Positions 1 to 64,000 of a stretch of 64,000 nucleotides of DNA are shown piece after piece. Within the stretch, counting starts at the first letter, position 1; each line of letters begins with the position of its first letter. The DNA comes from Reichenbachiella faecimaris (GTDB taxonomy: Bacteria; Bacteroidota; Bacteroidia; Cytophagales; Cyclobacteriaceae), in assembly GCF_900176375.1 (NCBI RefSeq), contig NZ_FWYF01000004.1:310001-374000 (forward strand), given 5' to 3'. Below the pieces are notes generated by a model. The model saw only the letters and a program-made list of their open reading frames with translations. It ran no database searches and was not told where the DNA came from. The position numbers were made by a program, and so were the translations under genes.

Positions 1-511
1 TGTCAATCGCCTGCTTCCAGTCTTGTAAATCCTGCTGATACATCTGATTGATGTGTGTACGATTCAGTTCGTTACCTTCAGGTGTCAAACCAATGAAAGT
101 ATAAGTCACGCTAACCTTTGTTTGGGTGTTTTCAGCTTCGGATTCACACTTGACGGATATAGTCCAATCGCGATGTCGAGTGGATACAAAATACTGGATA
201 AAGTAAGATGCAGGATCGAACTGTATAACCCTCCACAGACAACTTGGTTCTTTATTATCTCCATCAATTGAAAACGTAGTGCCTACTTCTATCACTTCTG
301 TCTCAGGATAAATCAATTTTGGATTCCAGCTTGGCTCCCATTTTCGCTCTTCAAAAGCATCGAACAGGGGAAATACAAGTGTTATATTCTCGTCAATAAT
401 GAAAGATGCTGTTTGGCTAATTTTTTCTGCTGCAAATGGTCTTGTATTCATGAGTTCTGATTTTTTGCATCCCATCAGAGATAGGGTTGCTAATATGATT
501 AAATGTTTCAT
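1..511 (-). CDS. SRPBCC-like lipoprotein, 3' end cut off by window edge
   Basis: An open frame runs on the minus strand from an ATG at 511-509 to the window edge (170 codons), so the C-terminus is missing. The N-terminus MKHLIILATLSLMGCKKS is a short lipoprotein signal with lipobox LMGC, so the product is probably anchored in an envelope membrane. The rest (FPLFDAFEERKWEPSWNPKLIYP, then alternating beta strands ending in a long helix QMYQQDLQDWKQAID) resembles SRPBCC/polyketide-cyclase-like proteins, which bind hydrophobic ligands in a helix-grip fold. It starts 35 bp after the stop of the Crp/Fnr gene on the same strand and may be co-transcribed with it. The fold is inferred from pattern only and the ligand is unknown. 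Confidence 0.7.
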   Translation of the reverse strand, partial: MKHLIILATLSLMGCKKSELMNTRPFAAEKISQTASFIIDENITLVFPLFDAFEERKWEPSWNPKLIYPETEVIEVGTTFSIDGDNKEPSCLWRVIQFDPASYFIQYFVSTRHRDWTISVKCESEAENTQTKVSVTYTFIGLTPEGNELNRTHINQMYQQDLQDWKQAID

Positions 512-546
512 GAGGCAAAATTGGCTCGTGCCTATCTCAATTGCAT

Positions 547-1089
547 TTACATTTGTTGAGAAAATCGTTTGCGAGCCCGACTGAGTTGCGTGGGTGTAAT
601 GCCGAGGAAGTTTGCCACCAGATAGTGTGGAATGCGGTTGATGAGATTGGGATATTCTTCTAAAAACAGCTTGTACTTTTCAATGGAATCCAGATTGACC
701 AGAGCTACCAAACGGGATTGCAATTGTTGATTCATTTTCTCAAAAGCTCTATTAATAATATCAGTGATCTCTTTATTCTTGTTGACGTGAGACATAACTT
801 CAGAGAAATTTGCCATGGAGATAGTAGTTTTTTCTACTGCTTGCAAATTGATGGTAGCTGCTACATTGGGGATAAAATTTCCTGAAAGAATATCACCTTC
901 ATGGTAGAAATGTGTGGTGACTTCATTGCTGTCCTGATCATAGACAAAACCTCTGACCACTCCTTGTTCAATACTACCAATCTTTTGATTCAAATAGCCT
1001 TGCCTGATAAAATAATCGCCTTTTTCCAACACCAAGGTCTGATGCAGTGAATCCACGAATTTGTAAGGCTGTGCGATTGGCATGATCAT
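547..1089 (-). CDS. Crp/Fnr family transcriptional regulator
   Basis: 180 residues. The N-terminal two thirds is a cyclic-nucleotide-binding-type beta roll (LEKGDYFIRQGYLNQKIGSIEQGVVRGFV), followed by a dimer helix and a short C-terminal helix-turn-helix (IPHYLVANFLGITPTQLSRARKR), the usual plan of Bacteroidota Crp/Fnr regulators. No cysteine cluster for an iron-sulfur centre is visible, so redox sensing as in FNR is unlikely; the ligand is unknown. Two start codons lie in frame (MIM). It is divergent from the NarK-like gene, and the shared intergenic region holds strong inverted repeats, so it is a reasonable candidate regulator of that transporter (inference). A -7-like TATATTTG lies on its strand at 1115-1108. 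Confidence 0.9.
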   Translation of the reverse strand: MIMPIAQPYKFVDSLHQTLVLEKGDYFIRQGYLNQKIGSIEQGVVRGFVYDQDSNEVTTHFYHEGDILSGNFIPNVAATINLQAVEKTTISMANFSEVMSHVNKNKEITDIINRAFEKMNQQLQSRLVALVNLDSIEKYKLFLEEYPNLINRIPHYLVANFLGITPTQLSRARKRFSQQM

Positions 1090-1179
1090 ATACTTTCTCT
1101 ATCACAACAAATATAACCATCCCTAAATGAGGGGCTGTCATCAATATCTATTTACTGCATTTTAGCAGATTAGCATTTG

Positions 1180-1204
1180 TGATAAAGCATGTTATGCTTT
1201 GTCA
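1180..1204. promoter_or_regulatory. Inverted repeat, candidate operator
   Basis: Two 11-bp arms, TGATAAAGCAT at 1180-1190 and ATGCTTTGTCA at 1194-1204, are complementary at 10 of 11 positions around a 3-nt centre (GTT). It lies between the divergent Crp/Fnr and narK-like genes. A second, perfect 12-bp palindrome (TTTTAGCTAAAA) follows at 1213-1224. The TGA...TCA ends and the size suit a dimeric Crp/Fnr-type protein, but the assignment is inferred. Confidence 0.55.
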
Positions 1205-1252
1205 ACCGTCATTTTTAGCTAAAACTAAGTAGTCTACATTTGTAAGTATAAA

Positions 1253-1280
1253 TACGTAATTAAGAACTCAAAATTACGTA
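1253..1280. promoter_or_regulatory. TACGTAATT inverted repeat upstream of narK-like gene
   Basis: A perfect 9-bp inverted repeat, TACGTAATT at 1253-1261 and AATTACGTA at 1272-1280 with a 10-nt spacer, ends 25 bp before the transporter start codon. The two TACGTA cores are 22 bp apart, about two helical turns, as expected for a dimer or tandem binding site. A related 17-nt string (15 of 17 identical to 1275-1291) recurs at 46248-46264 upstream of the AAA-like gene. Confidence 0.5.
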
Positions 1281-1305
1281 AAACCAAATCGAACACTTAT
1301 AAATT

Positions 1306-2670
1306 ATGCAGACCATTATTTCACAAGAAAAAGCCACTCGAATCAATTTATTCGACCTTGAGTCACTACAAATGCGAACTTTCCACCTTAGTTGGATTGC
1401 TTTCTTTTTATGCTTCTTTGGTTGGTTTGCGCACGCTCCACTCATGAATTCTACCATTGGTCCAGATATGGATCTAACCAAGGCACAAAAAATCACTGCA
1501 TTTATTGCTTCAGTAGGTGTTACTATTTTTGCTCGGCTGATCATAGGAAGTCTTTGTGACAAAATAGGGCCTCGAAAAAGCTATACCTATTTACTGGTAT
1601 TTGGCGCCTTAGTAGTCGCTGGTTCTTCTTTTGCTTACAACTGGGAAACCTATCTGATCTCAAGAATGGCCATTGGTGTGATTGGTGCGTCATTCGTTAT
1701 CACGCAATATCATACCACCAAAATGTTTGCCCCCAATGTAGTGGGCATTGCCAATGCCACCACGGCTGGCTGGGGTAACCTTGGTGGTGGTGTAACGCAG
1801 GCCATGATGCCCTTGATCGCTTCGGGTATGTTAGCCTTAGGGTTTGCAGAATCCGAACTTTCTAAATGGAGGCCTGCCATGTTTGTCCCAGCATTGATCA
1901 TGTTGGGTGTGGCGTTCCTTTACTGGAAGTATACCAAAGACACTCCAAAAGGAAACTTTGATGAGGCACCTGAAGAGAAGCCTCAAACTGAAAAGGGCGA
2001 ATCTGGCCTATTTATGTCTGCTGTGAAAGACAGAAGAGTCTGGATTTTGTTTGCCATCTATGGCGCCTGTTTTGGTCTAGAATTGTTTGTCAATGGTCGT
2101 GCTGCTACCTACTACCAAACCAAGTTTGAACTTAATGAAACTACAGCAGGTATGATTGCGGCTCTTTTCGGTTTGATGAACCTTTTTGCACGCTCTATGG
2201 GCGGGTGGTTAGGCGACAGATTCTCCAAAACTGGTGGGCTCAGCGGAAGAGTAAAATGGTTGGTGATGGTATTGTTTGCTGAAGGATTTGCCCTTATGCT
2301 GTTTTCAAGAATGGATATGTTGGGTTTGGCGATCATTACGATGATCATCTTCTCACTTTTTGTACAAATGGCAGAAGGCGCTACTTTCTCCGTAGTACCA
2401 TTCATCAATACAAAATCACTGGGAGCTGTAGCAGGCATTGTGGGTGCAGGCGGCAATGTAGGTGCTGTCATGTATGCTCAATTTTTACTGAGAAGTGGGG
2501 CTACATTAGAAAACAGTTTCCTGTATTTCGGAATGGCTGTGGTAGCTATTAGTCTACTTGGGCTAGGCATCAAATTTTCTGATGCTGATGAAGCTGCTGC
2601 TGTCGAAGAGCAGAAAAAATTAGAAGATATCAAAAAGCAACTGCTATCCAAGCAGAAATTGGCCGCTTAA
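1306..2670 (+). CDS. NarK/NNP-family nitrate/nitrite transporter (MFS)
   Basis: 454 residues with about 12 membrane segments. Both nitrate-signature regions of the NNP family are visible: GIANATTAGWGNLGGGVTQ in the first half and AGIVGAGGNVGAVM in the second, together with the MFS loop motif GSLCDKIGPRKS. The family moves nitrate and/or nitrite across the inner membrane by symport or exchange. No nitrate or nitrite reductase gene lies in this window, so assimilation, respiration and nitrite export cannot be told apart. The C-terminus is a charged cytoplasmic helix. The gene is single, divergent from a Crp/Fnr regulator, and ends at a strong hairpin. A looser MFS assignment is the only real alternative. 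Confidence 0.88.
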   Translation: MQTIISQEKATRINLFDLESLQMRTFHLSWIAFFLCFFGWFAHAPLMNSTIGPDMDLTKAQKITAFIASVGVTIFARLIIGSLCDKIGPRKSYTYLLVFGALVVAGSSFAYNWETYLISRMAIGVIGASFVITQYHTTKMFAPNVVGIANATTAGWGNLGGGVTQAMMPLIASGMLALGFAESELSKWRPAMFVPALIMLGVAFLYWKYTKDTPKGNFDEAPEEKPQTEKGESGLFMSAVKDRRVWILFAIYGACFGLELFVNGRAATYYQTKFELNETTAGMIAALFGLMNLFARSMGGWLGDRFSKTGGLSGRVKWLVMVLFAEGFALMLFSRMDMLGLAIITMIIFSLFVQMAEGATFSVVPFINTKSLGAVAGIVGAGGNVGAVMYAQFLLRSGATLENSFLYFGMAVVAISLLGLGIKFSDADEAAAVEEQKKLEDIKKQLLSKQKLAA

Positions 2671-2692
2671 GATTTTTTGGGTTTAATGTTGT

Positions 2693-2720
2693 AAAAGCCG
2701 GCTCGTTAGTCGGCTTTTTT
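2693..2720. terminator. Rho-independent terminator between convergent genes
   Basis: AAAAGCCG (2693-2700) pairs with CGGCTTTT (2711-2718), extended inward by CT/AG, and is followed by more T. It starts 22 bp after the narK-like stop and ends at the stop of the convergent AHSA1-like gene, so it can serve both directions. Confidence 0.8.
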
Positions 2721-3129
2721 ATGACTTGACGAGTCTGTCAGCTAAGCCATCCAGATAATTATCCCAACCACTATTATGTGCATCATAGCTTTCTTTGGAT
2801 AAAAAACCAGTATGTTCTAGCTGAACGAGTGTTTGAAGGCCGTCATCCTTGAATATTACGGTCACCATAGTCTGCTCGTCACTTCCTTGCCATTGCCAAG
2901 AGTATTTTAGTTTTTCGTTTGGAATTACCTCTTCGAATAGGCCATTCATTACGCCTACTGCCTCGGCAGACTCTGCATACAGGTTCATGACACCTCCAGC
3001 CATTGGGTTGCATTCAATTTTTGTTATTGGTGCAATAGTCATCTGCGGTGAAATCCAGGCTTCGAAAAGTTCTTTTCTACCTACAGGTATGCTAAATTTC
3101 TTAAGAATGGTCTCTATTCCTTGCATCAA
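2719..3129 (-). CDS. SRPBCC / AHSA1-like domain protein
   Basis: 136 residues. The pattern (FSIPVGRKELFEAWISPQ near the start, a central FEEVIPNEKLKYSWQW, then VTVIFKDDGLQTLVQLEHTGF and a C-terminal helix beginning GWDNYLDGLADRL) is the standard layout of the AHSA1 subgroup of the SRPBCC superfamily, small soluble proteins with a hydrophobic ligand pocket whose roles are mostly unknown. It has tandem ATG starts and lies 4 bp after the LysE-type gene, so the two are probably one transcript. The cellular function cannot be told from the sequence. Confidence 0.85.
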   Translation of the reverse strand: MMQGIETILKKFSIPVGRKELFEAWISPQMTIAPITKIECNPMAGGVMNLYAESAEAVGVMNGLFEEVIPNEKLKYSWQWQGSDEQTMVTVIFKDDGLQTLVQLEHTGFLSKESYDAHNSGWDNYLDGLADRLVKS

Positions 3130-3133
3130 GATT

Positions 3134-3766
3134 TTACTTTTTAGCCATAGCTAATTTAATTCCTAAACCTATAAACATCATGCCCGTCACACGATCAAGC
3201 CAGGTCTTAAATTTGTAATTGGCTCGCATACGACCAGACAAGATAGAAGCAAAGAAAGCCAATAATAAGCACCACACGGTTCCCATAATCAAAAAAGTGA
3301 ATCCTAGCAGAGAGAACGTCAACGCACTTTGCGAATAACCAGGGTCAACAAACTGCGGAATGAAGGCCAGGAAGAATAAGGCGACTTTCGGATTCAATAC
3401 ATTAGTGAGTACCCCAGACATGTAGATTTTCTTAAGGCTTTTGTTGTTACTGGGGTGATCCAGTTCAAATGAATCCTGAGGCTTAGCTACAATAGACTTG
3501 ATACCTAAGAATATCAGATAAGTAGCTCCCAAATACTTCACCACCTCAAAAGCCAAAGCCGACTTGGCCAGAATAATAGACAAACCCAGTGTAGCAAAGA
3601 GACAATGTACCAGTACGCCCGTAGAGATACCCAATGCAGACATCAGTCCTGCCTTTTTGCCCTGAGAAATGCTTCTCCCTAAAATGTACATGGTATCTGT
3701 GCCTGGGGTAAGAATCAATAAAATTCCGGCAATTAGAAATGTTTCAAAGTTGATAATTCCGAACAT
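3134..3766 (-). CDS. LysE/RhtB family amino-acid exporter
   Basis: 210 residues, six hydrophobic segments. The N-terminus (FLIAGILLILTPGTDTMYILGRSISQGKKAGLMSALGISTG) carries the diagnostic LysE/RhtB signature around TPG followed by the G-x-x-x-G-x-x-x-A-x-G-x-x-x-G pattern. The family exports amino acids or their derivatives across the inner membrane; the substrate cannot be deduced. It is the first gene of a two-gene minus-strand unit with the AHSA1-like gene. Confidence 0.92.
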   Translation of the reverse strand: MFGIINFETFLIAGILLILTPGTDTMYILGRSISQGKKAGLMSALGISTGVLVHCLFATLGLSIILAKSALAFEVVKYLGATYLIFLGIKSIVAKPQDSFELDHPSNNKSLKKIYMSGVLTNVLNPKVALFFLAFIPQFVDPGYSQSALTFSLLGFTFLIMGTVWCLLLAFFASILSGRMRANYKFKTWLDRVTGMMFIGLGIKLAMAKK

Positions 3767-4093
3767 AGGTTTTGAGTTTAGGTTTTGTTACTTCTGCACA
3801 TACGAGAGACAAGTATAAAAGTGACATCCCCTATGGTCTATAAATATTCAAGTGCTCAACAGAATTCAGTCTCTTGTATTCTCTGACGCGGAACTAAGTT
3901 CCACGTATCTCCTCCCATGACAGTTATGAAAGTCGGTAAAACCGGATTCACCCAAAATTTCACCACCCCCTCTCCGATTCATCCACCTTATCCCCCAACT
4001 CATCTGCTTCATTCCCCAGCTTACCTATTTATTATTCTGAATCCTACCTCTATTACTGAGTTTTGGATCATCAAAAAAAAAATTAAAACTCAG
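3767..4093. other. Divergent intergenic region with a short palindrome
   Basis: The 327 bp between the LysE-type gene and the TonB receptor gene hold no convincing gene. A frame upstream of and continuous with the receptor starts at 3917, but its product is proline/histidine-rich and lacks signal character, so it is treated as untranslated. The notable element is an odd-centred palindrome at 3886-3906 (core GGAACTAAGTTCC), one of a dispersed family. No clear TAnnTTTG promoter was found. Confidence 0.6.
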
Positions 4094-6247
4094 ATGACCA
4101 AATCAATTTTAACTCTAATCTTCCTTGGCACTTCTCTACTCACTGAAGCGACCACGCTGAAAGGACGAATCACTGACCCCAGTGGCGAAGGACTGCCAGG
4201 AGTCAATGTATTCATCAAAGACACTTATGATGGGGCTACCACAGATAGGTATGGCAACTATTCGTTTGATACTTACGAAACAGGCGAACAAACTTTAGTT
4301 GCCAGCTTCATTGGTTACAAAAAACACGAAGAGACCATAGATCTGTCGAAGACTATCGCACTCAATATTGAATTGAAGGAAGAAGTCAATCGTCTTTCTG
4401 GCGTGACTATTACGGCTGGCAGTTTCGAGGCGAGTGACGAGAAGAAGGCAGTAGTGCTCAAGCCACTCGACATTGCCATGACAGCAGGTGCTTTGGCAGA
4501 TATCCCAGGAGCTTTAAGCAAATTGCCTGGCACCACCACCAATGGAGAAACAGGCAGGCTCTTTGTACGCGGGGGAACAGCTGCAGAGACGCAAGCTTTC
4601 ATTGATGGGATATTGGTACATAGCTTCTATACACCTGCTCCCAACAATGTACCTTCTAGAAGTAGGTTTTCTCCTTTCCTGTTTAAGGGCACTTTCTTTA
4701 GCACGGGAGGATACTCGGCTGAATACGGTCAAGCTTTGTCTTCTGTTTTGTCTTTGAATTCTAATGACATCGCAGACGAGACCAGAACAGACCTGTCTTT
4801 TATGACAGTAGGCATGGATGCTTCTCATACTCAGAAGTGGGAAAACGGTTCAGCCTATGGGCAGGTAAACTACACCAACCTAGACCCCTATATGGGATTG
4901 ATTGATCAGGCTTATGACTGGGAAGATGGCTATACATCACAGAGTGGTACGTTCATGCTTCGTCAGAAACTCAGCAAACACGACATGCTGAAGGTATATA
5001 CCAACTACGATCACAGTGCCTTTGTAGTCAATCAGCCTAGTATCAATCACTCAGACAATGACCACACTGATATGGTCAACAATAACTTCTACTTAAATAC
5101 GAGCTACAAGAGAGCGATTGGTGAAAACAGCACGGCCTATATCGGCACTTCTTACGGACGCACCTATACAGACGTTATTTTCAATGAAGCGCATGTAAAA
5201 GACACGCAACAGAGTGTGCATACTAAGGGCTACTTCACCTCGGACATCAACAGTATTTCTGTGAAAGTAGGTGGAGAGGTCATCAGTACTAAACACGAAG
5301 AAAATACTGTGATAGAAAATGGAGAAACTTTCATTCCAGACTATAGTAATCACCTGTCTGCTGGATTTGCTGAGGCGGATTATTACCTGACCAATAGCTT
5401 AACAGTCCGTGGTGGATTGCGCTATTCGCACTATTCCATGTTTAGCGAAAGCGCGATATCTCCTAGACTATCCATGGCCTTAAAAACAGGTGAAAACGCA
5501 CAGCTATCGTGGGCGTATGGAAAGTTTCATCAATTACCAACTCGAGATCTATTGCTTCGCTCACAGCAAATGAGCTATGAGCGAGCAGACCATTACATGA
5601 TGAGCTATCAGACCATCAACAATGGTAGAACTTTTCGCTCAGAAGTCTATTACAAGCATTATGATGACTTAGTGAAATTCGATGGCAACGATCCTTACAA
5701 CCCGACCACCTTCAACAATAATGGCGGCGGCTATGCCCGAGGTATTGACCTATTCTGGAGAGACAGCAAAACTTTCAAAAATGTAGACTACTGGGTATCG
5801 TATTCTTACATTGATACCGAAAGAGACTTTAGAGATTATCCGTACCAAGCCAAGCCAACATTTGCTGCTGGACACAACTTCGCTATAGTGTACAAGCACT
5901 TTATTCCAGACATCAGAACGCAGATTGGGGCTTCATTCACTTACAACAATGGCCGTCCCTACAACAATCCCAATGAAGATGATTTCAATGGAAATAGGAC
6001 GAAACACTACGCTGATTTGAGTTTCAATTTTGCCTATTTATTCAAGCCCAACTTCATCGTTTATGCCTCAGCAAGCAACCTACTCGGACGCGACAATGTG
6101 TTTGGTTATGAATACGCGGATAATGCCAATTCTAATGGCGTGTACGAATCCAGAGCCGTAGGACAGCCAGCCAAAAGATTTTACTTCATTGGGTTGTTCA
6201 TAACCCTGACCAAGGACAAGAATAAAAACAACCTTGAAAACTTATAA
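4094..6247 (+). CDS. TonB-dependent receptor with N-terminal carboxypeptidase-type domain
   Basis: 717 residues from the ATG at 4094, chosen because it opens a normal signal peptide (MTKSILTLIFLGTSLLTEA); the frame is open upstream to 3917. Domains in order: signal peptide; a CarboxypepD_reg-like beta-sandwich (LKGRITDPSGEGLPGVNVFIKD, ending near LNIELKE); a plug domain containing LPGTTTNGETGRLFVRGG; and a long outer-membrane beta-barrel with many aromatic strands. Such receptors take up scarce ligands across the outer membrane using TonB energy. The size suits metal- or siderophore-type receptors better than SusC proteins (about 1000 residues). It heads a unit with a DUF2141 gene and a TPR gene, and a LytS/LytTR pair follows. 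The substrate is unknown. Confidence 0.93.
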   Translation: MTKSILTLIFLGTSLLTEATTLKGRITDPSGEGLPGVNVFIKDTYDGATTDRYGNYSFDTYETGEQTLVASFIGYKKHEETIDLSKTIALNIELKEEVNRLSGVTITAGSFEASDEKKAVVLKPLDIAMTAGALADIPGALSKLPGTTTNGETGRLFVRGGTAAETQAFIDGILVHSFYTPAPNNVPSRSRFSPFLFKGTFFSTGGYSAEYGQALSSVLSLNSNDIADETRTDLSFMTVGMDASHTQKWENGSAYGQVNYTNLDPYMGLIDQAYDWEDGYTSQSGTFMLRQKLSKHDMLKVYTNYDHSAFVVNQPSINHSDNDHTDMVNNNFYLNTSYKRAIGENSTAYIGTSYGRTYTDVIFNEAHVKDTQQSVHTKGYFTSDINSISVKVGGEVISTKHEENTVIENGETFIPDYSNHLSAGFAEADYYLTNSLTVRGGLRYSHYSMFSESAISPRLSMALKTGENAQLSWAYGKFHQLPTRDLLLRSQQMSYERADHYMMSYQTINNGRTFRSEVYYKHYDDLVKFDGNDPYNPTTFNNNGGGYARGIDLFWRDSKTFKNVDYWVSYSYIDTERDFRDYPYQAKPTFAAGHNFAIVYKHFIPDIRTQIGASFTYNNGRPYNNPNEDDFNGNRTKHYADLSFNFAYLFKPNFIVYASASNLLGRDNVFGYEYADNANSNGVYESRAVGQPAKRFYFIGLFITLTKDKNKNNLENL

Positions 6248-6275
6248 CAACATCATTCAATCAAAATTTAAAGAA

Positions 6276-6698
6276 ATGAAAAAGTCAATTTTAACTGTAT
6301 TGGGGATAGTGGTAGCCACTCTTTCTATACTCGCATCAGATGGTCAAAATGTACTGACCGTGGTAATTAAAAACGTGCAAGGCTCGGACGGCCTCCTCGA
6401 AGTCACTCTCTTCGACTCAGAGGGCAACTGGCTCAAAGAAGGTCAAAAGCAAAAGGTATCTATAGATAGTGGCACTGATGTAAAAGTGGAATTCAAGAAT
6501 CTTCCAAAAGGTGCCTATGCCGTAGCAGTCATTCATGATGCCAACGCTAATGGTGAACTGGATACTGGTTCTTTTGGAATACCCACAGAGGCTTATGGCT
6601 TTTCCAATAACGCCCGTGGTATGTTTGGGCCAGCCGATTTTGACGAAAGTCAATTTGAGCTAAACGGCAACAAACAAATCGAAATCAATATCAAATAA
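6276..6698 (+). CDS. DUF2141 family secreted protein
   Basis: 140 residues from the ATG at 6276. An in-frame start at 6234 overlaps the receptor gene, but the later start opens a typical signal peptide (MKKSILTVLGIVVATLSILASDG). The body contains LTVVIKNVQGSDGLLEVTLFD, LPKGAYAVAVIHDANANGELDT and GFSNNARG, the hallmarks of DUF2141, a small periplasmic beta-sandwich family of unknown function. It starts 28 bp after the TonB receptor gene and is probably co-transcribed with it, which suggests a shared role in uptake or envelope work (inference). Confidence 0.88.
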   Translation: MKKSILTVLGIVVATLSILASDGQNVLTVVIKNVQGSDGLLEVTLFDSEGNWLKEGQKQKVSIDSGTDVKVEFKNLPKGAYAVAVIHDANANGELDTGSFGIPTEAYGFSNNARGMFGPADFDESQFELNGNKQIEINIK

Positions 6699-6717
6699 CT
6701 CTGTTAACATCAAAACT

Positions 6718-7386
6718 ATGAAATCTCTAAATATCCTTATCGTCTTTGTAATTGCTGCGACATTCGCCAATGCACAAAATAAAAAGTATATCAAAACGAT
6801 GGAATCCAGTATCCCAACCATCTATCAGGCAGAAAGTATCGCAGACTTGGATGCCTCTGCCAACAAGTTTGATCGTATTGGTCAGGCCGAAGCTGATCAA
6901 TGGGAACCTTACTACTATGCCTCATTGTCGTACGTTTTTAAAGCTTTTAGAATAGAAGATTTGCAAGCCAAAGACCAGATTCTTGATCAAGCCCTGGTTG
7001 TACTCGGCAAAGCCTCTACACTTTCGGAAAACAATTCAGAAATAATTGCGCTTCAAGGGTTTATCAATATGATCAAAATTGGGGTAGATCCGGGCACGCG
7101 AGGCCAGACCTTGTCTCCCAAGATTATGGCTGACTATGGTAAAGCATTGAAATTAGACCCTAATAATCCAAGAGCCAACCTATTTATGGGACAGATGTTA
7201 TATGGCACGGCACAATTCTTCGGAACAGGCGTAGACGATGCATGTGCCTTGGTTGATAAATCCATCATGCTATTTGAATCAGAAAAGCCAGCATCTAGCA
7301 TAGCGCCAAGTTGGGGGTTGCCCAGTGCCCAACAATACAAAAAACAATGCGAAACAGCATTAGCAAAAGCAGAAACTCAGGAATAG
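6718..7386 (+). CDS. Secreted TPR-like protein
   Basis: 222 residues with a signal peptide (MKSLNILIVFVIAATFANAQ). The rest is helical, and a TPR-like repeat is readable (IMADYGKALKLDPNNPRANLFMGQML). A preceding helical pair (ALVVLGKASTLSENNSEIIALQGFINM) fits a second repeat. TPR proteins are scaffolds for protein partners; here the site would be periplasmic. It lies 19 bp after the DUF2141 gene, so it is likely the third gene of the TonB receptor unit. No catalytic motif is seen. Confidence 0.8.
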   Translation: MKSLNILIVFVIAATFANAQNKKYIKTMESSIPTIYQAESIADLDASANKFDRIGQAEADQWEPYYYASLSYVFKAFRIEDLQAKDQILDQALVVLGKASTLSENNSEIIALQGFINMIKIGVDPGTRGQTLSPKIMADYGKALKLDPNNPRANLFMGQMLYGTAQFFGTGVDDACALVDKSIMLFESEKPASSIAPSWGLPSAQQYKKQCETALAKAETQE

Positions 7387-7407
7387 CTTTTCAACAGTCA
7401 AAGAACT

Positions 7408-7490
7408 GTCATCACGAGCATGACGAAGTGATCTCAAACGTGAATTAGGATTAGTATTCATGAGATTGCTTCACTTTGTTCGTAATGACG
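7408..7490 (-). repeat. Dispersed palindromic repeat (family B), copy 1
   Basis: On the minus strand two conserved blocks, one ending GTGAAGCAATCTC and one AGATCACTTCGTCATGC, flank a variable loop and are imperfectly complementary to each other. The same blocks in the opposite orientation occur at 56607-56687. It sits between the TPR gene and the LytS-type kinase gene. Confidence 0.75.
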
Positions 7491-7517
7491 AAAGACTTTT
7501 GAACCAGCCTCATTATT

Positions 7518-8615
7518 TTGCAGCATTCATTTCGACATATGGCAAGCATTACACACTGCAGTAGTATATCTAAGCACCCCAAAGAACTGATCAATAGCTG
7601 GTTCACCATTCCTTTTATAGGAGCTTTAGTCATTACCCTAATTTATGATTTTAATAATTTGAAGTCTCAAGAATATGGCGTATTTGTTCAAAGCTGGAGT
7701 GTCTCTTATGCCTTTTGGACTGTTCTGGCTAATGGCAACAGTATTATTATCTACTTAATTGACAAACGATGGACTTGGCTTGATCACCCTTATCGACGGG
7801 CAGCAATAGGTATCACTAGCATTTTGATTTATACACCGATCGCTTCTTTACTTATCATTTATTGTTTTGTAGAATTTGTCTTGGATGTAAGGTTTCAAAT
7901 TGTACTGGAAAACAAAAGCATTTTTAGTTTACTCATGGTACCCATGGGAATAACCATATTAGTTGCCTTGTGGGGTCATGGAAGAGTTTTTTTCATTGAA
8001 TGGCGACAAGCCGCAATTGACGTTGAGCGATTGAAAAACGAAAATCTTAAATCAAAATTCGAAACGCTCAAAACTCAGGTTAATCCACATTTTTTATTCA
8101 ATAGTTTGAATGCTTTGACTTCTCTAGTCTATGCCGACCAAAGCAAGGCCGTGGAGTTTATCCAAAAGCTCTCCCAGGTCTATCGTTATGTGTTGGATCA
8201 TCAGAATGACGAAGTGGTACCACTTCAAACTGAAGTAGATTTTCTAAAGTCATTTGTTTATCTCAATACCATTCGCTTTGGCGACAACTTTGAAGTGGTG
8301 TACAAAAACATGGATACGTTCTTGGTTAATGAAAACATCCCACCAGTGACCTTGCAAATGCTCATAGAGAATTGCATCAAGCACAATGAAATTTCAAAAA
8401 AGAATCAACTGAAAATTACAGTTGAAAGAAAAGACGATCGAATAAGCGTTGACAACAACATCAATCTGATCACTTCAGCTAAGCAGGACTCCAGCGGGCT
8501 GGGTCTAAGTAATATCATTTCCAGATATGAAATGCTGTCCGACCAAAAGGTAGAAGTCATTCATTCAAAAGACTCGTTCGAAGTCATAGTTCCTATTCTT
8601 TCTCTGGAGTCATGA
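7518..8615 (+). CDS. LytS/YehU-type sensor histidine kinase
   Basis: 365 residues. Four hydrophobic segments (about residues 30-46, 66-82, 96-122, 138-160) make an N-terminal membrane domain. A short coiled coil leads to the His_kinase motif QVNPHFLFNSLNAL with the phosphoacceptor His191, then a HATPase domain with an N box (LIENCIKHN) and G box (SGLGLSNI). The family pairs with LytTR regulators, and the LytTR gene overlaps its end by 4 bp. A later start at 7539 is possible. The ligand is unknown; its place after the TonB receptor unit suggests it senses envelope or nutrient state (inference). Confidence 0.92.
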   Translation: MQHSFRHMASITHCSSISKHPKELINSWFTIPFIGALVITLIYDFNNLKSQEYGVFVQSWSVSYAFWTVLANGNSIIIYLIDKRWTWLDHPYRRAAIGITSILIYTPIASLLIIYCFVEFVLDVRFQIVLENKSIFSLLMVPMGITILVALWGHGRVFFIEWRQAAIDVERLKNENLKSKFETLKTQVNPHFLFNSLNALTSLVYADQSKAVEFIQKLSQVYRYVLDHQNDEVVPLQTEVDFLKSFVYLNTIRFGDNFEVVYKNMDTFLVNENIPPVTLQMLIENCIKHNEISKKNQLKITVERKDDRISVDNNINLITSAKQDSSGLGLSNIISRYEMLSDQKVEVIHSKDSFEVIVPILSLES

Positions 8616-9367
8616 AAGTATTAATTGTAGAAGACGAAGGCATAGCAGCAAATCGCCTGATCCAGTTATTGGATCAACTGGACAATTCTATTGAGGTGGT
8701 CGAGCATTTGGATTCCGTCAAGTCAGTTATCGAATGGTTTCAAACCAACCCTACACCTGATCTTGCTTTTTTCGACATCCAATTGGCGGATGGCTTAAGT
8801 TTTGAAATCTTTGAGCAAATAGAGATTAGCTGCCCTATCATCTTCACTACGGCCTATGATCAATATGCCATAGAAGCATTCAAGGTGAATAGTATCGACT
8901 ACCTCCTCAAACCTATGATGGAAGCTGATTTGCAGCGGGCACTAGAAAAATTCAACAAGCAAAAAGAGTCCATTCCATCCATGGATGTAGCTGCGCTTAT
9001 GCATCTCATACAGCAACAAAACAAGTCCTACAAAGAACGTTTCGTGATCAAGGTAGGTGAACACCTCAAATCTGTACTTGCAGAAGAAGTGGAAATTTTT
9101 CTAAGTGAAAATAAAACCACTTACCTCCTATCCAAAGACTGCAAAAGATTCATCATCGACTTCACGCTAGATCAAATTCAGGAAGCTGTAAACCCCAAGT
9201 CCTTTTTTCGTATCAATCGAAAATATCTTATCCATATTGAAGGTATCAAAGACATCATTTCTTATTCCAATAGCCGTTTGAAACTAGAATTACATCACTT
9301 CAATGCTGATGACCTGATTGTCTCAAGAGAAAAGGTCGTGTTGTTTAAAAAATGGCTGGATCGCTAA
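8612..9367 (+). CDS. LytTR-family response regulator
   Basis: 251 residues. The receiver domain has acidic residues VEDE near the start, phosphoacceptor Asp55 (FFDIQLADG), TT at 79-80 and Lys100 (DYLLKP). After a linker, the C-terminal LytTR DNA-binding domain is readable (FVIKVGEHLKSVLAEEVEIFLSENKTTYL, then FFRINRKYLIHIEGIKDI and LIVSREKVVLFKKWLD). It is the cognate regulator of the overlapping kinase gene. Target sites are not identified. The 148 bp after it hold a 9-bp inverted repeat (9378-9386 and 9437-9445) but no gene. Confidence 0.95.
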   Translation: MKVLIVEDEGIAANRLIQLLDQLDNSIEVVEHLDSVKSVIEWFQTNPTPDLAFFDIQLADGLSFEIFEQIEISCPIIFTTAYDQYAIEAFKVNSIDYLLKPMMEADLQRALEKFNKQKESIPSMDVAALMHLIQQQNKSYKERFVIKVGEHLKSVLAEEVEIFLSENKTTYLLSKDCKRFIIDFTLDQIQEAVNPKSFFRINRKYLIHIEGIKDIISYSNSRLKLELHHFNADDLIVSREKVVLFKKWLDR

Positions 9368-9515
9368 ATTCAGAACGTTTATGGCGAGACATTTGATGTC
9401 AATCATATCCTAGCTATCTCCAATTGAAATTTTGCACGCCATAAATGGCGAATGAGATTGTAATACCTGACTGCTTCAACTAGCTGCACGGCCTCCAGCA
9501 CAGGATACTTGTTAC

Positions 9516-10256
9516 TTACGCCTTCAACAACCGCCTAAAATTATCACAGAAAACAGCAGTAGAGACTGCAACATTCAGTGACTCAGCACTGCCATAGCCT
9601 GGGATAAAGACTTCTTGCGTAAGATATGGCTTCAAGTCTTCTGATAAACCCTCTGATTCATTGCCGAATACCACTACGGCTGGTTCTTGAAATTTGAGTT
9701 TATGAATATTGTCTCCTTGTAAAGTGGTCCCGTAGACATGTTCTGATTGATCCAACAGTTCTGCAAGATCAGTATAGTGAACCCTCACTCTAGCAAAGGA
9801 ACCCATGGTAGCAGAGATTACTTTGGGATTATAACAGTCCACAGACTCTGATGAACAAACAATCTGCTTGAACCCGTACCAGTCGGCTATTCTAATGACT
9901 GTGCCCAAATTGCCAGGGTCTTTGATTCTATCAAAGGCCAATATGGATTGGCTTGTATCTATTTTGGTTTCGTCGGGGATTTTGACCAAAGCCAAGGCAG
10001 CATTGTTGGCGGAGAAACTGCCTGCTTTTTTCAAGTCAGCTTCTTTTGTTTCACTGATCAGTTCATGATGGTTTGACAGCAGCTCCTTGTGTTTAGCCAT
10101 AAAGTCAGTCGTAGCAAAGACTTTAATCACTTCTAGACCTGATTTCAATAACTCTAGCACATTTTTTGCCCCTTCCACGACAAATTGATTTTCCAGTTGC
10201 CTGAATTTTTTTAATTGTAGGGATTTAATGAATTTTGACTCTCGATTTGAAATCAT
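9516..10256 (-). CDS. TrmH/SpoU family RNA 2'-O-methyltransferase
   Basis: 246 residues from the ATG at 10256; an in-frame start 24 bp upstream is possible, but MISNRESKFIKSLQLKKFR matches how this family usually opens. An N-terminal substrate-binding domain is followed by the SPOUT knot with motif 1 (FDRIKDPGNLGTVIRIADWYG), motif 2 (VVFGNESEGLSED) and motif 3 (VFIPGYGSAESLNVAVSTAV). The family methylates ribose 2'-OH in rRNA or tRNA using S-adenosylmethionine; the exact nucleotide cannot be told. It is divergent from the TamL-like gene. Confidence 0.93.
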   Translation of the reverse strand: MISNRESKFIKSLQLKKFRQLENQFVVEGAKNVLELLKSGLEVIKVFATTDFMAKHKELLSNHHELISETKEADLKKAGSFSANNAALALVKIPDETKIDTSQSILAFDRIKDPGNLGTVIRIADWYGFKQIVCSSESVDCYNPKVISATMGSFARVRVHYTDLAELLDQSEHVYGTTLQGDNIHKLKFQEPAVVVFGNESEGLSEDLKPYLTQEVFIPGYGSAESLNVAVSTAVFCDNFRRLLKA

Positions 10257-10437
10257 CAATTGTTGTGCTTTATTTATCAAAATTTAGCTTTTGCGCGGCA
10301 TTCACAGAGATCTAAAACCGACAGCTGACATTTTTCCAAACTTAATGGATTATCAGTAAATCAAGGCAATTGATCATCGACTAGACAGAGAAAAGATTAA
10401 TAATTTCAAACCTTCATATAGGCCAATCCTACTGGTC

Positions 10438-12807
10438 ATGTTCCTGTTGCTTACAGGATGCATGGGTCGTAGATTTTTACCTGCTGGAGAGTCCCTGCTG
10501 GTAGAGCAAAAACTGGATGGTGCTGACAAATTGAATAAAGAAGAAATTCAGACACTCTACGCCTACAAGCCCAACAGAAAAATTCTTTTCATTCCCTGGT
10601 CTCCTTATGTTGGCATTTACCAACGCGGCCTCAAACGCTATGACTCTGCTAAGTACGAAAGCAATAAAGAAAATATCCGTGCCAAATACAGTCAAAAAAT
10701 TGCTAAGGCCACCAAAGAAAAAAAGGAGAAAAAACTTCGTACCAAGATGAACAAGAAGCTAACCAAGCAAACGAGAAACATCAAGGAAGGCAACTTTGGT
10801 ATGCGTATGGGAGAGCCAGTAGCTATATATGATACAGTCAAAGAGAATATCACTGTGCAGAAAATCAAAGGCTACATGGAAACCAAAGGCTATTTCAACT
10901 CCAAGGTCTCGTATAGCTCGGAGAACACTTTCAAAATGGTCACCACGGTTTATAAAATAGAAAAAAACCAACCCTACGTGATTGATTCTTTGTTTTACAA
11001 TATCCCTGACAGTGCCATTTACCAAAAGGTAAAAGAAAGTAATGAAACCTCCTTTTTAAAACTCGATCAGAATTATGAGCAAGCTCATCTGGTAAGCGAG
11101 CGAGACAGACTCAATGATCTGATGCTCAATAGTGGTTACTACAATTTCAATCGGCAGTTCATCAGTTTTGTAGTGGATTCTTCCTATCTGGGAGATAAAA
11201 AGGTAATTATTGGGTTGAGCATTCGAAATCCAAACAACCAGCCCAAGCACAAAGTCTATACTATAGACTCCGTGATATTCACTACTGATGCGAATATCAC
11301 AGGCCTGACATCCAATCGACAAACGGAAAAATTTGAGGGCATCACCTATCAGTTCTACAGCAAGAAATACTCAGAAAAAATACTGGATCGAAGAATATTC
11401 TTAAAACCAGGGGACCTATATCAAAAATCCAACACACTCGAAACACAGAAGCAACTTTCGAATATGGACATATTCAAGTTCATCAATATCAATTATGACA
11501 CAACAGGCGGTAAATTCATTTCCAATGTATTCACCAGCCCTCTCAAGAAGTTTCAAACTTCTTCTGAGCTTGGAGTCAATGTAAGCAAGGGTTTGCCTGG
11601 TCCATTTTTCAATGCTTCTATTAAAAATAGAAACACCTTCAAAGGTTTGGAAGTGATGGAGCTAAGTGGCCGAGTGGGCTTTGAAGGATTGTCTGGTGCC
11701 ACTGATACAGACAACCCCTACTCATCCTTGGATTATGGTGCAAACCTGGCTTTCACCTTTCCACAATTCATGATACCCCTTAGTCCTAATTTCAGATCAA
11801 AACTGGGTCATCTCAACCCTAAGACCAGACTATCGTTTGGTTTGAATTATACCAATAGGACAGAATACCTGCGATCCAATGTCAATACATCATTGATTCT
11901 AAGCTGGCAGAACTACAAAAAACGGCGCAACTATGCACTGAATATTGCGGATATAAGCTTTATTGATTCTAACGTAACTGATGACTATCAAAAATTCTTG
12001 GATGACCTTGAAAACAACGGCAACAACCTTAACAACTCCTTTCTTCCATCTTTTGTAAGCAGCACCTGGCTTTCTGTCACTCACAACATCAACGACTATG
12101 GAAATAGACAAGAAAATTCGGCCTCCTTCAGATATCAAATCGAAGCTGGGGGCAACCTCTACAGTTTAGTCGCCAGGAACACTTTCGATAGAGAATTGGA
12201 GTACTTCAAATACGCTAAGTTTGATGTGGACTACCGCCATTCATCACCCATCACCTCTCAAATAATCATGGCTTATCGAGCCCATTTAGGGGTGGCCTAT
12301 CCGTATGGTGACAATAAAACGCTTCCCTACGAAGAATTCTTTTTTGCAGGTGGTAGCAACAGCATTCGCGCCTGGCAACCCAGACGTTTGGGTCCTGGAT
12401 CATTCTTGCCAGTAGATTCCTTAGGTGTTTATAATAATGACTTTGAGCAACCAGGAGAAATTCTACTCGAAACGAGCATTGAACTTCGACATAAAATATT
12501 CGGTTTTCTGTATGGGGCACTCTTTGTGGATATGGGCAATGTCTGGACCATGCGTGAAGATCCTGTAAGACCTGGCGGCCATTTCGAATTTAATGACTTT
12601 TTAAAAGAAATTGCTATTGGTGCTGGTTATGGCCTGCGACTAGATTTCTCATTTTTACTACTTAGGCTGGATGCAGCCTGGAAAATCCATGACCCTGGAG
12701 ATCAAACCAGATATAGTGATAGTATAAAACGCGGGAGGTTTGATTTACCAGATTATAAAGACTATAAATCTTTGGTTTGGAATTTAGGTATTGGATATCC
12801 TTTTTAG
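10438..12807 (+). CDS. tamL: BamA/TamA-family outer-membrane protein, TamL-like lipoprotein
   Basis: 789 residues. Near the N-terminus is a lipobox (LLLTGCMG), then a Lys/Arg-rich stretch, POTRA-like repeats, and a C-terminal barrel of the surface-antigen (D15) type with FFAGGSNSIRAWQPRRLGPGSF and a terminal NLGIGYPF. In Bacteroidota such lipidated TamA homologues are called TamL and work with TamB in moving lipids or proteins to the outer membrane. A tamB gene is usually a neighbour; here hemF follows instead. The ATG at 10438 gives a signal with no positive charge. The frame is open back to a TAA at 10357, and the in-frame upstream codons would supply Lys/Arg, but only ATT is available as a start. 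Confidence 0.85.
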   Translation: MFLLLTGCMGRRFLPAGESLLVEQKLDGADKLNKEEIQTLYAYKPNRKILFIPWSPYVGIYQRGLKRYDSAKYESNKENIRAKYSQKIAKATKEKKEKKLRTKMNKKLTKQTRNIKEGNFGMRMGEPVAIYDTVKENITVQKIKGYMETKGYFNSKVSYSSENTFKMVTTVYKIEKNQPYVIDSLFYNIPDSAIYQKVKESNETSFLKLDQNYEQAHLVSERDRLNDLMLNSGYYNFNRQFISFVVDSSYLGDKKVIIGLSIRNPNNQPKHKVYTIDSVIFTTDANITGLTSNRQTEKFEGITYQFYSKKYSEKILDRRIFLKPGDLYQKSNTLETQKQLSNMDIFKFININYDTTGGKFISNVFTSPLKKFQTSSELGVNVSKGLPGPFFNASIKNRNTFKGLEVMELSGRVGFEGLSGATDTDNPYSSLDYGANLAFTFPQFMIPLSPNFRSKLGHLNPKTRLSFGLNYTNRTEYLRSNVNTSLILSWQNYKKRRNYALNIADISFIDSNVTDDYQKFLDDLENNGNNLNNSFLPSFVSSTWLSVTHNINDYGNRQENSASFRYQIEAGGNLYSLVARNTFDRELEYFKYAKFDVDYRHSSPITSQIIMAYRAHLGVAYPYGDNKTLPYEEFFFAGGSNSIRAWQPRRLGPGSFLPVDSLGVYNNDFEQPGEILLETSIELRHKIFGFLYGALFVDMGNVWTMREDPVRPGGHFEFNDFLKEIAIGAGYGLRLDFSFLLLRLDAAWKIHDPGDQTRYSDSIKRGRFDLPDYKDYKSLVWNLGIGYPF

Positions 12808-12811
12808 AATT

Positions 12812-13702
12812 ATGAACAAAGAAGAAATACAAGATTGGTTTAAAGGGTTACAGAATGACATCTGTAAGGCATTGGAACAAACAGACGGCAGTGGTAAATT
12901 TCATGAAGACCAATGGGAGCGATCAGAAGGTGGAGGTGGAAGAACACGGGTAATTAAAGCAGGCAACATTATAGAAAAAGGTGGGGTCAACTTCTCAGCC
13001 GTACATGGTCCTACGCCTACCAAAATATTGGAAGCGCTGAAAATAGACCCAGCAGACTTCTTCGCCACGGGAGTATCCATAGTGATGCATCCACACAGTC
13101 CCATGGTACCCATTATTCACATGAACGTACGATACTTCGAGATGAGCAATGGTATCAGCTGGTTTGGTGGCGGTATTGATCTCACGCCTCACTATGTGGA
13201 TGAAGCAGATGCCAGATACTTTCATGCACAAATGAAAGCCTGCTGTGATAGGCACGACTCTTCCTATTATTCAGCATTCAAAAAATGGGCCGACGATTAT
13301 TTTTATATCAAACACAGAAAAGAAACTCGTGGTGTTGGAGGGGTTTTCTTTGATCGTTTATCAGCCAATCATCAGTTTAGCAAAGCAGATCGTTGGAAAT
13401 TTGTGCAGGATGTAGGCAGCCAGTTTGCACCAATTTACACACATCTGATGACAAAAAACAAAGACTTGCCTTACGGCGAAAACGAAAAACAATGGCAGTA
13501 TCTAAGGCGTGGTCGCTATGCAGAATTCAATTTGGTGTGGGACAAAGGCACCAAGTTTGGGCTGGATACAGATGGACGTACAGAATCCATTTTGATGAGT
13601 TTGCCACCACAGGCTAACTGGGAGTACAATCACATTCCCTTACAGGATTCGAAAGAGCAACAAACACTAGATCTTCTCCAAAAGAAAATTGATTGGGTAT
13701 AA
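12812..13702 (+). CDS. hemF: Oxygen-dependent coproporphyrinogen III oxidase
   Basis: 296 residues from the ATG at 12812, 4 bp after the TamL stop; an in-frame start at 12791 would overlap that gene. The HemF signature is clear: GGRTRVIKAGNIIEKGGVN near the start, then VRYFEM, WFGGGIDLTPHYV, KHRKETRGVGGVFFDRL and the C-terminal RRGRYAEFNLVWDKGTKFGL. The enzyme decarboxylates two propionate side chains of coproporphyrinogen III to vinyl groups, using oxygen, in haem synthesis. Its presence indicates an aerobic lifestyle. Likely read through from the TamL gene. Confidence 0.97.
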   Translation: MNKEEIQDWFKGLQNDICKALEQTDGSGKFHEDQWERSEGGGGRTRVIKAGNIIEKGGVNFSAVHGPTPTKILEALKIDPADFFATGVSIVMHPHSPMVPIIHMNVRYFEMSNGISWFGGGIDLTPHYVDEADARYFHAQMKACCDRHDSSYYSAFKKWADDYFYIKHRKETRGVGGVFFDRLSANHQFSKADRWKFVQDVGSQFAPIYTHLMTKNKDLPYGENEKQWQYLRRGRYAEFNLVWDKGTKFGLDTDGRTESILMSLPPQANWEYNHIPLQDSKEQQTLDLLQKKIDWV

Positions 13703-13736
13703 AACCTCATCCTTTAATCAAGTACTGTTGTCATAA

Positions 13737-13796
13737 TGTAAAGTTTATTTGTCAATATGGATTTTTCAACTATATTTGTGTAAAGTTTTATTTACA
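13737..13796 (+). promoter_or_regulatory. Consensus Bacteroidota promoter overlapped by two operator-like repeats
   Basis: A -33 TTTG (13748-13751), a 19-nt spacer and a -7 TATATTTG (13771-13778) match the Bacteroidota sigma-A consensus exactly and point to the membrane protein gene at 13817. Two copies of a TGTAAAGTTT sequence lie on it: 13737-13754 over the -33 box (TGTAAA-N6-TTGTCA) and 13779-13796 over the expected start of transcription (TGTAAA-N6-TTTACA, perfect arms). This is the layout of a repressed promoter, plausibly bound by the XRE regulator encoded downstream (inference). Confidence 0.7.
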
Positions 13797-13816
13797 TTAT
13801 ATCAAATAATACATAC

Positions 13817-14230
13817 ATGACAGCAAGTCAAAATAACAACTGGGCAGAGGAAATAAAGAGGAATACCATCAACCTGGCCTATTGGACTATTGCCTGGACT
13901 GCCTCTATGGCCTTGGCAACTTTCGGCCCTATATTTATATGGGAAAATCAGGCCATGACGATCTCAGGCATTGTTATAAACCTTGGACTTGGCGCGGGAA
14001 TGATATTAGCCAACAAACGTCACCTGAATGGATTAGATGAAATGCAGAAGAAGATTCAGCTTGAGGCAATGGCTATTGCGTTGGGTGTAGGCATAGTCTC
14101 AGGTCTTAGTTATTCACTGCTGGATCAAACGAATGTAATTCAAATGGACGCAGAAATTTCTCACCTAGTAATATTGATTGGTCTTACTTATGCGATGGCT
14201 ATTTTTATCGGACGATATAGATACAAATGA
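13817..14230 (+). CDS. Small four-helix membrane protein of unknown function
   Basis: 137 residues with four hydrophobic segments (about 20-45, 48-64, 84-102, 112-132) and a short charged loop between the second and third (NKRHLNGLDEMQKKIQLEA). I do not recognise a named function; small membrane proteins of this shape encoded with a tiny XRE regulator recur in bacteria. It overlaps the regulator gene by 4 bp (ATGA), and the shared promoter carries repeats that fit autoregulation. A stress or bacteriocin sensor or immunity role is conceivable but not shown. Confidence 0.8.
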   Translation: MTASQNNNWAEEIKRNTINLAYWTIAWTASMALATFGPIFIWENQAMTISGIVINLGLGAGMILANKRHLNGLDEMQKKIQLEAMAIALGVGIVSGLSYSLLDQTNVIQMDAEISHLVILIGLTYAMAIFIGRYRYK

Positions 14231-14424
14231 AAAATAGATTAAAAGTACTCCGGGCAGAAAGAGATATGACTCAGGCACAACTGGCAGATCTTTTAGCCGT
14301 CTCACGACAAACCATCAACGCCATTGAAAAAGGAAAATTCGATCCGAGTTTACCCTTGGCTTTCAAAGCTTCCAAATTGTTTGAAACCTCTATAGAGCAA
14401 ATTTTCCTATTTGAGGAGAACTAG
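14227..14424 (+). CDS. Small XRE-family helix-turn-helix regulator
   Basis: 65 residues, almost entirely one HTH_3 domain: MKNRLKVLRAERDMTQAQLADLLAVSRQ followed by TINAIEKGKFDPSLPLAFKASKLF and a short tail IEQIFLFEEN. This is the YozG/YgzD-like minimal regulator type, which binds DNA as a dimer and usually represses its own operon. It is translationally coupled to the membrane protein gene through the ATGA overlap. The repeats at 13737-13796 are its likely site (inference). Confidence 0.93.
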   Translation: MKNRLKVLRAERDMTQAQLADLLAVSRQTINAIEKGKFDPSLPLAFKASKLFETSIEQIFLFEEN

Positions 14425-14435
14425 AAGGGACAAAA

Positions 14436-14467
14436 AAAGAATCCTAGCGGCCAGGCTAGGATTCTTT
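14436..14467 (-). terminator. Strong terminator hairpin between convergent genes
   Basis: Perfect 13-bp arms AAAGAATCCTAGC (14436-14448) and GCTAGGATTCTTT (14455-14467) enclose a 6-nt loop. The A run at 14432-14438 becomes a T tract on the minus strand, so it chiefly terminates the minus-strand gene ending at 14526, and may also stop the XRE unit. Confidence 0.85.
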
Positions 14468-14525
14468 GCATGATACAAAAACAAAACTACTTAACGATTA
14501 AGTATTATTAAACCGACGGCTTCGG

Positions 14526-14861
14526 TTATTTCTTTTCAATTTTCTTCATTACGCTATAGTCAGCGCTATTCACTTCGTAAGAGTAGGTTCCGGCAGGTAG
14601 ATTAGATATGTCAAATCTTTTCAACATTTTCGTTTTCTTTACTGTCTCACCATGAAGTAAAACTCCAGCGTTGTCCTTGATAGCAATTCTTACTTTACTG
14701 TCAGCAGGGTTTTCAACCTGGATATATACCATACCATTGTTCTGAGTGAAAATGTTAGCCTTCACTTCCGAAACTTCTTTGGTGGCTGCACCGTGAATCT
14801 CAGCCATTGATACTGTAGAAAAGGTTAATGTGGCGATCACTAATAATGATAAAGCTTTCAT
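14526..14861 (-). CDS. Small secreted protein resembling a stand-alone T9SS C-terminal domain
   Basis: 111 residues with a signal peptide (MKALSLLVIATLTFSTVSMA). The mature part is one small beta-sandwich: MVYIQVENPADSKVRIAIKDNAG, then FDISNLPAGTYSYEVN and a Lys-rich end YSVMKKIEKK. The order of motifs (V-x-I-x-D/N-x-x-G, then L-P-A-G-x-Y, then a Lys end) parallels type A sorting domains of type IX secretion substrates and the DUF3244-like fold. With no cargo attached, it is either a free-standing Ig-like protein or a remnant. Function unknown. It has its own strong terminator. Confidence 0.75.
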   Translation of the reverse strand: MKALSLLVIATLTFSTVSMAEIHGAATKEVSEVKANIFTQNNGMVYIQVENPADSKVRIAIKDNAGVLLHGETVKKTKMLKRFDISNLPAGTYSYEVNSADYSVMKKIEKK

Positions 14862-15220
14862 AAGAATTTGTTTTTCTTGTTTAATAATTATGTAGCAAGA
14901 TTAACGGCGTTTGTCGACTGGTGAAAGTAAATTCTGGTGAGCTTCATAATTTCATAGGTGAAATGTAGCCGTTTTCAGATGAATTTTAGAGGTGTTTTTT
15001 GGATAAAAATCCGACCAAACTATCCTCATATTTTATCATGTCAATTGACAGGTTTTTAATGCGTAAAGTGCAGATAAATGGAATAGATGAGTGTTTTATT
15101 AAAGAGGTTACTTGAAGTAACCTCTTTAATTTTTGACTTTCAAGGCGGCAGTTAATCTAAATTGTAAGCTGTTCTGAAACTTGTTGGTGACAACACCAAC
15201 AAGGGCGGAAAAGTCCTGCG
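14862..15220. other. Gene-free region containing an isolated plus-strand terminator
   Basis: No coding frame is convincing in these 359 bp. Minus-strand promoter sequence for the small secreted protein must lie at its left end. The main feature is the hairpin at 15098-15130 listed separately, which points the other way. A small GGAT/ATCC hairpin lies near 15000. Confidence 0.5.
15098..15136 (+). terminator. Perfect 15-bp hairpin with T tract, no upstream gene on its strand
   Basis: ATTAAAGAGGTTACT (15098-15112) and AGTAACCTCTTTAAT (15116-15130) form a perfect stem with a 3-nt loop, followed by TTTTT on the plus strand. This is a textbook intrinsic terminator in the plus direction, yet both flanking genes are on the minus strand. 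It may end a small non-coding transcript starting within about 14870-15097, or act on the minus strand at the end of the gene ending at 15221, where its T tract is poor. Confidence 0.75.
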
Positions 15221-15793
15221 CTAGTGAGGAGATTTACATTCGAAACAATAAAGTTCTAATTCCTTGATCTTAACTCTCAACTTATCATGTTCAATTCTAA
15301 CAATCTCGTTCTTTTTACCATAATCAGAAACATTATAAATATCTAGAACATCGTTTTCATATTCATCATTTAATTGTAATCCATAGGAACTTGTTTGATC
15401 AGGATCGACTAGAAATTGAGGAGATTCGAACCCATTCTTGCGCATAAGCCTGCTATAATATTCTGCTAAATCAAATTGAAAGGAAGCCAAGTCCAACAAT
15501 TGAATTGCTCTCAAGGTATCTTTTGCTACAATTAAAGAAGAGTCAGTGTAAATAATCGATATAAACCTTTGATTCGAATTTTTCCTGAACCAACCTGATA
15601 TTTTACGAGTCCTTTCTTGATTAAAACTAACATGTGATTTCAATTTAAAATATGAAGTATCGAACGACTCATTAATCTGACATTTGAAATTAGAAAATGA
15701 TAAAACTTTGTCTTTTTTCCAAATCAAGGTATTTTGTCCAAGAGCAGGAGTGGCTTGTATAAATATGAAAACAACAAGAGTAATTAATCTCAT
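15221..15793 (-). CDS. Secreted hypothetical protein
   Basis: 190 residues from the ATG at 15793, chosen because it opens a signal peptide (MRLITLVVFIFIQATPALGQ); the frame is open 13 codons further up. The body is mixed alpha/beta and begins LIWKKDKVLSFSNFKC, a pattern reminiscent of DUF922-like periplasmic proteins, though the catalytic HExxH of that group is absent. Two cysteines near the C-terminus (YCFECKS) could form a disulfide. I do not recognise a family with confidence. The coding sequence is more AT-rich than ispE just upstream on the same strand, which may mean recent arrival. Confidence 0.7.
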   Translation of the reverse strand: MRLITLVVFIFIQATPALGQNTLIWKKDKVLSFSNFKCQINESFDTSYFKLKSHVSFNQERTRKISGWFRKNSNQRFISIIYTDSSLIVAKDTLRAIQLLDLASFQFDLAEYYSRLMRKNGFESPQFLVDPDQTSSYGLQLNDEYENDVLDIYNVSDYGKKNEIVRIEHDKLRVKIKELELYCFECKSPH

Positions 15794-15832
15794 TGCAAAA
15801 ACCTTAGTTGAAACATAAATTAAACTCAACAA

Positions 15833-16639
15833 TCAACTCCATGCGACCAATTCTTTAAAATTAACTCTCACTTTCTCCAAATCCTCATCCTTCCCAAACA
15901 CCCCAAAAACCGCCGAGCCAGTCCCGGTCATGGAAGCATAGCCTGCCCCTAAGTCAAGGAGTTGGTTCTTAATCTTTTGAATTTCTGGATGGGCGGCAAA
16001 GACAGTTTCTTCAAAGTCGTTGACCACATTGCCTTGCCAAGATTTGGGAGATTGTTGAAGGATGGTTTTGAGATCGTATGTTGGCTCTTGAGGTGTGATG
16101 CCAGTAAATGCAGTCTTCGTACTCACATGGATACCGGGAAAAACCACCACGATTGAATAATCGGATAAATCAATACTGATATCCTCCATCACCTCTCCTA
16201 TGCCCTTGACCAGCTTGGGTTTGTTGTCGATGAAGAATGGACAGTCCGCACCTAGTGTTTTGGCGTAAGCTTCGAGTTGAGTGTTGGTCAAACCTATTTC
16301 AAATTGGTCATTCAACAATTTTAAAGCAAAAGCACCATCTGCTGAACCTCCACCCAGCCCTGCACCCATGGGGATCACTTTATGCAAGTGCATTTTTACG
16401 GGTGGAATATGGTGCTTCTCTGTTAGTAACTCGTAAGCCTTCACGCAAAGGTTGCCACTGCTATCACCTGGAATATCTAAGCCAGATGAGGTGAATTCAA
16501 ACTGACCAGCTGGCACGATTTCGAGCGCATCTTTCCAGTCAATAGGTAGAAAACAAGAAGAAAGGTTGTGATAGCCATCCGCTCGTTTAGAGGTGATGTT
16601 GAGGCCGATATTGATTTTGGCGTTGGGGAAGGCGATCAT
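15833..16639 (-). CDS. ispE: 4-diphosphocytidyl-2-C-methyl-D-erythritol kinase
   Basis: 268 residues, a GHMP kinase. It opens with FPNAKINIGLNITSKRADGYH (substrate-binding Lys and Asp/Gly), has the ATP loop PMGAGLGGGSADGAFAL, and a C-terminal GAGYASMTGTGSAVFG. The enzyme phosphorylates the 2-hydroxyl of CDP-ME in the non-mevalonate isoprenoid pathway in the cytoplasm. It is slightly shorter than the E. coli enzyme (283 residues) but complete in motifs. A hairpin-forming repeat separates it from fabI upstream. Confidence 0.97.
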   Translation of the reverse strand: MIAFPNAKINIGLNITSKRADGYHNLSSCFLPIDWKDALEIVPAGQFEFTSSGLDIPGDSSGNLCVKAYELLTEKHHIPPVKMHLHKVIPMGAGLGGGSADGAFALKLLNDQFEIGLTNTQLEAYAKTLGADCPFFIDNKPKLVKGIGEVMEDISIDLSDYSIVVVFPGIHVSTKTAFTGITPQEPTYDLKTILQQSPKSWQGNVVNDFEETVFAAHPEIQKIKNQLLDLGAGYASMTGTGSAVFGVFGKDEDLEKVRVNFKELVAWS

Positions 16640-16644
16640 GGAAT

Positions 16645-16696
16645 GAAGTTAGTAGCCAGAAGACCGAAGTAGGAAGGACTTCTGGCTCCCAACTTC
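16645..16696 (-). terminator. Hairpin between fabI and ispE
   Basis: GAAGTT (16645-16650) and AGCCAGAAG (16654-16662) pair with CTTCTGGCT (16679-16687) and AACTTC (16691-16696) across a 3x3 internal loop. It is just downstream of fabI on its strand and may attenuate transcription into ispE. No good T tract follows, so termination strength is doubtful. Confidence 0.45.
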
Positions 16697-16713
16697 AGTC
16701 TTCATACTAAAAA

Positions 16714-17526
16714 TTACTTGGTCATCTGATCGATAATGTCTTGCGTGATTCCTGATGAAGAGAATCCACCATCATGCATCAAATTTTGCATAGTGACCAT
16801 CTTGGTCAAGTCTGAGAACATAGAGATGCAATAGTCTGCACATGACTCAGCAGACGCATTGCCTAGTGGTGACATCTTCTCTGCATAATCCATGAATACA
16901 TCAAATCCGCCTACACCCGAGCCAGCTGTGGTCATGGTAGGAGACTGAGAAATCGTGTTCACTCTTACTTTTTTCAATCTGGCAAATCTTTCACCATAGC
17001 TGCGGGCGATAGACTCCAGCATGGCCTTAGCCTGTGCCATATCTGAATAATCTGGGAACGTTCTTTGTGCAGCAATGTAAGTCAAAGCCAAGATAGAACC
17101 CCACTCATTCATGGCTTCTTGCTTCTCAGCAACTGCCATTACTTTGTGAAATGAAATCGCTGAGATGTCCATGGTCTTGAGCATCCAGTCGTAGTTCAAA
17201 TCGCCATATTCTTTATTTTTTCTCACATTCGGGCTCATGCCGATCGAGTGTAATACGAAATCCAATTTTCCGCCTAAAACTTCCTGAGACTTGGTGAAAA
17301 GGTTTTCCAAATCTTCTACAGAGGTCGCATCAGCAGGAATTACTTCAGCTCCACATTGCTCAGCCAATTGGTTGATCGCACCCATTCTCAGGGCAATTGG
17401 TGCATTGGTCAATGTAAACGAAGCACCTTGTTCGTTTGCTTTCAAAGCCACTTTCCACGCAATTGAATTTTCGTCCAAAGCACCAAAAATGATCCCTCTT
17501 TTTCCTTTTAATAGATTATTAGACAT
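16714..17526 (-). CDS. fabI: Enoyl-[acyl-carrier-protein] reductase (NADH), FabI type
   Basis: 270 residues, short-chain dehydrogenase fold. The N-terminus MSNNLLKGKRGIIFGALDEN carries the FabI-type nucleotide loop. The catalytic residues match E. coli FabI spacing exactly: Tyr150, Tyr160 and Lys167 (TYIAAQRTFPDYSDMAQAK). The enzyme reduces the enoyl-ACP double bond in each round of fatty-acid elongation and is the target of triclosan. Upstream on its strand a degenerate AGTAGTT tandem run (about 17575-17600) separates it from recN. Confidence 0.97.
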   Translation of the reverse strand: MSNNLLKGKRGIIFGALDENSIAWKVALKANEQGASFTLTNAPIALRMGAINQLAEQCGAEVIPADATSVEDLENLFTKSQEVLGGKLDFVLHSIGMSPNVRKNKEYGDLNYDWMLKTMDISAISFHKVMAVAEKQEAMNEWGSILALTYIAAQRTFPDYSDMAQAKAMLESIARSYGERFARLKKVRVNTISQSPTMTTAGSGVGGFDVFMDYAEKMSPLGNASAESCADYCISMFSDLTKMVTMQNLMHDGGFSSSGITQDIIDQMTK

Positions 17527-17611
17527 TTGATTTAGTTTCTATTTGTTATAAAATCGTAAAGATAATTGTTAGACGCTAGTAGTTAGTAGTTAGTAGCTAG
17601 AAATGTCCATA

Positions 17612-19267
17612 TCACTCCATTTCAATCAATTCCTTGGCACTGTTTCGCGCTGTATCAGAAGGATTCTCTCCTCCGATCATTTTAGCTATTTCTTCAAGAC
17701 GATCCGCAGGTTCCAGCTTACGAATCATACTTTCGGCCTTTTCGGCTTCATTATTTTTATACACAAAATAGTGCGCCTGACCACGAGCGGCAATCTGAGG
17801 TAAATGACTAATTGAAATGATCTGGTGATTCGTGGACATACGTCGCATCATATTCGCCATTTTCAAGGCAATCTCACCAGAAACTCCTGTATCTATCTCA
17901 TCAAAGACTACAGTTGGCATAGCTGTTTTACTTGCCAGCAAATATTTGATACAGAACATAAGTCTTGAAAATTCTCCTCCTGACGCTACATTGCCCACAG
18001 GCTCAGGTTTGATACCTTTGTTGGCGCTGAATAGGATTTCAATCTCATCAATCCCTAATTTCCAGGGTTCTACCCTTTTATAGACAAACGCTACATGACC
18101 GTCAGGCATTCCTACCTCTGCCAAAAGACCATTCAGTGAGATTGAAAATGTATCGATCACGCTGCGACGCTTTTCCGAAAGGAGTTCGGCTGATTTGATC
18201 AACTGCTTTTTCAACCTTTCGCTTTCAGCTTTCAATTCCTTAATCTCTTCTTCAAGGTTGATAGCTCCTATAGTTTCTCTTTCTAGCTGTGTTTGAATTT
18301 TGACCAAGCCTTCTACATCTGCTACCTTATGCTTTTGCTGTAACTTATATATCAAGTCTAATCTTTGACTTACTTCCTCTAGTCGTGCAGGATTGTGTTC
18401 AACATTTTCCTGAATATTGACGATATCGCGAACAATATCGACAATCTCTTCTGTAGCAGATTCAAACCTTGAACTCAAGGTTTCCAACTCTTTTGAAAAA
18501 CCAGAAATATTTTTTAATGCACTTGCTGCTTCCTTCAAACGATCATTGATAGCCACATCACTTTCATCAAACTCTACTGAAATTTGCGAAAGTTTTAGTT
18601 TAATTTCTTCTGCATGTTCGAGCAACTTGAGCTCTTCTTCCAGCTCAGCCTGTTCGGATGCTTTTAGATGGGCAGCAACTAATTCGTCTAGTAAGTATTT
18701 CTTGTAGTCTTCATCTGTTTTAGAATTCTTTTCTTCTTCAAGCAGATCCGCAAGCTTTTTAGACAATTGAGTGAAGGCTATGTAGTCAGATTGGAATTGT
18801 TGGAGTTCCTTCGCAGTTTGCGCGAAGTCATCTATCAGTTTCACCTTCACTGACTTATTCCCTAACTGTATGCTTTCGTTCTGAGAATGTATATCAATCA
18901 ATCGTAAGCCCACAGTTTTCATTACCTCAAGCGTAACTGGCACGTCATTGATAAATGCTCTTGATTTCCCTTTGGAATTGATCTCTCTACGAATAATGGA
19001 TGAAGACTCATAATCTAGGTCTTCCTCTTCGAAAAGTGCTTGTAGACCAAGTTTTGAAATATCAAATTCCCCTTCTACTACACATTTTTTGTCCTTGTCT
19101 AGAAGTGCTTTAGTATCTGCTCGATTGCCTAGTAGTAGTCCTACTGCGCCAAGCATGATCGACTTACCAGCGCCAGTTTCTCCCGTAATAATGTTCAATC
19201 CTGCATCTGGCTCGAGTTGTAGTTTCTTTATCAGGGCATAATTAGTGATGGACAAACTGGAGATCAT
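17612..19267 (-). CDS. recN: DNA repair protein RecN
   Basis: 551 residues. An SMC-like ATPase: Walker A GETGAGKS at residues 29-36, a long central coiled coil rich in Glu/Lys (about 150-370), then the ABC signature VASGGEFSRLMFCIKYLL, Walker B PTVVFDEIDTGVSGE, and HQIISISHLPQIAARG. RecN helps align and repair double-strand breaks. It is of normal length for the family and sits in the conserved recN-DUF4835-coaBC block. A -7-like TATTTTTG lies upstream on its strand at 19310-19303, so it may have its own promoter. Confidence 0.97.
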   Translation of the reverse strand: MISSLSITNYALIKKLQLEPDAGLNIITGETGAGKSIMLGAVGLLLGNRADTKALLDKDKKCVVEGEFDISKLGLQALFEEEDLDYESSSIIRREINSKGKSRAFINDVPVTLEVMKTVGLRLIDIHSQNESIQLGNKSVKVKLIDDFAQTAKELQQFQSDYIAFTQLSKKLADLLEEEKNSKTDEDYKKYLLDELVAAHLKASEQAELEEELKLLEHAEEIKLKLSQISVEFDESDVAINDRLKEAASALKNISGFSKELETLSSRFESATEEIVDIVRDIVNIQENVEHNPARLEEVSQRLDLIYKLQQKHKVADVEGLVKIQTQLERETIGAINLEEEIKELKAESERLKKQLIKSAELLSEKRRSVIDTFSISLNGLLAEVGMPDGHVAFVYKRVEPWKLGIDEIEILFSANKGIKPEPVGNVASGGEFSRLMFCIKYLLASKTAMPTVVFDEIDTGVSGEIALKMANMMRRMSTNHQIISISHLPQIAARGQAHYFVYKNNEAEKAESMIRKLEPADRLEEIAKMIGGENPSDTARNSAKELIEME

Positions 19268-19373
19268 GAATTGGCTTTCTTTTCTTGAAGTGACAATGAG
19301 GTCAAAAATAAATACTTTCGAGATATGTTGGCTTAATCTTTTTCAAAGTTTGTACAACGAAAAAGATACTAAA

Positions 19374-20282
19374 TCAGTTTTCCAAGATCTTCTTAAACTC
19401 TTCCGTTTTTGCCGGCTCTAATGCTTTGAGAATATCATAAACTTCGCGTCGTTCAGCTAAGTTTCCCTGTGAAAAGATACTCACAATTTCGTCCATTTTT
19501 GCATCCAGAAACGAAATGATCATAATCGAACGAGGCTTGGCCCTATTCACGGCCTGTACCTTTTTTAAAGCCTCCAAAATATTCGTTCGGGCAGTTTCTG
19601 GATCTTCTGCCATCAAATCCAATCCTTTGAGATGATATTCATAAGTCACTTCACGCATGGGTTCCATCACCTGATCTATGCTATTCTGCGCCCACCAGTA
19701 TCTATTTCTTACACTATTGAACTGATCCCAACCTGCAAACCCAGATTGTTGGGCATTGTTTACCACCTGCCAGGCCGCCTCGTAATACTGCTGCCCTCCC
19801 AAGTTTTCAAATGAGTCATAGTCATTGGCCAAAATCATATAGGCATAAAATCCAAGCATGGAAGTGATATTCGACAGGAAAGTATTTGGTTGGAAATCCA
19901 AAGGCTGAGATTCTGTATACTCAAAGTTGAAGTCTCGATCTGCAAAGTTGATCAAGACTGCTTCGTAAGTTGAATTATATACAGGACGAGCGGCAACTAC
20001 CTGTACCGTGGCTTGAAAATTACCTATGGAAGGTTGGGATTCCAGCGTAATATTGATACCACAACTGATGCGCTCATCGTTTTCAAATCGCTCTTCTGCC
20101 CACTTTCTATCATTGAGAAATTTGGCAAATTCAACCTCCATTTCCTCGAAAACTCTACGTTCTGTAGATTCTATCTGAATAGACTCCACATTCACTTGAC
20201 AGTTCAATTCCTGGGCATAGCCAACAGAAAATGAAGCCATCAGAAACAGTAGAAATAAAATACTAGGATAGGATTTTTTCAT
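19374..20282 (-). CDS. DUF4835 family protein (PorD-like)
   Basis: 302 residues from the ATG at 20282, which opens a signal peptide (MKKSYPSILFLLFLMASFSVGYAQ); the frame is open much further upstream but inside coaBC. The body starts ELNCQVNVESIQIESTERRVFEEMEVEFAKFLNDRKW and contains FYAYMILANDYDSF, the standard DUF4835 pattern. Some annotations name this family PorD and link it to type IX secretion; I cannot confirm that from sequence. The gene overlaps coaBC by 20 bp, indicating one transcript. Confidence 0.9.
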   Translation of the reverse strand: MKKSYPSILFLLFLMASFSVGYAQELNCQVNVESIQIESTERRVFEEMEVEFAKFLNDRKWAEERFENDERISCGINITLESQPSIGNFQATVQVVAARPVYNSTYEAVLINFADRDFNFEYTESQPLDFQPNTFLSNITSMLGFYAYMILANDYDSFENLGGQQYYEAAWQVVNNAQQSGFAGWDQFNSVRNRYWWAQNSIDQVMEPMREVTYEYHLKGLDLMAEDPETARTNILEALKKVQAVNRAKPRSIMIISFLDAKMDEIVSIFSQGNLAERREVYDILKALEPAKTEEFKKILEN

Positions 20283-21465
20283 GAACGCAGTTAAGAATGT
20301 CATTGGCCACTTCTTGCTTTGATTTAAGTTCAAAGTACTTTGGTTTTTGATCAACGCTGAAGATAGTAATTTTATTAGTATCCACGGAAAATCCAGCGCC
20401 ATTATCATTCAAAGAATTGAGTACGATAAGATCGAAGTTCTTTTTAGCCAGCTTCTCCTGAGCATACAGCTCTTCCTTCTCAGTCTCCAAAGCAAATCCT
20501 ACATTGATCTGATGAGCTAATTTTCGCTTACCCATTTCAGCCGCAATATCCTTATTCTTGATCAATTCGATAGTCATGGACTCGCCAGTCTTTTTTATCT
20601 TTTCTTCAGCAGGGGCGGCAGGTTTATAATCAGCAACTGCAGCAGCAAAAATGGCGATATCAGTTTGGTCATAAGCATCAGAAACTGCCTGATACATTTC
20701 ATCTGCAGATGATACACTTGTGAGTGTAATAGCACTTGATGTGATTTGATAATTGCCTGGCCCAGCAATCAATTCTACGTGAGCCCCTTCATTGGCCATG
20801 GCATGCGCCAGTGCCAATCCCATTTTGCCCGATGAATGATTGCCAATAAAACGGACGGGGTCAATTTTCTCGTAGGTAGGTCCAGCAGTGATCAATACTT
20901 GCTTACCTACGAATCTTTTTTTTTTAGTGAAGTGTGTTTCAATTTGAGCAAACAGCAATTCGGGTTCTGCCATTCTGCCCTCTCCTACCAAACCACTGGC
21001 TAGTTCTCCATGAGCAGCATCCAACACTTGATGTCCAAAAGATTGCAAGGTTTTTAGGTTATTAAGTGTTGCCGGATGCTTATACATATCCAAGTCCATG
21101 GCTGGAGCTATCATGACCGGACACTTTGCAGATAGGTAAGTGGCCATCAACAGATTATCGCATAAGCCATGAGCCATTTTTGCCAAAGTGTTGGCACTGG
21201 CAGGTGCTATTACAAACAAATCTGCCCATAGTCCCAATTCGACATGGTTTTCCCATTGTCCCTGATCATCTTTTTCAAATGAAGAGACCGCAGGATTTTT
21301 AGAAAGTGTGGATAGCGTCAGTGGCGTAATGAAAGTTTTGGCAGATGAAGTCATTACAACCTTTACTTCACAGCCAGCTTTGATCAGGAGCCTGATCAGA
21401 AGAGCGGATTTGTATGCGGCAATACTGCCGCATACTCCTAGTAATATTTTCTTCCCCGTTAGCAT
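20263..21465 (-). CDS. coaBC: Bifunctional phosphopantothenoylcysteine decarboxylase / phosphopantothenate-cysteine ligase
   Basis: 400 residues. The N-terminal CoaC flavoprotein half has KKILLGVCGSIAAYKSA, the catalytic-His motif ENHVELGLWAD, PASANTLAKMAHGLCDNLL and the lid GLVGEGRMAEP. The C-terminal CoaB half begins VLITAGPTYEKIDPVRFIGNHSSGKMG and has AAAVADYKP and the lysine-rich EEKIKKTGE. It makes 4'-phosphopantetheine from 4'-phosphopantothenate and cysteine on the route to coenzyme A. It is 11 bp after the omega gene and overlaps the DUF4835 gene. Confidence 0.97.
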   Translation of the reverse strand: MLTGKKILLGVCGSIAAYKSALLIRLLIKAGCEVKVVMTSSAKTFITPLTLSTLSKNPAVSSFEKDDQGQWENHVELGLWADLFVIAPASANTLAKMAHGLCDNLLMATYLSAKCPVMIAPAMDLDMYKHPATLNNLKTLQSFGHQVLDAAHGELASGLVGEGRMAEPELLFAQIETHFTKKKRFVGKQVLITAGPTYEKIDPVRFIGNHSSGKMGLALAHAMANEGAHVELIAGPGNYQITSSAITLTSVSSADEMYQAVSDAYDQTDIAIFAAAVADYKPAAPAEEKIKKTGESMTIELIKNKDIAAEMGKRKLAHQINVGFALETEKEELYAQEKLAKKNFDLIVLNSLNDNGAGFSVDTNKITIFSVDQKPKYFELKSKQEVANDILNCVHEKILS

Positions 21466-21476
21466 TGGGGGGCGTA

Positions 21477-21800
21477 TTAAATTTCGATGCCGCCTTCTTC
21501 TTTTACCGCGTCTCTAACTAAGATTTTTCCTTCAGAAAATTCTTCGATAGCCACGATAGTAGGCTTTGGCATTCTTTCGTAAAACTTAGAAATTTCGATT
21601 TGCTCTCTGTTTTCGAAGATTTCTTCTAGGTTGTCCACAGTAGATGCAAATTCCGCTAATTTCCCGCTCAACTCTTCTCTTACGTTAGAAGAAATTTGTC
21701 TAGCTCTTTTAGAAATTACATTTAGAGACTTGTAAATATTGCCAGTAGTAGTTGACAAATCAGTAATATCTCTTGTTACAATTGATGGTTTAACCGCCAT
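21477..21800 (-). CDS. rpoZ: RNA polymerase omega subunit (Rpb6-like, Bacteroidota type)
   Basis: 107 residues. It opens MAVKPSIVTRDITDLSTTTGNIYKSLNVISKRARQI, a form of the omega/Rpb6 core where the central helix SLNVISKRARQI corresponds to the conserved omega motif, followed by an acidic helix and a C-terminal tail. In this phylum omega is diverged and is annotated as an Rpb6-family protein. It stabilises the beta-prime subunit in the polymerase. The position between bamD and coaBC is conserved in Bacteroidota and supports the call. Confidence 0.92.
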   Translation of the reverse strand: MAVKPSIVTRDITDLSTTTGNIYKSLNVISKRARQISSNVREELSGKLAEFASTVDNLEEIFENREQIEISKFYERMPKPTIVAIEEFSEGKILVRDAVKEEGGIEI

Positions 21801-21802
21801 TA

Positions 21803-22618
21803 TTATGAATTTTTAGATAATTTTTCCATTTGATCCAGTGACTCCACATAAAACTTCTCAGCCTTTTTTACGAAATCACTATCAGGGTACTTGTCTACGA
21901 ACTCTTCATAGAGTTCTATAGTTTTCCCGAACCGTTCTTTTTGCTTAGAGCGAATACTCTGCTTCGCATAGCTAAACTCTGAATCGACTGCATAATACAG
22001 AATTTCTTCATTTAGTTTAGAATCGGGAAATTCATCAGCGAAAGTCTCGAACGCCACCCGAGCAGCTTCCCATCTTTCCAACTTATGATATTGCTTGGCA
22101 TTTTCAAATGCCTTTTTCTCTAATTTTCTTTGCAGCTCGTCAATATATTTGGTGGCTGGCTCTGCATATTCACTATAAGGGTTTCTATTGATGAAAACCT
22201 GAAACTCGTTGATCGCAGTGTATGTACTACTCTGATCCAAGTTGTAGTCTGGACTTTGTAGATACGCTGAATAGGCGGACATGTAAGCCGCTTCTATAGC
22301 CCACTCACTCCTGGAGTATATAGTTGCAAATTCTTTGAAATAGCTTCCGCTAAGGATATATTGTCTTTGGTGATAGTAGGAATATGCTCTGTAGAAGCTT
22401 GCTTTTTCTGCGTCAAGGGTACCTTTGATGATCGGCAAAACCTGATCAAACAAAACGGCAGCCTTGTAGTATTCCTCTTCTTCGTAGTAGCGAAGTGCAG
22501 CCTCATATTTCAACTGCCAATCTGTACTTTTTTGTAGTCTTTTGAATTCACTACAAGAAATAGCCAAAATTGCCGCAAAAACCAGTACAAAATTCCCTAA
22601 AACCCTCATTTTTCGCAT
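21803..22618 (-). CDS. bamD: Outer-membrane assembly lipoprotein BamD
   Basis: 271 residues. A lipoprotein signal with lipobox (LAISCSEF) is followed by five TPR-like helical pairs, starting YEAALRYYEEEEYYKAAVLFDQVLP and ending IELYEEFVDKYPDSDFVKKAEKFYVESL, the BamD arrangement. BamD is the essential lipoprotein partner of BamA in inserting outer-membrane barrels. It lies 2 bp before the omega gene on the minus strand. A -7 box TATATTTG with an upstream TTG lies just before it, so bamD probably heads the bamD-omega-coaBC-DUF4835 transcript. Confidence 0.95.
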   Translation of the reverse strand: MRKMRVLGNFVLVFAAILAISCSEFKRLQKSTDWQLKYEAALRYYEEEEYYKAAVLFDQVLPIIKGTLDAEKASFYRAYSYYHQRQYILSGSYFKEFATIYSRSEWAIEAAYMSAYSAYLQSPDYNLDQSSTYTAINEFQVFINRNPYSEYAEPATKYIDELQRKLEKKAFENAKQYHKLERWEAARVAFETFADEFPDSKLNEEILYYAVDSEFSYAKQSIRSKQKERFGKTIELYEEFVDKYPDSDFVKKAEKFYVESLDQMEKLSKNS

Positions 22619-22625
22619 AAGCCTG

Positions 22626-22655
22626 CAAATATAGCTTCTTTAGTTTAATAACAAT
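22626..22655 (-). promoter_or_regulatory. Putative promoter of the bamD unit
   Basis: On the minus strand TATATTTG (22633-22626) matches the Bacteroidota -7 consensus, and a TTG ends 18 nt upstream (ATTG at 22655-22652), close to the normal 19-nt spacing. It would place the transcript start within about 10 bp of the bamD start codon. Confidence 0.5.
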
Positions 22656-22693
22656 AAATTTTTGACATGAGATTCAATCATCCTTCGAGCCAT

Positions 22694-24367
22694 TTATCGC
22701 TCTTTTGGTAAATGTGGCTGGGCCTCGTTTAGTTGCTTCAATACTTCATTTTTATCTCTTTTTTTCAACTCTTGTTTGACTTTTTTGACGGCTTCTGGAT
22801 GATCTTCAACTAATTCTCTTGCTCTCTTTTCCAAGTTATCTTTCTTTGTTACCTTATCTCCAGGATGATAGTAGGTGGCTACTTCATACAACTCTGGTCG
22901 CTCATCCGCTCTCCAGTCAAACTCATCCAGAAACATTTGGTCTTCTTCCAGTTCATGAGGGGGAATGAATTTAGCCTCTGGTTGTGTATAAAAGGAGATA
23001 TTGTTCATGATGTTGTTTTTGAAACGCAGGGTCATGGCACTACAAAAGATCTTGTTCATGCCTATCATCAGGCTATCTCCTTTGAGTACGAAGTAATGAC
23101 TTTCTCCATTACCATTAATATCCATATCCTGAATATCACCAAACTCATTGAAATTGCCAGTCATCTTTCTGCCCTTGATTTGATTGTGCTGCCCAAGTGT
23201 ATCTATGGATATCAAAAATGCATTTCTTCTCAGTGTCATGATCTTCAAGATATCTTCTTCAAAGAATAAATCAATACTATCAGAAACCATCTGACTGTTT
23301 TTGTTCCAGATTACGGGATCATTGTACATGTGGATGGTGGAGTCGGATAGAAAATACGCCACTGAGTCACATTTACCTTGCATATTTAGCTTGTACATGA
23401 GGATATTATGAAAAGCCAGAATTCTCTCTTTGTCCTTGTCTACATGCTCTATGGAGACCAAGGTATCTGATGCCATAAAAAATGTATCCTGCCGCATCAC
23501 ACGTTTCATCAAGGGCCGACCATAAACAGTACTTATGCCTTTGTTTTTTTCATATACGGCCTTATCTCCCAGTATGTATATATCATCCTTTTTAGAAGTC
23601 ATCACTACATTTCCTTTGGCCGTATAAATCTTCTTTTTGTCGTCAATGAAAATTTCATCACCAGTCACTGTATAGTTTTTGGTTTCTATGGTACCCTCAT
23701 CAAAAATGGTTTGATCTTGAGCCGTTCTAAATTTTCCTCCATCCGCATCTACTGTTGTTCCATCCTTCTTTTCAATATAAGTTGGCCCTTTTGTTACGGC
23801 CACTTTCGAAATAGAAGAGTATTCAAGCGTATCCGCTTTTAGGTTAAAATCAGGCGCAACCAGCAATACTTTCTTATAGAAAAATGCCTGGCTGCTTTTA
23901 GAGTGATACACTCCGTAAGTACTGGTCAGTGTATTTCGCTCATCTACTAGCTTTCCATGCTCTTTGAATTCTCCAACTTCAGTAACCAGATTATAATCCA
24001 AAATATCTGTATAAAGCACCTTCCTACCTTTGCGATAGACCACATCTTCACGAAGCAGAGCCATGCCTTCGTCTCCTTTGTAAATCAATTTCTTAGATGT
24101 GATGGTCACAGAATCATCCACAATACGAACGCGACCAAACGCCTCCATCTCATTGGATCTTGAATAAAAATAGGCTGAATCGCAATACACAGTGGTAGAC
24201 TCCTGGGTGAAAACCACGTTATGCAAAAGTTTTTTGAATCGCACCCTGCCATCTCGCGCATTGGTCAATCGGTCGGCTTTATATTTTATCTTATCCCCCT
24301 TCTGTGCCCATACAGCATTAGAAAAGGTCAAAGCACAAACCAACCAAAACAGATATATATTTCGCAT
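22694..24367 (-). CDS. OstA/LptA-like periplasmic protein
   Basis: 557 residues from the ATG at 24367, which opens a signal peptide (MRNIYLFWLVCALTFSNAVWAQ); an in-frame start 21 bp upstream is less likely. The protein is a long run of beta strands with repeated OstA-type units (VYCDSAYFYSRSNEMEAFGRVRIVDDSVTITSKKLIYKG; YTVTGDEIFIDDKKKIYTAKGNVVMTSKKDDIYILGDKAVYEK). OstA/LptA proteins form the bridge that carries lipopolysaccharide across the periplasm. The Bacteroidota form is about three times longer than LptA and lacks the LptD barrel. The C-terminus is charged and helical. Confidence 0.88.
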   Translation of the reverse strand: MRNIYLFWLVCALTFSNAVWAQKGDKIKYKADRLTNARDGRVRFKKLLHNVVFTQESTTVYCDSAYFYSRSNEMEAFGRVRIVDDSVTITSKKLIYKGDEGMALLREDVVYRKGRKVLYTDILDYNLVTEVGEFKEHGKLVDERNTLTSTYGVYHSKSSQAFFYKKVLLVAPDFNLKADTLEYSSISKVAVTKGPTYIEKKDGTTVDADGGKFRTAQDQTIFDEGTIETKNYTVTGDEIFIDDKKKIYTAKGNVVMTSKKDDIYILGDKAVYEKNKGISTVYGRPLMKRVMRQDTFFMASDTLVSIEHVDKDKERILAFHNILMYKLNMQGKCDSVAYFLSDSTIHMYNDPVIWNKNSQMVSDSIDLFFEEDILKIMTLRRNAFLISIDTLGQHNQIKGRKMTGNFNEFGDIQDMDINGNGESHYFVLKGDSLMIGMNKIFCSAMTLRFKNNIMNNISFYTQPEAKFIPPHELEEDQMFLDEFDWRADERPELYEVATYYHPGDKVTKKDNLEKRARELVEDHPEAVKKVKQELKKRDKNEVLKQLNEAQPHLPKER

Positions 24368-24520
24368 AATGAAATTAATAAGGGGCAAAACTACATGGAA
24401 ACCTTGAGATAAATAAACAATAAAACAATCCTGTCCACGAGCAAATCTGATACCAATTGCAGCGTTGTTCTTTCGCTTCCCTAACGAAAAAAAACTAAGT
24501 TTGATTAAAAATTCTACAGG

Positions 24521-25855
24521 TTGAGCACATTACTCAAATCATTCGAAAGATTCATCAAAAAAGAAAGGCTCTTTGTTCTGGAAGATAGCCTATTGGTTGC
24601 TGTTAGTGGCGGGGTTGATTCTGTGGTGTTAGTTCATCTTTTGAAGTCTTTGGGATATGATCTGACTCTTGCCCATTGCAACTTTCAATTGAGAGGTGAG
24701 GAATCTGATCTGGACGCCTCTTTTGTGAAGTCTTTAGGGAAATCTTACGATTCAGAAGTACTCGTTGAAAAATTTGACACAAAGGGCTACGCTACTGAGC
24801 ACCAAGTATCCACTCAAATGGCCGCAAGGCATTTGAGGTACGATTGGTTTGAAAAGCTCCTCACTGATCACAAATACCTATTGACCGCGCATCACGCCAA
24901 TGACCATACAGAAACGATGCTCTACAATCTGACTAAGGGAACTGGTATTTCCGGATTGCGCGGCATCCCCTTACGAAATGACAAAATAAGGAGACCCCTT
25001 CTTTTTACTAAAAGAGAAGAAATAGAGACCTATGCCAAAACAAACCAATTGGCTTGGCGGGAAGATGCTTCTAATCAGGAAGATAAATACAGTCGCAACC
25101 ACTTGCGCTTAAATGTAATTCCTGAACTCAAAAAAATCAACCCCAGTCTGGAGCAGACCATGCTACAAAACAGCCTGAGATTTGAGGCACTAGAAAAACT
25201 TCTGGCAAATGAAGTCTCCACGATCAAGCATAAACATCTAACTCAAAGTAGCCATAGCTTTTCGTTGGGATTGGACTGGTACGACCACTCAAAAGGTGGG
25301 CTTTCGATACTGGTTGAATTACTCAAAGGATTTGGGTTCATTTTTGATCAATGTCTTTCAATTGAAGAAGCCATAGCTTCTCAAACAGTAGGCAAACAGT
25401 TTTATTCCGAAAAGTATGTGCTCGCAACAGACAGAGGAAAAATCCAGATCGTGTTACGCACATCTGACGAATCATTTTCACTGGAGATTGATAAAGAGGC
25501 TTGCTCAGCCACCACACCTTACGCAGACTTCATGATTGAGACCAGAGACAAACCCAAAGAATGGTCAAAGGAGGCAACCGTTGCTTGTCTGGATGCAGAC
25601 TGTATCCAACACCCCCTGAAAGTCAGAAGTTGGGAACAGGGGGACTTCTTCTATCCCTTGGGCATGACGGGCAAAAAAAAGCTCAGTGATTTTATGATTG
25701 ATGAGAAAATTCCCGTAAACTTGAAATCACGGGTAACACTATTCGAATCAGATGGAAACATCATCTGGGTAGCAGGTTACCGAATAGACGATCGATACAA
25801 AGTCACACCAAAAACCAAGCGTGTATTGATCATTAAAATGACCCATCATGTTTAA
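24521..25855 (+). CDS. tilS: tRNA(Ile)-lysidine synthase
   Basis: 444 residues starting at a TTG codon; no ATG lies early enough to keep the N-terminal helix (LLKSFERFIKKERLF) that precedes the P-loop. The PP-loop SGGVDS is at residues 29-34, followed by LAHCNFQLRGEESD, LLTAHHANDHTETMLYNL and SRNHLRLNVIPEL, and a C-terminal domain ending in GKKKLSDFMIDEKIP and VWVAGYRIDDRYKV-like sequence. The enzyme puts lysidine at C34 of tRNA-Ile(CAU) so that it reads AUA. A -7-like TAAGTTTG at 24496-24503 gives a very short leader and supports the TTG start. Confidence 0.95.
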   Translation: MSTLLKSFERFIKKERLFVLEDSLLVAVSGGVDSVVLVHLLKSLGYDLTLAHCNFQLRGEESDLDASFVKSLGKSYDSEVLVEKFDTKGYATEHQVSTQMAARHLRYDWFEKLLTDHKYLLTAHHANDHTETMLYNLTKGTGISGLRGIPLRNDKIRRPLLFTKREEIETYAKTNQLAWREDASNQEDKYSRNHLRLNVIPELKKINPSLEQTMLQNSLRFEALEKLLANEVSTIKHKHLTQSSHSFSLGLDWYDHSKGGLSILVELLKGFGFIFDQCLSIEEAIASQTVGKQFYSEKYVLATDRGKIQIVLRTSDESFSLEIDKEACSATTPYADFMIETRDKPKEWSKEATVACLDADCIQHPLKVRSWEQGDFFYPLGMTGKKKLSDFMIDEKIPVNLKSRVTLFESDGNIIWVAGYRIDDRYKVTPKTKRVLIIKMTHHV

Positions 25856-26372
25856 TCCATTCAAGAAAAAATACAGTATAGAAGAACTTGATCTGATTGC
25901 CTTTTTGGCACAGACCAGACACTTTGAAAAATTGGATGAAGATGAATTGGCTCTTTTTCTTCCAAGTATGTACCTCCGAACCTATCAGCAGGATGAAGTG
26001 GTTTTTTTCTCAGGCGACCCTAGTCATGCCCTTTACATTATCAAAAAAGGATCTGTATCTCTTTCCATAGATGTAAATGACAAATTTGAGCAATTGGCAG
26101 AGTCGCATAGAGGAGGCATATTTGGTGATAATAGCCTGATAGAAGATGCCAAAAGGATTTACACGACAGTGATTACCTCTGAGAAGGCACAGCTATATGT
26201 CCTACCCCAAATCAATCTACTCGAAATCTTTCAATCACATCCAGAGGTGAAGGCCAAAATGATGAGCGCCTTTTCTGAGATTTACAATGAGTACACCACT
26301 CAACTTTTCAAAACCTACAAGTCTCACTTCGGGTTCTTTGAACTGAGCAAAGTCTACCAGGGAAAAATCTAA
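25848..26372 (+). CDS. Cyclic-nucleotide-binding-fold protein without DNA-binding domain
   Basis: 174 residues, overlapping the tilS end by 8 bp. A cNMP-binding beta roll is clear: YLRTYQQDEVVFFSGDPSHALYIIKKGSVSLSI, then GGIFGDNSLIEDAKRIYTTVITSEKAQLYVLP. After the roll only a helix follows (FSEIYNEYTTQLFKTYKSHFGF), and no helix-turn-helix is present, so this is not a Crp-type regulator. In the phosphate-binding cassette the region after GD lacks a canonical R-x-A (it reads NSLIEDAKRI), so nucleotide binding is uncertain. The role is unknown. Confidence 0.82.
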   Translation: MFNPFKKKYSIEELDLIAFLAQTRHFEKLDEDELALFLPSMYLRTYQQDEVVFFSGDPSHALYIIKKGSVSLSIDVNDKFEQLAESHRGGIFGDNSLIEDAKRIYTTVITSEKAQLYVLPQINLLEIFQSHPEVKAKMMSAFSEIYNEYTTQLFKTYKSHFGFFELSKVYQGKI

Positions 26373-26475
26373 GCACTGACCAAGAAATCATTGCTTTTTT
26401 CCAAATAAGCACATTATTTGGCTATTTTTGCGGCACGAAAGATCCCTAATTTAGAATTATAAAAATACAAACAAA

Positions 26476-27402
26476 ATGAAAGTAACCGTAGTAGGTGCCG
26501 GAAACGTAGGCGCCAGTGTAGCTGAGTATGTAGCCATGAAAGAATTGGCTGATGAAGTAGTGATCCTTGACATCAAAGAAGGTTTTGCAGAAGGTAAAGC
26601 CATGGATCTCAACCAATGTGCCACCCTCAATGGATTCAACGCAAAGGTAATTGGTACTACGGGTGACTATTCAAAAACTGCAGGGTCTGCTGTAGTGGTA
26701 ATCACATCTGGTATCCCAAGAAAGCCAGGTATGACCAGAGAAGAGCTGATCGGAACTAACGCTGGTATTGTGAAGTCTGTAACCGAGAATTTAGTTAAGC
26801 ACTCTCCTGATGCTGTATTGGTTGTCATCAGTAACCCAATGGATACGATGACTTACCTATCTGCTAAAACCAGTGGGTTGGCTAAAAACAAAGTAATAGG
26901 TATGGGCGGCACGTTGGACAGTGCGAGATTCAAGTACAGATTGTCTGAAGCTTTGGATTGCAATCCTAATGACGTAAAAGGCATGGTGATTGGTGGACAC
27001 GGCGACACCACTATGATTCCATTGACTAGATTGGCATCATACAATGCAACTCCAGCCTCTAGCTACATCTCTGCCGAGCGAATGGAAAAAGTAGCTGCTG
27101 ACACCATGGTAGGTGGTGCTACCTTGACAGGCTTATTAGGAACTTCTGCCTGGTATGCCCCTGGTGCTGCTGGTGCTGAGGTAGTAGAGGCTATCATTAG
27201 AGACAAGAAAATCATGATGCCCTGTTCTGTTTACCTAGAAGGTGAATATGGACAAAAAGACATCTGTATTGGCGTACCTGTAATCTTAGGTAGAAACGGA
27301 TGGGAAAAAGTAATTGAGCTAGACTTGAACGAGGACGAAAAAGCCAAATTCGAAGCAAGTGCAGCTGCCGTTCGTAAAATGAATGACGCTTTGGAATTGT
27401 AA
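26476..27402 (+). CDS. mdh: Malate dehydrogenase (NAD-dependent)
   Basis: 308 residues, LDH-like MDH group. The Rossmann loop is VGAGNVG at 6-12, with Asp32 (VILDIKEG) favouring NAD. Substrate and catalytic residues are in place: Arg81 and Arg87 (GIPRKPGMTREELI), Asn119 (VISNPMD), Arg150 (DSARFKYRLSEAL) and His174 (VIGGHGDTTM). Arg81 in the active-site loop marks malate rather than lactate specificity. The enzyme turns malate to oxaloacetate in the TCA cycle. A -7-like TATTTTTG lies at 26423-26430, and a strong shared terminator follows. Confidence 0.97.
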   Translation: MKVTVVGAGNVGASVAEYVAMKELADEVVILDIKEGFAEGKAMDLNQCATLNGFNAKVIGTTGDYSKTAGSAVVVITSGIPRKPGMTREELIGTNAGIVKSVTENLVKHSPDAVLVVISNPMDTMTYLSAKTSGLAKNKVIGMGGTLDSARFKYRLSEALDCNPNDVKGMVIGGHGDTTMIPLTRLASYNATPASSYISAERMEKVAADTMVGGATLTGLLGTSAWYAPGAAGAEVVEAIIRDKKIMMPCSVYLEGEYGQKDICIGVPVILGRNGWEKVIELDLNEDEKAKFEASAAAVRKMNDALEL

Positions 27403-27446
27403 GATTCCAAAATTTAATATTTGAGATTTAAGGTTTCGGCCTAAAA

Positions 27447-27494
27447 GAAATGAAAAACTCCCACTCGAGTAATCAAGTGGGAGTTTTTCATTTC
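27447..27494. terminator. Bidirectional terminator after mdh
   Basis: A 19-bp perfect stem (arms 27447-27465 and 27476-27494, core AAAAACTCCCACT / AGTGGGAGTTTTT) encloses a 10-nt loop. A and T runs in the stem allow it to stop transcription of both mdh and the convergent gene ending at 27523. Confidence 0.88.
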
Positions 27495-27522
27495 AAATAA
27501 ACTCCGTACACCTCACATCCTT

Positions 27523-28509
27523 CTAATTCAATGCTACCAATTTAGTTTCATTAGTGATGAACCCTTGGGACTTCACTATAAGGTTTACTATACCCAGCTC
27601 TGGCACAAACCACTCTGTTTTGTAAGAAACAATGTAACCACCATCATTGACCAATTTATTTTTATCCAAACGGTTTGCCACCTTTTTGGTCCAATATTCC
27701 TGTACACTTCTGTTCATTTTTTCTACTGCTACTCGGTTATCATCCGATTGATAATCAAAATCCGCAAATGTTTTAGTCCACAATTCGGACTCTATGATAT
27801 ATGCTGTGTACTGTTTCTTACCTAAAACGAACTCAATTGTCCCGGTCACTTGGGCATTAGCATTATTGACTTGCAGAGTTAGAAAAGACTTAGTCTGAAG
27901 CACTTGAGCAGGAGTATATTGCACCCAACTCTTACTCGTACCAAAACCAGCATAGCTAGTTCCTTTTGCTGAAATGACATTTACATCTATTACATCGGAT
28001 TGCGGATATGTCCAAGTATAATCCAAATATGGCTCAAGCTGGTCACCAATCTTGATTGCTACAGGCAACTTATTCACTCCTAGCAAAGAATACCCTACCT
28101 TTTTGCCTTGAGGACTCATCGATTTCTGAAATCCATTTCTACGTGCGATGTATAGAGTATCTTCCTTACACGATATGTGAGATTCATACTCTATGTTATT
28201 GATTGTAGTTACCATTTTTGCATGTACAAATCCGTCTTTGTTATCAACTTCAGTTGCTACATATACCATGTCGAAAGTATATTTTGGTTTCATTTTACCT
28301 GACATTACTTTCTCATTATGTTCTGCAATTATCCCTTCTCGTTTGGCAGGCTTTGTCTTTGTCCATTTATTTATATCCTGGGCGACAGGGGTGTCATAAG
28401 ATATAGATGAGAGTTTGTAACTCTGTCCTTGCTTAACAGGTAAACAGTCCTGCGCATATCCCCTGGCACCAATTGATAAAACCAAGAGACTAAGAATACA
28501 TTTTTTCAT
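27523..28509 (-). CDS. Secreted hypothetical protein
   Basis: 328 residues with a signal peptide (MKKCILSLLVLSIGARGYAQ). The mature part is rich in beta strands and threonine/lysine; it recalls DUF3108/TapB-like periplasmic beta proteins (for example YTWTYPQSDVIDVNVISAKG and GTIEFVLGKKQYTAYIIESELWTKTF) but I cannot assign a family. No catalytic motif or anchor is seen. It is a single gene sharing the mdh terminator. The 258 bp upstream hold no evident element beyond AT-rich promoter-like DNA. Confidence 0.75.
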   Translation of the reverse strand: MKKCILSLLVLSIGARGYAQDCLPVKQGQSYKLSSISYDTPVAQDINKWTKTKPAKREGIIAEHNEKVMSGKMKPKYTFDMVYVATEVDNKDGFVHAKMVTTINNIEYESHISCKEDTLYIARRNGFQKSMSPQGKKVGYSLLGVNKLPVAIKIGDQLEPYLDYTWTYPQSDVIDVNVISAKGTSYAGFGTSKSWVQYTPAQVLQTKSFLTLQVNNANAQVTGTIEFVLGKKQYTAYIIESELWTKTFADFDYQSDDNRVAVEKMNRSVQEYWTKKVANRLDKNKLVNDGGYIVSYKTEWFVPELGIVNLIVKSQGFITNETKLVALN

Positions 28510-28767
28510 TTGTTTTATGTTTAGATATTTTTTTTGAAGTTAATTTTCAATTCTATAAGCTTCAATACCTAACAGTACGGATATTTAGAGTGTTCTTATG
28601 GCGAAACCTAGCTTTCAGGGCTTCATAATTTACTATATTAAAGAATAGCTCTCAAAACAAGCTGCTCATGTGAATTACAGTCAACCCCAACCTAAGAGTT
28701 TTTAATCGGCACGTCTTGGTGATCAGAACTATTTTATACAAACCCTGGGATTCTCTATCTTTAGGCG

Positions 28768-29715
28768 ATGAGGATTTCTAGAAGAAAATTTATAAAAAAT
28801 GTGGGTACTACAGCCGTAGTCGCCCCACTAGTAGCATCACCCCTTCGTGCATTGAATCTGGATCAAGTGGATGAACCTTTGAAAGTGCACCTCTTTTCTA
28901 AGCATTTACAATTTCTAGGCATCAAGGAGGCAGCTCAAATTTCGGCAGAATTGGGATTTGATGGGTTGGACCTAACCGTGCGTCCGAAAGGTCATGTATG
29001 GCCGGAAAATGCGAAGTCCGATTTGCCTGTAGCGATTCGAGAGATAAGACGTGCGGGTGTTGCTTGTGATATGATTACCACGGCAATTACTGACACACAC
29101 AACGTTCATGATCTAGAAATCATCAAAGTGGCTGCTAAAGAAGATATACAGTTTTATCGTTCCAATTGGTTTAAGTATCACAAAGGCAAACCCATGCCAG
29201 AGTCAATCAGTATCTACCAGCAGAGGATCAAGGAATTGGGTGAGGCGAATCAGAAATATGGTATAATTGGTTGTTATCAAAATCATGCTGGAAGAAGTAT
29301 AGGTTCTTCCTTTTGGGAAATAAAGTTCCTGCTGGAAACAGTAGACGCTAATTATTTCGGGACACAATATGACATTCGTCACGCCATGGTAGAAGGAGGA
29401 TTGTCTTGGCAGAATGGGCTAGAGTTACTAAAGAATCATATAAAAACAATAGTTCTGAAGGATTTTAAATGGGAAAGAGTTGATGGTCAGTGGAAGGCTG
29501 TGAACGTGCCTATAGGAGAGGGTATGGTGGACTTTGTCAGCTATTTCAAGCTATTAAAAAAATATGGTTTAAATCCTCCAGCATCGTTACACCTTGAGTA
29601 CCCAATGGGAGGAGCAGAGAAAGGCCGGTACGAAATTGAAGTTGATCAAAAGGTAGTTTTTGATGCTATGCAAAGGGATTTGGCTGCTGTTAAGCGTTTG
29701 TGGAAAGAGGCATAG
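28768..29715 (+). CDS. Tat-exported sugar phosphate isomerase/epimerase-like TIM-barrel protein
   Basis: 315 residues. The N-terminus (MRISRRKFIKNVGTTAVVAPLVASP) is a twin-arginine signal, so the product is probably exported folded. The rest is an AP-endonuclease-2/xylose-isomerase-like TIM barrel: KEAAQISAELGFDGLDLTVRP, GIIGCYQNHAGRSIGSSFWE, YFGTQYDIRHAMVEGG, IKTIVLKDFKW and ASLHLEYPMGG, with His, Asp and Glu positions suited to a divalent metal. The family isomerises or cleaves sugars and related polyols; the substrate is unknown. A -7-like TATCTTTA at 28756-28763 would make the mRNA nearly leaderless. Confidence 0.88.
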   Translation: MRISRRKFIKNVGTTAVVAPLVASPLRALNLDQVDEPLKVHLFSKHLQFLGIKEAAQISAELGFDGLDLTVRPKGHVWPENAKSDLPVAIREIRRAGVACDMITTAITDTHNVHDLEIIKVAAKEDIQFYRSNWFKYHKGKPMPESISIYQQRIKELGEANQKYGIIGCYQNHAGRSIGSSFWEIKFLLETVDANYFGTQYDIRHAMVEGGLSWQNGLELLKNHIKTIVLKDFKWERVDGQWKAVNVPIGEGMVDFVSYFKLLKKYGLNPPASLHLEYPMGGAEKGRYEIEVDQKVVFDAMQRDLAAVKRLWKEA

Positions 29716-29841
29716 TGCTTTTGTTGTTTAAAGTTGGTTCTGCTTCCGTTTATTGGTCAGTCCATTTATAGAAGTATCGTTTTCTTTGCCCCTTTTTGGT
29801 TAGCGTGATTTATCGACTTGTTTCATTAAAAATATTTAAAA

Positions 29842-30234
29842 ATGAATCCAGAGATTAAAATTTACAATGATAATCAGATGGTTGAAGACCTGGCCATTTG
29901 TGATACTTTGGCTCGTGTGATTGATACAGAACTAGTAGGAGCTGAAAGTAAAATTTGGCATGCCCATCCTGTTTGGTTTTTGGATGGCAACCCGATCGTG
30001 GGCTATAGCAAGCAGAAAAAAGGTCTGCGATTGATGTTCTGGAGTGGAGCGGACTTTGAAGAAGAAGGGTTGAATGTACCAGGAGCTAAGTTTAAAGACG
30101 CTTCCATTTTTTATCATTCTGTTGATGATATCAACGAAGACGATTTGAAAAGATGGCTTAAAAAATCCAGGGACATTCAGTGGGATTACAAGAACATCGT
30201 GAACAGAAAAGGAAAACTGGAACGGATAAAATGA
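29842..30234 (+). CDS. DUF1801 family protein
   Basis: 130 residues. The DUF1801 core is readable (AESKIWHAHPVWFLDGNPIVGYSKQKKGLRLMFWSGADF, then DASIFYHSVDDINEDDLKRWLKKS). These are small soluble YdhG/frataxin-fold-like proteins of unknown role, in some cases linked to iron handling in Bacillus. No signal peptide. It stands alone between the TIM-barrel gene and the dispersed palindrome at 30300. Confidence 0.85.
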   Translation: MNPEIKIYNDNQMVEDLAICDTLARVIDTELVGAESKIWHAHPVWFLDGNPIVGYSKQKKGLRLMFWSGADFEEEGLNVPGAKFKDASIFYHSVDDINEDDLKRWLKKSRDIQWDYKNIVNRKGKLERIK

Positions 30235-30299
30235 CTTAATAAAACGCGGTTGATTAGTCCTGTGAAGCGAGGCAAATGCTTTCGGAAGATGAAGTACAG

Positions 30300-30320
30300 G
30301 CACGGAAGTAACTTCCGTGC
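30300..30320. repeat. Dispersed palindrome (family A) copy
   Basis: A perfect odd-centred palindrome, GCACGGAAGT-A-ACTTCCGTGC, lies between the convergent DUF1801 and DUF4386 genes. It resembles the elements at 3886-3906 and 58102-58126, which share a CGGAA...TTCCG frame. No T tract follows, so it is at best a weak terminator. Confidence 0.65.
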
Positions 30321-30349
30321 GAGTTTGTTTTTGAGGTCTAATTTTAAAT

Positions 30350-30967
30350 TCAACTTTTTTCTTTACCGCCTTTTACAAGAAGCCAAATGGTAAATGACAT
30401 CTCTCCAATAATACTGGGAATTGCAACTAGTGCTAAAAATATTGAAGCATACGCTTTATAATTTGGCAGCATGAAATGTGCCCCTGTATCAATCATATAC
30501 ATGATACCTGCAACTATGAGAAAAAACGCCACCATTTTTGGCTTTTCAATTATTTTTCCCAGCAGGATAAGATGAATTCCAAAAAAGAAAAGTCCGATAA
30601 GCCATATAATGTTGAAGGTGTCTACTTGTTTAAGAATTTCTTGACCAGTATTTGAACTTAATGCTACAGGAAGTGTAAATATGGCCACACCCATAATGGC
30701 AGCATGCATCATTCTAAAATACGTACTTAATTTTGATAAAGGGTGTTCTTTGTATATTTCATAAAGTGCCCATGCAACAACAACATCAAAAACAACAGTT
30801 AACATAAATGCCAATATTCCAAACCTTACCATTATATGATTCTGTTGGATGATTTCTAACGGGGCTTTGAGAATTGATTCAAGGACGAAAAAATTAGCAA
30901 ATATTGCAGCAAAGAAAATAATAATGTAGCTGACACCTGCAACAATTGAGAGTGTTCTTGGTTTCAT
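30350..30967 (-). CDS. DUF4386 family membrane protein
   Basis: 205 residues with six hydrophobic segments, opening MKPRTLSIVAGVSYIIIFFAAIFANFFV and containing FRMMHAAIMGVAIFTLPVALSS and WLIGLFFFGIHLILLGKII, the standard DUF4386 signature. The function of this inner-membrane family is unknown. It is a single minus-strand gene; the coding DNA is AT-rich in the manner of nearby accessory genes. Confidence 0.9.
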   Translation of the reverse strand: MKPRTLSIVAGVSYIIIFFAAIFANFFVLESILKAPLEIIQQNHIMVRFGILAFMLTVVFDVVVAWALYEIYKEHPLSKLSTYFRMMHAAIMGVAIFTLPVALSSNTGQEILKQVDTFNIIWLIGLFFFGIHLILLGKIIEKPKMVAFFLIVAGIMYMIDTGAHFMLPNYKAYASIFLALVAIPSIIGEMSFTIWLLVKGGKEKS

Positions 30968-31147
30968 GGTTATGTTTCGTTTTTAGTGTCAAATCATTAA
31001 CTAACAGTATGATCAGCATTACGCCTAACATTTATGTATATGGCAAGTAGGGCAGCAGCAAACGCTAACCTTACCTCACACACATTGCCCACCTTGTTTT
31101 AAATTTATTAAATGTGGCGGACTTTCCAATCCCCACGAAAATATCCT

Positions 31148-31189
31148 AACCGATAAAACCCCATTCATTCATAGGTTTTGTTGTAGCAC
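31148..31189. repeat. attC-like hairpin, left side of CPCC module
   Basis: AAC (31148-31150) and AAAACC (31155-31160) pair with GGTTTT (31174-31179) and GTT (31180-31182), leaving a one-sided 4-nt bulge (CGAT) and a 13-nt loop. It is followed by TGTAGC; TGTTGTAGCAC at 31179-31189 is inverted exactly at 31877-31887. It begins 2 bp from the stop codon at 31192. AAC/GTT ends with asymmetric unpaired bases recall integron attC sites, but the R-box consensus is not met. Confidence 0.5.
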
Positions 31190-31191
31190 GT

Positions 31192-31602
31192 CTATTCGAT
31201 TTTCTCATTTTCTATTTCTAGAAATTTCCGTTTGTCTGTTCTATCGGGTTCTCCAAGTTCGTAATGCTGTTCGTCAAGTTCACTGAAATCTACAATGTTC
31301 AGATATTCTTCAATAATGGCTTTCTCAATTTTGATTTTACCACTACCAGCCCAATGTCTGTCTTGTCTGTTCTTCTTAACACCAGATATCCAAAATTCAT
31401 CTTCAGATTCAATATCGTAGAAGTTACCTACTGTCCCGCCAGATTTGAGCTTCTTATATGCATGTCCGTTGAAGTAGACAGTTTGTCCTGACTTAGAGAA
31501 TTCCACCATTCCAATCCATGCTTCCCCTCGATCATTCTGATCAGTTTTATGTTCGATGTACATGATCCGGCTTTGCATTCTTTTTTCTTTTAGTTGATCC
31601 AA
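31192..31602 (-). CDS. Hypothetical protein of CPCC module
   Basis: 136 residues, soluble, charged (about one third Asp, Glu, Lys or Arg). It starts inside the end of the CPCC gene (13-bp overlap), so translation is coupled; a start a few codons later (MQSRIMYIEHKTD) is possible. Beta strands EAWIGMVEFSKSGQTVYFNGHAYKKL and DEFWISGVKKNRQDRHWAGSGKIKI suggest a small compact fold like those of accessory or immunity-type proteins, but I recognise no named family. Flanked by the inverted hairpins at 31148 and 31877. Confidence 0.75.
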   Translation of the reverse strand: MDQLKEKRMQSRIMYIEHKTDQNDRGEAWIGMVEFSKSGQTVYFNGHAYKKLKSGGTVGNFYDIESEDEFWISGVKKNRQDRHWAGSGKIKIEKAIIEEYLNIVDFSELDEQHYELGEPDRTDKRKFLEIENEKIE

Positions 31603-31868
31603 CTTGGGTTTAAATTATCTCCAGAATTAGGCTTTCTTACATTCTGAATAATTTCTCTTTCACAAGATCCGAATTCTCGAAAATTCTTCTGTCCTTGAAT
31701 TAATGAAACTCTGTTGGCACCACCTTCATACCCAGGTTCATTAAATTGGATAGGGTCATCTTCCCAAAAACAAATTGGACAAATCGAGTATTCAAGTCGA
31801 TCCTTTGTGTCGAAACTGTCATATCCGCAACATGGACAATATTTATTCAATTCGATAGGCTTCATCAA
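31590..31868 (-). CDS. Cysteine-rich CPCC-domain protein
   Basis: 92 residues. The CPCC family signature is clear: YCPCCGYDSF, then YSICPICFWEDDPIQFNEPGYEGGANRVSLIQGQKNFREFG. The two Cys pairs (CPCC and CPIC) look like a zinc knuckle, and the WEDD/GGAN motifs are family-typical. CPCC proteins are small, often mobile, and have been grouped with immunity-type proteins of polymorphic toxin systems; no toxin gene is seen nearby. It is coupled to the following hypothetical gene. Confidence 0.9.
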   Translation of the reverse strand: MMKPIELNKYCPCCGYDSFDTKDRLEYSICPICFWEDDPIQFNEPGYEGGANRVSLIQGQKNFREFGSCEREIIQNVRKPNSGDNLNPSWIN

Positions 31869-31876
31869 TGCATTAT

Positions 31877-31921
31877 GTGCTACAACATCCGTATATCACG
31901 CACCAGTGCGTGATATGCGTT
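31877..31921. repeat. attC-like hairpin, right side of CPCC module
   Basis: AAC (31884-31886) and ATATCACGCAC (31893-31903) pair with GTGCGTGATAT (31906-31916) and GTT (31919-31921), with a 2-nt loop and an asymmetric internal loop of 6 versus 2 nt. The outer GTGCTACAACA (31877-31887) is the exact inverse of 31179-31189. It lies 9 bp before the CPCC start codon. Confidence 0.55.
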
Positions 31922-32047
31922 CAGCACGTATTCCGTTTTTAAACGTTTAAAAAATATTTATTTGACTCAAAAAGCTGCGGGAAGCAGGCGCTGATCTCTG
32001 CTTGGAAAGGCCAAACTAAAGGAATCCTTTTGAGAGTTGCAAGTTGC

Positions 32048-32080
32048 AAACCTATAAGGTTTTGAAAACCTTATAGGTTT
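32048..32080. repeat. Perfect palindrome 3' of pyruvate carboxylase gene
   Basis: Two perfect 16-bp arms (core ACCTATAAGG / CCTTATAGGT, 32048-32063 and 32065-32080) around one base, 14 bp beyond the pyc stop on the minus strand. It is similar in plan to the element at 35700-35732 and probably serves as a terminator or transcript-end hairpin, although no clean T tract follows. Confidence 0.7.
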
Positions 32081-32093
32081 AGGTTTCGCAAGA

Positions 32094-35000
32094 TCACTCC
32101 AGCTCCACCACCAAATCATCTTGATCCACCATTTCTCCCGCTTTGATCAAAATAGAGGCAACAGTTCCGGATTTGGGAGAGGATATGGTCGATTCCATCT
32201 TCATGGCTTCTATCGCAAATAGTGGATCGTTTTCTTCCAGCTGATCACCCACTTTTACAAATACACCAGACAACTTGCCCTGCAATGGCGCTCCAATATG
32301 ATTCGGATCGTCTTTGTCTGCCTTTTTGTGCGAAATTGCCGTGGCTTTTACATGAATGTCTTTCACCTGTACGCGACGCACCTGGCCATTCAGTTCGAAC
32401 CCAACTGTACACATGCCCGTTTCGTCTGGCTCCAGGATATACATAAGTTTGACCATGATGGTTTTGCCTTTACCCAGTGTCACCAATATCTCCTCCCCTT
32501 TTTTCATCCCATAGAAAAAGGCTTTGGATGGAATCTTATCTACATAACCAAACTCGGCATGATGCTGATAGTACGCATCAAATACCTTGGGATAAAGTTT
32601 AAATGATAAGAAATCTAAGAAATCAGCATACTCTGTATATTTCTCTTGAAAGGCCGCAAACTCCTTATCAAAATCAATTGGCGCGAGGTACTCGTTAGGT
32701 CGACCCGTGATAGGCTTGATATCCTTGAGTATCACCTTTTGAAGTTTTTTAGGAAACCCACCTTCTGGCTGTCCGAGGTCGCCTCTGAAGAAACCTATCA
32801 CTGAATCAGGAAAGGATAGTTTTTTACTCTCATCCAACACATCTTCTGGGGTCAGATTATTGGACGTCATGAAGATGGCCATGTCGCCCACCACTTTTGA
32901 GCTTGGTGTTACCTTTACGATATTGCCAAACATCTCATTGACTACCGCATAGTTTTTCTTCACACGCTCGAAGTCCTCTCCCACCAAACCAATAGCAGCT
33001 GCCTGTGGCTTGAGGTTGGAATATTGCCCGCCTGGGATTTCGTTTTCATACACCTGAGCAGTTCCTGCTTTGAGCCCTGACTCAAACGGATAGTAAATTT
33101 CCCGAACATCTTCCCAGTAGTTTGATTGTTTGTTGATGGACTCCAGATTAATATCTGGCTTGCGATCATGATGTTCTAAAACAGAAACTAAAGAGTTGAA
33201 ATTGGGCTGAGAAGTCAGTCCAGACATAGAAGCCAGCGCACAGTCCACCACATCTACCCCTTGCTCAATGGCCTTTAAGTAAGTGGCGTTTTGCATAGAT
33301 GAAGTGTCATGCGTATGCAAGTGAATGGGTAGATCCACAGCTTCTTTCAAGGCAGGAATGAGTTGCTCAGCGGCATAAGGAGTCAATAGACCAGCCATGT
33401 CTTTGATCGCCAGTATATGCGCACCTTCATCTTCTATGCGCTTGGCCATATTCACATAGTAATCCAGATTGTACTTCTTATTTTCCGGATTCAAAATATC
33501 TCCTGTGTAACCCACACAAACCTCGGCCAGTGAATTGGTTCTTTCTTTTACGGCCTTGATGCTCACCTTCATGGCTTCGAGCCAATTGAGCGAATCAAAT
33601 ATTCTGAAGACATCAATACCTTCTTCACCCGCTTTTTCAACAAACTTCTCCACCAGGTTGTCTGGATAAGCCGTATATCCCACAGCATTTGATCCTCTCA
33701 AAAGCATCTGAAAAAGGATGTTTGGTACGGCTTGTCTCAACAACTTCAGTCGCTCCCAGGGACACTCATGCAAAAAGCGCATAGCCACGTCGAAAGTAGC
33801 TCCTCCCCACATTTCCATGGAGAAGGTCTGTGGTACATTCTTGGCGTAACTTTCAGCCACGGCCAAAAGATCTATGGTTCTAAATCGTGTGGCCAATAAA
33901 GATTGATGTGCATCTCTGAAGGTCGTGTCTGTAAATAGAATCTGTTTTTCATCCTTCATCCATTTCACAAAACCTTCACGACCCAATTCATTCAATTTGT
34001 CTTTGGTACCTTTTGGATAGTCAGCATATTTATCAAAGGCAGGAATGATAGGTGTGACAAACTTTTTATTGGAGTCTACGAATTTTACATCAGTATTGCC
34101 ATTGACACTGACTTTAGCCAGATACTTCAGGGTCTTTGTTCCCCTATCCTGTGTTCTTTTGATTTTAAACAATTCAGGATGCTTACCAATAAAATTCACA
34201 GTACAATCGCCCGCATTGAATACGGGGTGAGAGATCACATTTCTTAAAAAGCCAATATTGGTTTTTACTCCTCTGATTCTAAATTCAGTCAAGGTTCTCT
34301 GAAGTCTTTCACTGGCTCCACGTAGCGTTCGGCCTTTGGCACTGATCTTCACGAGCATGGAGTCAAAGAAAGGTGAAATCCGCATGCCTGGATATGTTGA
34401 GCCTTCGTCTAGTCTAATCCCAAAACCAGCTGCATTTCTGTAGGCAATGATGGTACCATAGTCTGGTTTAAAATCCTGAATTGGATCTTCAGTAGTCACC
34501 CTGCATTGAATAGCAAAACCATTAACCTTAATATCCTCCTGGCTGTTGAGGAAAATACCTTTGTACGTCAGTGGATGGCCTTGGGCGATCAGGATTTGCG
34601 AACGGACTATGTCTACTCCAGTGATTTCCTCAGTGATGGTGTGTTCTACTTGAATCCTAGGATTGACCTCAATGAAAAACACTTCCCCAGCCTTGTCAAC
34701 CAGAAACTCAACCGTTCCCACATTGTTGTAGTTTACATGCTTGGCAATTCGGATGGCGTACTCAAAAATAGCTTGACGGGTATCTTCTTTCAGGTTAGGG
34801 CTGGGTGCCACTTCTACTACTTTCTGGAATCTGCGCTGTACTGAACAATCCCTTTCGTGCAAATGCACAATATTACCATGATTGTCGCCCATGAGCTGCA
34901 CTTCTATATGCTTAGGCTCATCAATAAATTTCTCAATAAAAACGGTATCATCTCCAAAGAATTTTTCTGCTTCACTTTTAGAATCGTGAAAGGCTTTTTC

Positions 35001-35552
35001 CAGTTCTTTTTCTGAGCGAATCACTCGCATGCCTCGCCCACCACCTCCAGAGGCCGCTTTGAGCATAATTGGATAGCCTATTCGTCCAGCTTCCTTTTTG
35101 GCAATGGCTACACTTACTAAATCTTCCTGACTATCCTGTATGACAGGTACTTTTGCGTCAATAGCTAATTTTTTGGCTTCGACTTTGTCGCCTAGACGTG
35201 CCATAATCTCAGATCTAGGGCCGACAAAAATGATCCCTTCTTCTTCACACCTTCGGGCGAAGGTGACGTTCTCAGACAGAAAACCATAGCCTGGGTGAAT
35301 GGCATCAATATGGTGTTCCTTAGCCAATTTGATAATGGCTTCAATATCTAAATAAGGTTTTAAGGGATCGTCGTCTAATCCAATCTGATAAGCTTCATCA
35401 GCCTTATATCTGTGCAGTGAATACCTGTCTTCATAGGTATACATCGCTATAGTCCTGACTTGAAGCTCTGAGGCGGCTCGCAAAATTCGAATAGCAATTT
35501 CTCCTCTATTGGCTACAAGTATCTTGTCGAGTTTTTTTAAGTTCTGGGGCAT
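32094..35552 (-). CDS. pyc: Pyruvate carboxylase
   Basis: 1152 residues, the full single-chain form. Order: biotin carboxylase (KILVANRGEIAIRI; ATP loop LKAASGGGGRGMR; FIEVNPRIQVEHTITEE), about residues 1-460; carboxyltransferase TIM barrel (FTDTTFRDAHQSLLATR; IFDSLNWLEAM; HLHTHDTSSMQNATYLKA), about 540-800; PYC/OADA domain; and a C-terminal biotinyl domain with AIEAMKME, Lys1118 being the biotin site. It makes oxaloacetate from pyruvate, bicarbonate and ATP, feeding the TCA cycle alongside mdh in this window. A good promoter lies about 70 bp upstream. Confidence 0.97.
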   Translation of the reverse strand: MPQNLKKLDKILVANRGEIAIRILRAASELQVRTIAMYTYEDRYSLHRYKADEAYQIGLDDDPLKPYLDIEAIIKLAKEHHIDAIHPGYGFLSENVTFARRCEEEGIIFVGPRSEIMARLGDKVEAKKLAIDAKVPVIQDSQEDLVSVAIAKKEAGRIGYPIMLKAASGGGGRGMRVIRSEKELEKAFHDSKSEAEKFFGDDTVFIEKFIDEPKHIEVQLMGDNHGNIVHLHERDCSVQRRFQKVVEVAPSPNLKEDTRQAIFEYAIRIAKHVNYNNVGTVEFLVDKAGEVFFIEVNPRIQVEHTITEEITGVDIVRSQILIAQGHPLTYKGIFLNSQEDIKVNGFAIQCRVTTEDPIQDFKPDYGTIIAYRNAAGFGIRLDEGSTYPGMRISPFFDSMLVKISAKGRTLRGASERLQRTLTEFRIRGVKTNIGFLRNVISHPVFNAGDCTVNFIGKHPELFKIKRTQDRGTKTLKYLAKVSVNGNTDVKFVDSNKKFVTPIIPAFDKYADYPKGTKDKLNELGREGFVKWMKDEKQILFTDTTFRDAHQSLLATRFRTIDLLAVAESYAKNVPQTFSMEMWGGATFDVAMRFLHECPWERLKLLRQAVPNILFQMLLRGSNAVGYTAYPDNLVEKFVEKAGEEGIDVFRIFDSLNWLEAMKVSIKAVKERTNSLAEVCVGYTGDILNPENKKYNLDYYVNMAKRIEDEGAHILAIKDMAGLLTPYAAEQLIPALKEAVDLPIHLHTHDTSSMQNATYLKAIEQGVDVVDCALASMSGLTSQPNFNSLVSVLEHHDRKPDINLESINKQSNYWEDVREIYYPFESGLKAGTAQVYENEIPGGQYSNLKPQAAAIGLVGEDFERVKKNYAVVNEMFGNIVKVTPSSKVVGDMAIFMTSNNLTPEDVLDESKKLSFPDSVIGFFRGDLGQPEGGFPKKLQKVILKDIKPITGRPNEYLAPIDFDKEFAAFQEKYTEYADFLDFLSFKLYPKVFDAYYQHHAEFGYVDKIPSKAFFYGMKKGEEILVTLGKGKTIMVKLMYILEPDETGMCTVGFELNGQVRRVQVKDIHVKATAISHKKADKDDPNHIGAPLQGKLSGVFVKVGDQLEENDPLFAIEAMKMESTISSPKSGTVASILIKAGEMVDQDDLVVELE

Positions 35553-35622
35553 TACGTCAAGTGTTAAAGTTATGGGGGTATGGAATATATTTTATTGTAC
35601 AATTTTTTTTGATCCTTGTACA

Positions 35623-35653
35623 CAAATATATGGTTTAGCGTCAGCTAAGCAAG
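35623..35653 (-). promoter_or_regulatory. Putative pyc promoter
   Basis: On the minus strand TATATTTG (35630-35623) is preceded by a 19-nt spacer and CTTG (35653-35650), matching the Bacteroidota TTG-N19-TAnnTTTG consensus. The predicted start lies about 60 bp before the pyc ATG, leaving a short AT-rich leader containing TTGTACAA. Confidence 0.6.
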
Positions 35654-35699
35654 AGAGAAAGGAGTAAGTCGCAGACTATTTTTTTCCTATTGGAAAAAC

Positions 35700-35732
35700 A
35701 ACCCTAACAGGGCTCAGAACCCTGTTAGGGTT
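35700..35732 (-). terminator. Terminator hairpin overlapping the ywbE-like stop codon
   Basis: AACCCTAACAGGG (35700-35712) pairs with CCCTGTTAGGGTT (35720-35732), loop of 7 nt, followed on the minus strand by GTTTTTCC. The inner arm overlaps the stop codon of the gene ending at 35731. In plan it matches the palindrome at 32048-32080. Confidence 0.75.
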
Positions 35733-35937
35733 AGGCTGGCTCATCTACAATTTCCTTTACCCTTCCCACTTCTCCAGTTTCTAGTTGGACTTTGATACCA
35801 TGTGGGTGATTAGGCGATTTTGTAAGTAGTCGTTTGACAATGCCGTTTGTCAATTCCCCAGAACGCTGATGGTGCTTCTGCACGATTTCTACTTCTATAC
35901 CTATGTGTATGTTCTTTCTGATAGTTCCTTCTGACAT
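35731..35937 (-). CDS. YwbE family protein
   Basis: 68 residues. The sequence IHIGIEVEIVQKHHQRSGELTNGIVKRLLTKSPNHPHGIKVQL and GEVGRVKEI is the conserved YwbE (DUF2196) pattern, small soluble proteins with an SH3-like strand arrangement and no known function. The last codon overlaps the terminator hairpin. It stands alone between pyc and alkC. Confidence 0.92.
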   Translation of the reverse strand: MSEGTIRKNIHIGIEVEIVQKHHQRSGELTNGIVKRLLTKSPNHPHGIKVQLETGEVGRVKEIVDEPA

Positions 35938-36063
35938 GTGAGGTGTAGATTATTTGATGTAGTCCCAAAAGTAGAACAGCACATCATCATGGGCAAAGAG
36001 AAGTGATCCTAATGTTTGTCATCATCCATTATTACATTTGCTCCTGAGGCTTTTGAATTTATA

Positions 36064-37146
36064 TTACACCAACTCAAATTCCTCTTCCGCCAACTTTTTG
36101 CCGTTCACTAGCACACCAATCTTATGTAATCCTGGATGATGCTTTCGTGTAGTTAAGTCTTTGAACGAAAGTTTCTTTTTAAATACGCTGGGGTCGGAAG
36201 AAGCAAATTCTTTTTCTGTGACATGAAAAATCTTATCAGACAAAGTGCCGTTCGCTTTTTGATAAGACACCACAAATCCTACTTTAGCCAAGGCATTCTT
36301 CGATTCCAAATTTGATATTTGGAACTCAAAATTGAAGCTATTCCCTATCCCTACTTTTTTAGTGGATAATTTTAATGTCGGAACTTTAAATTTTGCATTG
36401 TCATTGAAACCAATAATCTGAAGTGCTTGTTTGTTTCCTGTTTTAAGCAAATTTCTCAACCCATTCTTCACTATCCAATTCGTATGGTCATTGGCGCCAT
36501 ACCATCGTTCGGACAGTTTCAGGGCTATATCTGGATTGTCTTTGGTGATGTCATTGATATTATTGGATACACTTTTCCTTACATATAGCGATTCATCTTC
36601 TTTTAGATTTTCTAAAATGGGCAGTAGCAATGTAGGATCCTTTTTAAAAGTGGGCAAGGCCATGGCCCATGGCAGACGTGGTCGACATCCTTCAGAAGCC
36701 AGCCTTCGAACATGCTCGTTTTCATCCTTACTCCATTCAAGCATGGCTTTCATGACCTCGTTTTCATAGGCTATGATATAAGGACGAATGGCAAACTCGG
36801 ATGAGGAGTACCTTGTCAATTGATATAATGCTGCAATGGACTCCTTTGGGTAATCCAAACCATACACTTCGACATAATCAGGAAAAGTCATTCCTAGAAG
36901 GCCACCAAATTGAGCTGCAATATCAACTACGATAGACAATTGTTCCAGGTAGTTCAAAGAGGTGTGCGCGTGAATCATATTGGAAATATGCCTCATGCGA
37001 TCCTTCAATGCTCTGGCCTCCCAGTTTTCATTGATGGTAGAGCGGATGAATCCGTCCAAATTGAAGGATTCGTCCCTTTCAGCCAGGAGATCTCCCAGTT
37101 GAGTCACAAAAGCCTCATTGAATTCGTTTTTGAGTGGTTCAGCCAT
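36064..37146 (-). CDS. AlkC-type DNA alkylation repair protein
   Basis: 360 residues from the ATG at 37146, since MAEPLKNEFNEAFVTQL is the usual AlkC opening; the frame is open 20 codons further. Residues about 20-250 form HEAT-like helical repeats (ASEGCRPRLPWAMALPTFKKDPTLLLPILENLKEDESLYVRKSVSNNINDI). The last about 90 residues are an Ig-like beta domain (NSFNFEFQISNLESKNA...), found in many AlkC homologues. AlkC/AlkD glycosylases remove alkylated purines such as 3-methyladenine. No adaptive-response regulator is nearby. Confidence 0.88.
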   Translation of the reverse strand: MAEPLKNEFNEAFVTQLGDLLAERDESFNLDGFIRSTINENWEARALKDRMRHISNMIHAHTSLNYLEQLSIVVDIAAQFGGLLGMTFPDYVEVYGLDYPKESIAALYQLTRYSSSEFAIRPYIIAYENEVMKAMLEWSKDENEHVRRLASEGCRPRLPWAMALPTFKKDPTLLLPILENLKEDESLYVRKSVSNNINDITKDNPDIALKLSERWYGANDHTNWIVKNGLRNLLKTGNKQALQIIGFNDNAKFKVPTLKLSTKKVGIGNSFNFEFQISNLESKNALAKVGFVVSYQKANGTLSDKIFHVTEKEFASSDPSVFKKKLSFKDLTTRKHHPGLHKIGVLVNGKKLAEEEFELV

Positions 37147-37216
37147 TGGGTGATTTTGAGTTATAGATTTAGAGTAAAAAGTGGAAACTTCAAATTTCGC
37201 TCGCATTCAAGCAATC

Positions 37217-37816
37217 TTACTTAACGGCATAGCGAATAATTGTTTTCAATTTTTCCTCAGGAGTTTTTGTGGGATCCGAAATATAGATCTCATGATGATG
37301 TCCATTCATTTGCAAACCGTTTATTTTCATATATTCCATGATCTTATTGATACTTGGCCCTTCCTCATCATAAGATCCTTTGTGCAAGACTTGCACACTT
37401 TTTCCTTCATGTATTGGTTTGAGTTGCACTTCGTTGGCAAGCACGATTTGTTTCTTCTTGATCACTTCCTCTACCGCTTGATCCACAGGATCATTGGTTA
37501 CAAACTCTGGCATTCTGATCATCAGTTGCCAGTGCCAGTCTTCTTGTGGGGTTTCCTCAAAGACCAACCCTTCTTCCACCCACCAAAAGGCTTCTAGCTT
37601 AGGGACTACAAAGTCTCTTTGATCCGACGTGGAATATTTTTTGACTGTATAGGCAACTGCATAAAGGGCTCCAATGCTATTTTGGAAGGATGCACCATCA
37701 GGTGCCCCAATTCCACTGATGGTTAAACAATTAATTTGCTCTACTTCTATCTCTACTGGATTTCCATTGGCTTTGTAATAAGCAGGATATTCTTTAATTA
37801 GATTTATCTTTTCCAT
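37217..37816 (-). CDS. GyrI-like small-molecule-binding domain protein
   Basis: 199 residues. The GyrI-like/SbmC fold is suggested by CLTISGIGAPDGASFQNSIGALYAVAYTVKK, DFVVPKLEAFWWVEE, WHWQLMIRMPEFV and a second half VQVLHKGSYDEEGPSINKIMEYMKINGLQMNGHHHEIYISDPTKTPEEKLKTIIRYAVK, typical of stand-alone GyrI-like proteins in Bacteroidota. The fold binds or hydrolyses small hydrophobic or drug-like compounds. It shares one base with the preceding gene (TAATG), so the two are translationally coupled and likely regulated by the WYL protein upstream. Confidence 0.85.
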   Translation of the reverse strand: MEKINLIKEYPAYYKANGNPVEIEVEQINCLTISGIGAPDGASFQNSIGALYAVAYTVKKYSTSDQRDFVVPKLEAFWWVEEGLVFEETPQEDWHWQLMIRMPEFVTNDPVDQAVEEVIKKKQIVLANEVQLKPIHEGKSVQVLHKGSYDEEGPSINKIMEYMKINGLQMNGHHHEIYISDPTKTPEEKLKTIIRYAVK

Positions 37817-38124
37817 TAGGCCACCTGTTTTACATGTAAGAAAAATTTGACTTCTTCGAATGCTGACAAATAAGGCGCGTAGATTTCGTCTTGCTGCATT
37901 TCTTTTACTTTCTCAGCAGCAAACTCCGCACATTCCAAGTTTCTCCATACGACTTGGTCGACAAAGAGTCCCTCTTCTTTTACCGCATGGTAGGTTTGAT
38001 AACTGATCATTCCGTCAAAACTTTTGACAAGTTCTCTAAAATGATGAATGATGTTGGTTTGGTAATTCTCTACCTGATTAGGCTTGATTTTGTAAATCAC
38101 CAATTCCGTCACTTGATCGGTCAT
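37816..38124 (-). CDS. Antibiotic-biosynthesis-monooxygenase-like small protein
   Basis: 102 residues with a dimeric alpha/beta-barrel pattern: TELVIYKIKPNQVENYQTNIIHHFRELVKSFDGMISYQTYH, then FVDQVVWRNLECAEFAAEKVKEMQ. The ABM/Dabb fold covers monooxygenases and many proteins of unknown role; catalytic assignment is not possible. First gene of the pair with the GyrI-like gene. A strong inverted repeat lies 52 bp before its start codon. Confidence 0.78.
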   Translation of the reverse strand: MTDQVTELVIYKIKPNQVENYQTNIIHHFRELVKSFDGMISYQTYHAVKEEGLFVDQVVWRNLECAEFAAEKVKEMQQDEIYAPYLSAFEEVKFFLHVKQVA

Positions 38125-38175
38125 TTGTATAAAGTTTAGTTTTTTGAATTTGTTTTATACAAATGAAATACCATC

Positions 38176-38197
38176 CACTGACAACCCTATGTCAGTG
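38176..38197. promoter_or_regulatory. Operator-like inverted repeat upstream of the ABM/GyrI pair
   Basis: CACTGACA (38176-38183) and TGTCAGTG (38190-38197) are perfect 8-bp inverted arms around a 6-nt spacer. The element lies between the WYL regulator gene and the first gene of the pair, on the promoter side of the latter. The WYL protein is the obvious candidate binder (inference). Confidence 0.6.
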
Positions 38198-38234
38198 AAA
38201 TTTGAGAAATTTAATTTTTATGAAAAAAATTGAA

Positions 38235-39197
38235 TTAGATCAATGAAGCAGTGTAATGGGCAGCCAATTGGTCTATGAGCTGCTGCATTTGATCTTCTAG
38301 TTGGGTTGAGTTTAGGATGCGAACAGCGTCCGTGAACATCAACAACCACCTGGCAAAATGATCGCACTCGCCTACCATGAAAGTCATTTCTACACCATCC
38401 GTGGTTTTCTGTTCATCAATGAACCCATAGTAATAGCGCTGGTCTCCAATGAGTCTCGCCACATTTTTTTTAAACAGAATCTTGACCTCTCTGACATCCT
38501 CTTGCATCTGTCTCACAAAAATATGTTCCTTGAAATCGTCTCTGAGTGAGGGATCAAAGTGCTGATCCAGCACCTGAAGTTTTGTGATACGGTCCGTACG
38601 AAAATCCCTGACTCCATTTCTCATGCGACAGTAGGCAATCAGATGCCAGTGGTTGGCATAATGACAAATGCCTAAGGGTTCCACTTCACGTGAAGAAAAG
38701 GTATCACTATAATTGGCATAGTATTCAAAAGACAATACCTGATGCGATACCAATGCATTTTTGATATCATTGAGAAACAAGTCAGGAAATGCCTTTTCTA
38801 CAGGAACTGATGGCGAGACGATTTCTATGTATTTCTCTAGGTTTTGCACGTAGTCCTTTTGCGTATTTTTCAGCACAGCCCTCACCTTGGTCAAAGCACT
38901 CTCAAACTCATCTACGAGCGATTTGTCCCCTTGCCTTTCTAGTAGCTTTCCTGCCAGCAAAATAGCGCCTGCCTCCTCCTTGGTAAAAGTCACTGGTGGG
39001 ATGTAGTACCCCTCAACTATAAAATACCCTTTGTCCTTTTCGAAGCCAATCGGCACACCAGCCTCTCCAAGTGCTTTGATATCTCTAAAAACTGTGCGTT
39101 CGCTAATATCAAAATGTTCTGCCACATCGTCTATAGTGACAAATCTTTTGCTTTGGAGCTTTAGCATAATAGCAGTCAGTCGATCTATTCTATTCAT
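38235..39197 (-). CDS. YafY-type WYL-domain transcriptional regulator
   Basis: 320 residues from the ATG at 39197 (MNRIDRLTAIMLKLQSKRFVTIDDVAEHFDISERTVFRDIKALGEAG), the standard HTH_11 start; the frame is open 9 codons upstream. The WYL domain follows (VLSFEYYANYSDTFSSREVEPLGICHYANHWHLIAYCRMRNGVRDFRTDRI) and a C-terminal WCX domain. WYL regulators bind small molecules or nucleic acids and control nearby genes. It is upstream of the ABM/GyrI-like pair on the same strand, separated by the 38176-38197 repeat. Confidence 0.93.
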   Translation of the reverse strand: MNRIDRLTAIMLKLQSKRFVTIDDVAEHFDISERTVFRDIKALGEAGVPIGFEKDKGYFIVEGYYIPPVTFTKEEAGAILLAGKLLERQGDKSLVDEFESALTKVRAVLKNTQKDYVQNLEKYIEIVSPSVPVEKAFPDLFLNDIKNALVSHQVLSFEYYANYSDTFSSREVEPLGICHYANHWHLIAYCRMRNGVRDFRTDRITKLQVLDQHFDPSLRDDFKEHIFVRQMQEDVREVKILFKKNVARLIGDQRYYYGFIDEQKTTDGVEMTFMVGECDHFARWLLMFTDAVRILNSTQLEDQMQQLIDQLAAHYTASLI

Positions 39198-39311
39198 GAT
39201 TTTTGCATCCTTGGCCAGAGCCAAATAAATTTAAGATTAAGGCGAATGATGGAAACGTATACGAGATAAATGTACCCAATTACTCAATTTTAGTTTCAAA
39301 AAAACAAAAAA

Positions 39312-39347
39312 AAGAGGCCAACAGAATTCTAATTCTGTTGGCCTCTT
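39312..39347 (-). terminator. Strong terminator after the M16 protease gene
   Basis: Perfect 17-bp arms (39312-39328 and 39331-39347, core GAGGCCAACAGAA / TTCTGTTGGCCTC). The A run before it becomes a long T tract on the minus strand, so it terminates the protease gene ending at 39366. Confidence 0.9.
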
Positions 39348-39365
39348 AGTCTAAATTTTTATAAT

Positions 39366-42230
39366 CTATTTAACCAAATTAATGGGTTCTTTCACCTCAT
39401 TTCCTTCTTTGTCCAGAAGAATCACCTGATCGAAGCCTGTGTTTTTGAACTGCTCCAACTGAGTTTTGGCATCACCTGATACCAGATAAATCATTTGATC
39501 TGGTGTGATATACTTTTGAGCCAAGGCCTTGTGCTCATCCAAAGTCATATTTCTAACTACATTTTCTTCGTCCTTGATATAGTCAGGTGCAAAACCGTAC
39601 TTACTTCTGGTTTCGATCATACCTCTCAATGCACCCAATGTTTCAAATCTTCTGGCATTCGACTTGATCAAGGCATTTTTAGTAAACTCAAGATCTTCCT
39701 CACTTACGCCTTCCCGATACTTCTCCATTTCTTCTTTGAAAATCTTCACTGATTCAAAGGTAGTATTGGTTCTTACACTTGAACTCGCCGTGTACTCCCC
39801 TGTAGTCTCATCTCCTGAGAAGTTTGTTCTTGCTCCATAAGTATAGCCCTTTTCCTCCCTCAAGATCAGGTTTACATTGCCACTAAAAGAGCCTCCCAAT
39901 TTATAATTCATTACAGTAGCTGGGTAGAAATCTGGATCAGGTCTCGACATGGATAAGTAACCAATATTGATAACAGACTGCTTAGCATCTGGGAAATCAA
40001 CAAAATACAAACTTGGCTTTTCAGGGTTTGCAGGTGCCTCGTAAGTAGGTATTTCTACTTCTTTGGCTTTCCATCTAGTTTCCAATCCACTGAGTACTTT
40101 TTGAGCGTCTGCTTGTGAAATATCACCTACTACATGAAACGTTGAGATTGTTGGAGAGAAATTATTATCATAAAAAGCCTTTAGGTCATCAATGGTAATA
40201 TTCTCTACATCTTCTGCTGTTCCTGAAGTACTATATCCACGGATATTTTCAGTACCATAAAGTAGTTTTTTATACACTTTACCAGTAACAGCACCTGGGT
40301 CTCCATCTCTTCTTTTGATGATATTTACTGTTCGTGTTTTGATCAGGGTGAATTCGTCCTCATCCCATCTTGGCTCAAGCAGAATTTCCTCCAATAGTGC
40401 CATGGCTGCAGGGAAATTTCTCGCCAGAGAATTGACTGTAAATGTGATGGCATCCTCTGAAGTAAACATACCTATCTCAGCACCCAGCAAGGCAATGGCC
40501 TCCTCTAATTCTTGAGGTGTCTTATTAGCTGTTCCTTCATTCATTATATCTGTCATCAAATTGGCTACACCAATCTTATCCAGATCATCCATCAAGTGCC
40601 CACCTTTAATCACCAAACTGGCATTTACCAATGGCAGTTCCTTTTGTTCTATACCATATACTGCCAGCCCGTTTTCAAGTGTGGTATTCCATTGGGTAGG
40701 AATAGTCAACTCTGGCATTGAGCCTATTTCAGGTGCTACCGTTCGATCAAAAGTAGTTTCTGATTTGATTACCTCCTCTACGACTGCAGCCTCATTGTTT
40801 TCAGCTACCATTTCCTGGACTACCTCCTCTACGACTGCAGCCTTTTCACAATTCGAAGCACTAAGGTTCATTTGTCCTTTGGGAACAAAACTGGTGAGGA
40901 TGTATGGCTTGCCTTTGAGGTACGTATTATAAACCCTAAGCACATCTTCTTTAGTCACTGCCTGTATGTTGGCAATATCCTTTTCAATAAATTGAGGATC
41001 GCGAGCAAAGGTGTTGTAATAAGCCAATTGAAAGGTTTTGTTGAAAACGCTACTAATTCCATCATAGAATTCTGTTTCAATTTTGGCCTTCACCTGAGCT
41101 ACATCACTGTCTTTCACTCCTTCTGTTTCGAACAGTTCAAAGGCTTTAGAAATACCGGCCTCTACAGAATCTAATGGAATACCCTGATTCGCATTGATTG
41201 AGATCCTAAGCGAGCCTGCCAATTCTTGAGAGCGATTCCACGCGGCCACGGACGACGTGAAGTTTTTCTCTTTTACCAATACCTTGTAAAGTGGCGCCTT
41301 TTTGCCATCTGACAGAATCTCAGCCAGAAAATCTAAAGCATAAGCATCTTTGCTGTATTCTTCTACTGTAGGCCAAACCATGTTGAGCTGTGGGGCTGTC
41401 GCGAAATTATCTTCGTGATAAAACCTTTTGGACGCATCCAGTTTCACAGGCTGAGGTTCCATTTCTGCTACCTCTCCTCTTTTACCTATGGGACCAAAAT
41501 ACTTTTCAACTAATGGCTTTACTTCTGCATTTTCAAAATCTCCTGCAATGACCAGAGTGGCATTGTTCGGACCATAAAACTGATTGTAAAATTCCTTTAC
41601 ATCTGCCACAGTTGCACTCTGCAAGTCTACCAACTCCCCGATCACCTGCCAGTTGTATGGATGACCTTCCGGGTACATGTTCTTGTCGATCACATAATTG
41701 GTATGGCCATAGGGTCTGTTGTCTACACGTTGTCTTTTTTCATTTTGAACCACTTCTTGCTGATTGGCAAAAGCACTTTCAGTGACTGTATTGAGTAAAA
41801 AGCCAAGTCGATCAGACTCTAACCAGAGCATCGTTTCTAGTGCGTTTTTTGGGACAATTTCGAAATACATGGTTCCGTCTTTCCAGGTAAAGCCATTGAG
41901 TGTTCCGCCTACATTTTGCACGATTTTAAAGAATTGATCTTGAGGCACATTTTCAGATTCCTGAAAAAGCATGTGCTCAAACAAGTGCGCAAAACCTGTG
42001 CGCCCAGGCTTCTCTCGATTAGATCCTACGTGGTATAATATGCCCACTGATACCACTGGATCAGATTTATCCTGATGCAAGACCACATCAAGTCCGTTGG
42101 CTAGTGTATATTTTTCTGATTCTATAGAGAATCCACTATCTGTCTGTTCCTTGGATGTTTCGCATGATGACGTGAAAATCACAACAACAGCCATGAAGAC
42201 ACTAAAGATTTTATTTAGCATGAATTTCAT
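39366..42230 (-). CDS. M16 family metallopeptidase, two-domain lipoprotein
   Basis: 954 residues. A lipobox (FTSSCETS, Cys23) gives membrane anchoring. The first M16 domain has the inverted zinc motif HLFEH (His82, Glu85, His86) in GRTGFAHLFEHMLF; the second domain (from about 520, LENGLAVYGIEQKELPLVNASLVIKGG) lacks the motif, as usual for the paired inactive half. The family degrades short peptides in the periplasm in pitrilysin-like chambers. The linker (about 463-487) holds an internal repeat, AAVVEEV twice, encoded by a 22-bp direct DNA repeat. It ends at a strong terminator. Confidence 0.95.
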   Translation of the reverse strand: MKFMLNKIFSVFMAVVVIFTSSCETSKEQTDSGFSIESEKYTLANGLDVVLHQDKSDPVVSVGILYHVGSNREKPGRTGFAHLFEHMLFQESENVPQDQFFKIVQNVGGTLNGFTWKDGTMYFEIVPKNALETMLWLESDRLGFLLNTVTESAFANQQEVVQNEKRQRVDNRPYGHTNYVIDKNMYPEGHPYNWQVIGELVDLQSATVADVKEFYNQFYGPNNATLVIAGDFENAEVKPLVEKYFGPIGKRGEVAEMEPQPVKLDASKRFYHEDNFATAPQLNMVWPTVEEYSKDAYALDFLAEILSDGKKAPLYKVLVKEKNFTSSVAAWNRSQELAGSLRISINANQGIPLDSVEAGISKAFELFETEGVKDSDVAQVKAKIETEFYDGISSVFNKTFQLAYYNTFARDPQFIEKDIANIQAVTKEDVLRVYNTYLKGKPYILTSFVPKGQMNLSASNCEKAAVVEEVVQEMVAENNEAAVVEEVIKSETTFDRTVAPEIGSMPELTIPTQWNTTLENGLAVYGIEQKELPLVNASLVIKGGHLMDDLDKIGVANLMTDIMNEGTANKTPQELEEAIALLGAEIGMFTSEDAITFTVNSLARNFPAAMALLEEILLEPRWDEDEFTLIKTRTVNIIKRRDGDPGAVTGKVYKKLLYGTENIRGYSTSGTAEDVENITIDDLKAFYDNNFSPTISTFHVVGDISQADAQKVLSGLETRWKAKEVEIPTYEAPANPEKPSLYFVDFPDAKQSVINIGYLSMSRPDPDFYPATVMNYKLGGSFSGNVNLILREEKGYTYGARTNFSGDETTGEYTASSSVRTNTTFESVKIFKEEMEKYREGVSEEDLEFTKNALIKSNARRFETLGALRGMIETRSKYGFAPDYIKDEENVVRNMTLDEHKALAQKYITPDQMIYLVSGDAKTQLEQFKNTGFDQVILLDKEGNEVKEPINLVK
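40770..40842. repeat. In-frame 22-bp direct repeat inside the M16 gene
   Basis: TACCTCCTCTACGACTGCAG followed by CC occurs at 40770-40791 and again at 40821-40842. The 51-bp offset equals 17 codons, so it encodes a duplicated KAAVVEEV-type segment in the acidic linker between the two protease domains. Confidence 0.85.
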
Positions 42231-42298
42231 TGTTTAGGATTAAAATGATTTAATCAACTAAACTAAGAAAAATATCTAACTACTAATACTTGATTTTA

Positions 42299-43192
42299 CT
42301 ATTTACGAAATGAAAATGATCGACCTGGGTTTGGTGCTCGGAAAGATTCGATATAACCGCGATCTTGGCAAGTCACGTAGCAGGTTTTGCCATCCTTTCC
42401 TCCAAAAGCGATATTCGTTGGCTTTTGACCTTTTAGTTTGACTTCATTGATCAATTCACCTTGTGGAGAAACTATGGCAATCACCCTTTTGCCATATCGT
42501 GCGATATACAAATTACCTTTTATGTCGGTTCGCATGCCGTCCAGCCCGTGATCTGCAAATTCTATCAAAAGCCTTTTATTAGATAGGGTTCCTGTCTTAC
42601 TTAAATCATAGACCCACACCTTGCGCTGCACGCTCTCATTGACATAAAGTAAACTATCGCCTGGTGCCACTTCCACGCCATTGGTGGTACCCATATTGGA
42701 TTCAAGCAAATCAAACTGGCCATCCAAATCCACTCTCCATAGATTACCTGTACTTTCTGCCCAGTTGGGGTCACTGGCATATATCGTTCCGTCTGATGCA
42801 ATCGCAAGGTCATTGGGTTGGTTCATTGTGCTGTCATGAGCATACACCATGGGTACCTTATATAGAGGGTCAATGGTTAGTATATTATGGTTGATATAGT
42901 CTGCCAAATACATCAAACCCTCTGGATCAAAACGAATACCATTAGCCACGCTCCCATTAGGAAGACTGTCGACATAAATCTCTAATTCTCCAGCTATACT
43001 TATTTTCCCAATGGTTCCGCTTTTCTTGGGATTGACGAAAAACAAATTACCTTCAGCGTCCACGGCTGGTCCTTCAAGACCCTGGGTAAAATCTCCGACA
43101 AAGGCAAAGTCGGAAACGATATACCACTCTGATTTTTGAGTGCAACTAAGAATGAATGCAGCAAGTATTAAGTATGAAAATGAATTTCTCAT
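42299..43192 (-). CDS. SMP-30/gluconolactonase-like lipoprotein
   Basis: 297 residues from the ATG at 43192, which opens a lipoprotein signal (LAAFILSCTQK, Cys17); an in-frame start 36 bp upstream is less likely. The rest is a six-bladed beta propeller of the SMP-30/LRE type: GLEGPAVDAEGNLFFVNP, ANGIRFDPEGLMYLADY, QPNDLAIASDGTIYASDPNW, TNGVEVAPGDSLLYVNES and HGLDGMRTDIKGNLYIARY, with Glu, Asn and Asp residues suited to one metal ion. The family hydrolyses lactones such as gluconolactone; the substrate is unknown. Confidence 0.9.
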   Translation of the reverse strand: MRNSFSYLILAAFILSCTQKSEWYIVSDFAFVGDFTQGLEGPAVDAEGNLFFVNPKKSGTIGKISIAGELEIYVDSLPNGSVANGIRFDPEGLMYLADYINHNILTIDPLYKVPMVYAHDSTMNQPNDLAIASDGTIYASDPNWAESTGNLWRVDLDGQFDLLESNMGTTNGVEVAPGDSLLYVNESVQRKVWVYDLSKTGTLSNKRLLIEFADHGLDGMRTDIKGNLYIARYGKRVIAIVSPQGELINEVKLKGQKPTNIAFGGKDGKTCYVTCQDRGYIESFRAPNPGRSFSFRK

Positions 43193-43276
43193 TGTATTTA
43201 ATTTTACCAATGATAATTCAATTAGCACACTATATCTTATGTTTTCGCTAGATGGTGAACTATACTTCCCAAATGA

Positions 43277-44650
43277 CTAATCCATCACCTTCACCTCATT
43301 ATTCAAAGTCTCAATGGTGTCTTTGGCGTCGCCAAAAAGCATCTTGGTTTTGTTGTGGAAGAATAATGGATTTTCAATTCCAGAATAACCTTTGCTCATC
43401 CCTCTTTTGAGCACCACCACATTTTTAGCATTCAGAATTTCTAATACAGGCATACCATAGATTGGACTTCCTGGATCATCCAAAGCGGAAGGGTTGACTA
43501 CATCATTGGCGCCTACTACGAGGCATACATCCGTATCACCAAGCATGCCATTGGCATCATCCAAGTCAATCAATTTATTATAAGGCACATCAGCTTCCGC
43601 CAATAGCACATTCATATGCCCTGGCATACGGCCAGCCACTGGGTGGATGGCATAATTCACATTTACTCCCCTGGACGTCAAACTTTTATCGAGCTCTTTA
43701 CAAGCTTTTTGCGCTTGGGCGACTGCCATACCATAGCCAGGAATCACCATGACATTTTGTGCGTATCGCATCATAATGGCTGTGTCGTTGGCCGTAGTTT
43801 CTTTGATGTCACCTTGATCCGTAGCTACTGCTGAGGCAGAAGCACCAAATCCTCCGACCACCACGTTGATCAATGACCGATTCATGGCCTGGCACATAAG
43901 AACAGTCAAGATAGCTCCTGAAGATCCTACAAGCACTCCTCCAAGTAGCATGACCATATTGCCATATACCAAACCCGCCAAAGCAGCAGCTATACCTGTC
44001 AAAGCATTTAATAGTGAAATGACCACTGGCATGTCTGCACCTCCAATTGGCCAAACAAAAGTCAATCCGTAGATCAAGGAAACGCTCAAAATGATGAGTG
44101 GTAAAAATTCATAAGCTGTTGGGTTTGCTACTTGAAATACAATCAAACCAAGACACAGCGCCAACCAAATCAAATTGAAATACGAGGAAATTCCATTTCT
44201 CCAATCTTTCACCTTGCCCGCTAATTTGCCATAAGCAATTAAACTACCAGTAAAAGCTACACCACCTATGAACAAGGCCATATAAGTTGTCCCCATCAGG
44301 CCAATAGAAGAAGAAGCATCAAACTTATACGCTTCCAAAATCGAAATACAAACGGCACAAGCACCTCCAAATCCATTAAAAACAGAAACCAATTCTGGAA
44401 TGCCAGTCATCTCCACCTTTTTGGAATAAACCATGCCGATCACTGAACCCATAGCAATAGCTACAAAAATATGGATCAGATTGCCCTGATCATTCGCCAT
44501 GGGACTAAAAATTGCCACTAAAATGGCGGAACCCATACCCACGGCAGCAATCACGTTTCCATCTCTTGCCGTAGATGGGCTACTCAATTTTCTCAGCCCT
44601 ATAATCAAAAGGACAGTCGAGACGATATATAATAATTCGATGTACTGCAT
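43277..44650 (-). CDS. pntB: NAD(P) transhydrogenase subunit beta
   Basis: 457 residues. The first about 260 are membrane-embedded helices; the C-terminal NADP-binding domain III has VIPGYGMAVAQAQKACKEL, AIHPVAGRMPGHMNVLLAEADVPY, CLVVGANDVVNPSA, PIYGMPVLEILNAKNVVVLKRGMSKGYSG and ENPLFF. Together with the two genes upstream it forms the proton-driven enzyme that reduces NADP with NADH at the inner membrane. It is the last gene of the unit, 1 bp after pntAB. Confidence 0.97.
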   Translation of the reverse strand: MQYIELLYIVSTVLLIIGLRKLSSPSTARDGNVIAAVGMGSAILVAIFSPMANDQGNLIHIFVAIAMGSVIGMVYSKKVEMTGIPELVSVFNGFGGACAVCISILEAYKFDASSSIGLMGTTYMALFIGGVAFTGSLIAYGKLAGKVKDWRNGISSYFNLIWLALCLGLIVFQVANPTAYEFLPLIILSVSLIYGLTFVWPIGGADMPVVISLLNALTGIAAALAGLVYGNMVMLLGGVLVGSSGAILTVLMCQAMNRSLINVVVGGFGASASAVATDQGDIKETTANDTAIMMRYAQNVMVIPGYGMAVAQAQKACKELDKSLTSRGVNVNYAIHPVAGRMPGHMNVLLAEADVPYNKLIDLDDANGMLGDTDVCLVVGANDVVNPSALDDPGSPIYGMPVLEILNAKNVVVLKRGMSKGYSGIENPLFFHNKTKMLFGDAKDTIETLNNEVKVMD

Positions 44651-44651
44651 C

Positions 44652-44957
44652 TTATTTCTTCTTAAACATTTCCAACATACGATTGGTCACGGCATGACCA
44701 CCTACTACATTGATAGTGCCCAGCACAATGCCCAAGGCGCCTAATGCGAGTGTTACATAATCATTTGATTCCGCTTGTCTAACCAGTATGATGGCTCCAA
44801 TGATAACGATACCACTAATCGCATTCGACCCCGACATCAAGGGTGTATGCAATACGGTTGGGACTTTTGAAATCACTTCAAAACCCAGATAAATGGTGAT
44901 AATTAACAAATTGATCATGAGCACATGATCCTTCAGATAATCTAATATCTCAAACAT
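44652..44957 (-). CDS. pntAB: NAD(P) transhydrogenase alpha subunit, membrane part
   Basis: 101 residues with three membrane segments (LMINLLIITIYLGFEVISKV, HTPLMSGSNAISGIVIIGAIILV, YVTLALGALGIVLGTINVVGGHAVT). This is the short membrane portion that is separate from the NAD-binding part in the split alpha arrangement. The motif HTPLMSGSNAISG is conserved in domain II. It lies between pntAA and pntB with tight spacing. Confidence 0.95.
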   Translation of the reverse strand: MFEILDYLKDHVLMINLLIITIYLGFEVISKVPTVLHTPLMSGSNAISGIVIIGAIILVRQAESNDYVTLALGALGIVLGTINVVGGHAVTNRMLEMFKKK

Positions 44958-44983
44958 GGTCTTTAATAATTTAATGGTTGGGG

Positions 44984-46084
44984 TTATGCTGAAACGGTGG
45001 ATTCCCTTTCTACTTTCAACAGCGACTGACTTACTATTTCACTGTCATAAGGCAATTTATCCTTACCTTCTTTCAGCACGTATTTCAGGAAGTTGTAGAT
45101 ATTATTGCTATACAACAAACTGGCTTGCTTACCCATTTGATTGTATAATTTCGAATCACCAATGATTTTCACTCCGTCAATATCTACCGTCTGATCGTCT
45201 TTCGACAATTCGCAGTTTCCTCCACTTGCTGACGCCATATCTACGATGATGCTGCCTTGTTTCATGGCATTCACTGTGCGATTCTCTATGAGTATGGGCG
45301 CCTTTCTACCTGGGATATTGGCCGTTGTGATTACCACATCAGCCTTGACAGATGTTTCGTGAATCAATTCCTTTTGCTTGGCTATATAGGCCTCTGATTG
45401 CTCTACGGCATAACCTCCAGCCGCACTATCTTCTTGCGCACCTTCTACCTCGATAAATTTGGCACCCAAACTTTGCACTTCTTCTCTTACTGCAGTTCTA
45501 ACATCAAAGGCCTCAACTATAGCTCCTAATCTTTTAGCCGTAGCGATAGCCTGCAATCCGGCCACCCCTGCACCCAAAATCAATACCCTGGCTGGCGGAA
45601 TGGTACCTGCAGAGGTAGTCATCATTGGAAAATAGCCGGCAAATTCGTCAGCAGCAGTCACTACAGCTTTATATCCTGACAGCGAAGCCAAAGAGGATAG
45701 CACGTCCATAGATTGTGCAATAGTAGATCGTGGCAACAAATCAAGGCTAAATACTTGCGCCCTAGATGTTTTCAGGTTGGTGATGAGCTCAGACTCAACT
45801 CTACCGTTGAATTTACCTACCAACAATGCCTCTGGTTTAATTCGATCAATATCTGTTTTTGGAATGCTCGTACCAGTAAGTATGACGTCAGCTTTTGTAA
45901 GCACTTCATTTCTCGTGGAAATGACGGCTCCAGAAGATTCATAGACTTCATCATTATAACCAGATGATTTTCCTGCTCCTGATTCTACGACGACTTGATA
46001 TTCGTCTTTGATCAACTTGGCCGCAACCTGTGGTACTAAAGCCACGAGATTCTCTGCTGTACATTTCACTACACCAATTACCAT
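44984..46084 (-). CDS. pntAA: NAD(P) transhydrogenase alpha subunit, NAD-binding part
   Basis: 366 residues of domain I, related to alanine dehydrogenase: VALVPQVAAKLIKDEYQVVVESGAGKSSGYND, the Rossmann loop VLILGAGVAGLQAIATAKRLGAIVEAFDVR, and EEVQSLGAKFIEV, with VITTANIPGRKAPILI and GSIIVDMASASGGNCELS. It binds NAD(H) on the cytoplasmic face and passes hydride to domain III of PntB. First gene of the three-gene unit. Split alpha subunits like this are usual in Bacteroidota. Confidence 0.96.
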   Translation of the reverse strand: MVIGVVKCTAENLVALVPQVAAKLIKDEYQVVVESGAGKSSGYNDEVYESSGAVISTRNEVLTKADVILTGTSIPKTDIDRIKPEALLVGKFNGRVESELITNLKTSRAQVFSLDLLPRSTIAQSMDVLSSLASLSGYKAVVTAADEFAGYFPMMTTSAGTIPPARVLILGAGVAGLQAIATAKRLGAIVEAFDVRTAVREEVQSLGAKFIEVEGAQEDSAAGGYAVEQSEAYIAKQKELIHETSVKADVVITTANIPGRKAPILIENRTVNAMKQGSIIVDMASASGGNCELSKDDQTVDIDGVKIIGDSKLYNQMGKQASLLYSNNIYNFLKYVLKEGKDKLPYDSEIVSQSLLKVERESTVSA

Positions 46085-46390
46085 ATCATGCTTACATTTT
46101 ATACTTCAATAGAAATACAATTTTGGGTCAGTTGCAACATAGGCGCTAGCGCATTGCAAACGTACTAAGTAATAGGCAATTATTCTGGTATATTTTTTAA
46201 TAATGCTGGTGTTTTATTGTCAAATTGAAAAAATATCAATCCATAACTACGTAAAAACAAACCGTCCAGCACTTACCTTCGCCCGATATTCAGTCATTTC
46301 TGGCTTGCATGAATTACATAAAAAATACTCATTTGGTCATAGGGGTATTCTCCCAAATATTGACTAATCTTTACTTATAAATAATATGTA
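46085..46390. other. Divergent promoter region, pntAA to the AAA-like gene
   Basis: 306 bp with no gene. It contains a 10-bp palindrome (GCGCTAGCGC near 46145) flanked by TTGCAA copies, and at 46248-46264 a 17-nt string 15/17 identical to 1275-1291 upstream of narK. A TTACTTATAAATAATATG stretch just before the 46391 start resembles a promoter -7 region. No strict TAnnTTTG box was found. Confidence 0.5.
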
Positions 46391-49333
46391 ATGACTTCTA
46401 TAGCAGAGGAACTAGTTGGTAAAATTGATAAATGTCTAAAAAGCCACTTTCAGGCGAAAGTGGAGGAGCTTTTGGATCAAGAAGTCGATCACATGCTACA
46501 GATTGTGGAGCAGGTCAACTCCTACTACGCTTTGCCAGCAAAGAAAAGGTCTTCAGATGCTCAGTTGGCCCAATTCAAGCATAAGTTACTGGATCAAATC
46601 GATACGCTTTGGTCCAAGCCTGAGTCTCAAGATTTGGCAGTTTTGCACGAATCTTTCCTACATGAGTTGCAAGGAATTCTAGAAGATGTGTCAATTTATC
46701 AGACGGTAGAGCAAAGTCACGACAGATTTATTGCCATCAGCTCAGATCCTGCCTGGGTTAGAATTTTCAAACTTGGCAAAAGGCTCATCTATCATTTGAC
46801 ATGCTTACCCAATGGCATTGCCAATCTTTTCAGAAAGGAAAAAATTCATAAACCCTATTGGAAACATGAGATTCCGCTAAGAAATCTGGCGAAAAAACAC
46901 TTCTTGGTTCAAGTACTTCTCGACCTCCAAGACGCAACTGAAATGCTATATTCAGGCGTAGCAAGCGAGTACGTAAACCTAAAGGAGTGGGAAGAAAAAC
47001 TTAGTCATGGTGATACTGAGGCTTCTAAAATTGATGCTGACGATATGCTTAATTTCAAAAATGAATTGGGCAAATCCCTCAAGCGAAAAATAAAAGAAAT
47101 CACTGGGCCAAAAGCTGTCAAATTTGAATTGGAATATGAGAAGGCCGGCACCTTTGAACTACCCGAAGCCAGACTGAGCAACGAAATAATCTATAACAAA
47201 GTAGAATCAGCCAAAAGCCAATGGAGCCTGAATGACCTGGAGTGGCGCAATACCAATTACGCCCTGTTTGAAGAATGGCGTATGGATCTCAACATCAACC
47301 TGCTCAAGCACAAAACGCTGGCGAGTTTGTTTGAATTTCAATCAGCACAATTCAAGAAAATCGATGACTACATAGGGCCAGAAATGGATGAAATCAAATC
47401 ATTCATTGATGAAAGCATTAGCTCATTGAGCAAAGAACATGAATCTATTGCCAAAGAATTGAAACGACTAAATTATCAGGCAGTAAAAAAATTGGATAAG
47501 GAAGTGGTTCCACGTTTGTGCGATAAACTTTCAAATCAAACGGTCATTAACCTGATCAATAAATTAGAGGTCAGTATTGCCAATCAGGTAGAAGAGCTGT
47601 CTGACGAACGCGTGATTGTAAAAAGTGGTAGCTACAACGCCCCAATCAAATCAGAAGACCTTAACGTAATCTCTCCACACGAATTGATTGCTTTTGAGAC
47701 TTTACCTATTTTCAAAAAACAAGTAGAACTGATCAAACAAGGTTCTTTCTCTTCGCTAGAGCGAATGGTGGAAAACGTGAAAGATCTCGATCATATCATC
47801 ACTTTCAGTCTTTCGTCAGGTATTGCTTCTATGGAGCAACAAAGAGACCCACAAGAAGCCATATCTATTGCTGAAGAAGGGCTGAAACGTGCGGTCGCCC
47901 GTCTTATAGAAGAGCGCAACCAGCTCAACGAAGCCATGATCGTGAATGGTAATGAACTGGAAACAGTGATCAATACCTTTTGTGATGGTGTGATGGAACT
48001 CACTTTCAATGAGAATGTGAGACAGCTGCGGATGCGAATCACCAAGGCCAAGGCAACTCAGCAAGCCAAGGAGGTGCGACAAAGATTGGAAGAAAAAATG
48101 ACCACTCGCAAAAAGCGTGTGGCCTTGGTACTACTTGGAATCTACAATGATGTCCGTCACAAGCTGAACTCACTGAGTGAGAGCTTTGTACTTACCGCCA
48201 AGAAGCCAGAGATATCCAAGCAAGTCTCTGATTTTCTACTGGAATCACAGCAAGCCATAGACAAATTGCCCCTGATTTATAAGCGCCTGTATCAAATCGA
48301 GCCACTAGAAGATCTGGAGCTTTTTGAAGGGCGAAAAGATGAGTTTGTCACGTTAAAAAAAGCATTTGAAAGTTGGCAAAAAGGACACTATGCTGCCACT
48401 GTAGTACTGGGAGAAAAGTGGGGTGGTTTGACCTCCTTTATCAATTACAGCCTGTCCCATGCCCGTTTTCCATTCACGATCACCAGAATGAAGCTGGAAG
48501 GCAATGGATGCAATGAAGATCACTTTATCCAGGTGATGCGTACCACCTTCAAAAATGATACTTTCACACAACTTGAAGAAGTAATCAATTATCTCAACTC
48601 CTCATCCAAACGAGTGGTGATATTGGAAGACATTCAAAATCTTTTCCAAAGGAAGGTGAATGGCTTTGAAGCCATGCAAATGCTTTTTCAGATCGTCAAC
48701 AAAACCTATAAAAATGTATTCTGGATAATAAGTTCCACGGTATACACCTGGTCGTACCTAGAAAAAACCATCAACATCAACGAATACTTCAGCTACGTCA
48801 TTGAATTAAAAACTATGACGAGCGACCAGATCATCAGCATCATTTGGAAACGCAATCGTATCAGTGGATTCAAAATTCAGTTTGAAACTGATGCAGGTTC
48901 TGCAGACGACAAGAAGTTTAAGAAACTGAATGAAGCAGAACAACAACAATGGTTGAAGAAGAAATTCTTTTCAGAACTCAATAGTTTTGCACAAAGCAAC
49001 ATCAGCTTAGCGCTGATCTACTGGCTGCTTTCTACTAAGGAAGTAGACGATAGCTCTATCACTGTCGGAACTTTCAAAAAACCAAACCTCAACTTCCTCA
49101 CTGTCCTGGCCATGGATAAAATATACGCACTTCATGCGCTGATTTTACATGATGGTCTGACGATCGAGCAATTAGCTCAGGTATTAAATGTGACAGTGAA
49201 AAGCTGTGAATTGATATTGTTAGCACTGCTTGAGGATGGTATTTTGGTAAAAACCCATGAAGCTTATATGATTAATCCAATTGTATATAGAAATACCATT
49301 AGCTTACTTAAATCAAGAAATTTAATTCACTAA
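46391..49333 (+). CDS. Large AAA/STAND-like protein with degenerate Walker A, coupled to MscS
   Basis: 980 residues, no signal peptide and no clear membrane segment. Residues 1-640 are mostly helical and charged, with coiled-coil stretches near 330-400 and 540-600. Residues about 640-800 look like an AAA/STAND NTPase core: an approach helix (LFEGRKDEFVTLKKAFESW), a P-loop-like VVLGEKWGGLTSF (671-683) in which Leu680 replaces the essential Lys, a Walker-B-like RVVILEDIQNLF (741-752), and a sensor-1-like WIISSTVYTW (778-787). A lid region (SDQIISIIWKRNR) and a C-terminal winged-helix-like tail (LTIEQLAQVLNVTVKSCELILLALLEDGIL) follow. The stop shares one base with the MscS start, so the products are made together. 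I know no named family for it. Confidence 0.8.
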   Translation: MTSIAEELVGKIDKCLKSHFQAKVEELLDQEVDHMLQIVEQVNSYYALPAKKRSSDAQLAQFKHKLLDQIDTLWSKPESQDLAVLHESFLHELQGILEDVSIYQTVEQSHDRFIAISSDPAWVRIFKLGKRLIYHLTCLPNGIANLFRKEKIHKPYWKHEIPLRNLAKKHFLVQVLLDLQDATEMLYSGVASEYVNLKEWEEKLSHGDTEASKIDADDMLNFKNELGKSLKRKIKEITGPKAVKFELEYEKAGTFELPEARLSNEIIYNKVESAKSQWSLNDLEWRNTNYALFEEWRMDLNINLLKHKTLASLFEFQSAQFKKIDDYIGPEMDEIKSFIDESISSLSKEHESIAKELKRLNYQAVKKLDKEVVPRLCDKLSNQTVINLINKLEVSIANQVEELSDERVIVKSGSYNAPIKSEDLNVISPHELIAFETLPIFKKQVELIKQGSFSSLERMVENVKDLDHIITFSLSSGIASMEQQRDPQEAISIAEEGLKRAVARLIEERNQLNEAMIVNGNELETVINTFCDGVMELTFNENVRQLRMRITKAKATQQAKEVRQRLEEKMTTRKKRVALVLLGIYNDVRHKLNSLSESFVLTAKKPEISKQVSDFLLESQQAIDKLPLIYKRLYQIEPLEDLELFEGRKDEFVTLKKAFESWQKGHYAATVVLGEKWGGLTSFINYSLSHARFPFTITRMKLEGNGCNEDHFIQVMRTTFKNDTFTQLEEVINYLNSSSKRVVILEDIQNLFQRKVNGFEAMQMLFQIVNKTYKNVFWIISSTVYTWSYLEKTININEYFSYVIELKTMTSDQIISIIWKRNRISGFKIQFETDAGSADDKKFKKLNEAEQQQWLKKKFFSELNSFAQSNISLALIYWLLSTKEVDDSSITVGTFKKPNLNFLTVLAMDKIYALHALILHDGLTIEQLAQVLNVTVKSCELILLALLEDGILVKTHEAYMINPIVYRNTISLLKSRNLIH

Positions 49334-50298
49334 TGAATAAGTTAGTCTTCATATCCCTATGGCTGATCACGAGCTTTTCCTCTTATGGGCAAGCTTCTGA
49401 TAGTCTGAGCCTGGCGAAGATAGATTCTATCGTGGTCGCCAAGGTTGATTCAGTTCACACTTTGGATTCGGCACAATATGCCCAGCAAGCAGTCGAAAAG
49501 AAAAAAGTAGATCTCAAGACGCCTCCACAAGTCACAGAATTGATTTCCCTCCCAAATCTGTTTTGGAGTTTGATCTTTATTATCGTAGGCTATTTTGTGA
49601 TCAAGTTTACTTCCAGAATTCTGGAAATCTTTGCGGAACGTAGTACCAAGTATCGTATCACCATCAAAAGCGTTATTCCTGTAATAAAAATTCTTGGCTG
49701 GGTGGTTGTCATCTTTTTGATCGTAGTCGGGATCTATCAGCCGCCTGCATCTACTGTGCTGGCATTCTCTGCTTCCATAGGCGTGGCAGTGGGTTTTGCT
49801 TCTCAGGATATTCTCAAAAACATCTTTGGTGGTATCGTAATCCTCTTTGATCGACCATTCAATTCTGGGGACAAAATTCAGGTAGGCGATACCTATGGCG
49901 AAGTGGTGGAAATCGGCTTGCGCTCCACCCGTATCGTAACACCCGACGACAATCTTGTCACTATTCCTAACGGAGAGATCATGAACAGCTCCGTGTCCAA
50001 TGCCAATGCTGGCGAAGCCAACTGTCAGGTAGTAGCAGAAATCTATCTGCCTATTAATGCCGACACTGTACACGTACGAGCCCTAGCCATACAAGCGGCT
50101 CAGGTATCCAAATACGTATTCCTCAACAAACCCATTGTGGTCGTATTTTCTAATGAGCATAAGGAACGACAATCCATCATCAAAATGAAAATCAAGGCCT
50201 ACGTGCTCGACATTCGAGACGAATTCAAGTTCAAAAGTGAAATGACTGAAATCGTAATTAAGAAATTGCTTGAAGAAGGAATATTGACGAAAGATTGA
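49333..50298 (+). CDS. MscS family mechanosensitive channel
   Basis: 321 residues. A possible signal peptide (to about 20) and a Ser/Asp/Lys-rich periplasmic stretch lead to three membrane segments: about 77-96, 113-136 and 140-172. The third is the pore helix with AFSASIGVAVGFASQDILKNIFGGIVILFDRPF, followed by GDKIQVGDTYGEVVEIGLRSTRIVTPDDNLVTIPNGEIM, the beta domain. MscS opens on membrane tension and releases solutes. Its start overlaps the stop of the AAA-like gene (TAATG), which suggests a complex or joint regulation. Confidence 0.94.
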   Translation: MNKLVFISLWLITSFSSYGQASDSLSLAKIDSIVVAKVDSVHTLDSAQYAQQAVEKKKVDLKTPPQVTELISLPNLFWSLIFIIVGYFVIKFTSRILEIFAERSTKYRITIKSVIPVIKILGWVVVIFLIVVGIYQPPASTVLAFSASIGVAVGFASQDILKNIFGGIVILFDRPFNSGDKIQVGDTYGEVVEIGLRSTRIVTPDDNLVTIPNGEIMNSSVSNANAGEANCQVVAEIYLPINADTVHVRALAIQAAQVSKYVFLNKPIVVVFSNEHKERQSIIKMKIKAYVLDIRDEFKFKSEMTEIVIKKLLEEGILTKD

Positions 50299-50407
50299 AT
50301 TTCTTGTTTCATTCTAAATCTCTAAAACTGCTTATTGGATGGATAAACCTACAGGAATGTTTCTCATGATTCATCATATCCTCTAGCTTCGCAATAAATA
50401 GGCTCCT

Positions 50408-52333
50408 ATGGCAGGCAAAGACATCCAAGAAGAACTTAAAAACCTACTCGTACTTCTCAAAAAAGAGAAGGAGGCTGACTTGCAGCAATACCGTCAGAAA
50501 ATGGCTGGCACTTCGCTAAAAGAACGACGCAAACAAGGTGTCTGCTGGTATCCTATCAATTTAGAAAAAACCAAATTCGATGCTGGAGAAAGGTTAATTG
50601 TGAAAATATCACGACCTCCAGAGCATACGGATGCACATCTTTTTCAATCTGGAAAACTGATCAGCTTGTTCTCTGCCAATGGAGGGAATGGAGACTATGA
50701 AGATGCGGCAAATGGTGTCGTCAATAATGTGACCAAAACCCACATGCACATTACCATGAATGTAGACCATTTACCCGATTGGCTTCACCATGGGCAGATG
50801 GGAGTACAGCTACTGTTCGATGAAAATGCCTATCGGGAGATGGAGCGTACGTTGACAGCACTGCTCAATACAAAAGAAGAACGTATAAATGAATTCAAAA
50901 AAATACTACTAGGAGATAAAGCCGCACAATTCACTGACCATGAAACCATTCGTGATTTAGGATTGAATGACAGTCAGAATGCAGCACTACATCAAATTCA
51001 CAATGCCAAGGATGTAGCTATCATTCATGGACCACCTGGCACAGGAAAAACCACCACGGTTGTACAAGCTATTTTGGAAACTTTGAAATCTGAAGACCAG
51101 ATTTTGGTGTGTGCTCCCAGTAATGCTGCTGTTGATTTATTGGCTGAAAAACTGGGTGATCAAAAAATAGAAGTACTTCGCATCGGGCATCCTGCACGGG
51201 TCACTGAAGATATCCTGAATAAAACTTTGGATGCCAAGATTGCCAATCACAAAGATTTTAAGGATCTGAAAGCCTTGCGCAAACAAGCAGATGAGTACTT
51301 TGCCATGGCAGGTAAGTTCAAACGTAGTTTTGGTCATAATGAAAAAAAACAGCGAAAAGCGCTAAAGGACGAAGCCAGATCATTGAAAGCCCAAGCAGAA
51401 CATCTCAACTATTACATTGTCAATGACATCATCAGCAAATCACAGGTTATTGCCTGTACATTAGTAGGTGCCAACAACCAAATGCTGAAAGGTATGACTT
51501 TCGAAACGGTATTTATAGATGAGGCCGCACAAGCACTAGAACCTGCCTCTTGGATTCCTATCCTAAAATCTGACAGAGTCATATTCGCTGGAGATCACTG
51601 TCAGCTCCCTCCTACCATCAAGTCTTTTGAAGCAGCCAAGGCAGGATTGGAAGTGACGCTTTTCGAAAAAGCCATTCAAAGAAATCAGGCGGACACCATG
51701 CTACAGGAGCAATACCGCATGCATGAGCAAATCATGAATTTTAGCAGCCGCTTATTTTACAAAGATCAGCTCATTGCCAATGAAATGGTAAGAAATTGGA
51801 GGGTATTTGTTGAAGATCAGACGGTTGAGTTTATTGACACAGCTGGCTGTGGGTACTTTGAGCAGGTCGATCCGGAAACCAGAAGTTCCTTCAACACAGA
51901 AGAGGCAGATTTACTTTTCAAGCACCTGACCAATTACCTGATGACTCTGGATGCCATGGGAAAATCGGATGATCTGGCGAGTATTGGAGTCATTTCTCCA
52001 TACAAAGCACAGGTCATTAATATGCAAGAGCAATTGGCTGCTATGGAGTTGGATGAGATTACAACCAAGAAAGTTGCCGTCAATACTATTGATTCTTTTC
52101 AAGGTCAAGAACGTGATGTGATTTATATCAGCTTGGTACGTTCAAATGAAAATGGTGAGATCGGATTCTTATCTGACACCAGAAGAATGAATGTGGCTTT
52201 GACCCGAGCACGTAAAAAATTAGTCGTGATCGGAGATAGTGCCACCATAGGTCAGCACCCTTTCTATCAGAAATTTTTGGATTATGTCAATGAGGTGGAT
52301 GCCTATCATAGCGCTTTTGAGTGGATGGCGTAA
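50408..52333 (+). CDS. IGHMBP2-like SF1 helicase
   Basis: 641 residues. An N-terminal beta-barrel-like region (GVCWYPINLEKTKFDAGERLIVKISR) precedes the two RecA-like domains. Motif I IIHGPPGTGKTTT is at 206-217, Ia VCAPSNAAVDLLAEKL, II FIDEAAQALEP (Asp371-Glu372), III ILAGDHCQLPPT-like (VIFAGDHCQLPPT), IV/V VNTIDSFQGQERDVIYISLVRSN, and VI LSDTRRMNVALTRARKKLVVIGD. This is the UPF1/IGHMBP2-type superfamily 1B, a 5'-3' helicase on RNA or DNA. Such genes are common in Bacteroidota; the substrate is unknown. It is 109 bp after mscS and may have its own promoter. Confidence 0.93.
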   Translation: MAGKDIQEELKNLLVLLKKEKEADLQQYRQKMAGTSLKERRKQGVCWYPINLEKTKFDAGERLIVKISRPPEHTDAHLFQSGKLISLFSANGGNGDYEDAANGVVNNVTKTHMHITMNVDHLPDWLHHGQMGVQLLFDENAYREMERTLTALLNTKEERINEFKKILLGDKAAQFTDHETIRDLGLNDSQNAALHQIHNAKDVAIIHGPPGTGKTTTVVQAILETLKSEDQILVCAPSNAAVDLLAEKLGDQKIEVLRIGHPARVTEDILNKTLDAKIANHKDFKDLKALRKQADEYFAMAGKFKRSFGHNEKKQRKALKDEARSLKAQAEHLNYYIVNDIISKSQVIACTLVGANNQMLKGMTFETVFIDEAAQALEPASWIPILKSDRVIFAGDHCQLPPTIKSFEAAKAGLEVTLFEKAIQRNQADTMLQEQYRMHEQIMNFSSRLFYKDQLIANEMVRNWRVFVEDQTVEFIDTAGCGYFEQVDPETRSSFNTEEADLLFKHLTNYLMTLDAMGKSDDLASIGVISPYKAQVINMQEQLAAMELDEITTKKVAVNTIDSFQGQERDVIYISLVRSNENGEIGFLSDTRRMNVALTRARKKLVVIGDSATIGQHPFYQKFLDYVNEVDAYHSAFEWMA

Positions 52334-52631
52334 GTTGATAATTTAGATTTCCAGTCATCTGAAGCAAGCGTTCCGTTCTGGTAAATCTTCTAAATGCAAT
52401 ATTAAAATTCCATTTCTATCCAAAAACGATTGCATGAGCTCTGCGTTTGCAATGGAAAAACTAAGACTGCAATACTATATTTTGTATTTGCCACTTGTAC
52501 AAAAAATCACACGCCCCTGACGAATATTCAATAACTCCCTACAAATATTCATCTGCCAATTTTTCATTCTTCAACTGGTTTTGATTTGAGCATAATTATT
52601 TAATTCTAATACTTTTTCAAAAAACAAAACC

Positions 52632-53984
52632 ATGAAAAAAAATAACATGCTTTCCCTTGTATTTGGATCTGCACTAATTGCAATGTTCGCTACAAGTTGT
52701 GACGAAGACTTAACCAGCACTCCTTTGTCTATAGACTATCTAGATTCAGTTACAGTACGGATTTATCCTAAGACAGATTTAGATTTAACCTCTGCAGGCA
52801 ATGAATCGGCACCAGCAGGAACCAGCGTTACAATCACTATTCCATACTCACAGTATTCTACTACAGGTACAGGAGGTGGCTCAAATAGCTCAATAGTTGT
52901 AGGTGATACGGTAAACGCGAATGGATTTGCAGAATTTACGGTACCTGTAGATGACAATGGCGTTAATGCTACTGTATCCGTAGATGGGTTCGAATTTGAT
53001 CAAGTACAAGCTGATGGTAGCACTAAAGCTTCTTGGTATAATTTCACTCCAATAACCTATGCTTTAATATTAGGTGGCAAAAGTATCTATAGCCAAAGTT
53101 TAGCTACTATTACTGCGATTGATGAATCTTCAACTTTATTACCAGCTACATTGGTAGGCAATGTAACAGGAGAGTTCAACAATCAATCACCAGGTAAGGA
53201 ATCCGCTCCAGAAGGAACAGTGGTTACGATCACCAAAGTAGACGGAGCAGAGCAGTTCGAAACAGAAACTACACTAGATGCAAACGGTCAATTCTCGATT
53301 GAGGTAGAGGTTAATAGAAACGGTGGCGACAGCTTTGAGGTCACTGTCAAAGCATTTAATGCCGAACAAGTTCAAACAGCTGGAGCTTCTCCTGCAACAA
53401 TTAATGTAGAATTTGCTTCAACAACTGTTGACTACGATGATATTGTTCCAGGTCAAACAAAAATTCAAAATATTGTCCTAGCTGATCCAACAAGTACTGA
53501 TACTGAAACTTCGGTTGAATTAATAACTATTAGCGGTACTATTTATTCTGAAACAAACGAAGATCAAGAGACTGCTTCAAGGGAGCAATTAGCTAATACT
53601 ACATTAACTCTATATACAATTTTTGAAGGTGAAGATGAAGACGAAACTACAACAGTGCAGTGGTCTGAAGAAGTAACTACAGATGCCAATGGTAAATATA
53701 CAGTTGACATTCCTGTAGACAATAATATCTATTTATCAAGTACGGCTCATGTGGATAGAACTTTAGATACTGGAGAAGTAGATGGTGATTTGAACCCTAT
53801 TTATGAAACTACCACTTTTAGATTAGATATAGCCAGAGTCGCGGATGGAGCTGATACTGACGATACAGATGATGCTTTCCTATTGACAGGTGGATTGACC
53901 TTCGATCAAGGCGGTATAGATATAGGTACTGAAGCTGGCGCCGATCAATTTGCTAGTGACTGGGTTGAAGTAACTCAACCATGA
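52632..53984 (+). CDS. Acidic lipoprotein with three tandem beta domains
   Basis: 450 residues. A lipoprotein signal (MFATSCDED, Cys23) is followed directly by acidic residues (CDED), the type of signal that in Bacteroidota can route lipoproteins to the cell surface. Three similar beta domains follow, each with an xxAPxGTxVTIT-like start and a DANGxF/YxIxVxV middle: SAPAGTSVTITIPY...VNANGFAEFTVPV; SAPEGTVVTITKV...LDANGQFSIEVEV; and LANTTLTLYTIF...TDANGKYTVDIPV. The protein is strongly acidic with few Lys/Arg. It lies 61 bp before a beta-barrel gene and probably works with it. Function unknown. Confidence 0.85.
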   Translation: MKKNNMLSLVFGSALIAMFATSCDEDLTSTPLSIDYLDSVTVRIYPKTDLDLTSAGNESAPAGTSVTITIPYSQYSTTGTGGGSNSSIVVGDTVNANGFAEFTVPVDDNGVNATVSVDGFEFDQVQADGSTKASWYNFTPITYALILGGKSIYSQSLATITAIDESSTLLPATLVGNVTGEFNNQSPGKESAPEGTVVTITKVDGAEQFETETTLDANGQFSIEVEVNRNGGDSFEVTVKAFNAEQVQTAGASPATINVEFASTTVDYDDIVPGQTKIQNIVLADPTSTDTETSVELITISGTIYSETNEDQETASREQLANTTLTLYTIFEGEDEDETTTVQWSEEVTTDANGKYTVDIPVDNNIYLSSTAHVDRTLDTGEVDGDLNPIYETTTFRLDIARVADGADTDDTDDAFLLTGGLTFDQGGIDIGTEAGADQFASDWVEVTQP

Positions 53985-54045
53985 TTATCAGTAGGTGAAT
54001 TCCATGCATAATCTGAAATAACTAACAAATTTAAAAGAACATCAA

Positions 54046-54882
54046 ATGAAAAATATAGTAATATATCTGATGGTCGGAGTGATATGCTCCGGCTTTACAG
54101 CCCTTGCTCAGGATGGTGCTAGCACAAATAATGCAGCAGATACTGATAGACTGAAACCAAAAGCTGGTGATTTTGGGATAGGGATAAGTGCTATTCCTTA
54201 CCTTAACTTTCTAGGTAACTTCGACACTGATCTAAACTTAGGAGATCAGACTTTATATGGCAAATATTTCTTGACTGATGCCACTGCGATTCGAGCTGTT
54301 TTATCAATGAATAACTATACTCAAATCTCAAATCTATACGCCCAGGATGATGCCGCAATAGCGCTAGATCCTACGAGTACGGCACAGGTAATAGATACAC
54401 GAAAAATTAAGAGCTATAACATGGGCTTAACTTTAGGGTATGAAATAAGAAAGGACAGAAACAGATTTACCTTTCTCTATGGACCTTATGCGGGGTATCA
54501 GTACAGTACATCTAATACAGCATACACGCATGGAAATCCCATCTCAGCACTCAATGTTAATCCCTCCAGTAATTGGGCTGGTTCAGCTAGTGGTAGAACG
54601 TTGTCTTCCGATAACGGGATTACTCACACTCTCTCTGGTGGGCTATTTGCAGGAATTGAATTTTTCATCGCAAAGCAGTTTTCTGTGGGAGCGGATTTTA
54701 CCTTGGCCTATAGTTACGCATGGAGCTCACAAGCAGACGCCAAGTACGAAGCATGGGATGGTACTCAAGTCTACGAATTTGATAGACCCACTAGCCCTGG
54801 CAATAAAAGCAGAGCCTTGAGTACTAACCAATATAGTAGCCCTACAGCTGCTGGAGCAATTTATATTCAATTCTATTTTTAG
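54046..54882 (+). CDS. Outer-membrane beta-barrel protein
   Basis: 278 residues with a signal peptide (MKNIVIYLMVGVICSGFTALAQ). The mature protein has alternating hydrophobic beta strands (DFGIGISAIPYLNFLG, YNMGLTLGYEIRKDRNRFTFLYGPYAGYQYS, LSGGLFAGIEFFIAKQFSVGADFTLAYSYAW) and ends in AGAIYIQFYF with a terminal Phe, a barrel signal. It appears to be an 8-12-strand outer-membrane protein. It follows the acidic lipoprotein gene and ends at a clear terminator, so the two form a small unit. Confidence 0.87.
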   Translation: MKNIVIYLMVGVICSGFTALAQDGASTNNAADTDRLKPKAGDFGIGISAIPYLNFLGNFDTDLNLGDQTLYGKYFLTDATAIRAVLSMNNYTQISNLYAQDDAAIALDPTSTAQVIDTRKIKSYNMGLTLGYEIRKDRNRFTFLYGPYAGYQYSTSNTAYTHGNPISALNVNPSSNWAGSASGRTLSSDNGITHTLSGGLFAGIEFFIAKQFSVGADFTLAYSYAWSSQADAKYEAWDGTQVYEFDRPTSPGNKSRALSTNQYSSPTAAGAIYIQFYF

Positions 54883-54942
54883 TACTTAAACTCTATGCAA
54901 TCCTAATTACGAGTTACTGTATTAATGAATAAAATAATTAAT

Positions 54943-54973
54943 AGCACTGGGTTTTGCTCAGTGCTGTTTTTTT
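54943..54973 (+). terminator. Rho-independent terminator of the lipoprotein/barrel unit
   Basis: AGCACTG (54943-54949) pairs with CAGTGCT (54959-54965), loop of 9 nt, followed by GTTTTTTT. Confidence 0.88.
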
Positions 54974-55174
54974 ATGTCTCAATTTGAATATTCAGTTTGT
55001 CCCTAAATAAGGCTACAATAAAACTAACCTTCAAATACTCGAAGAATGAACGTATAGAAGCAATCTTTTTATTCTTATGCATTCACGTTTTTTTCTCTAA
55101 ACCAAAAGATTAAATTTGCGCTAGTTTTTTAAGGCTGACGGGCCAGCCTACTTATTATCCACAAAGAAAAAATT

Positions 55175-56569
55175 ATGGCAAACAAGTATGATCTTATTGT
55201 GATCGGGAGCGGACCAGGTGGTTATGTAGCTGCGATCAGAGCTTCTCAATTAGGAAAAAAAGTAGCAGTAGTAGAAAAAGCCGAAATTGGTGGCATCTGT
55301 CTCAACTGGGGATGTATCCCTACCAAAGCCCTACTCAAGAGTGCACAGGTGTTTGATTACCTATCTCATGCACAGGATTATGGAATTACTGTCAAAGACG
55401 CAAAGGCTGATTTCTCTGGCATGGTAAAAAGAAGCCGTGGCGTGGCAGATGGGATGAGCAAAGGCATTCAGTTTCTATTCAAGAAAAATAAGATCGATCA
55501 ATTGCTTGGTTTTGGTAAGCTCGCTGCCAATAAAACAGTAGTAGTCACTGACGATAAGGGCAAATCAGAAAACTATACGGCAGACCACATCATTGTGGCT
55601 ACTGGTGGGCGTTCTAGAGAATTGCCAAACCTGCCCATTGATGGCAAAAAAATCATCGGCTACAGAGAAGCCATGAACTTGCCCAAGCAGCCTAAAAAAA
55701 TGGTAATTGTAGGTTCTGGCGCCATTGGCGTTGAGTTTGCTTACTTCTACCACTCGATTGGCACAGAGGTAACTATCGTAGAATACTTACCAAACGTAGT
55801 GCCTGTAGAAGACGAAGATATTTCTAAGCAGCTGGCCAGATCATTCAAGAAGTCTGGTATGAAAATCATGACCGGGTCTGAGGTGACTGCTGTGGATACC
55901 AAAGGCAAAACCTGCAAGGTGACCGTCAAAACCAAGAAAGGCGAAGAAGTGATCGACGCGGACATCGTACTTTCTGCTGTAGGTGTATCATCTAACATTG
56001 AAGGCATTGGCTTGGAAGATGTAGGTGTAATGACAGACAAAGGCAAAATCCTGGTAGACGATTATTACAAAACAAATATCCCAGGTATCTATGCCATTGG
56101 TGATATTGTACATGGACCAGCATTGGCGCACGTAGCTTCTGCGGAAGCGATCATCTGTGCTGAAAAAATATGTGGAGAGTCTCCTGAGCCCTTAGACTAT
56201 GGCAACATACCAGGGTGTACTTACTGTTCTCCAGAGATCGCTTCTGTAGGTATGACCGAAAAGGCTGCTAAAGAAGCTGGGTACGAAATCAAAGTGGGCA
56301 AATTCCCGTTCTCTGCTTCTGGTAAGGCACAAGCTGGTGGCAATGCAGAAGGGTTCGTAAAAGTGATTTTCGACGCCAAATATGGCGAATGGTTGGGTTG
56401 CCATCTGATTGGCGCCAACGTCACTGAAATGATTGCTGAAGCAGTAGTAGCCAGAAAACTGGAAACTACAGGCCACGAAATCATGAAAGCCGTTCACCCT
56501 CACCCTACCATGTCTGAAGCCATCAAAGATGCAGTAGAAGATGCGTATGGTGAAGCAGTTCACTTGTAA
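55175..56569 (+). CDS. lpdA: Dihydrolipoyl dehydrogenase (E3)
   Basis: 464 residues. The FAD loop is VIGSGPGGYVAAIRA, the redox-active cysteines are Cys42 and Cys47 (GGICLNWGCIPTKALL), the NAD loop is VIVGSGAIGVEFA, the second FAD motif is GIYAIGDIVHGPALAHVASAEA, and the catalytic His443-Glu448 pair is in HPHPTMSE. The enzyme reoxidises dihydrolipoamide in pyruvate, 2-oxoglutarate or glycine-cleavage complexes. No E1/E2 genes are adjacent, so the partner complex is unknown. A -7-like TAAATTTG at 55111-55118 fits a promoter about 60 bp upstream. Confidence 0.96.
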   Translation: MANKYDLIVIGSGPGGYVAAIRASQLGKKVAVVEKAEIGGICLNWGCIPTKALLKSAQVFDYLSHAQDYGITVKDAKADFSGMVKRSRGVADGMSKGIQFLFKKNKIDQLLGFGKLAANKTVVVTDDKGKSENYTADHIIVATGGRSRELPNLPIDGKKIIGYREAMNLPKQPKKMVIVGSGAIGVEFAYFYHSIGTEVTIVEYLPNVVPVEDEDISKQLARSFKKSGMKIMTGSEVTAVDTKGKTCKVTVKTKKGEEVIDADIVLSAVGVSSNIEGIGLEDVGVMTDKGKILVDDYYKTNIPGIYAIGDIVHGPALAHVASAEAIICAEKICGESPEPLDYGNIPGCTYCSPEIASVGMTEKAAKEAGYEIKVGKFPFSASGKAQAGGNAEGFVKVIFDAKYGEWLGCHLIGANVTEMIAEAVVARKLETTGHEIMKAVHPHPTMSEAIKDAVEDAYGEAVHL

Positions 56570-56587
56570 GAACAGCATTTAAACTTA

Positions 56588-56718
56588 GACTCCTTCAAAA
56601 ATTATCCGTCATTGCGAACGGAGTGAAGCAATCTTATTGTTAGTACCGTATCTAAGATTAAGATCACTTCGTTTCACTCGTGATGACATAATAAAGATTT
56701 TTGAAGGAGTCTTTTTTT
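56588..56718 (+). repeat. Long inverted repeat enclosing a dispersed palindrome (family B, copy 2); probable lpdA terminator
   Basis: Perfect 15-bp arms GACTCCTTCAAAAAT (56588-56602) and ATTTTTGAAGGAGTC (56697-56711) enclose the family B element at 56607-56687, which is itself imperfectly palindromic and matches 7408-7490 in the opposite orientation. A run of seven T follows the right arm, giving the whole the look of an intrinsic terminator into which the repeat has been inserted. Confidence 0.75.
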
Positions 56719-56742
56719 ATACCCTTCCGTATATACACCCTT

Positions 56743-58071
56743 ATGTCTAACAAAACTCCGTTCGCCAACTGGCCTTTTCATCCTGCAAAAACTCCTTTCT
56801 ATTATGGCTGGGCAATTATCGTTTTGGGTACCTTGGGCATCTGCATGAGTATTCCTGGGCAAACCATGGGAGTATCCACTTTTACGGATAGCCTCATTGA
56901 GGCTTTGGGTATGAGCAGAAGTGAATTGGGGTTTGCCTATATGTGTGGCACGATCACCAGCGCCTCTGCATTGACTTGGGTGGGTATCAAATATGATCAA
57001 CATGGCGTTCGCCCCATTGCCATACTTGCTTCCATTGGCATGGCTCTTACACTGATCTTTCTTAGTCAGACCGAATTGATTCAAAGTTATCTCCCTGGCT
57101 TTTTAGAAGGCCGAGTGGGTAATTTTCTGATTATGTATGTGGGATTTGCTTCACTCAGATTTACCGGACAAGGTGCATTGACACTGGTCTCTCGAAACAT
57201 GATGATGAAATGGTTTGAAAAGCGCAGAGGTTTTGCCATGGGCTTTTCTAATGTGGTGACTTCACTCACCTTTTCTTCTGCTCCTGTGTTTTTCGAAATG
57301 CTGATCATGGACTATGGATGGAAAGATGCCTGGATGATCCTCTCAGTTATTGCTGGCTTGGGCTTTCCGCTAATTGTGCTTTTCTTATTTAGAGACGATC
57401 CAGAAAAAAGTGGTTTAAGGCCAGATGGTAATTACATAGAAAAAAAATCCAAGACCAGCCGTTTTCCAGTCGTCAAGCAATATAACCTCCATGAGACAAT
57501 GAGTAGTTTCCCATTTTGGGTATTTGCCATGATGCTCGCCATGCAGGCTTTCTACTGGACGGGCTTCACCTTCAATGTCGTGTCATTATTTGAAACTGCT
57601 GACTACTCTAGAAGTACAGCTGTATCCATATTTGTCCCTTCATCTGTGATTGCTGTTTTGGTGACCTTGTCAGTCAGTAGTCTGAGTGATTTTATCAAAT
57701 TAAAATATCTACTCTACGTCTCTGGTGTTGGGTCACTGATAGCCACTATTGGCATGATATACCTTGATAATTCGCCCTGGATGATCTACGTGATGATTAG
57801 TGGAAATGGTATTCTTCTAGGGCTTTATGGTGTATTTCTTTCTGTAGTCTGGCCAAGGTTCTATGGCACTGAGTATCTTGGTGCTATTTCTGGTCGTGCC
57901 ATGACTTTAGTGGTTCTGGGCAGCTCAGTTGGCCCCATCATTTTTAGCGAATCATTGTCCAGAAACGGTAATTACGATGCTGCTGGGTGGCTCTGCTTTG
58001 CTATTTTTCTCTTGCTCACCATTGCCGGATTTTGGGCAGACAATCCACAGGAGAGGTTTAGAACTAAGTAA
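56743..58071 (+). CDS. MFS transporter (OFA-like)
   Basis: 442 residues from the ATG at 56743; the frame is open back to a TTG at 56701, but those codons lie in the dispersed repeat. Twelve hydrophobic segments are seen, opening with FYYGWAIIVLGTLGICMSIPGQTMGVSTFTD, typical of the oxalate/formate antiporter-like and monocarboxylate-type MFS groups, with GIKYDQHGVRPIAI as the A-like loop and GRAMTLVVLGSSVGPIIFSESL late. The substrate is unknown; small organic acids are the usual cargo. Confidence 0.9.
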   Translation: MSNKTPFANWPFHPAKTPFYYGWAIIVLGTLGICMSIPGQTMGVSTFTDSLIEALGMSRSELGFAYMCGTITSASALTWVGIKYDQHGVRPIAILASIGMALTLIFLSQTELIQSYLPGFLEGRVGNFLIMYVGFASLRFTGQGALTLVSRNMMMKWFEKRRGFAMGFSNVVTSLTFSSAPVFFEMLIMDYGWKDAWMILSVIAGLGFPLIVLFLFRDDPEKSGLRPDGNYIEKKSKTSRFPVVKQYNLHETMSSFPFWVFAMMLAMQAFYWTGFTFNVVSLFETADYSRSTAVSIFVPSSVIAVLVTLSVSSLSDFIKLKYLLYVSGVGSLIATIGMIYLDNSPWMIYVMISGNGILLGLYGVFLSVVWPRFYGTEYLGAISGRAMTLVVLGSSVGPIIFSESLSRNGNYDAAGWLCFAIFLLLTIAGFWADNPQERFRTK

Positions 58072-58101
58072 CTCCCCAAGCTCGGTAGCTACTTCTCAAA
58101 C

Positions 58102-58126
58102 TCGTGCGGAACTTAGTTCCGTGCGA
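58102..58126. repeat. Dispersed palindrome (family A) copy
   Basis: TCG-tg-CGGAACT-T-AGTTCCG-tg-CGA: an imperfect palindrome centred at 58114 with two G-T pairs if transcribed. It lies 30 bp after the MFS stop. The rest of the 293-bp gap to the kinase gene holds a CCCC/GGGG mini-hairpin and no gene. Confidence 0.65.
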
Positions 58127-58364
58127 TTCATACCAACCCCGTTCTCAATCTCCCATTAGACAATTGCTTCCGGGTATGTGGCACAAATGTAACTTCTTAG
58201 CTGGACTCAGAAAGCAGGATTGGCCATAGAGTATTGTTGTCTCTAATTCCCCAACGGGGATAACTACTCACTCACCGAGTAAAACCGTCAGTTAAACTAA
58301 ACATCTCATAAAACCCACGCCTCTTTATTAATTATGTAGCATCAGATAGACATAATATATTTAT

Positions 58365-60563
58365 ATGGCAACTTTATTGAAATCTACTCAAGCGCGTTTT
58401 CTTATCATAATAGCTACAGTACTATTGATCTTGATTGTTGGTCAGATAATCGTGCATCAAAGGATTAGTTTGCAGGCTGCTGATGCTGAGATTATCAATA
58501 CTTCTGGTAAACAACGCATATTGAGTCAGCAAATAGCCAAGCTAGGACTACTCATGGCACGCACAGACAAACTTTTTGATACACAGGATCAAAAAGTTTC
58601 ACAATACCTCAATGAACTACTTACCGAATTTAAGTCCAATCACACAAACTTAAACCAGCAGGAAAGCAAACTACACGTCCCTGCGCTGAATTCTCTCTAT
58701 AGCAAAACAACACCTTCTTACCAGTCTATAATACAATTGGTTCAACGCTTGCAACAAGCTAATGATCTGTTGTCCAGACGGGTAGTATCTGACTCGCTCA
58801 ACCTAAAAGCAGAGGAATTCCTTATCCACATGGAATTCATAGTAGACGAAAGTGAAAAAATTGCGGTTTCAAGAATAGACGATCTCAGGGCTGTAGAAAT
58901 GAAACTAGCAGGGATTGCCATAGTCATTTTGATGTTGGAGTTTATTTTCTTGGTTTTTCCTTTATTCAAAGAAAACAAAGATCTATCAGCACTGATACTC
59001 GAGCTCAAGGAATCAAAGGCAAAAGTTATTGCTAAGGATGAAGAAAAAAGAAAAGTCGAAGAAATTCTCAGCAAGACCAATGAAGTAGCCCGAATTGGTA
59101 CATGGGAAGTTGACAACGTCAAAGGAATCATCAGCTGGAGTAAAGTAACCCGAGAAATCCATGAAGTCCCAGAAGATTATACGCCAGAATTGTCCACAGC
59201 CATCAACTTCTTCAAAGAAGGGGCAAGCAGAACGGCCATAGAAAAGGCAGTGGAGGAAGCCATGGAAAAAGGAACCCCCTATGACCTGGAGCTTGAATTG
59301 GTCACAGCCAAGGGCAATAACGTCTGGGCCAGAGCGATAGGAAAAGCCGAGTTTGAAAATAATCAATGCACAAGACTTTATGGCGTATTTCAAGATATCA
59401 GCGCCATCAAAGCATCACAAAAAGCACTACATGCTACTAATGCAGAAATGAGTGCCATATTAAATGCTGGCCCTACTTCCATCATCACTACTGATCTGAA
59501 TGGCATTATTACGAATTTCAATAAAGGAGCAGAAGATTTACTAAAATATACTGCGACTGAGATAGTGGGTATTCAAACCCCAGCCATCTTTCACCTAGAA
59601 GAAGAAGTAATAGAAAGAGGACTACAGCTATCAGAGGAATTTGGTAGAGAAATAGAAGGCTTCGATGTTTTTGTAGAGCATGCTAAGCAAGACACTTTCG
59701 AATCCAGAAATTGGACCTATGTAAGAAAAAATGGCTCGAAAATCCAGGTCCAATTAGTCGTCACTGCCTTGAAAGATGAAAACCAGGAAATTTGCGGTTA
59801 CATAGGCATAGCCACAGACATCTCAGATATGGTAGAACAACAATCTAAACTGCTAGCCGCAAAAAATGATCTGAAAGAATTATCAGAAAGATTAACTTTT
59901 CAAAATCAACAATTGGCCAGCTTTGCCCACATTGCTTCTCACAATCTACGATCACCTATCAGCAACTTAAGCTCACTGCTCAACCTTTATAATATGTCAG
60001 AGGGAGAAGAAGAGAAGTCTAATATTTTCGGGCATTTCGAAAAAGTGATTGGTCACCTGACAGATACTTTGGAAGTGCTCGTAGAGTCTATCAAAATCAA
60101 AGAAGATCTTAATCAGCGTATAGAAACCATCTCTTTCGAGGAAATATTCAATAAAACCAAAGACATGCTCGTAGATGAAGTCTTACATACGGACGCCAAA
60201 ATATCTTGTGATTTTTCCCAAGCACCCAAAGTATCTTACAACAAACTTTATCTTGAAAGTATCATGATGAACCTGCTGACCAATGCAATTAAATATAGGT
60301 CACCAGAAAGAAAGCCTGAGATTTCGCTAATTACTCGCGTGGAGGATGGAAAAATCAGCTTGGAAGTTCATGACAATGGTCTGGGTATAGACTTAGAAAA
60401 GCACAATCAAAAATTATTTGGCCTGAACAAAACATTTCATAGAAATCCTGAAGCCAAGGGAGTAGGCCTATACATTACAAAAACACAAGTAGAATCTATG
60501 AACGGAACGATCTCCGCCAATAGCAAAGTGAACCAAGGATCAACCTTTACAGTAAAATTTTAA
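58365..60563 (+). CDS. PilJ_N/PAS sensor histidine kinase
   Basis: 732 residues. A membrane segment (about 10-28) is followed by a periplasmic helical domain of the PilJ_N (type IV pili MCP N-terminal) type with INTSGKQRILSQQIAKLGLLMARTDKLFDT, a second membrane segment (about 181-202), a short coiled coil, two PAS domains (about 240-360 with GTWEVDN; about 365-500 with IITTDLNGIITNFNKGAEDLLKYTATEIVG), a HisKA helix with the phospho-His526 (FAHIASHNLRSPISNL) and a HATPase with NLLTNAIKYRSPERK, VHDNGLGID and GVGLYITK. It ends 4 bp before its response regulator gene. The signal is unknown. Confidence 0.93.
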   Translation: MATLLKSTQARFLIIIATVLLILIVGQIIVHQRISLQAADAEIINTSGKQRILSQQIAKLGLLMARTDKLFDTQDQKVSQYLNELLTEFKSNHTNLNQQESKLHVPALNSLYSKTTPSYQSIIQLVQRLQQANDLLSRRVVSDSLNLKAEEFLIHMEFIVDESEKIAVSRIDDLRAVEMKLAGIAIVILMLEFIFLVFPLFKENKDLSALILELKESKAKVIAKDEEKRKVEEILSKTNEVARIGTWEVDNVKGIISWSKVTREIHEVPEDYTPELSTAINFFKEGASRTAIEKAVEEAMEKGTPYDLELELVTAKGNNVWARAIGKAEFENNQCTRLYGVFQDISAIKASQKALHATNAEMSAILNAGPTSIITTDLNGIITNFNKGAEDLLKYTATEIVGIQTPAIFHLEEEVIERGLQLSEEFGREIEGFDVFVEHAKQDTFESRNWTYVRKNGSKIQVQLVVTALKDENQEICGYIGIATDISDMVEQQSKLLAAKNDLKELSERLTFQNQQLASFAHIASHNLRSPISNLSSLLNLYNMSEGEEEKSNIFGHFEKVIGHLTDTLEVLVESIKIKEDLNQRIETISFEEIFNKTKDMLVDEVLHTDAKISCDFSQAPKVSYNKLYLESIMMNLLTNAIKYRSPERKPEISLITRVEDGKISLEVHDNGLGIDLEKHNQKLFGLNKTFHRNPEAKGVGLYITKTQVESMNGTISANSKVNQGSTFTVKF

Positions 60564-60567
60564 TCCC

Positions 60568-60978
60568 ATGAACAAACCATACAAAATCTGCATTATCGAC
60601 GACGATGAAATTTATAAATTCACCGTCACCAGTACTTTAATGATCAAAAAATTAGCAAGAGAAATATTGGAATTTTCGGATGGCGAAGAGGCGCTGGGCT
60701 TCATGACAGCCAATCTGTCCAATCACACACAACTCCCTGACGTCATCCTTCTGGATATCAATATGCCCATCATGGATGGTTTTCAGTTCATAGAGGAGTA
60801 TATCAAAATCAAACCTAGTGTGAGCAAGAAAATTGCCATTTATATGGTCTCCTCCTCATTGGATCCCATCGATTTGGATAAGGCAAAAACTTACAATGAA
60901 ATTTCAGATTATATTGTAAAGCCTATCAAACCAACTGAGCTTTTTGAAATTGTAAACCGATTAGAAATGGCTTCGTAA
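60568..60978 (+). CDS. Single-domain response regulator
   Basis: 136 residues, only a receiver domain: acidic pair IIDDDE, phosphoacceptor Asp63 (VILLDINMPIMDG), SSS near 95-97 and Lys118 (DYIVKPIKP). No output domain is present, so it acts through protein contact or as a phosphate sink, as is usual for this Rcp1-like group next to PAS kinases. Co-transcribed with the kinase gene. Confidence 0.94.
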   Translation: MNKPYKICIIDDDEIYKFTVTSTLMIKKLAREILEFSDGEEALGFMTANLSNHTQLPDVILLDINMPIMDGFQFIEEYIKIKPSVSKKIAIYMVSSSLDPIDLDKAKTYNEISDYIVKPIKPTELFEIVNRLEMAS

Positions 60979-61024
60979 GTGCAAGACCTAACTGCTGCAA
61001 AACATGGTTTCAAGTCTTTCAACC

Positions 61025-63625
61025 CTACTCCGACCTCAGCCCTTCCGTTGGATTGGCTCTCACGGGTCGCATCACGGTAATATAGACTACGAAAAGCGCA
61101 AAGGACACAATGCCTAATCCGATCAGTACACTCTGAATCCAGGAGATTTCAATGTAATTCAAATAGATGGTTGACAAGATCGCGTCTGGTAGAAAATAGC
61201 CCATCAAAATTCCCAACATAAAAGCTGCTCCAAGAATTTTGATAAATGGTCGATTCACAAATGAAAGGATTTGACTGGCATTGGCTCCTAGCACTTTTCT
61301 AATACAGATTTCTTTGGTTCGACGATTGACATGCAAGGAAGCCATGGCCATGATACTAACTATACTGAGCACAAAAGCAATGATAGAAAGCCACATGAAA
61401 ATATTCGCCAATTGCTCCGAACCCTCAATCATACTACTGTAAGCATAATCATGCTGCCAGTGATAGACCATGGGCCTTTCGAACAACTCCGCCCACACCT
61501 CTTCCACCTGAGCATATACCTCGTGATGAGGTTCCCCATTCGTGCGAAGGAAGAAATGATCTTTTTCGATCTCTGGCACGGCAGTGAAAATCAAGAGTGT
61601 GGGCTCATAATCACTGTATAACTCATCATCTCTGAAGTTATTGATCACACCGATCACGGTCTTATCCTCTCCATCCACAGTGATTTTCTTGTTCAGTGCT
61701 TCTCCCCCTACAAAATATTGCTCAGCAAAATATTGATTGACGATCACGTGGTCAGAAATATCCTGCTGGCTGCTCTCTCGAAAGTCTCTTCCTTCTGCAA
61801 AAGTGACGCCCATTTTATTCAGAAAAGCACCTGCGACTTTGTAGTTGTTCACTTCTGTGGCCAATTCATCTATTTTAATATTGGCCTCATGACTGTAGCC
61901 GACCAGATAGTGATAAGACCCAAAAGTTTCTTTGGTGAATAGTTTTTCATCCAAAGCGGTTTTCAACTGTGCGTATTCATTACCATCTTTTACGCGGATA
62001 ATCATCAGGTTTTCTGTATCATATCCATAATCCTGCTCCTTTAGAAAATCAGCATTCTGCATAAAAGTGAGTCCTGCTAGTAGAATAGCAATGGACAAAC
62101 TATACTGAAAAATCGCCAGTACATAGTGAGTCAGTCCGAAACCCTTGGCTGTCAGTCTGTGATTTAAAATGGTCACGGGCTTGAACTTGTGTGCATACAG
62201 CGCAGGTACCAGCCCCGTAATTATTGTGACCGCCAGCATAAAAAGGAAAACAAAAGTAAGCACGCCTGTCATATCCAAATCAGTGAGTAAAAACTGCTGA
62301 TTTCTGATACTCAAGAATTCTTCGCTAATGATATTGATCAAACTGAGCGAAAACACAAAGGCTAAAATCATGATGATCAATGTCTCGAAAATGAACTGAA
62401 CGAAGATCATCCGACTCGAAGAGCCTATCGTTTTGCGTACACCAATTTCTTTCACTCGGCTAGAGATGAGTGCCACGTTTGTATTGGCCAGATTAAAGCA
62501 AGCTACAATCAAGATCAAAACGGCCATGGTACAGAAAATCAGAAACTCATTCGTTTCCACAGGCATGTTACCATAAGAAATAGTAGTCTCTGCAATCGGA
62601 TTGTGCAAAGGAGTTAATTCGAATCTTTCAATTTTTTTGTTGGGATTGGCTTCATTATGCGGAGCAAGATATTGCTCCATGAAGTCCTCAACAGGCACTT
62701 TTTGATCACTACTAGTCAACTGCACATATTGTCCAAATTGGAAACTATGCATTTCCCAATCAGATCGATCCAATTCAAAATAGGTAAGTAAAGTTTCAAT
62801 ATTGAGTAGGCCTTCGAAAGCAAAACTGGAATTGTTAGGGATTTTTTCAAATACGCCCAATACATGAACATCTGGGAATTTTCGGCCGTAGTAGTAGACT
62901 GACAATCGCTTACCCACTGGCATTTCATCGCCGAAAAGTTTGGCAGCATAAGCCTCCGTCAAATAGATTCCATGGAGATCAAAATTCTCTTTAGATCCAT
63001 ACTTGAGCGGCAAGTCAAATACTTTCAAAAAACTAGGCGAAGCAAAAGACAATGCCGAAGGAATGTAGTATTTGCCCTTTCCGATACTTATGTTGGCAGC
63101 CAAATAGCTTACTGCATGTTTCACACCAGAGTGATCATTGACCAGTACTTCTTCTAGCGCCAAAGAAGACATTTCCCATCTGTCCAATCCCTCTACTCCT
63201 GGTCGCATGGCATGCACGCGATAGATGTTCTCTCCAGTGTACACACTATCGAATTCACGATTGAATCCATAAATCATGTAGGACACAATACAGAAGGCTA
63301 GGGCAAAACCCAACCCAAAAACATTGAGTGCCACGTAGCCCTTGTTTTTGGCGATGTGGCGTAACGATAACTTGAAGAATGATTTGATTAATGCGCCTGA
63401 AGTATCCATTTTATAATCTGTTTTTCGTGCGTATGATTTACAACAGCGGAGCACATTCCAGCAATACTGTACATTGGCTCGCCACTTACTGCCATTCTCT
63501 CGGCGGATTTGATACACCTCCTCAAGGTCACCTGAGAGTTCTTCGAACCGATCCGATCGACAATACCATTTGAAGATTCGGTAGGCCCATTTGGGCGGTT
63601 GATAGTCTGGGTCTAGCGGTTCCAT
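61025..63625 (-). CDS. FtsX/MacB-type ABC permease with N-terminal prefix domain
   Basis: 866 residues. The first about 85 are a soluble permease prefix (PPKWAYRIFKWYCRSDRFEELSGDLEEVYQIRRENGSKWRANVQYCWNVLRC). Two MacB-type periplasmic domains and two FtsX cores follow: membrane segments near 100-120, 365-385, 410-435, 455-480 and 3 more near the C-terminus, with motifs RVKEIGVRKTIGSSSRMIFVQF and RRTKEICIRKVLGANASQILSF. This form works without its own ATPase gene beside it. It is coupled to the PadR gene upstream (13-bp overlap). The substrate is unknown; peptide, lipid or drug export is usual for the family. Confidence 0.92.
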   Translation of the reverse strand: MEPLDPDYQPPKWAYRIFKWYCRSDRFEELSGDLEEVYQIRRENGSKWRANVQYCWNVLRCCKSYARKTDYKMDTSGALIKSFFKLSLRHIAKNKGYVALNVFGLGFALAFCIVSYMIYGFNREFDSVYTGENIYRVHAMRPGVEGLDRWEMSSLALEEVLVNDHSGVKHAVSYLAANISIGKGKYYIPSALSFASPSFLKVFDLPLKYGSKENFDLHGIYLTEAYAAKLFGDEMPVGKRLSVYYYGRKFPDVHVLGVFEKIPNNSSFAFEGLLNIETLLTYFELDRSDWEMHSFQFGQYVQLTSSDQKVPVEDFMEQYLAPHNEANPNKKIERFELTPLHNPIAETTISYGNMPVETNEFLIFCTMAVLILIVACFNLANTNVALISSRVKEIGVRKTIGSSSRMIFVQFIFETLIIMILAFVFSLSLINIISEEFLSIRNQQFLLTDLDMTGVLTFVFLFMLAVTIITGLVPALYAHKFKPVTILNHRLTAKGFGLTHYVLAIFQYSLSIAILLAGLTFMQNADFLKEQDYGYDTENLMIIRVKDGNEYAQLKTALDEKLFTKETFGSYHYLVGYSHEANIKIDELATEVNNYKVAGAFLNKMGVTFAEGRDFRESSQQDISDHVIVNQYFAEQYFVGGEALNKKITVDGEDKTVIGVINNFRDDELYSDYEPTLLIFTAVPEIEKDHFFLRTNGEPHHEVYAQVEEVWAELFERPMVYHWQHDYAYSSMIEGSEQLANIFMWLSIIAFVLSIVSIMAMASLHVNRRTKEICIRKVLGANASQILSFVNRPFIKILGAAFMLGILMGYFLPDAILSTIYLNYIEISWIQSVLIGLGIVSFALFVVYITVMRPVRANPTEGLRSE

Positions 63626-63948
63626 TGAAAGGCGATTTCAGGAATTTGTTTTCTCAATTGCTCACGAAGCGTTTGCTGTTCGTCAATGGCTTTTTTCCCT
63701 ACAGGTGTGATGTAAAAGAGTCGCTTACGTTTGCCACCACGAAGCCCAGAGGCCTCTCCAAGCTTGGACTCCAAGAATCCTTTTTCTTCCAGTCGATACA
63801 AAACGGTATGTATCGCACTGATATTGATGCTTTTGCCTGTTTGCTTTTCGTACTCCTCAGCTATCCCTACCGAGTAGGCCGAATCATATCGCATGGCTAC
63901 AATCAAAATCACCAATTCTTCCAGACTTCCCAACTTATAATTACCCAT
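63613..63948 (-). CDS. PadR family transcriptional regulator
   Basis: 111 residues. The PadR winged helix is clear: LGSLEELVILIVAMRYDSAYSVGIAEEYEKQTGKSINISAIHTVLYRLEEKGFLESKLGE, then GGKRKRLFYITPVGKKAI and a short dimer helix. PadR proteins usually repress transporters for toxic compounds and respond to a small ligand. The gene overlaps the permease gene by 13 bp, so it most likely regulates its own operon with the permease. Its promoter lies at the right edge of the window. Confidence 0.94.
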   Translation of the reverse strand: MGNYKLGSLEELVILIVAMRYDSAYSVGIAEEYEKQTGKSINISAIHTVLYRLEEKGFLESKLGEASGLRGGKRKRLFYITPVGKKAIDEQQTLREQLRKQIPEIAFQWNR

Positions 63949-64000
63949 TGCATATTATTTTATTCACAATTGTAAGTATTATAAATTCAAAAACAAATTT

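Follow-up and report, generated by a model that had tools for sequence, protein, structure and literature searches.

The window analysed was a 64,000-nucleotide stretch of Reichenbachiella faecimaris DNA, in which the gene for a 980-residue protein (P0001) is followed on the same strand by an mscS gene (P0002). As the sequence-only reading had described, the stop codon of the first gene shares a base with the start codon of the second. Coordinates of both frames and of their features are collected in Table 1. P0001 and its relatives are referred to below as the module, and a soluble module followed by MscS as class A. With gene starts set mechanically, 22 of the 62 class A pairs overlap by one base and 8 by four bases. 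A search of the organism's own genome returned one copy of the module and six MscS domains. The nearest orthologues of P0001 (45-49% identity) preserve the reading frame and the shape of the P-loop and also have MscS as neighbour, and the open reading frame and its features are thus not a product of chance. The module family was also found in Reichenbachiella agariperforans DSM 26134, Ekhidna lutea DSM 19307 and Marivirga sericea DSM 4125.

Table 1. Features of the P0001-mscS gene pair, in positions of the window.
Feature	Positions	Strand	Basis
Module gene P0001, class A, soluble scaffold and degenerate AAA+	46391..49333	+	980 aa ORF
Helical scaffold with internal repeat, residues 1-624	46391..48262	+	AF2 model of residues 1-612, hhalign of halves
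Predicted AAA+ core, lid and winged helix, residues 625-980	48263..49330	+	
Walker A GEKWGGLT, residues 674-681, Leu680 at the Lys position	48410..48433	+	Alignment; model strand 670-674, helix from 680
Walker-B-like strand and loop, residues 741-751 (VVILEDIQNL, 742-751), with Glu746 and Asp747	48611..48643	+	Alignment, model
Sensor-1-like strand, residues 776-783	48716..48739	+	Alignment, model
TAATG, overlap of P0001 stop and mscS start	49331..49335	+	One base in common
mscS gene P0002, canonical pore subfamily	49333..50298	+	321 aa; PF00924 E 5.4e-23; YnaI/MscS structures E 3.6e-16
MscS pore helix TM3, residues 140-172, Gly/Ala-rich, motif VGFASQDILKNIFGG	49750..49848	+	Alignment, composition
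Putative MscS C-terminal vestibule domain, residues 234-317	50032..50283	+	PF21082 19.1 bits, below cut-off 21

P0001 was modelled with AF2 (pLDDT 87), as were scaffold residues 1-612 (pLDDT 93, pTM 0.82). Residues 2-624 are nearly all helix in the model, with short strands at 104-107, 158-161, 407-410 and 424-427, in agreement with the long helical part that had been read ahead of the NTPase core. The two halves of the scaffold match each other in hhalign (probability 93.5, E 2.2e-7; reversed control, probability 2.9). No Pfam or NCBIfam match above cut-off was obtained for P0001, its best PDB sequence match reached just E 0.51, and no hydropathy window exceeded the limit of 1.6 (maximum 1.58). 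Residues 624-980 match Orc/Cdc6/TnsC, with the winged-helix tail inside the matched span. This upholds both the winged-helix-like tail and the AAA+/STAND-type fold of the earlier reading, and the predicted structure does contain an NTPase fold, with core, lid and winged helix present. By this model the core is Orc/Cdc6/STAND-like AAA+, which refines the earlier AAA/STAND label. P0002 carries the PF00924 beta-domain at 81.3 bits (cut-off 20.2), and its best structure matches are to YnaI.

Among 148 genomes of the window's family, class A modules were found in at least 33 (E at most 2.2e-58). Strong matches to P0002 (153 bits or more) were found in exactly those 33 genomes and adjoin the module in 33 of 33, and the next best MscS in any of the 148 scores 90 bits. 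The two sets of genomes and the adjacency were compared by eye, and 2 to 15 candidates were scored per genome, so that genome counts are lower bounds. Under a scripted strict rule, with gene starts set mechanically and the window's own neighbour entered by hand, 62 of 66 class A loci have MscS downstream at a distance of at most 33 bp. At L109, L114 and L171 the MscS frame overlaps the module end by 150-160 bp and hence falls outside the rule (that of L109 is broken in two frames), and L112 stops at a contig edge. All seven additional class A loci likewise have MscS directly downstream. The pairing with mscS claimed from the window alone was borne out, and homologues of P0001 do not mostly occur without mscS.

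The relatives of P0001 appear, from sequence comparison, to form one modular system of five layouts (A, R, B, C and D). At a threshold of E 0.001 the module profile finds matches in at least 84 of 395 phylum genomes; the weakest are doubtful, since those with E higher than about 1e-5 could come from unrelated P-loops. Class R is the class A pair in reversed order, with MscS directly upstream in 5/5 loci; eight further class-R-type loci also have MscS, five by gene map and three as frames overlapping a module start that was set mechanically. Class B proteins (1657-1821 aa) consist of an SLC12/KCC-like cotransporter domain followed by the module. The N-terminus of one of them, L037, matches PF00324 (E 4.7e-49) and KCC4 (E 1.4e-79), and 27/27 class B proteins (L037 included) match it at E 8.3e-128 or better; strongly hydrophobic segments are confined to the first 470 aa in all but one of the 27. 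In class C (1465-1501 aa) a membrane part, probably of antiporter type in most members, comes first and is fused to the module. PF00999 is over cut-off in three of the five (L169, L173 and L176), L178 is assigned by similarity alone (to L169, E 8.2e-61), and no match was found for the N-terminal membrane part of L177. Class D modules (749-808 aa) are followed by a small membrane protein and then an antiporter in 5/5 loci, the small protein being MscS-like in three of the five (L199 and L200 are the other two). By the 33-bp rule, MscS lies downstream in 20/27 class B loci, 3/5 class-B-like pieces, 2/2 class D and 4/5 class C loci; in the fifth class C locus, L177, the MscS frame overlaps the module.

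The active-site elements read from the letters were recovered by alignment and model: the P-loop GEKWGGLT with Leu680 in place of Lys, which departs from Walker A GxxxxGK[ST], and the Walker-B-like and sensor-1-like elements as strands 741-746 and 776-783. P0001 fits the hhGRxxE motif, which we take to precede Walker A in STAND proteins, with FEGRKDE, and in the part of class A to which the window belongs 30 of 31 rows have Arg648 of this stretch. For the GxP motif, presumably a mark of the STAND lid, P0001 has no match (Ile871); 12 of the 22 class B rows have Pro there. Among the 35 class A sequences that the family and order searches gave, position 680 is L (13), M (4), A (4), T (3), I (3), K (3), N (2), Q, V or C (1 each), that is, Lys is missing in 32/35; in the phylum sample it is missing in 39/64 readable class A sequences. 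The absence of Lys, noted in P0001, is in this sense a lineage-wide trait. A quick tree, with L199-L216 left outside and classed by architecture, divides class A into a group of 22 that retain Lys but lack Asp747 and one of 42, in which Lys is absent from 39. CCC-fused (class B) proteins have Lys in 25/27 and Arg in 2/27. The claim thus stood for the window's clade and did not stand family-wide, since 22 MscS-paired modules of the sister clade and most CCC-fused ones retain Lys. Because the sister clade and the CCC-fused modules retain Lys or Arg, the loss, as read from these alignments, is a property of the clade and not of the whole family.

The acidic position of Walker B differs between classes A and B. 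In P0001, Glu746 closes the strand and Asp747 is next. Lys680 and Asp747 are both present in 1/64 class A, 24/27 class B, 5/5 class-B-like pieces, 2/2 class D, 0/5 class C and 0/5 class R sequences (110 sequences were tallied, two class A rows being unreadable). Glu746 is retained in class A and may be its Walker B residue, so that the loss of Lys would be the sole clear lesion of the window protein. Because of that loss, the AAA+ domain of the window's lineage most likely no longer hydrolyses ATP. P0001 also has Lys676 within its P-loop, and with this residue and the kept Glu746 nucleotide could still be bound.

Gly+Ala content of the pore helix was compared between MscS partners. The mean is 0.33 in class A (n=62) and 0.44 in class R (n=5), 0.09 in class B (n=20) and in class C (n=4), 0.16 in class-B-like pieces (n=3) and 0.19 in class D (n=2). 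Fifteen other MscS frames in the loci were taken as a control; these held the displaced partners L109, L114 and L171 (A), L099 (B) and L177 (C). With L109, L114, L171 and L099 removed, the mean over 11 frames is 0.39 (range 0.20-0.55), L177, at 0.25, being included. The other MscS proteins of the window's own genome average 0.36 (seven rows, two of them duplicates) or 0.38 for five distinct ones. Class B and C partners thus appear to have lost the Gly/Ala-rich pore helix. In class C, Lys is kept and the partner pore is degenerate, hence the states of ATPase and pore do not stand in strict opposition; the linked changes in Lys and pore fall on few independent branches of the quick tree.

The partners at L034, L037, L047 and L087 (114-123 aa) match the MscS C-terminal domain only (hmmsearch E 7e-10 to 4.7e-4), the best control frame out of 808 of 90-130 aa reaching E 0.014. 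No hydrophobic segment was found in those of L034, L047 and L087. Aligned together with the L036 partner, the four match the domain in hhalign (probability 97, E 3e-11); the L036 partner alone does not match it significantly (E 0.16). Two of the loci, L047 and L087, are B-like pieces that lie at the ends of contigs. Because the C-terminal domain is kept alone beside the module, it offers the best hint of where the module might dock.

Genes for K+ transport adjoin part of the loci. TrkH lies within 3.5 kb in 5/5 class C loci and an antiporter in 11/27 class B loci, and TrkA, TrkH and an antiporter are just upstream of module and MscS in five class A loci. No K+ transport gene was found within 3.5 kb in 59/65 class A loci, where some flanks extend only about 1.5 kb. 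The window's own genome has only six antiporter genes and one TrkH gene in 4.7 Mb.

From the genes, the predicted fold, the residue losses, the pairing, the fusions and the pore-helix degeneration, we propose that the pair represents the channel-type form of a modular system of ion and cell-volume homeostasis, with a pseudo-AAA+ protein acting on MscS, and give this roughly even chances. P0001 would be a soluble scaffold with an Orc/Cdc6-like AAA+ end and the obligate cytoplasmic partner of a co-translated MscS. It would most likely dock on the MscS C-terminal vestibule and most likely set the opening threshold or the inactivation of the channel according to the cytoplasmic state; binding, direction of gating and sensed signal are the parts that we infer. 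The module would be attached to a KCC/NKCC-like cotransporter in class B, with ATPase residues usually intact, and to an antiporter-type domain in class C, the MscS-like protein without pore signature serving in both as an adaptor only. Because the same module serves swapped conduits (channel, cotransporter, antiporter), a common input is proposed, with cytoplasmic crowding, ion strength or a nucleotide as candidates. In the window's version hydrolysis is probably lost, which would make the module a passive scaffold or a binding switch. More tentatively, with a likelihood that we place somewhat below even, the AAA+-derived scaffold may be a phylum-wide plug-in osmotic controller, docked on the MscS vestibule and driving a single conduit in each system (MscS pore, KCC-like cotransporter or cation/proton antiporter). 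A transporter as conduit would then leave MscS a poreless adaptor, a channel would leave the ATPase a pseudoenzyme, and a cotransporter would go with an active ATPase.

The module might instead bind nucleotide by means of Lys676 or Glu746 in place of the lost Lys, and gate the conduit through binding and exchange and not through hydrolysis. This would suit the invariant Gly679 (35/35 class A), Thr or Ser at 681 (35/35) and Glu or Asp at 746 (35/35), as well as the Lys of the sister clade; however, ten residue types at the Lys position, Lys included, look like lost constraint, and Lys676 is replaced by Ala in six sequences (L062, L076, L105, L106, L108 and L111). We regard it as doubtful but worth carrying along. 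A role as chaperone in the assembly or membrane insertion of MscS and of the fused transporters, and not as regulator of an open channel, seems unlikely: the AAA+ fold, the overlapping genes and the obligate pairing would be expected of it, but covalent fusion to transporters and a soluble MscS C-terminal domain kept alone suit a permanent complex better, and the ATPase residues are mostly lost in class A.

Very improbable is a role in phage defence or cell suicide, with an inactive STAND-like protein as the trigger of the channel. Inactive STAND proteins are described in PMC7159879 as third components of predicted conflict systems, and among six proteins scanned with PADLOC the AAA region of a relative, L103, weakly matches mads_8 (E 0.0011). 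However, P0001 and P0002 match no PADLOC family at E 0.1; of the four relatives scanned two gave weak matches, that of L037 being only to Csa3 (E 0.037). Class A is also present as a single copy per genome in 33 genomes (contig-split copies aside) and distributed by clade, and some neighbours are K+ transport genes; the defence option raised in the sequence-only reading was not borne out. Least probable of all is a DNA-binding regulator of osmotic genes with mscS merely co-expressed, for which the predicted Orc/Cdc6-like winged helix would speak, since in classes B and C the module is covalently joined to a membrane domain.

The preferred reading, a pseudo-AAA+ protein acting on MscS within a modular homeostasis system, would change how several components are seen. 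In the usual view MscS senses membrane tension by itself, and an obligate AAA+-type partner would place its gating under cytoplasmic control as well. Bacterial KCC/NKCC-like cotransporters would gain a dedicated regulator, MscS proteins would be reused as pore-free adaptors, and there would be a new route for coordinating channels, cotransporters and K+ uptake. No description of the combination of module with MscS or transporter was recognised among the papers that searches of an open-access library listed. The family appears so far undescribed and would be new as a system, from components of known kinds, with the mechanism offered as a proposal. It is detectable by sequence and present in named strains, and so is open to testing.

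Compared with Orc/Cdc6, TnsC and PABY2304-type AAA+/STAND NTPases, P0001 differs by the loss of the Walker A Lys in the window's clade, by a scaffold of about 620 helical residues in front and by the tie of its family to membrane transport. P0002 resembles MscS/YnaI channels in its PF00924 beta-domain, its Gly/Ala-rich TM3 and its matches to YnaI and MscS structures; unlike them it has an obligate co-encoded AAA+ partner, and sister systems carry versions without the pore signature or without the membrane part. TrkA/TrkH and other gated K+ systems presumably also place a cytoplasmic nucleotide-binding regulator on an ion conduit, but TrkA is an RCK protein and the proposed regulator here AAA+. 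The iSTAND ternary systems of PMC7159879 resemble the pair in that an NTPase of STAND type, catalytically inactive there and most likely so here, belongs to a conserved group of genes, but its partners there are vWA and MoxR and here MscS; the main text of that paper does not contain the words MscS, mechanosensitive, cotransporter or SLC12. Finally, the N-termini of 27/27 class B proteins are similar to SLC12 cotransporters (KCC, NKCC), from which they differ in being fused to the module, which is mostly followed by an MscS-like protein.

The C-terminal part of the module was aligned for 82 sequences covering all classes, and three of its residues (His920, Gly758 and Gly679) were identical throughout. 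An internal repeat was found within the helical scaffold, residues 79-206 matching residues 382-472. The transhydrogenase-like ORFs and the IGHMBP2-family helicase that neighbour the pair lie outside the module-MscS system.

Features of the module and its neighbours in the window
Feature	Position	Strand	Remark
Three consecutive ORFs	43277-46084	-	resemble pyridine nucleotide transhydrogenase, judged by eye
Helical scaffold	46391-48226	+	contains the repeat
Gly679	48425-48427	+	
Gly758	48662-48664	+	
His920	49148-49150	+	sits in winged helix
IGHMBP2-family helicase	50408-52333	+	TIGR00376; downstream of pair

In five relatives from a single genus (L170-L172, L174 and L175) the module was reduced to C-terminal ORFs of 298-428 aa. 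MscS was still located 3' of these shortened modules, directly in four of the loci and as an overlapping ORF in L171. A relative of 1465 aa (L177) adjoins TrkA and TrkH; its N-terminal 430 aa gave no match to PF00999 or to the transporter domains of class B (cotransporter fusions) or class C (antiporter-type fusions). In L199 and L200, operons of class D (module, small membrane protein and antiporter in one run), the place of MscS is occupied by a membrane protein of 185-187 aa, with no detectable MscS similarity.

Gene clusters, with Pfam run on single members, placed a RimK-like ligase and a PF05618 protease-like gene beside the module-MscS pair in eight loci, upstream of the module in L060, L061, L063 and L066 (where an AstE/AspA-like gene was also present, assigned likewise) and downstream in L062, L105, L106 and L108. 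These flanking genes possibly serve solute or glutamate metabolism.
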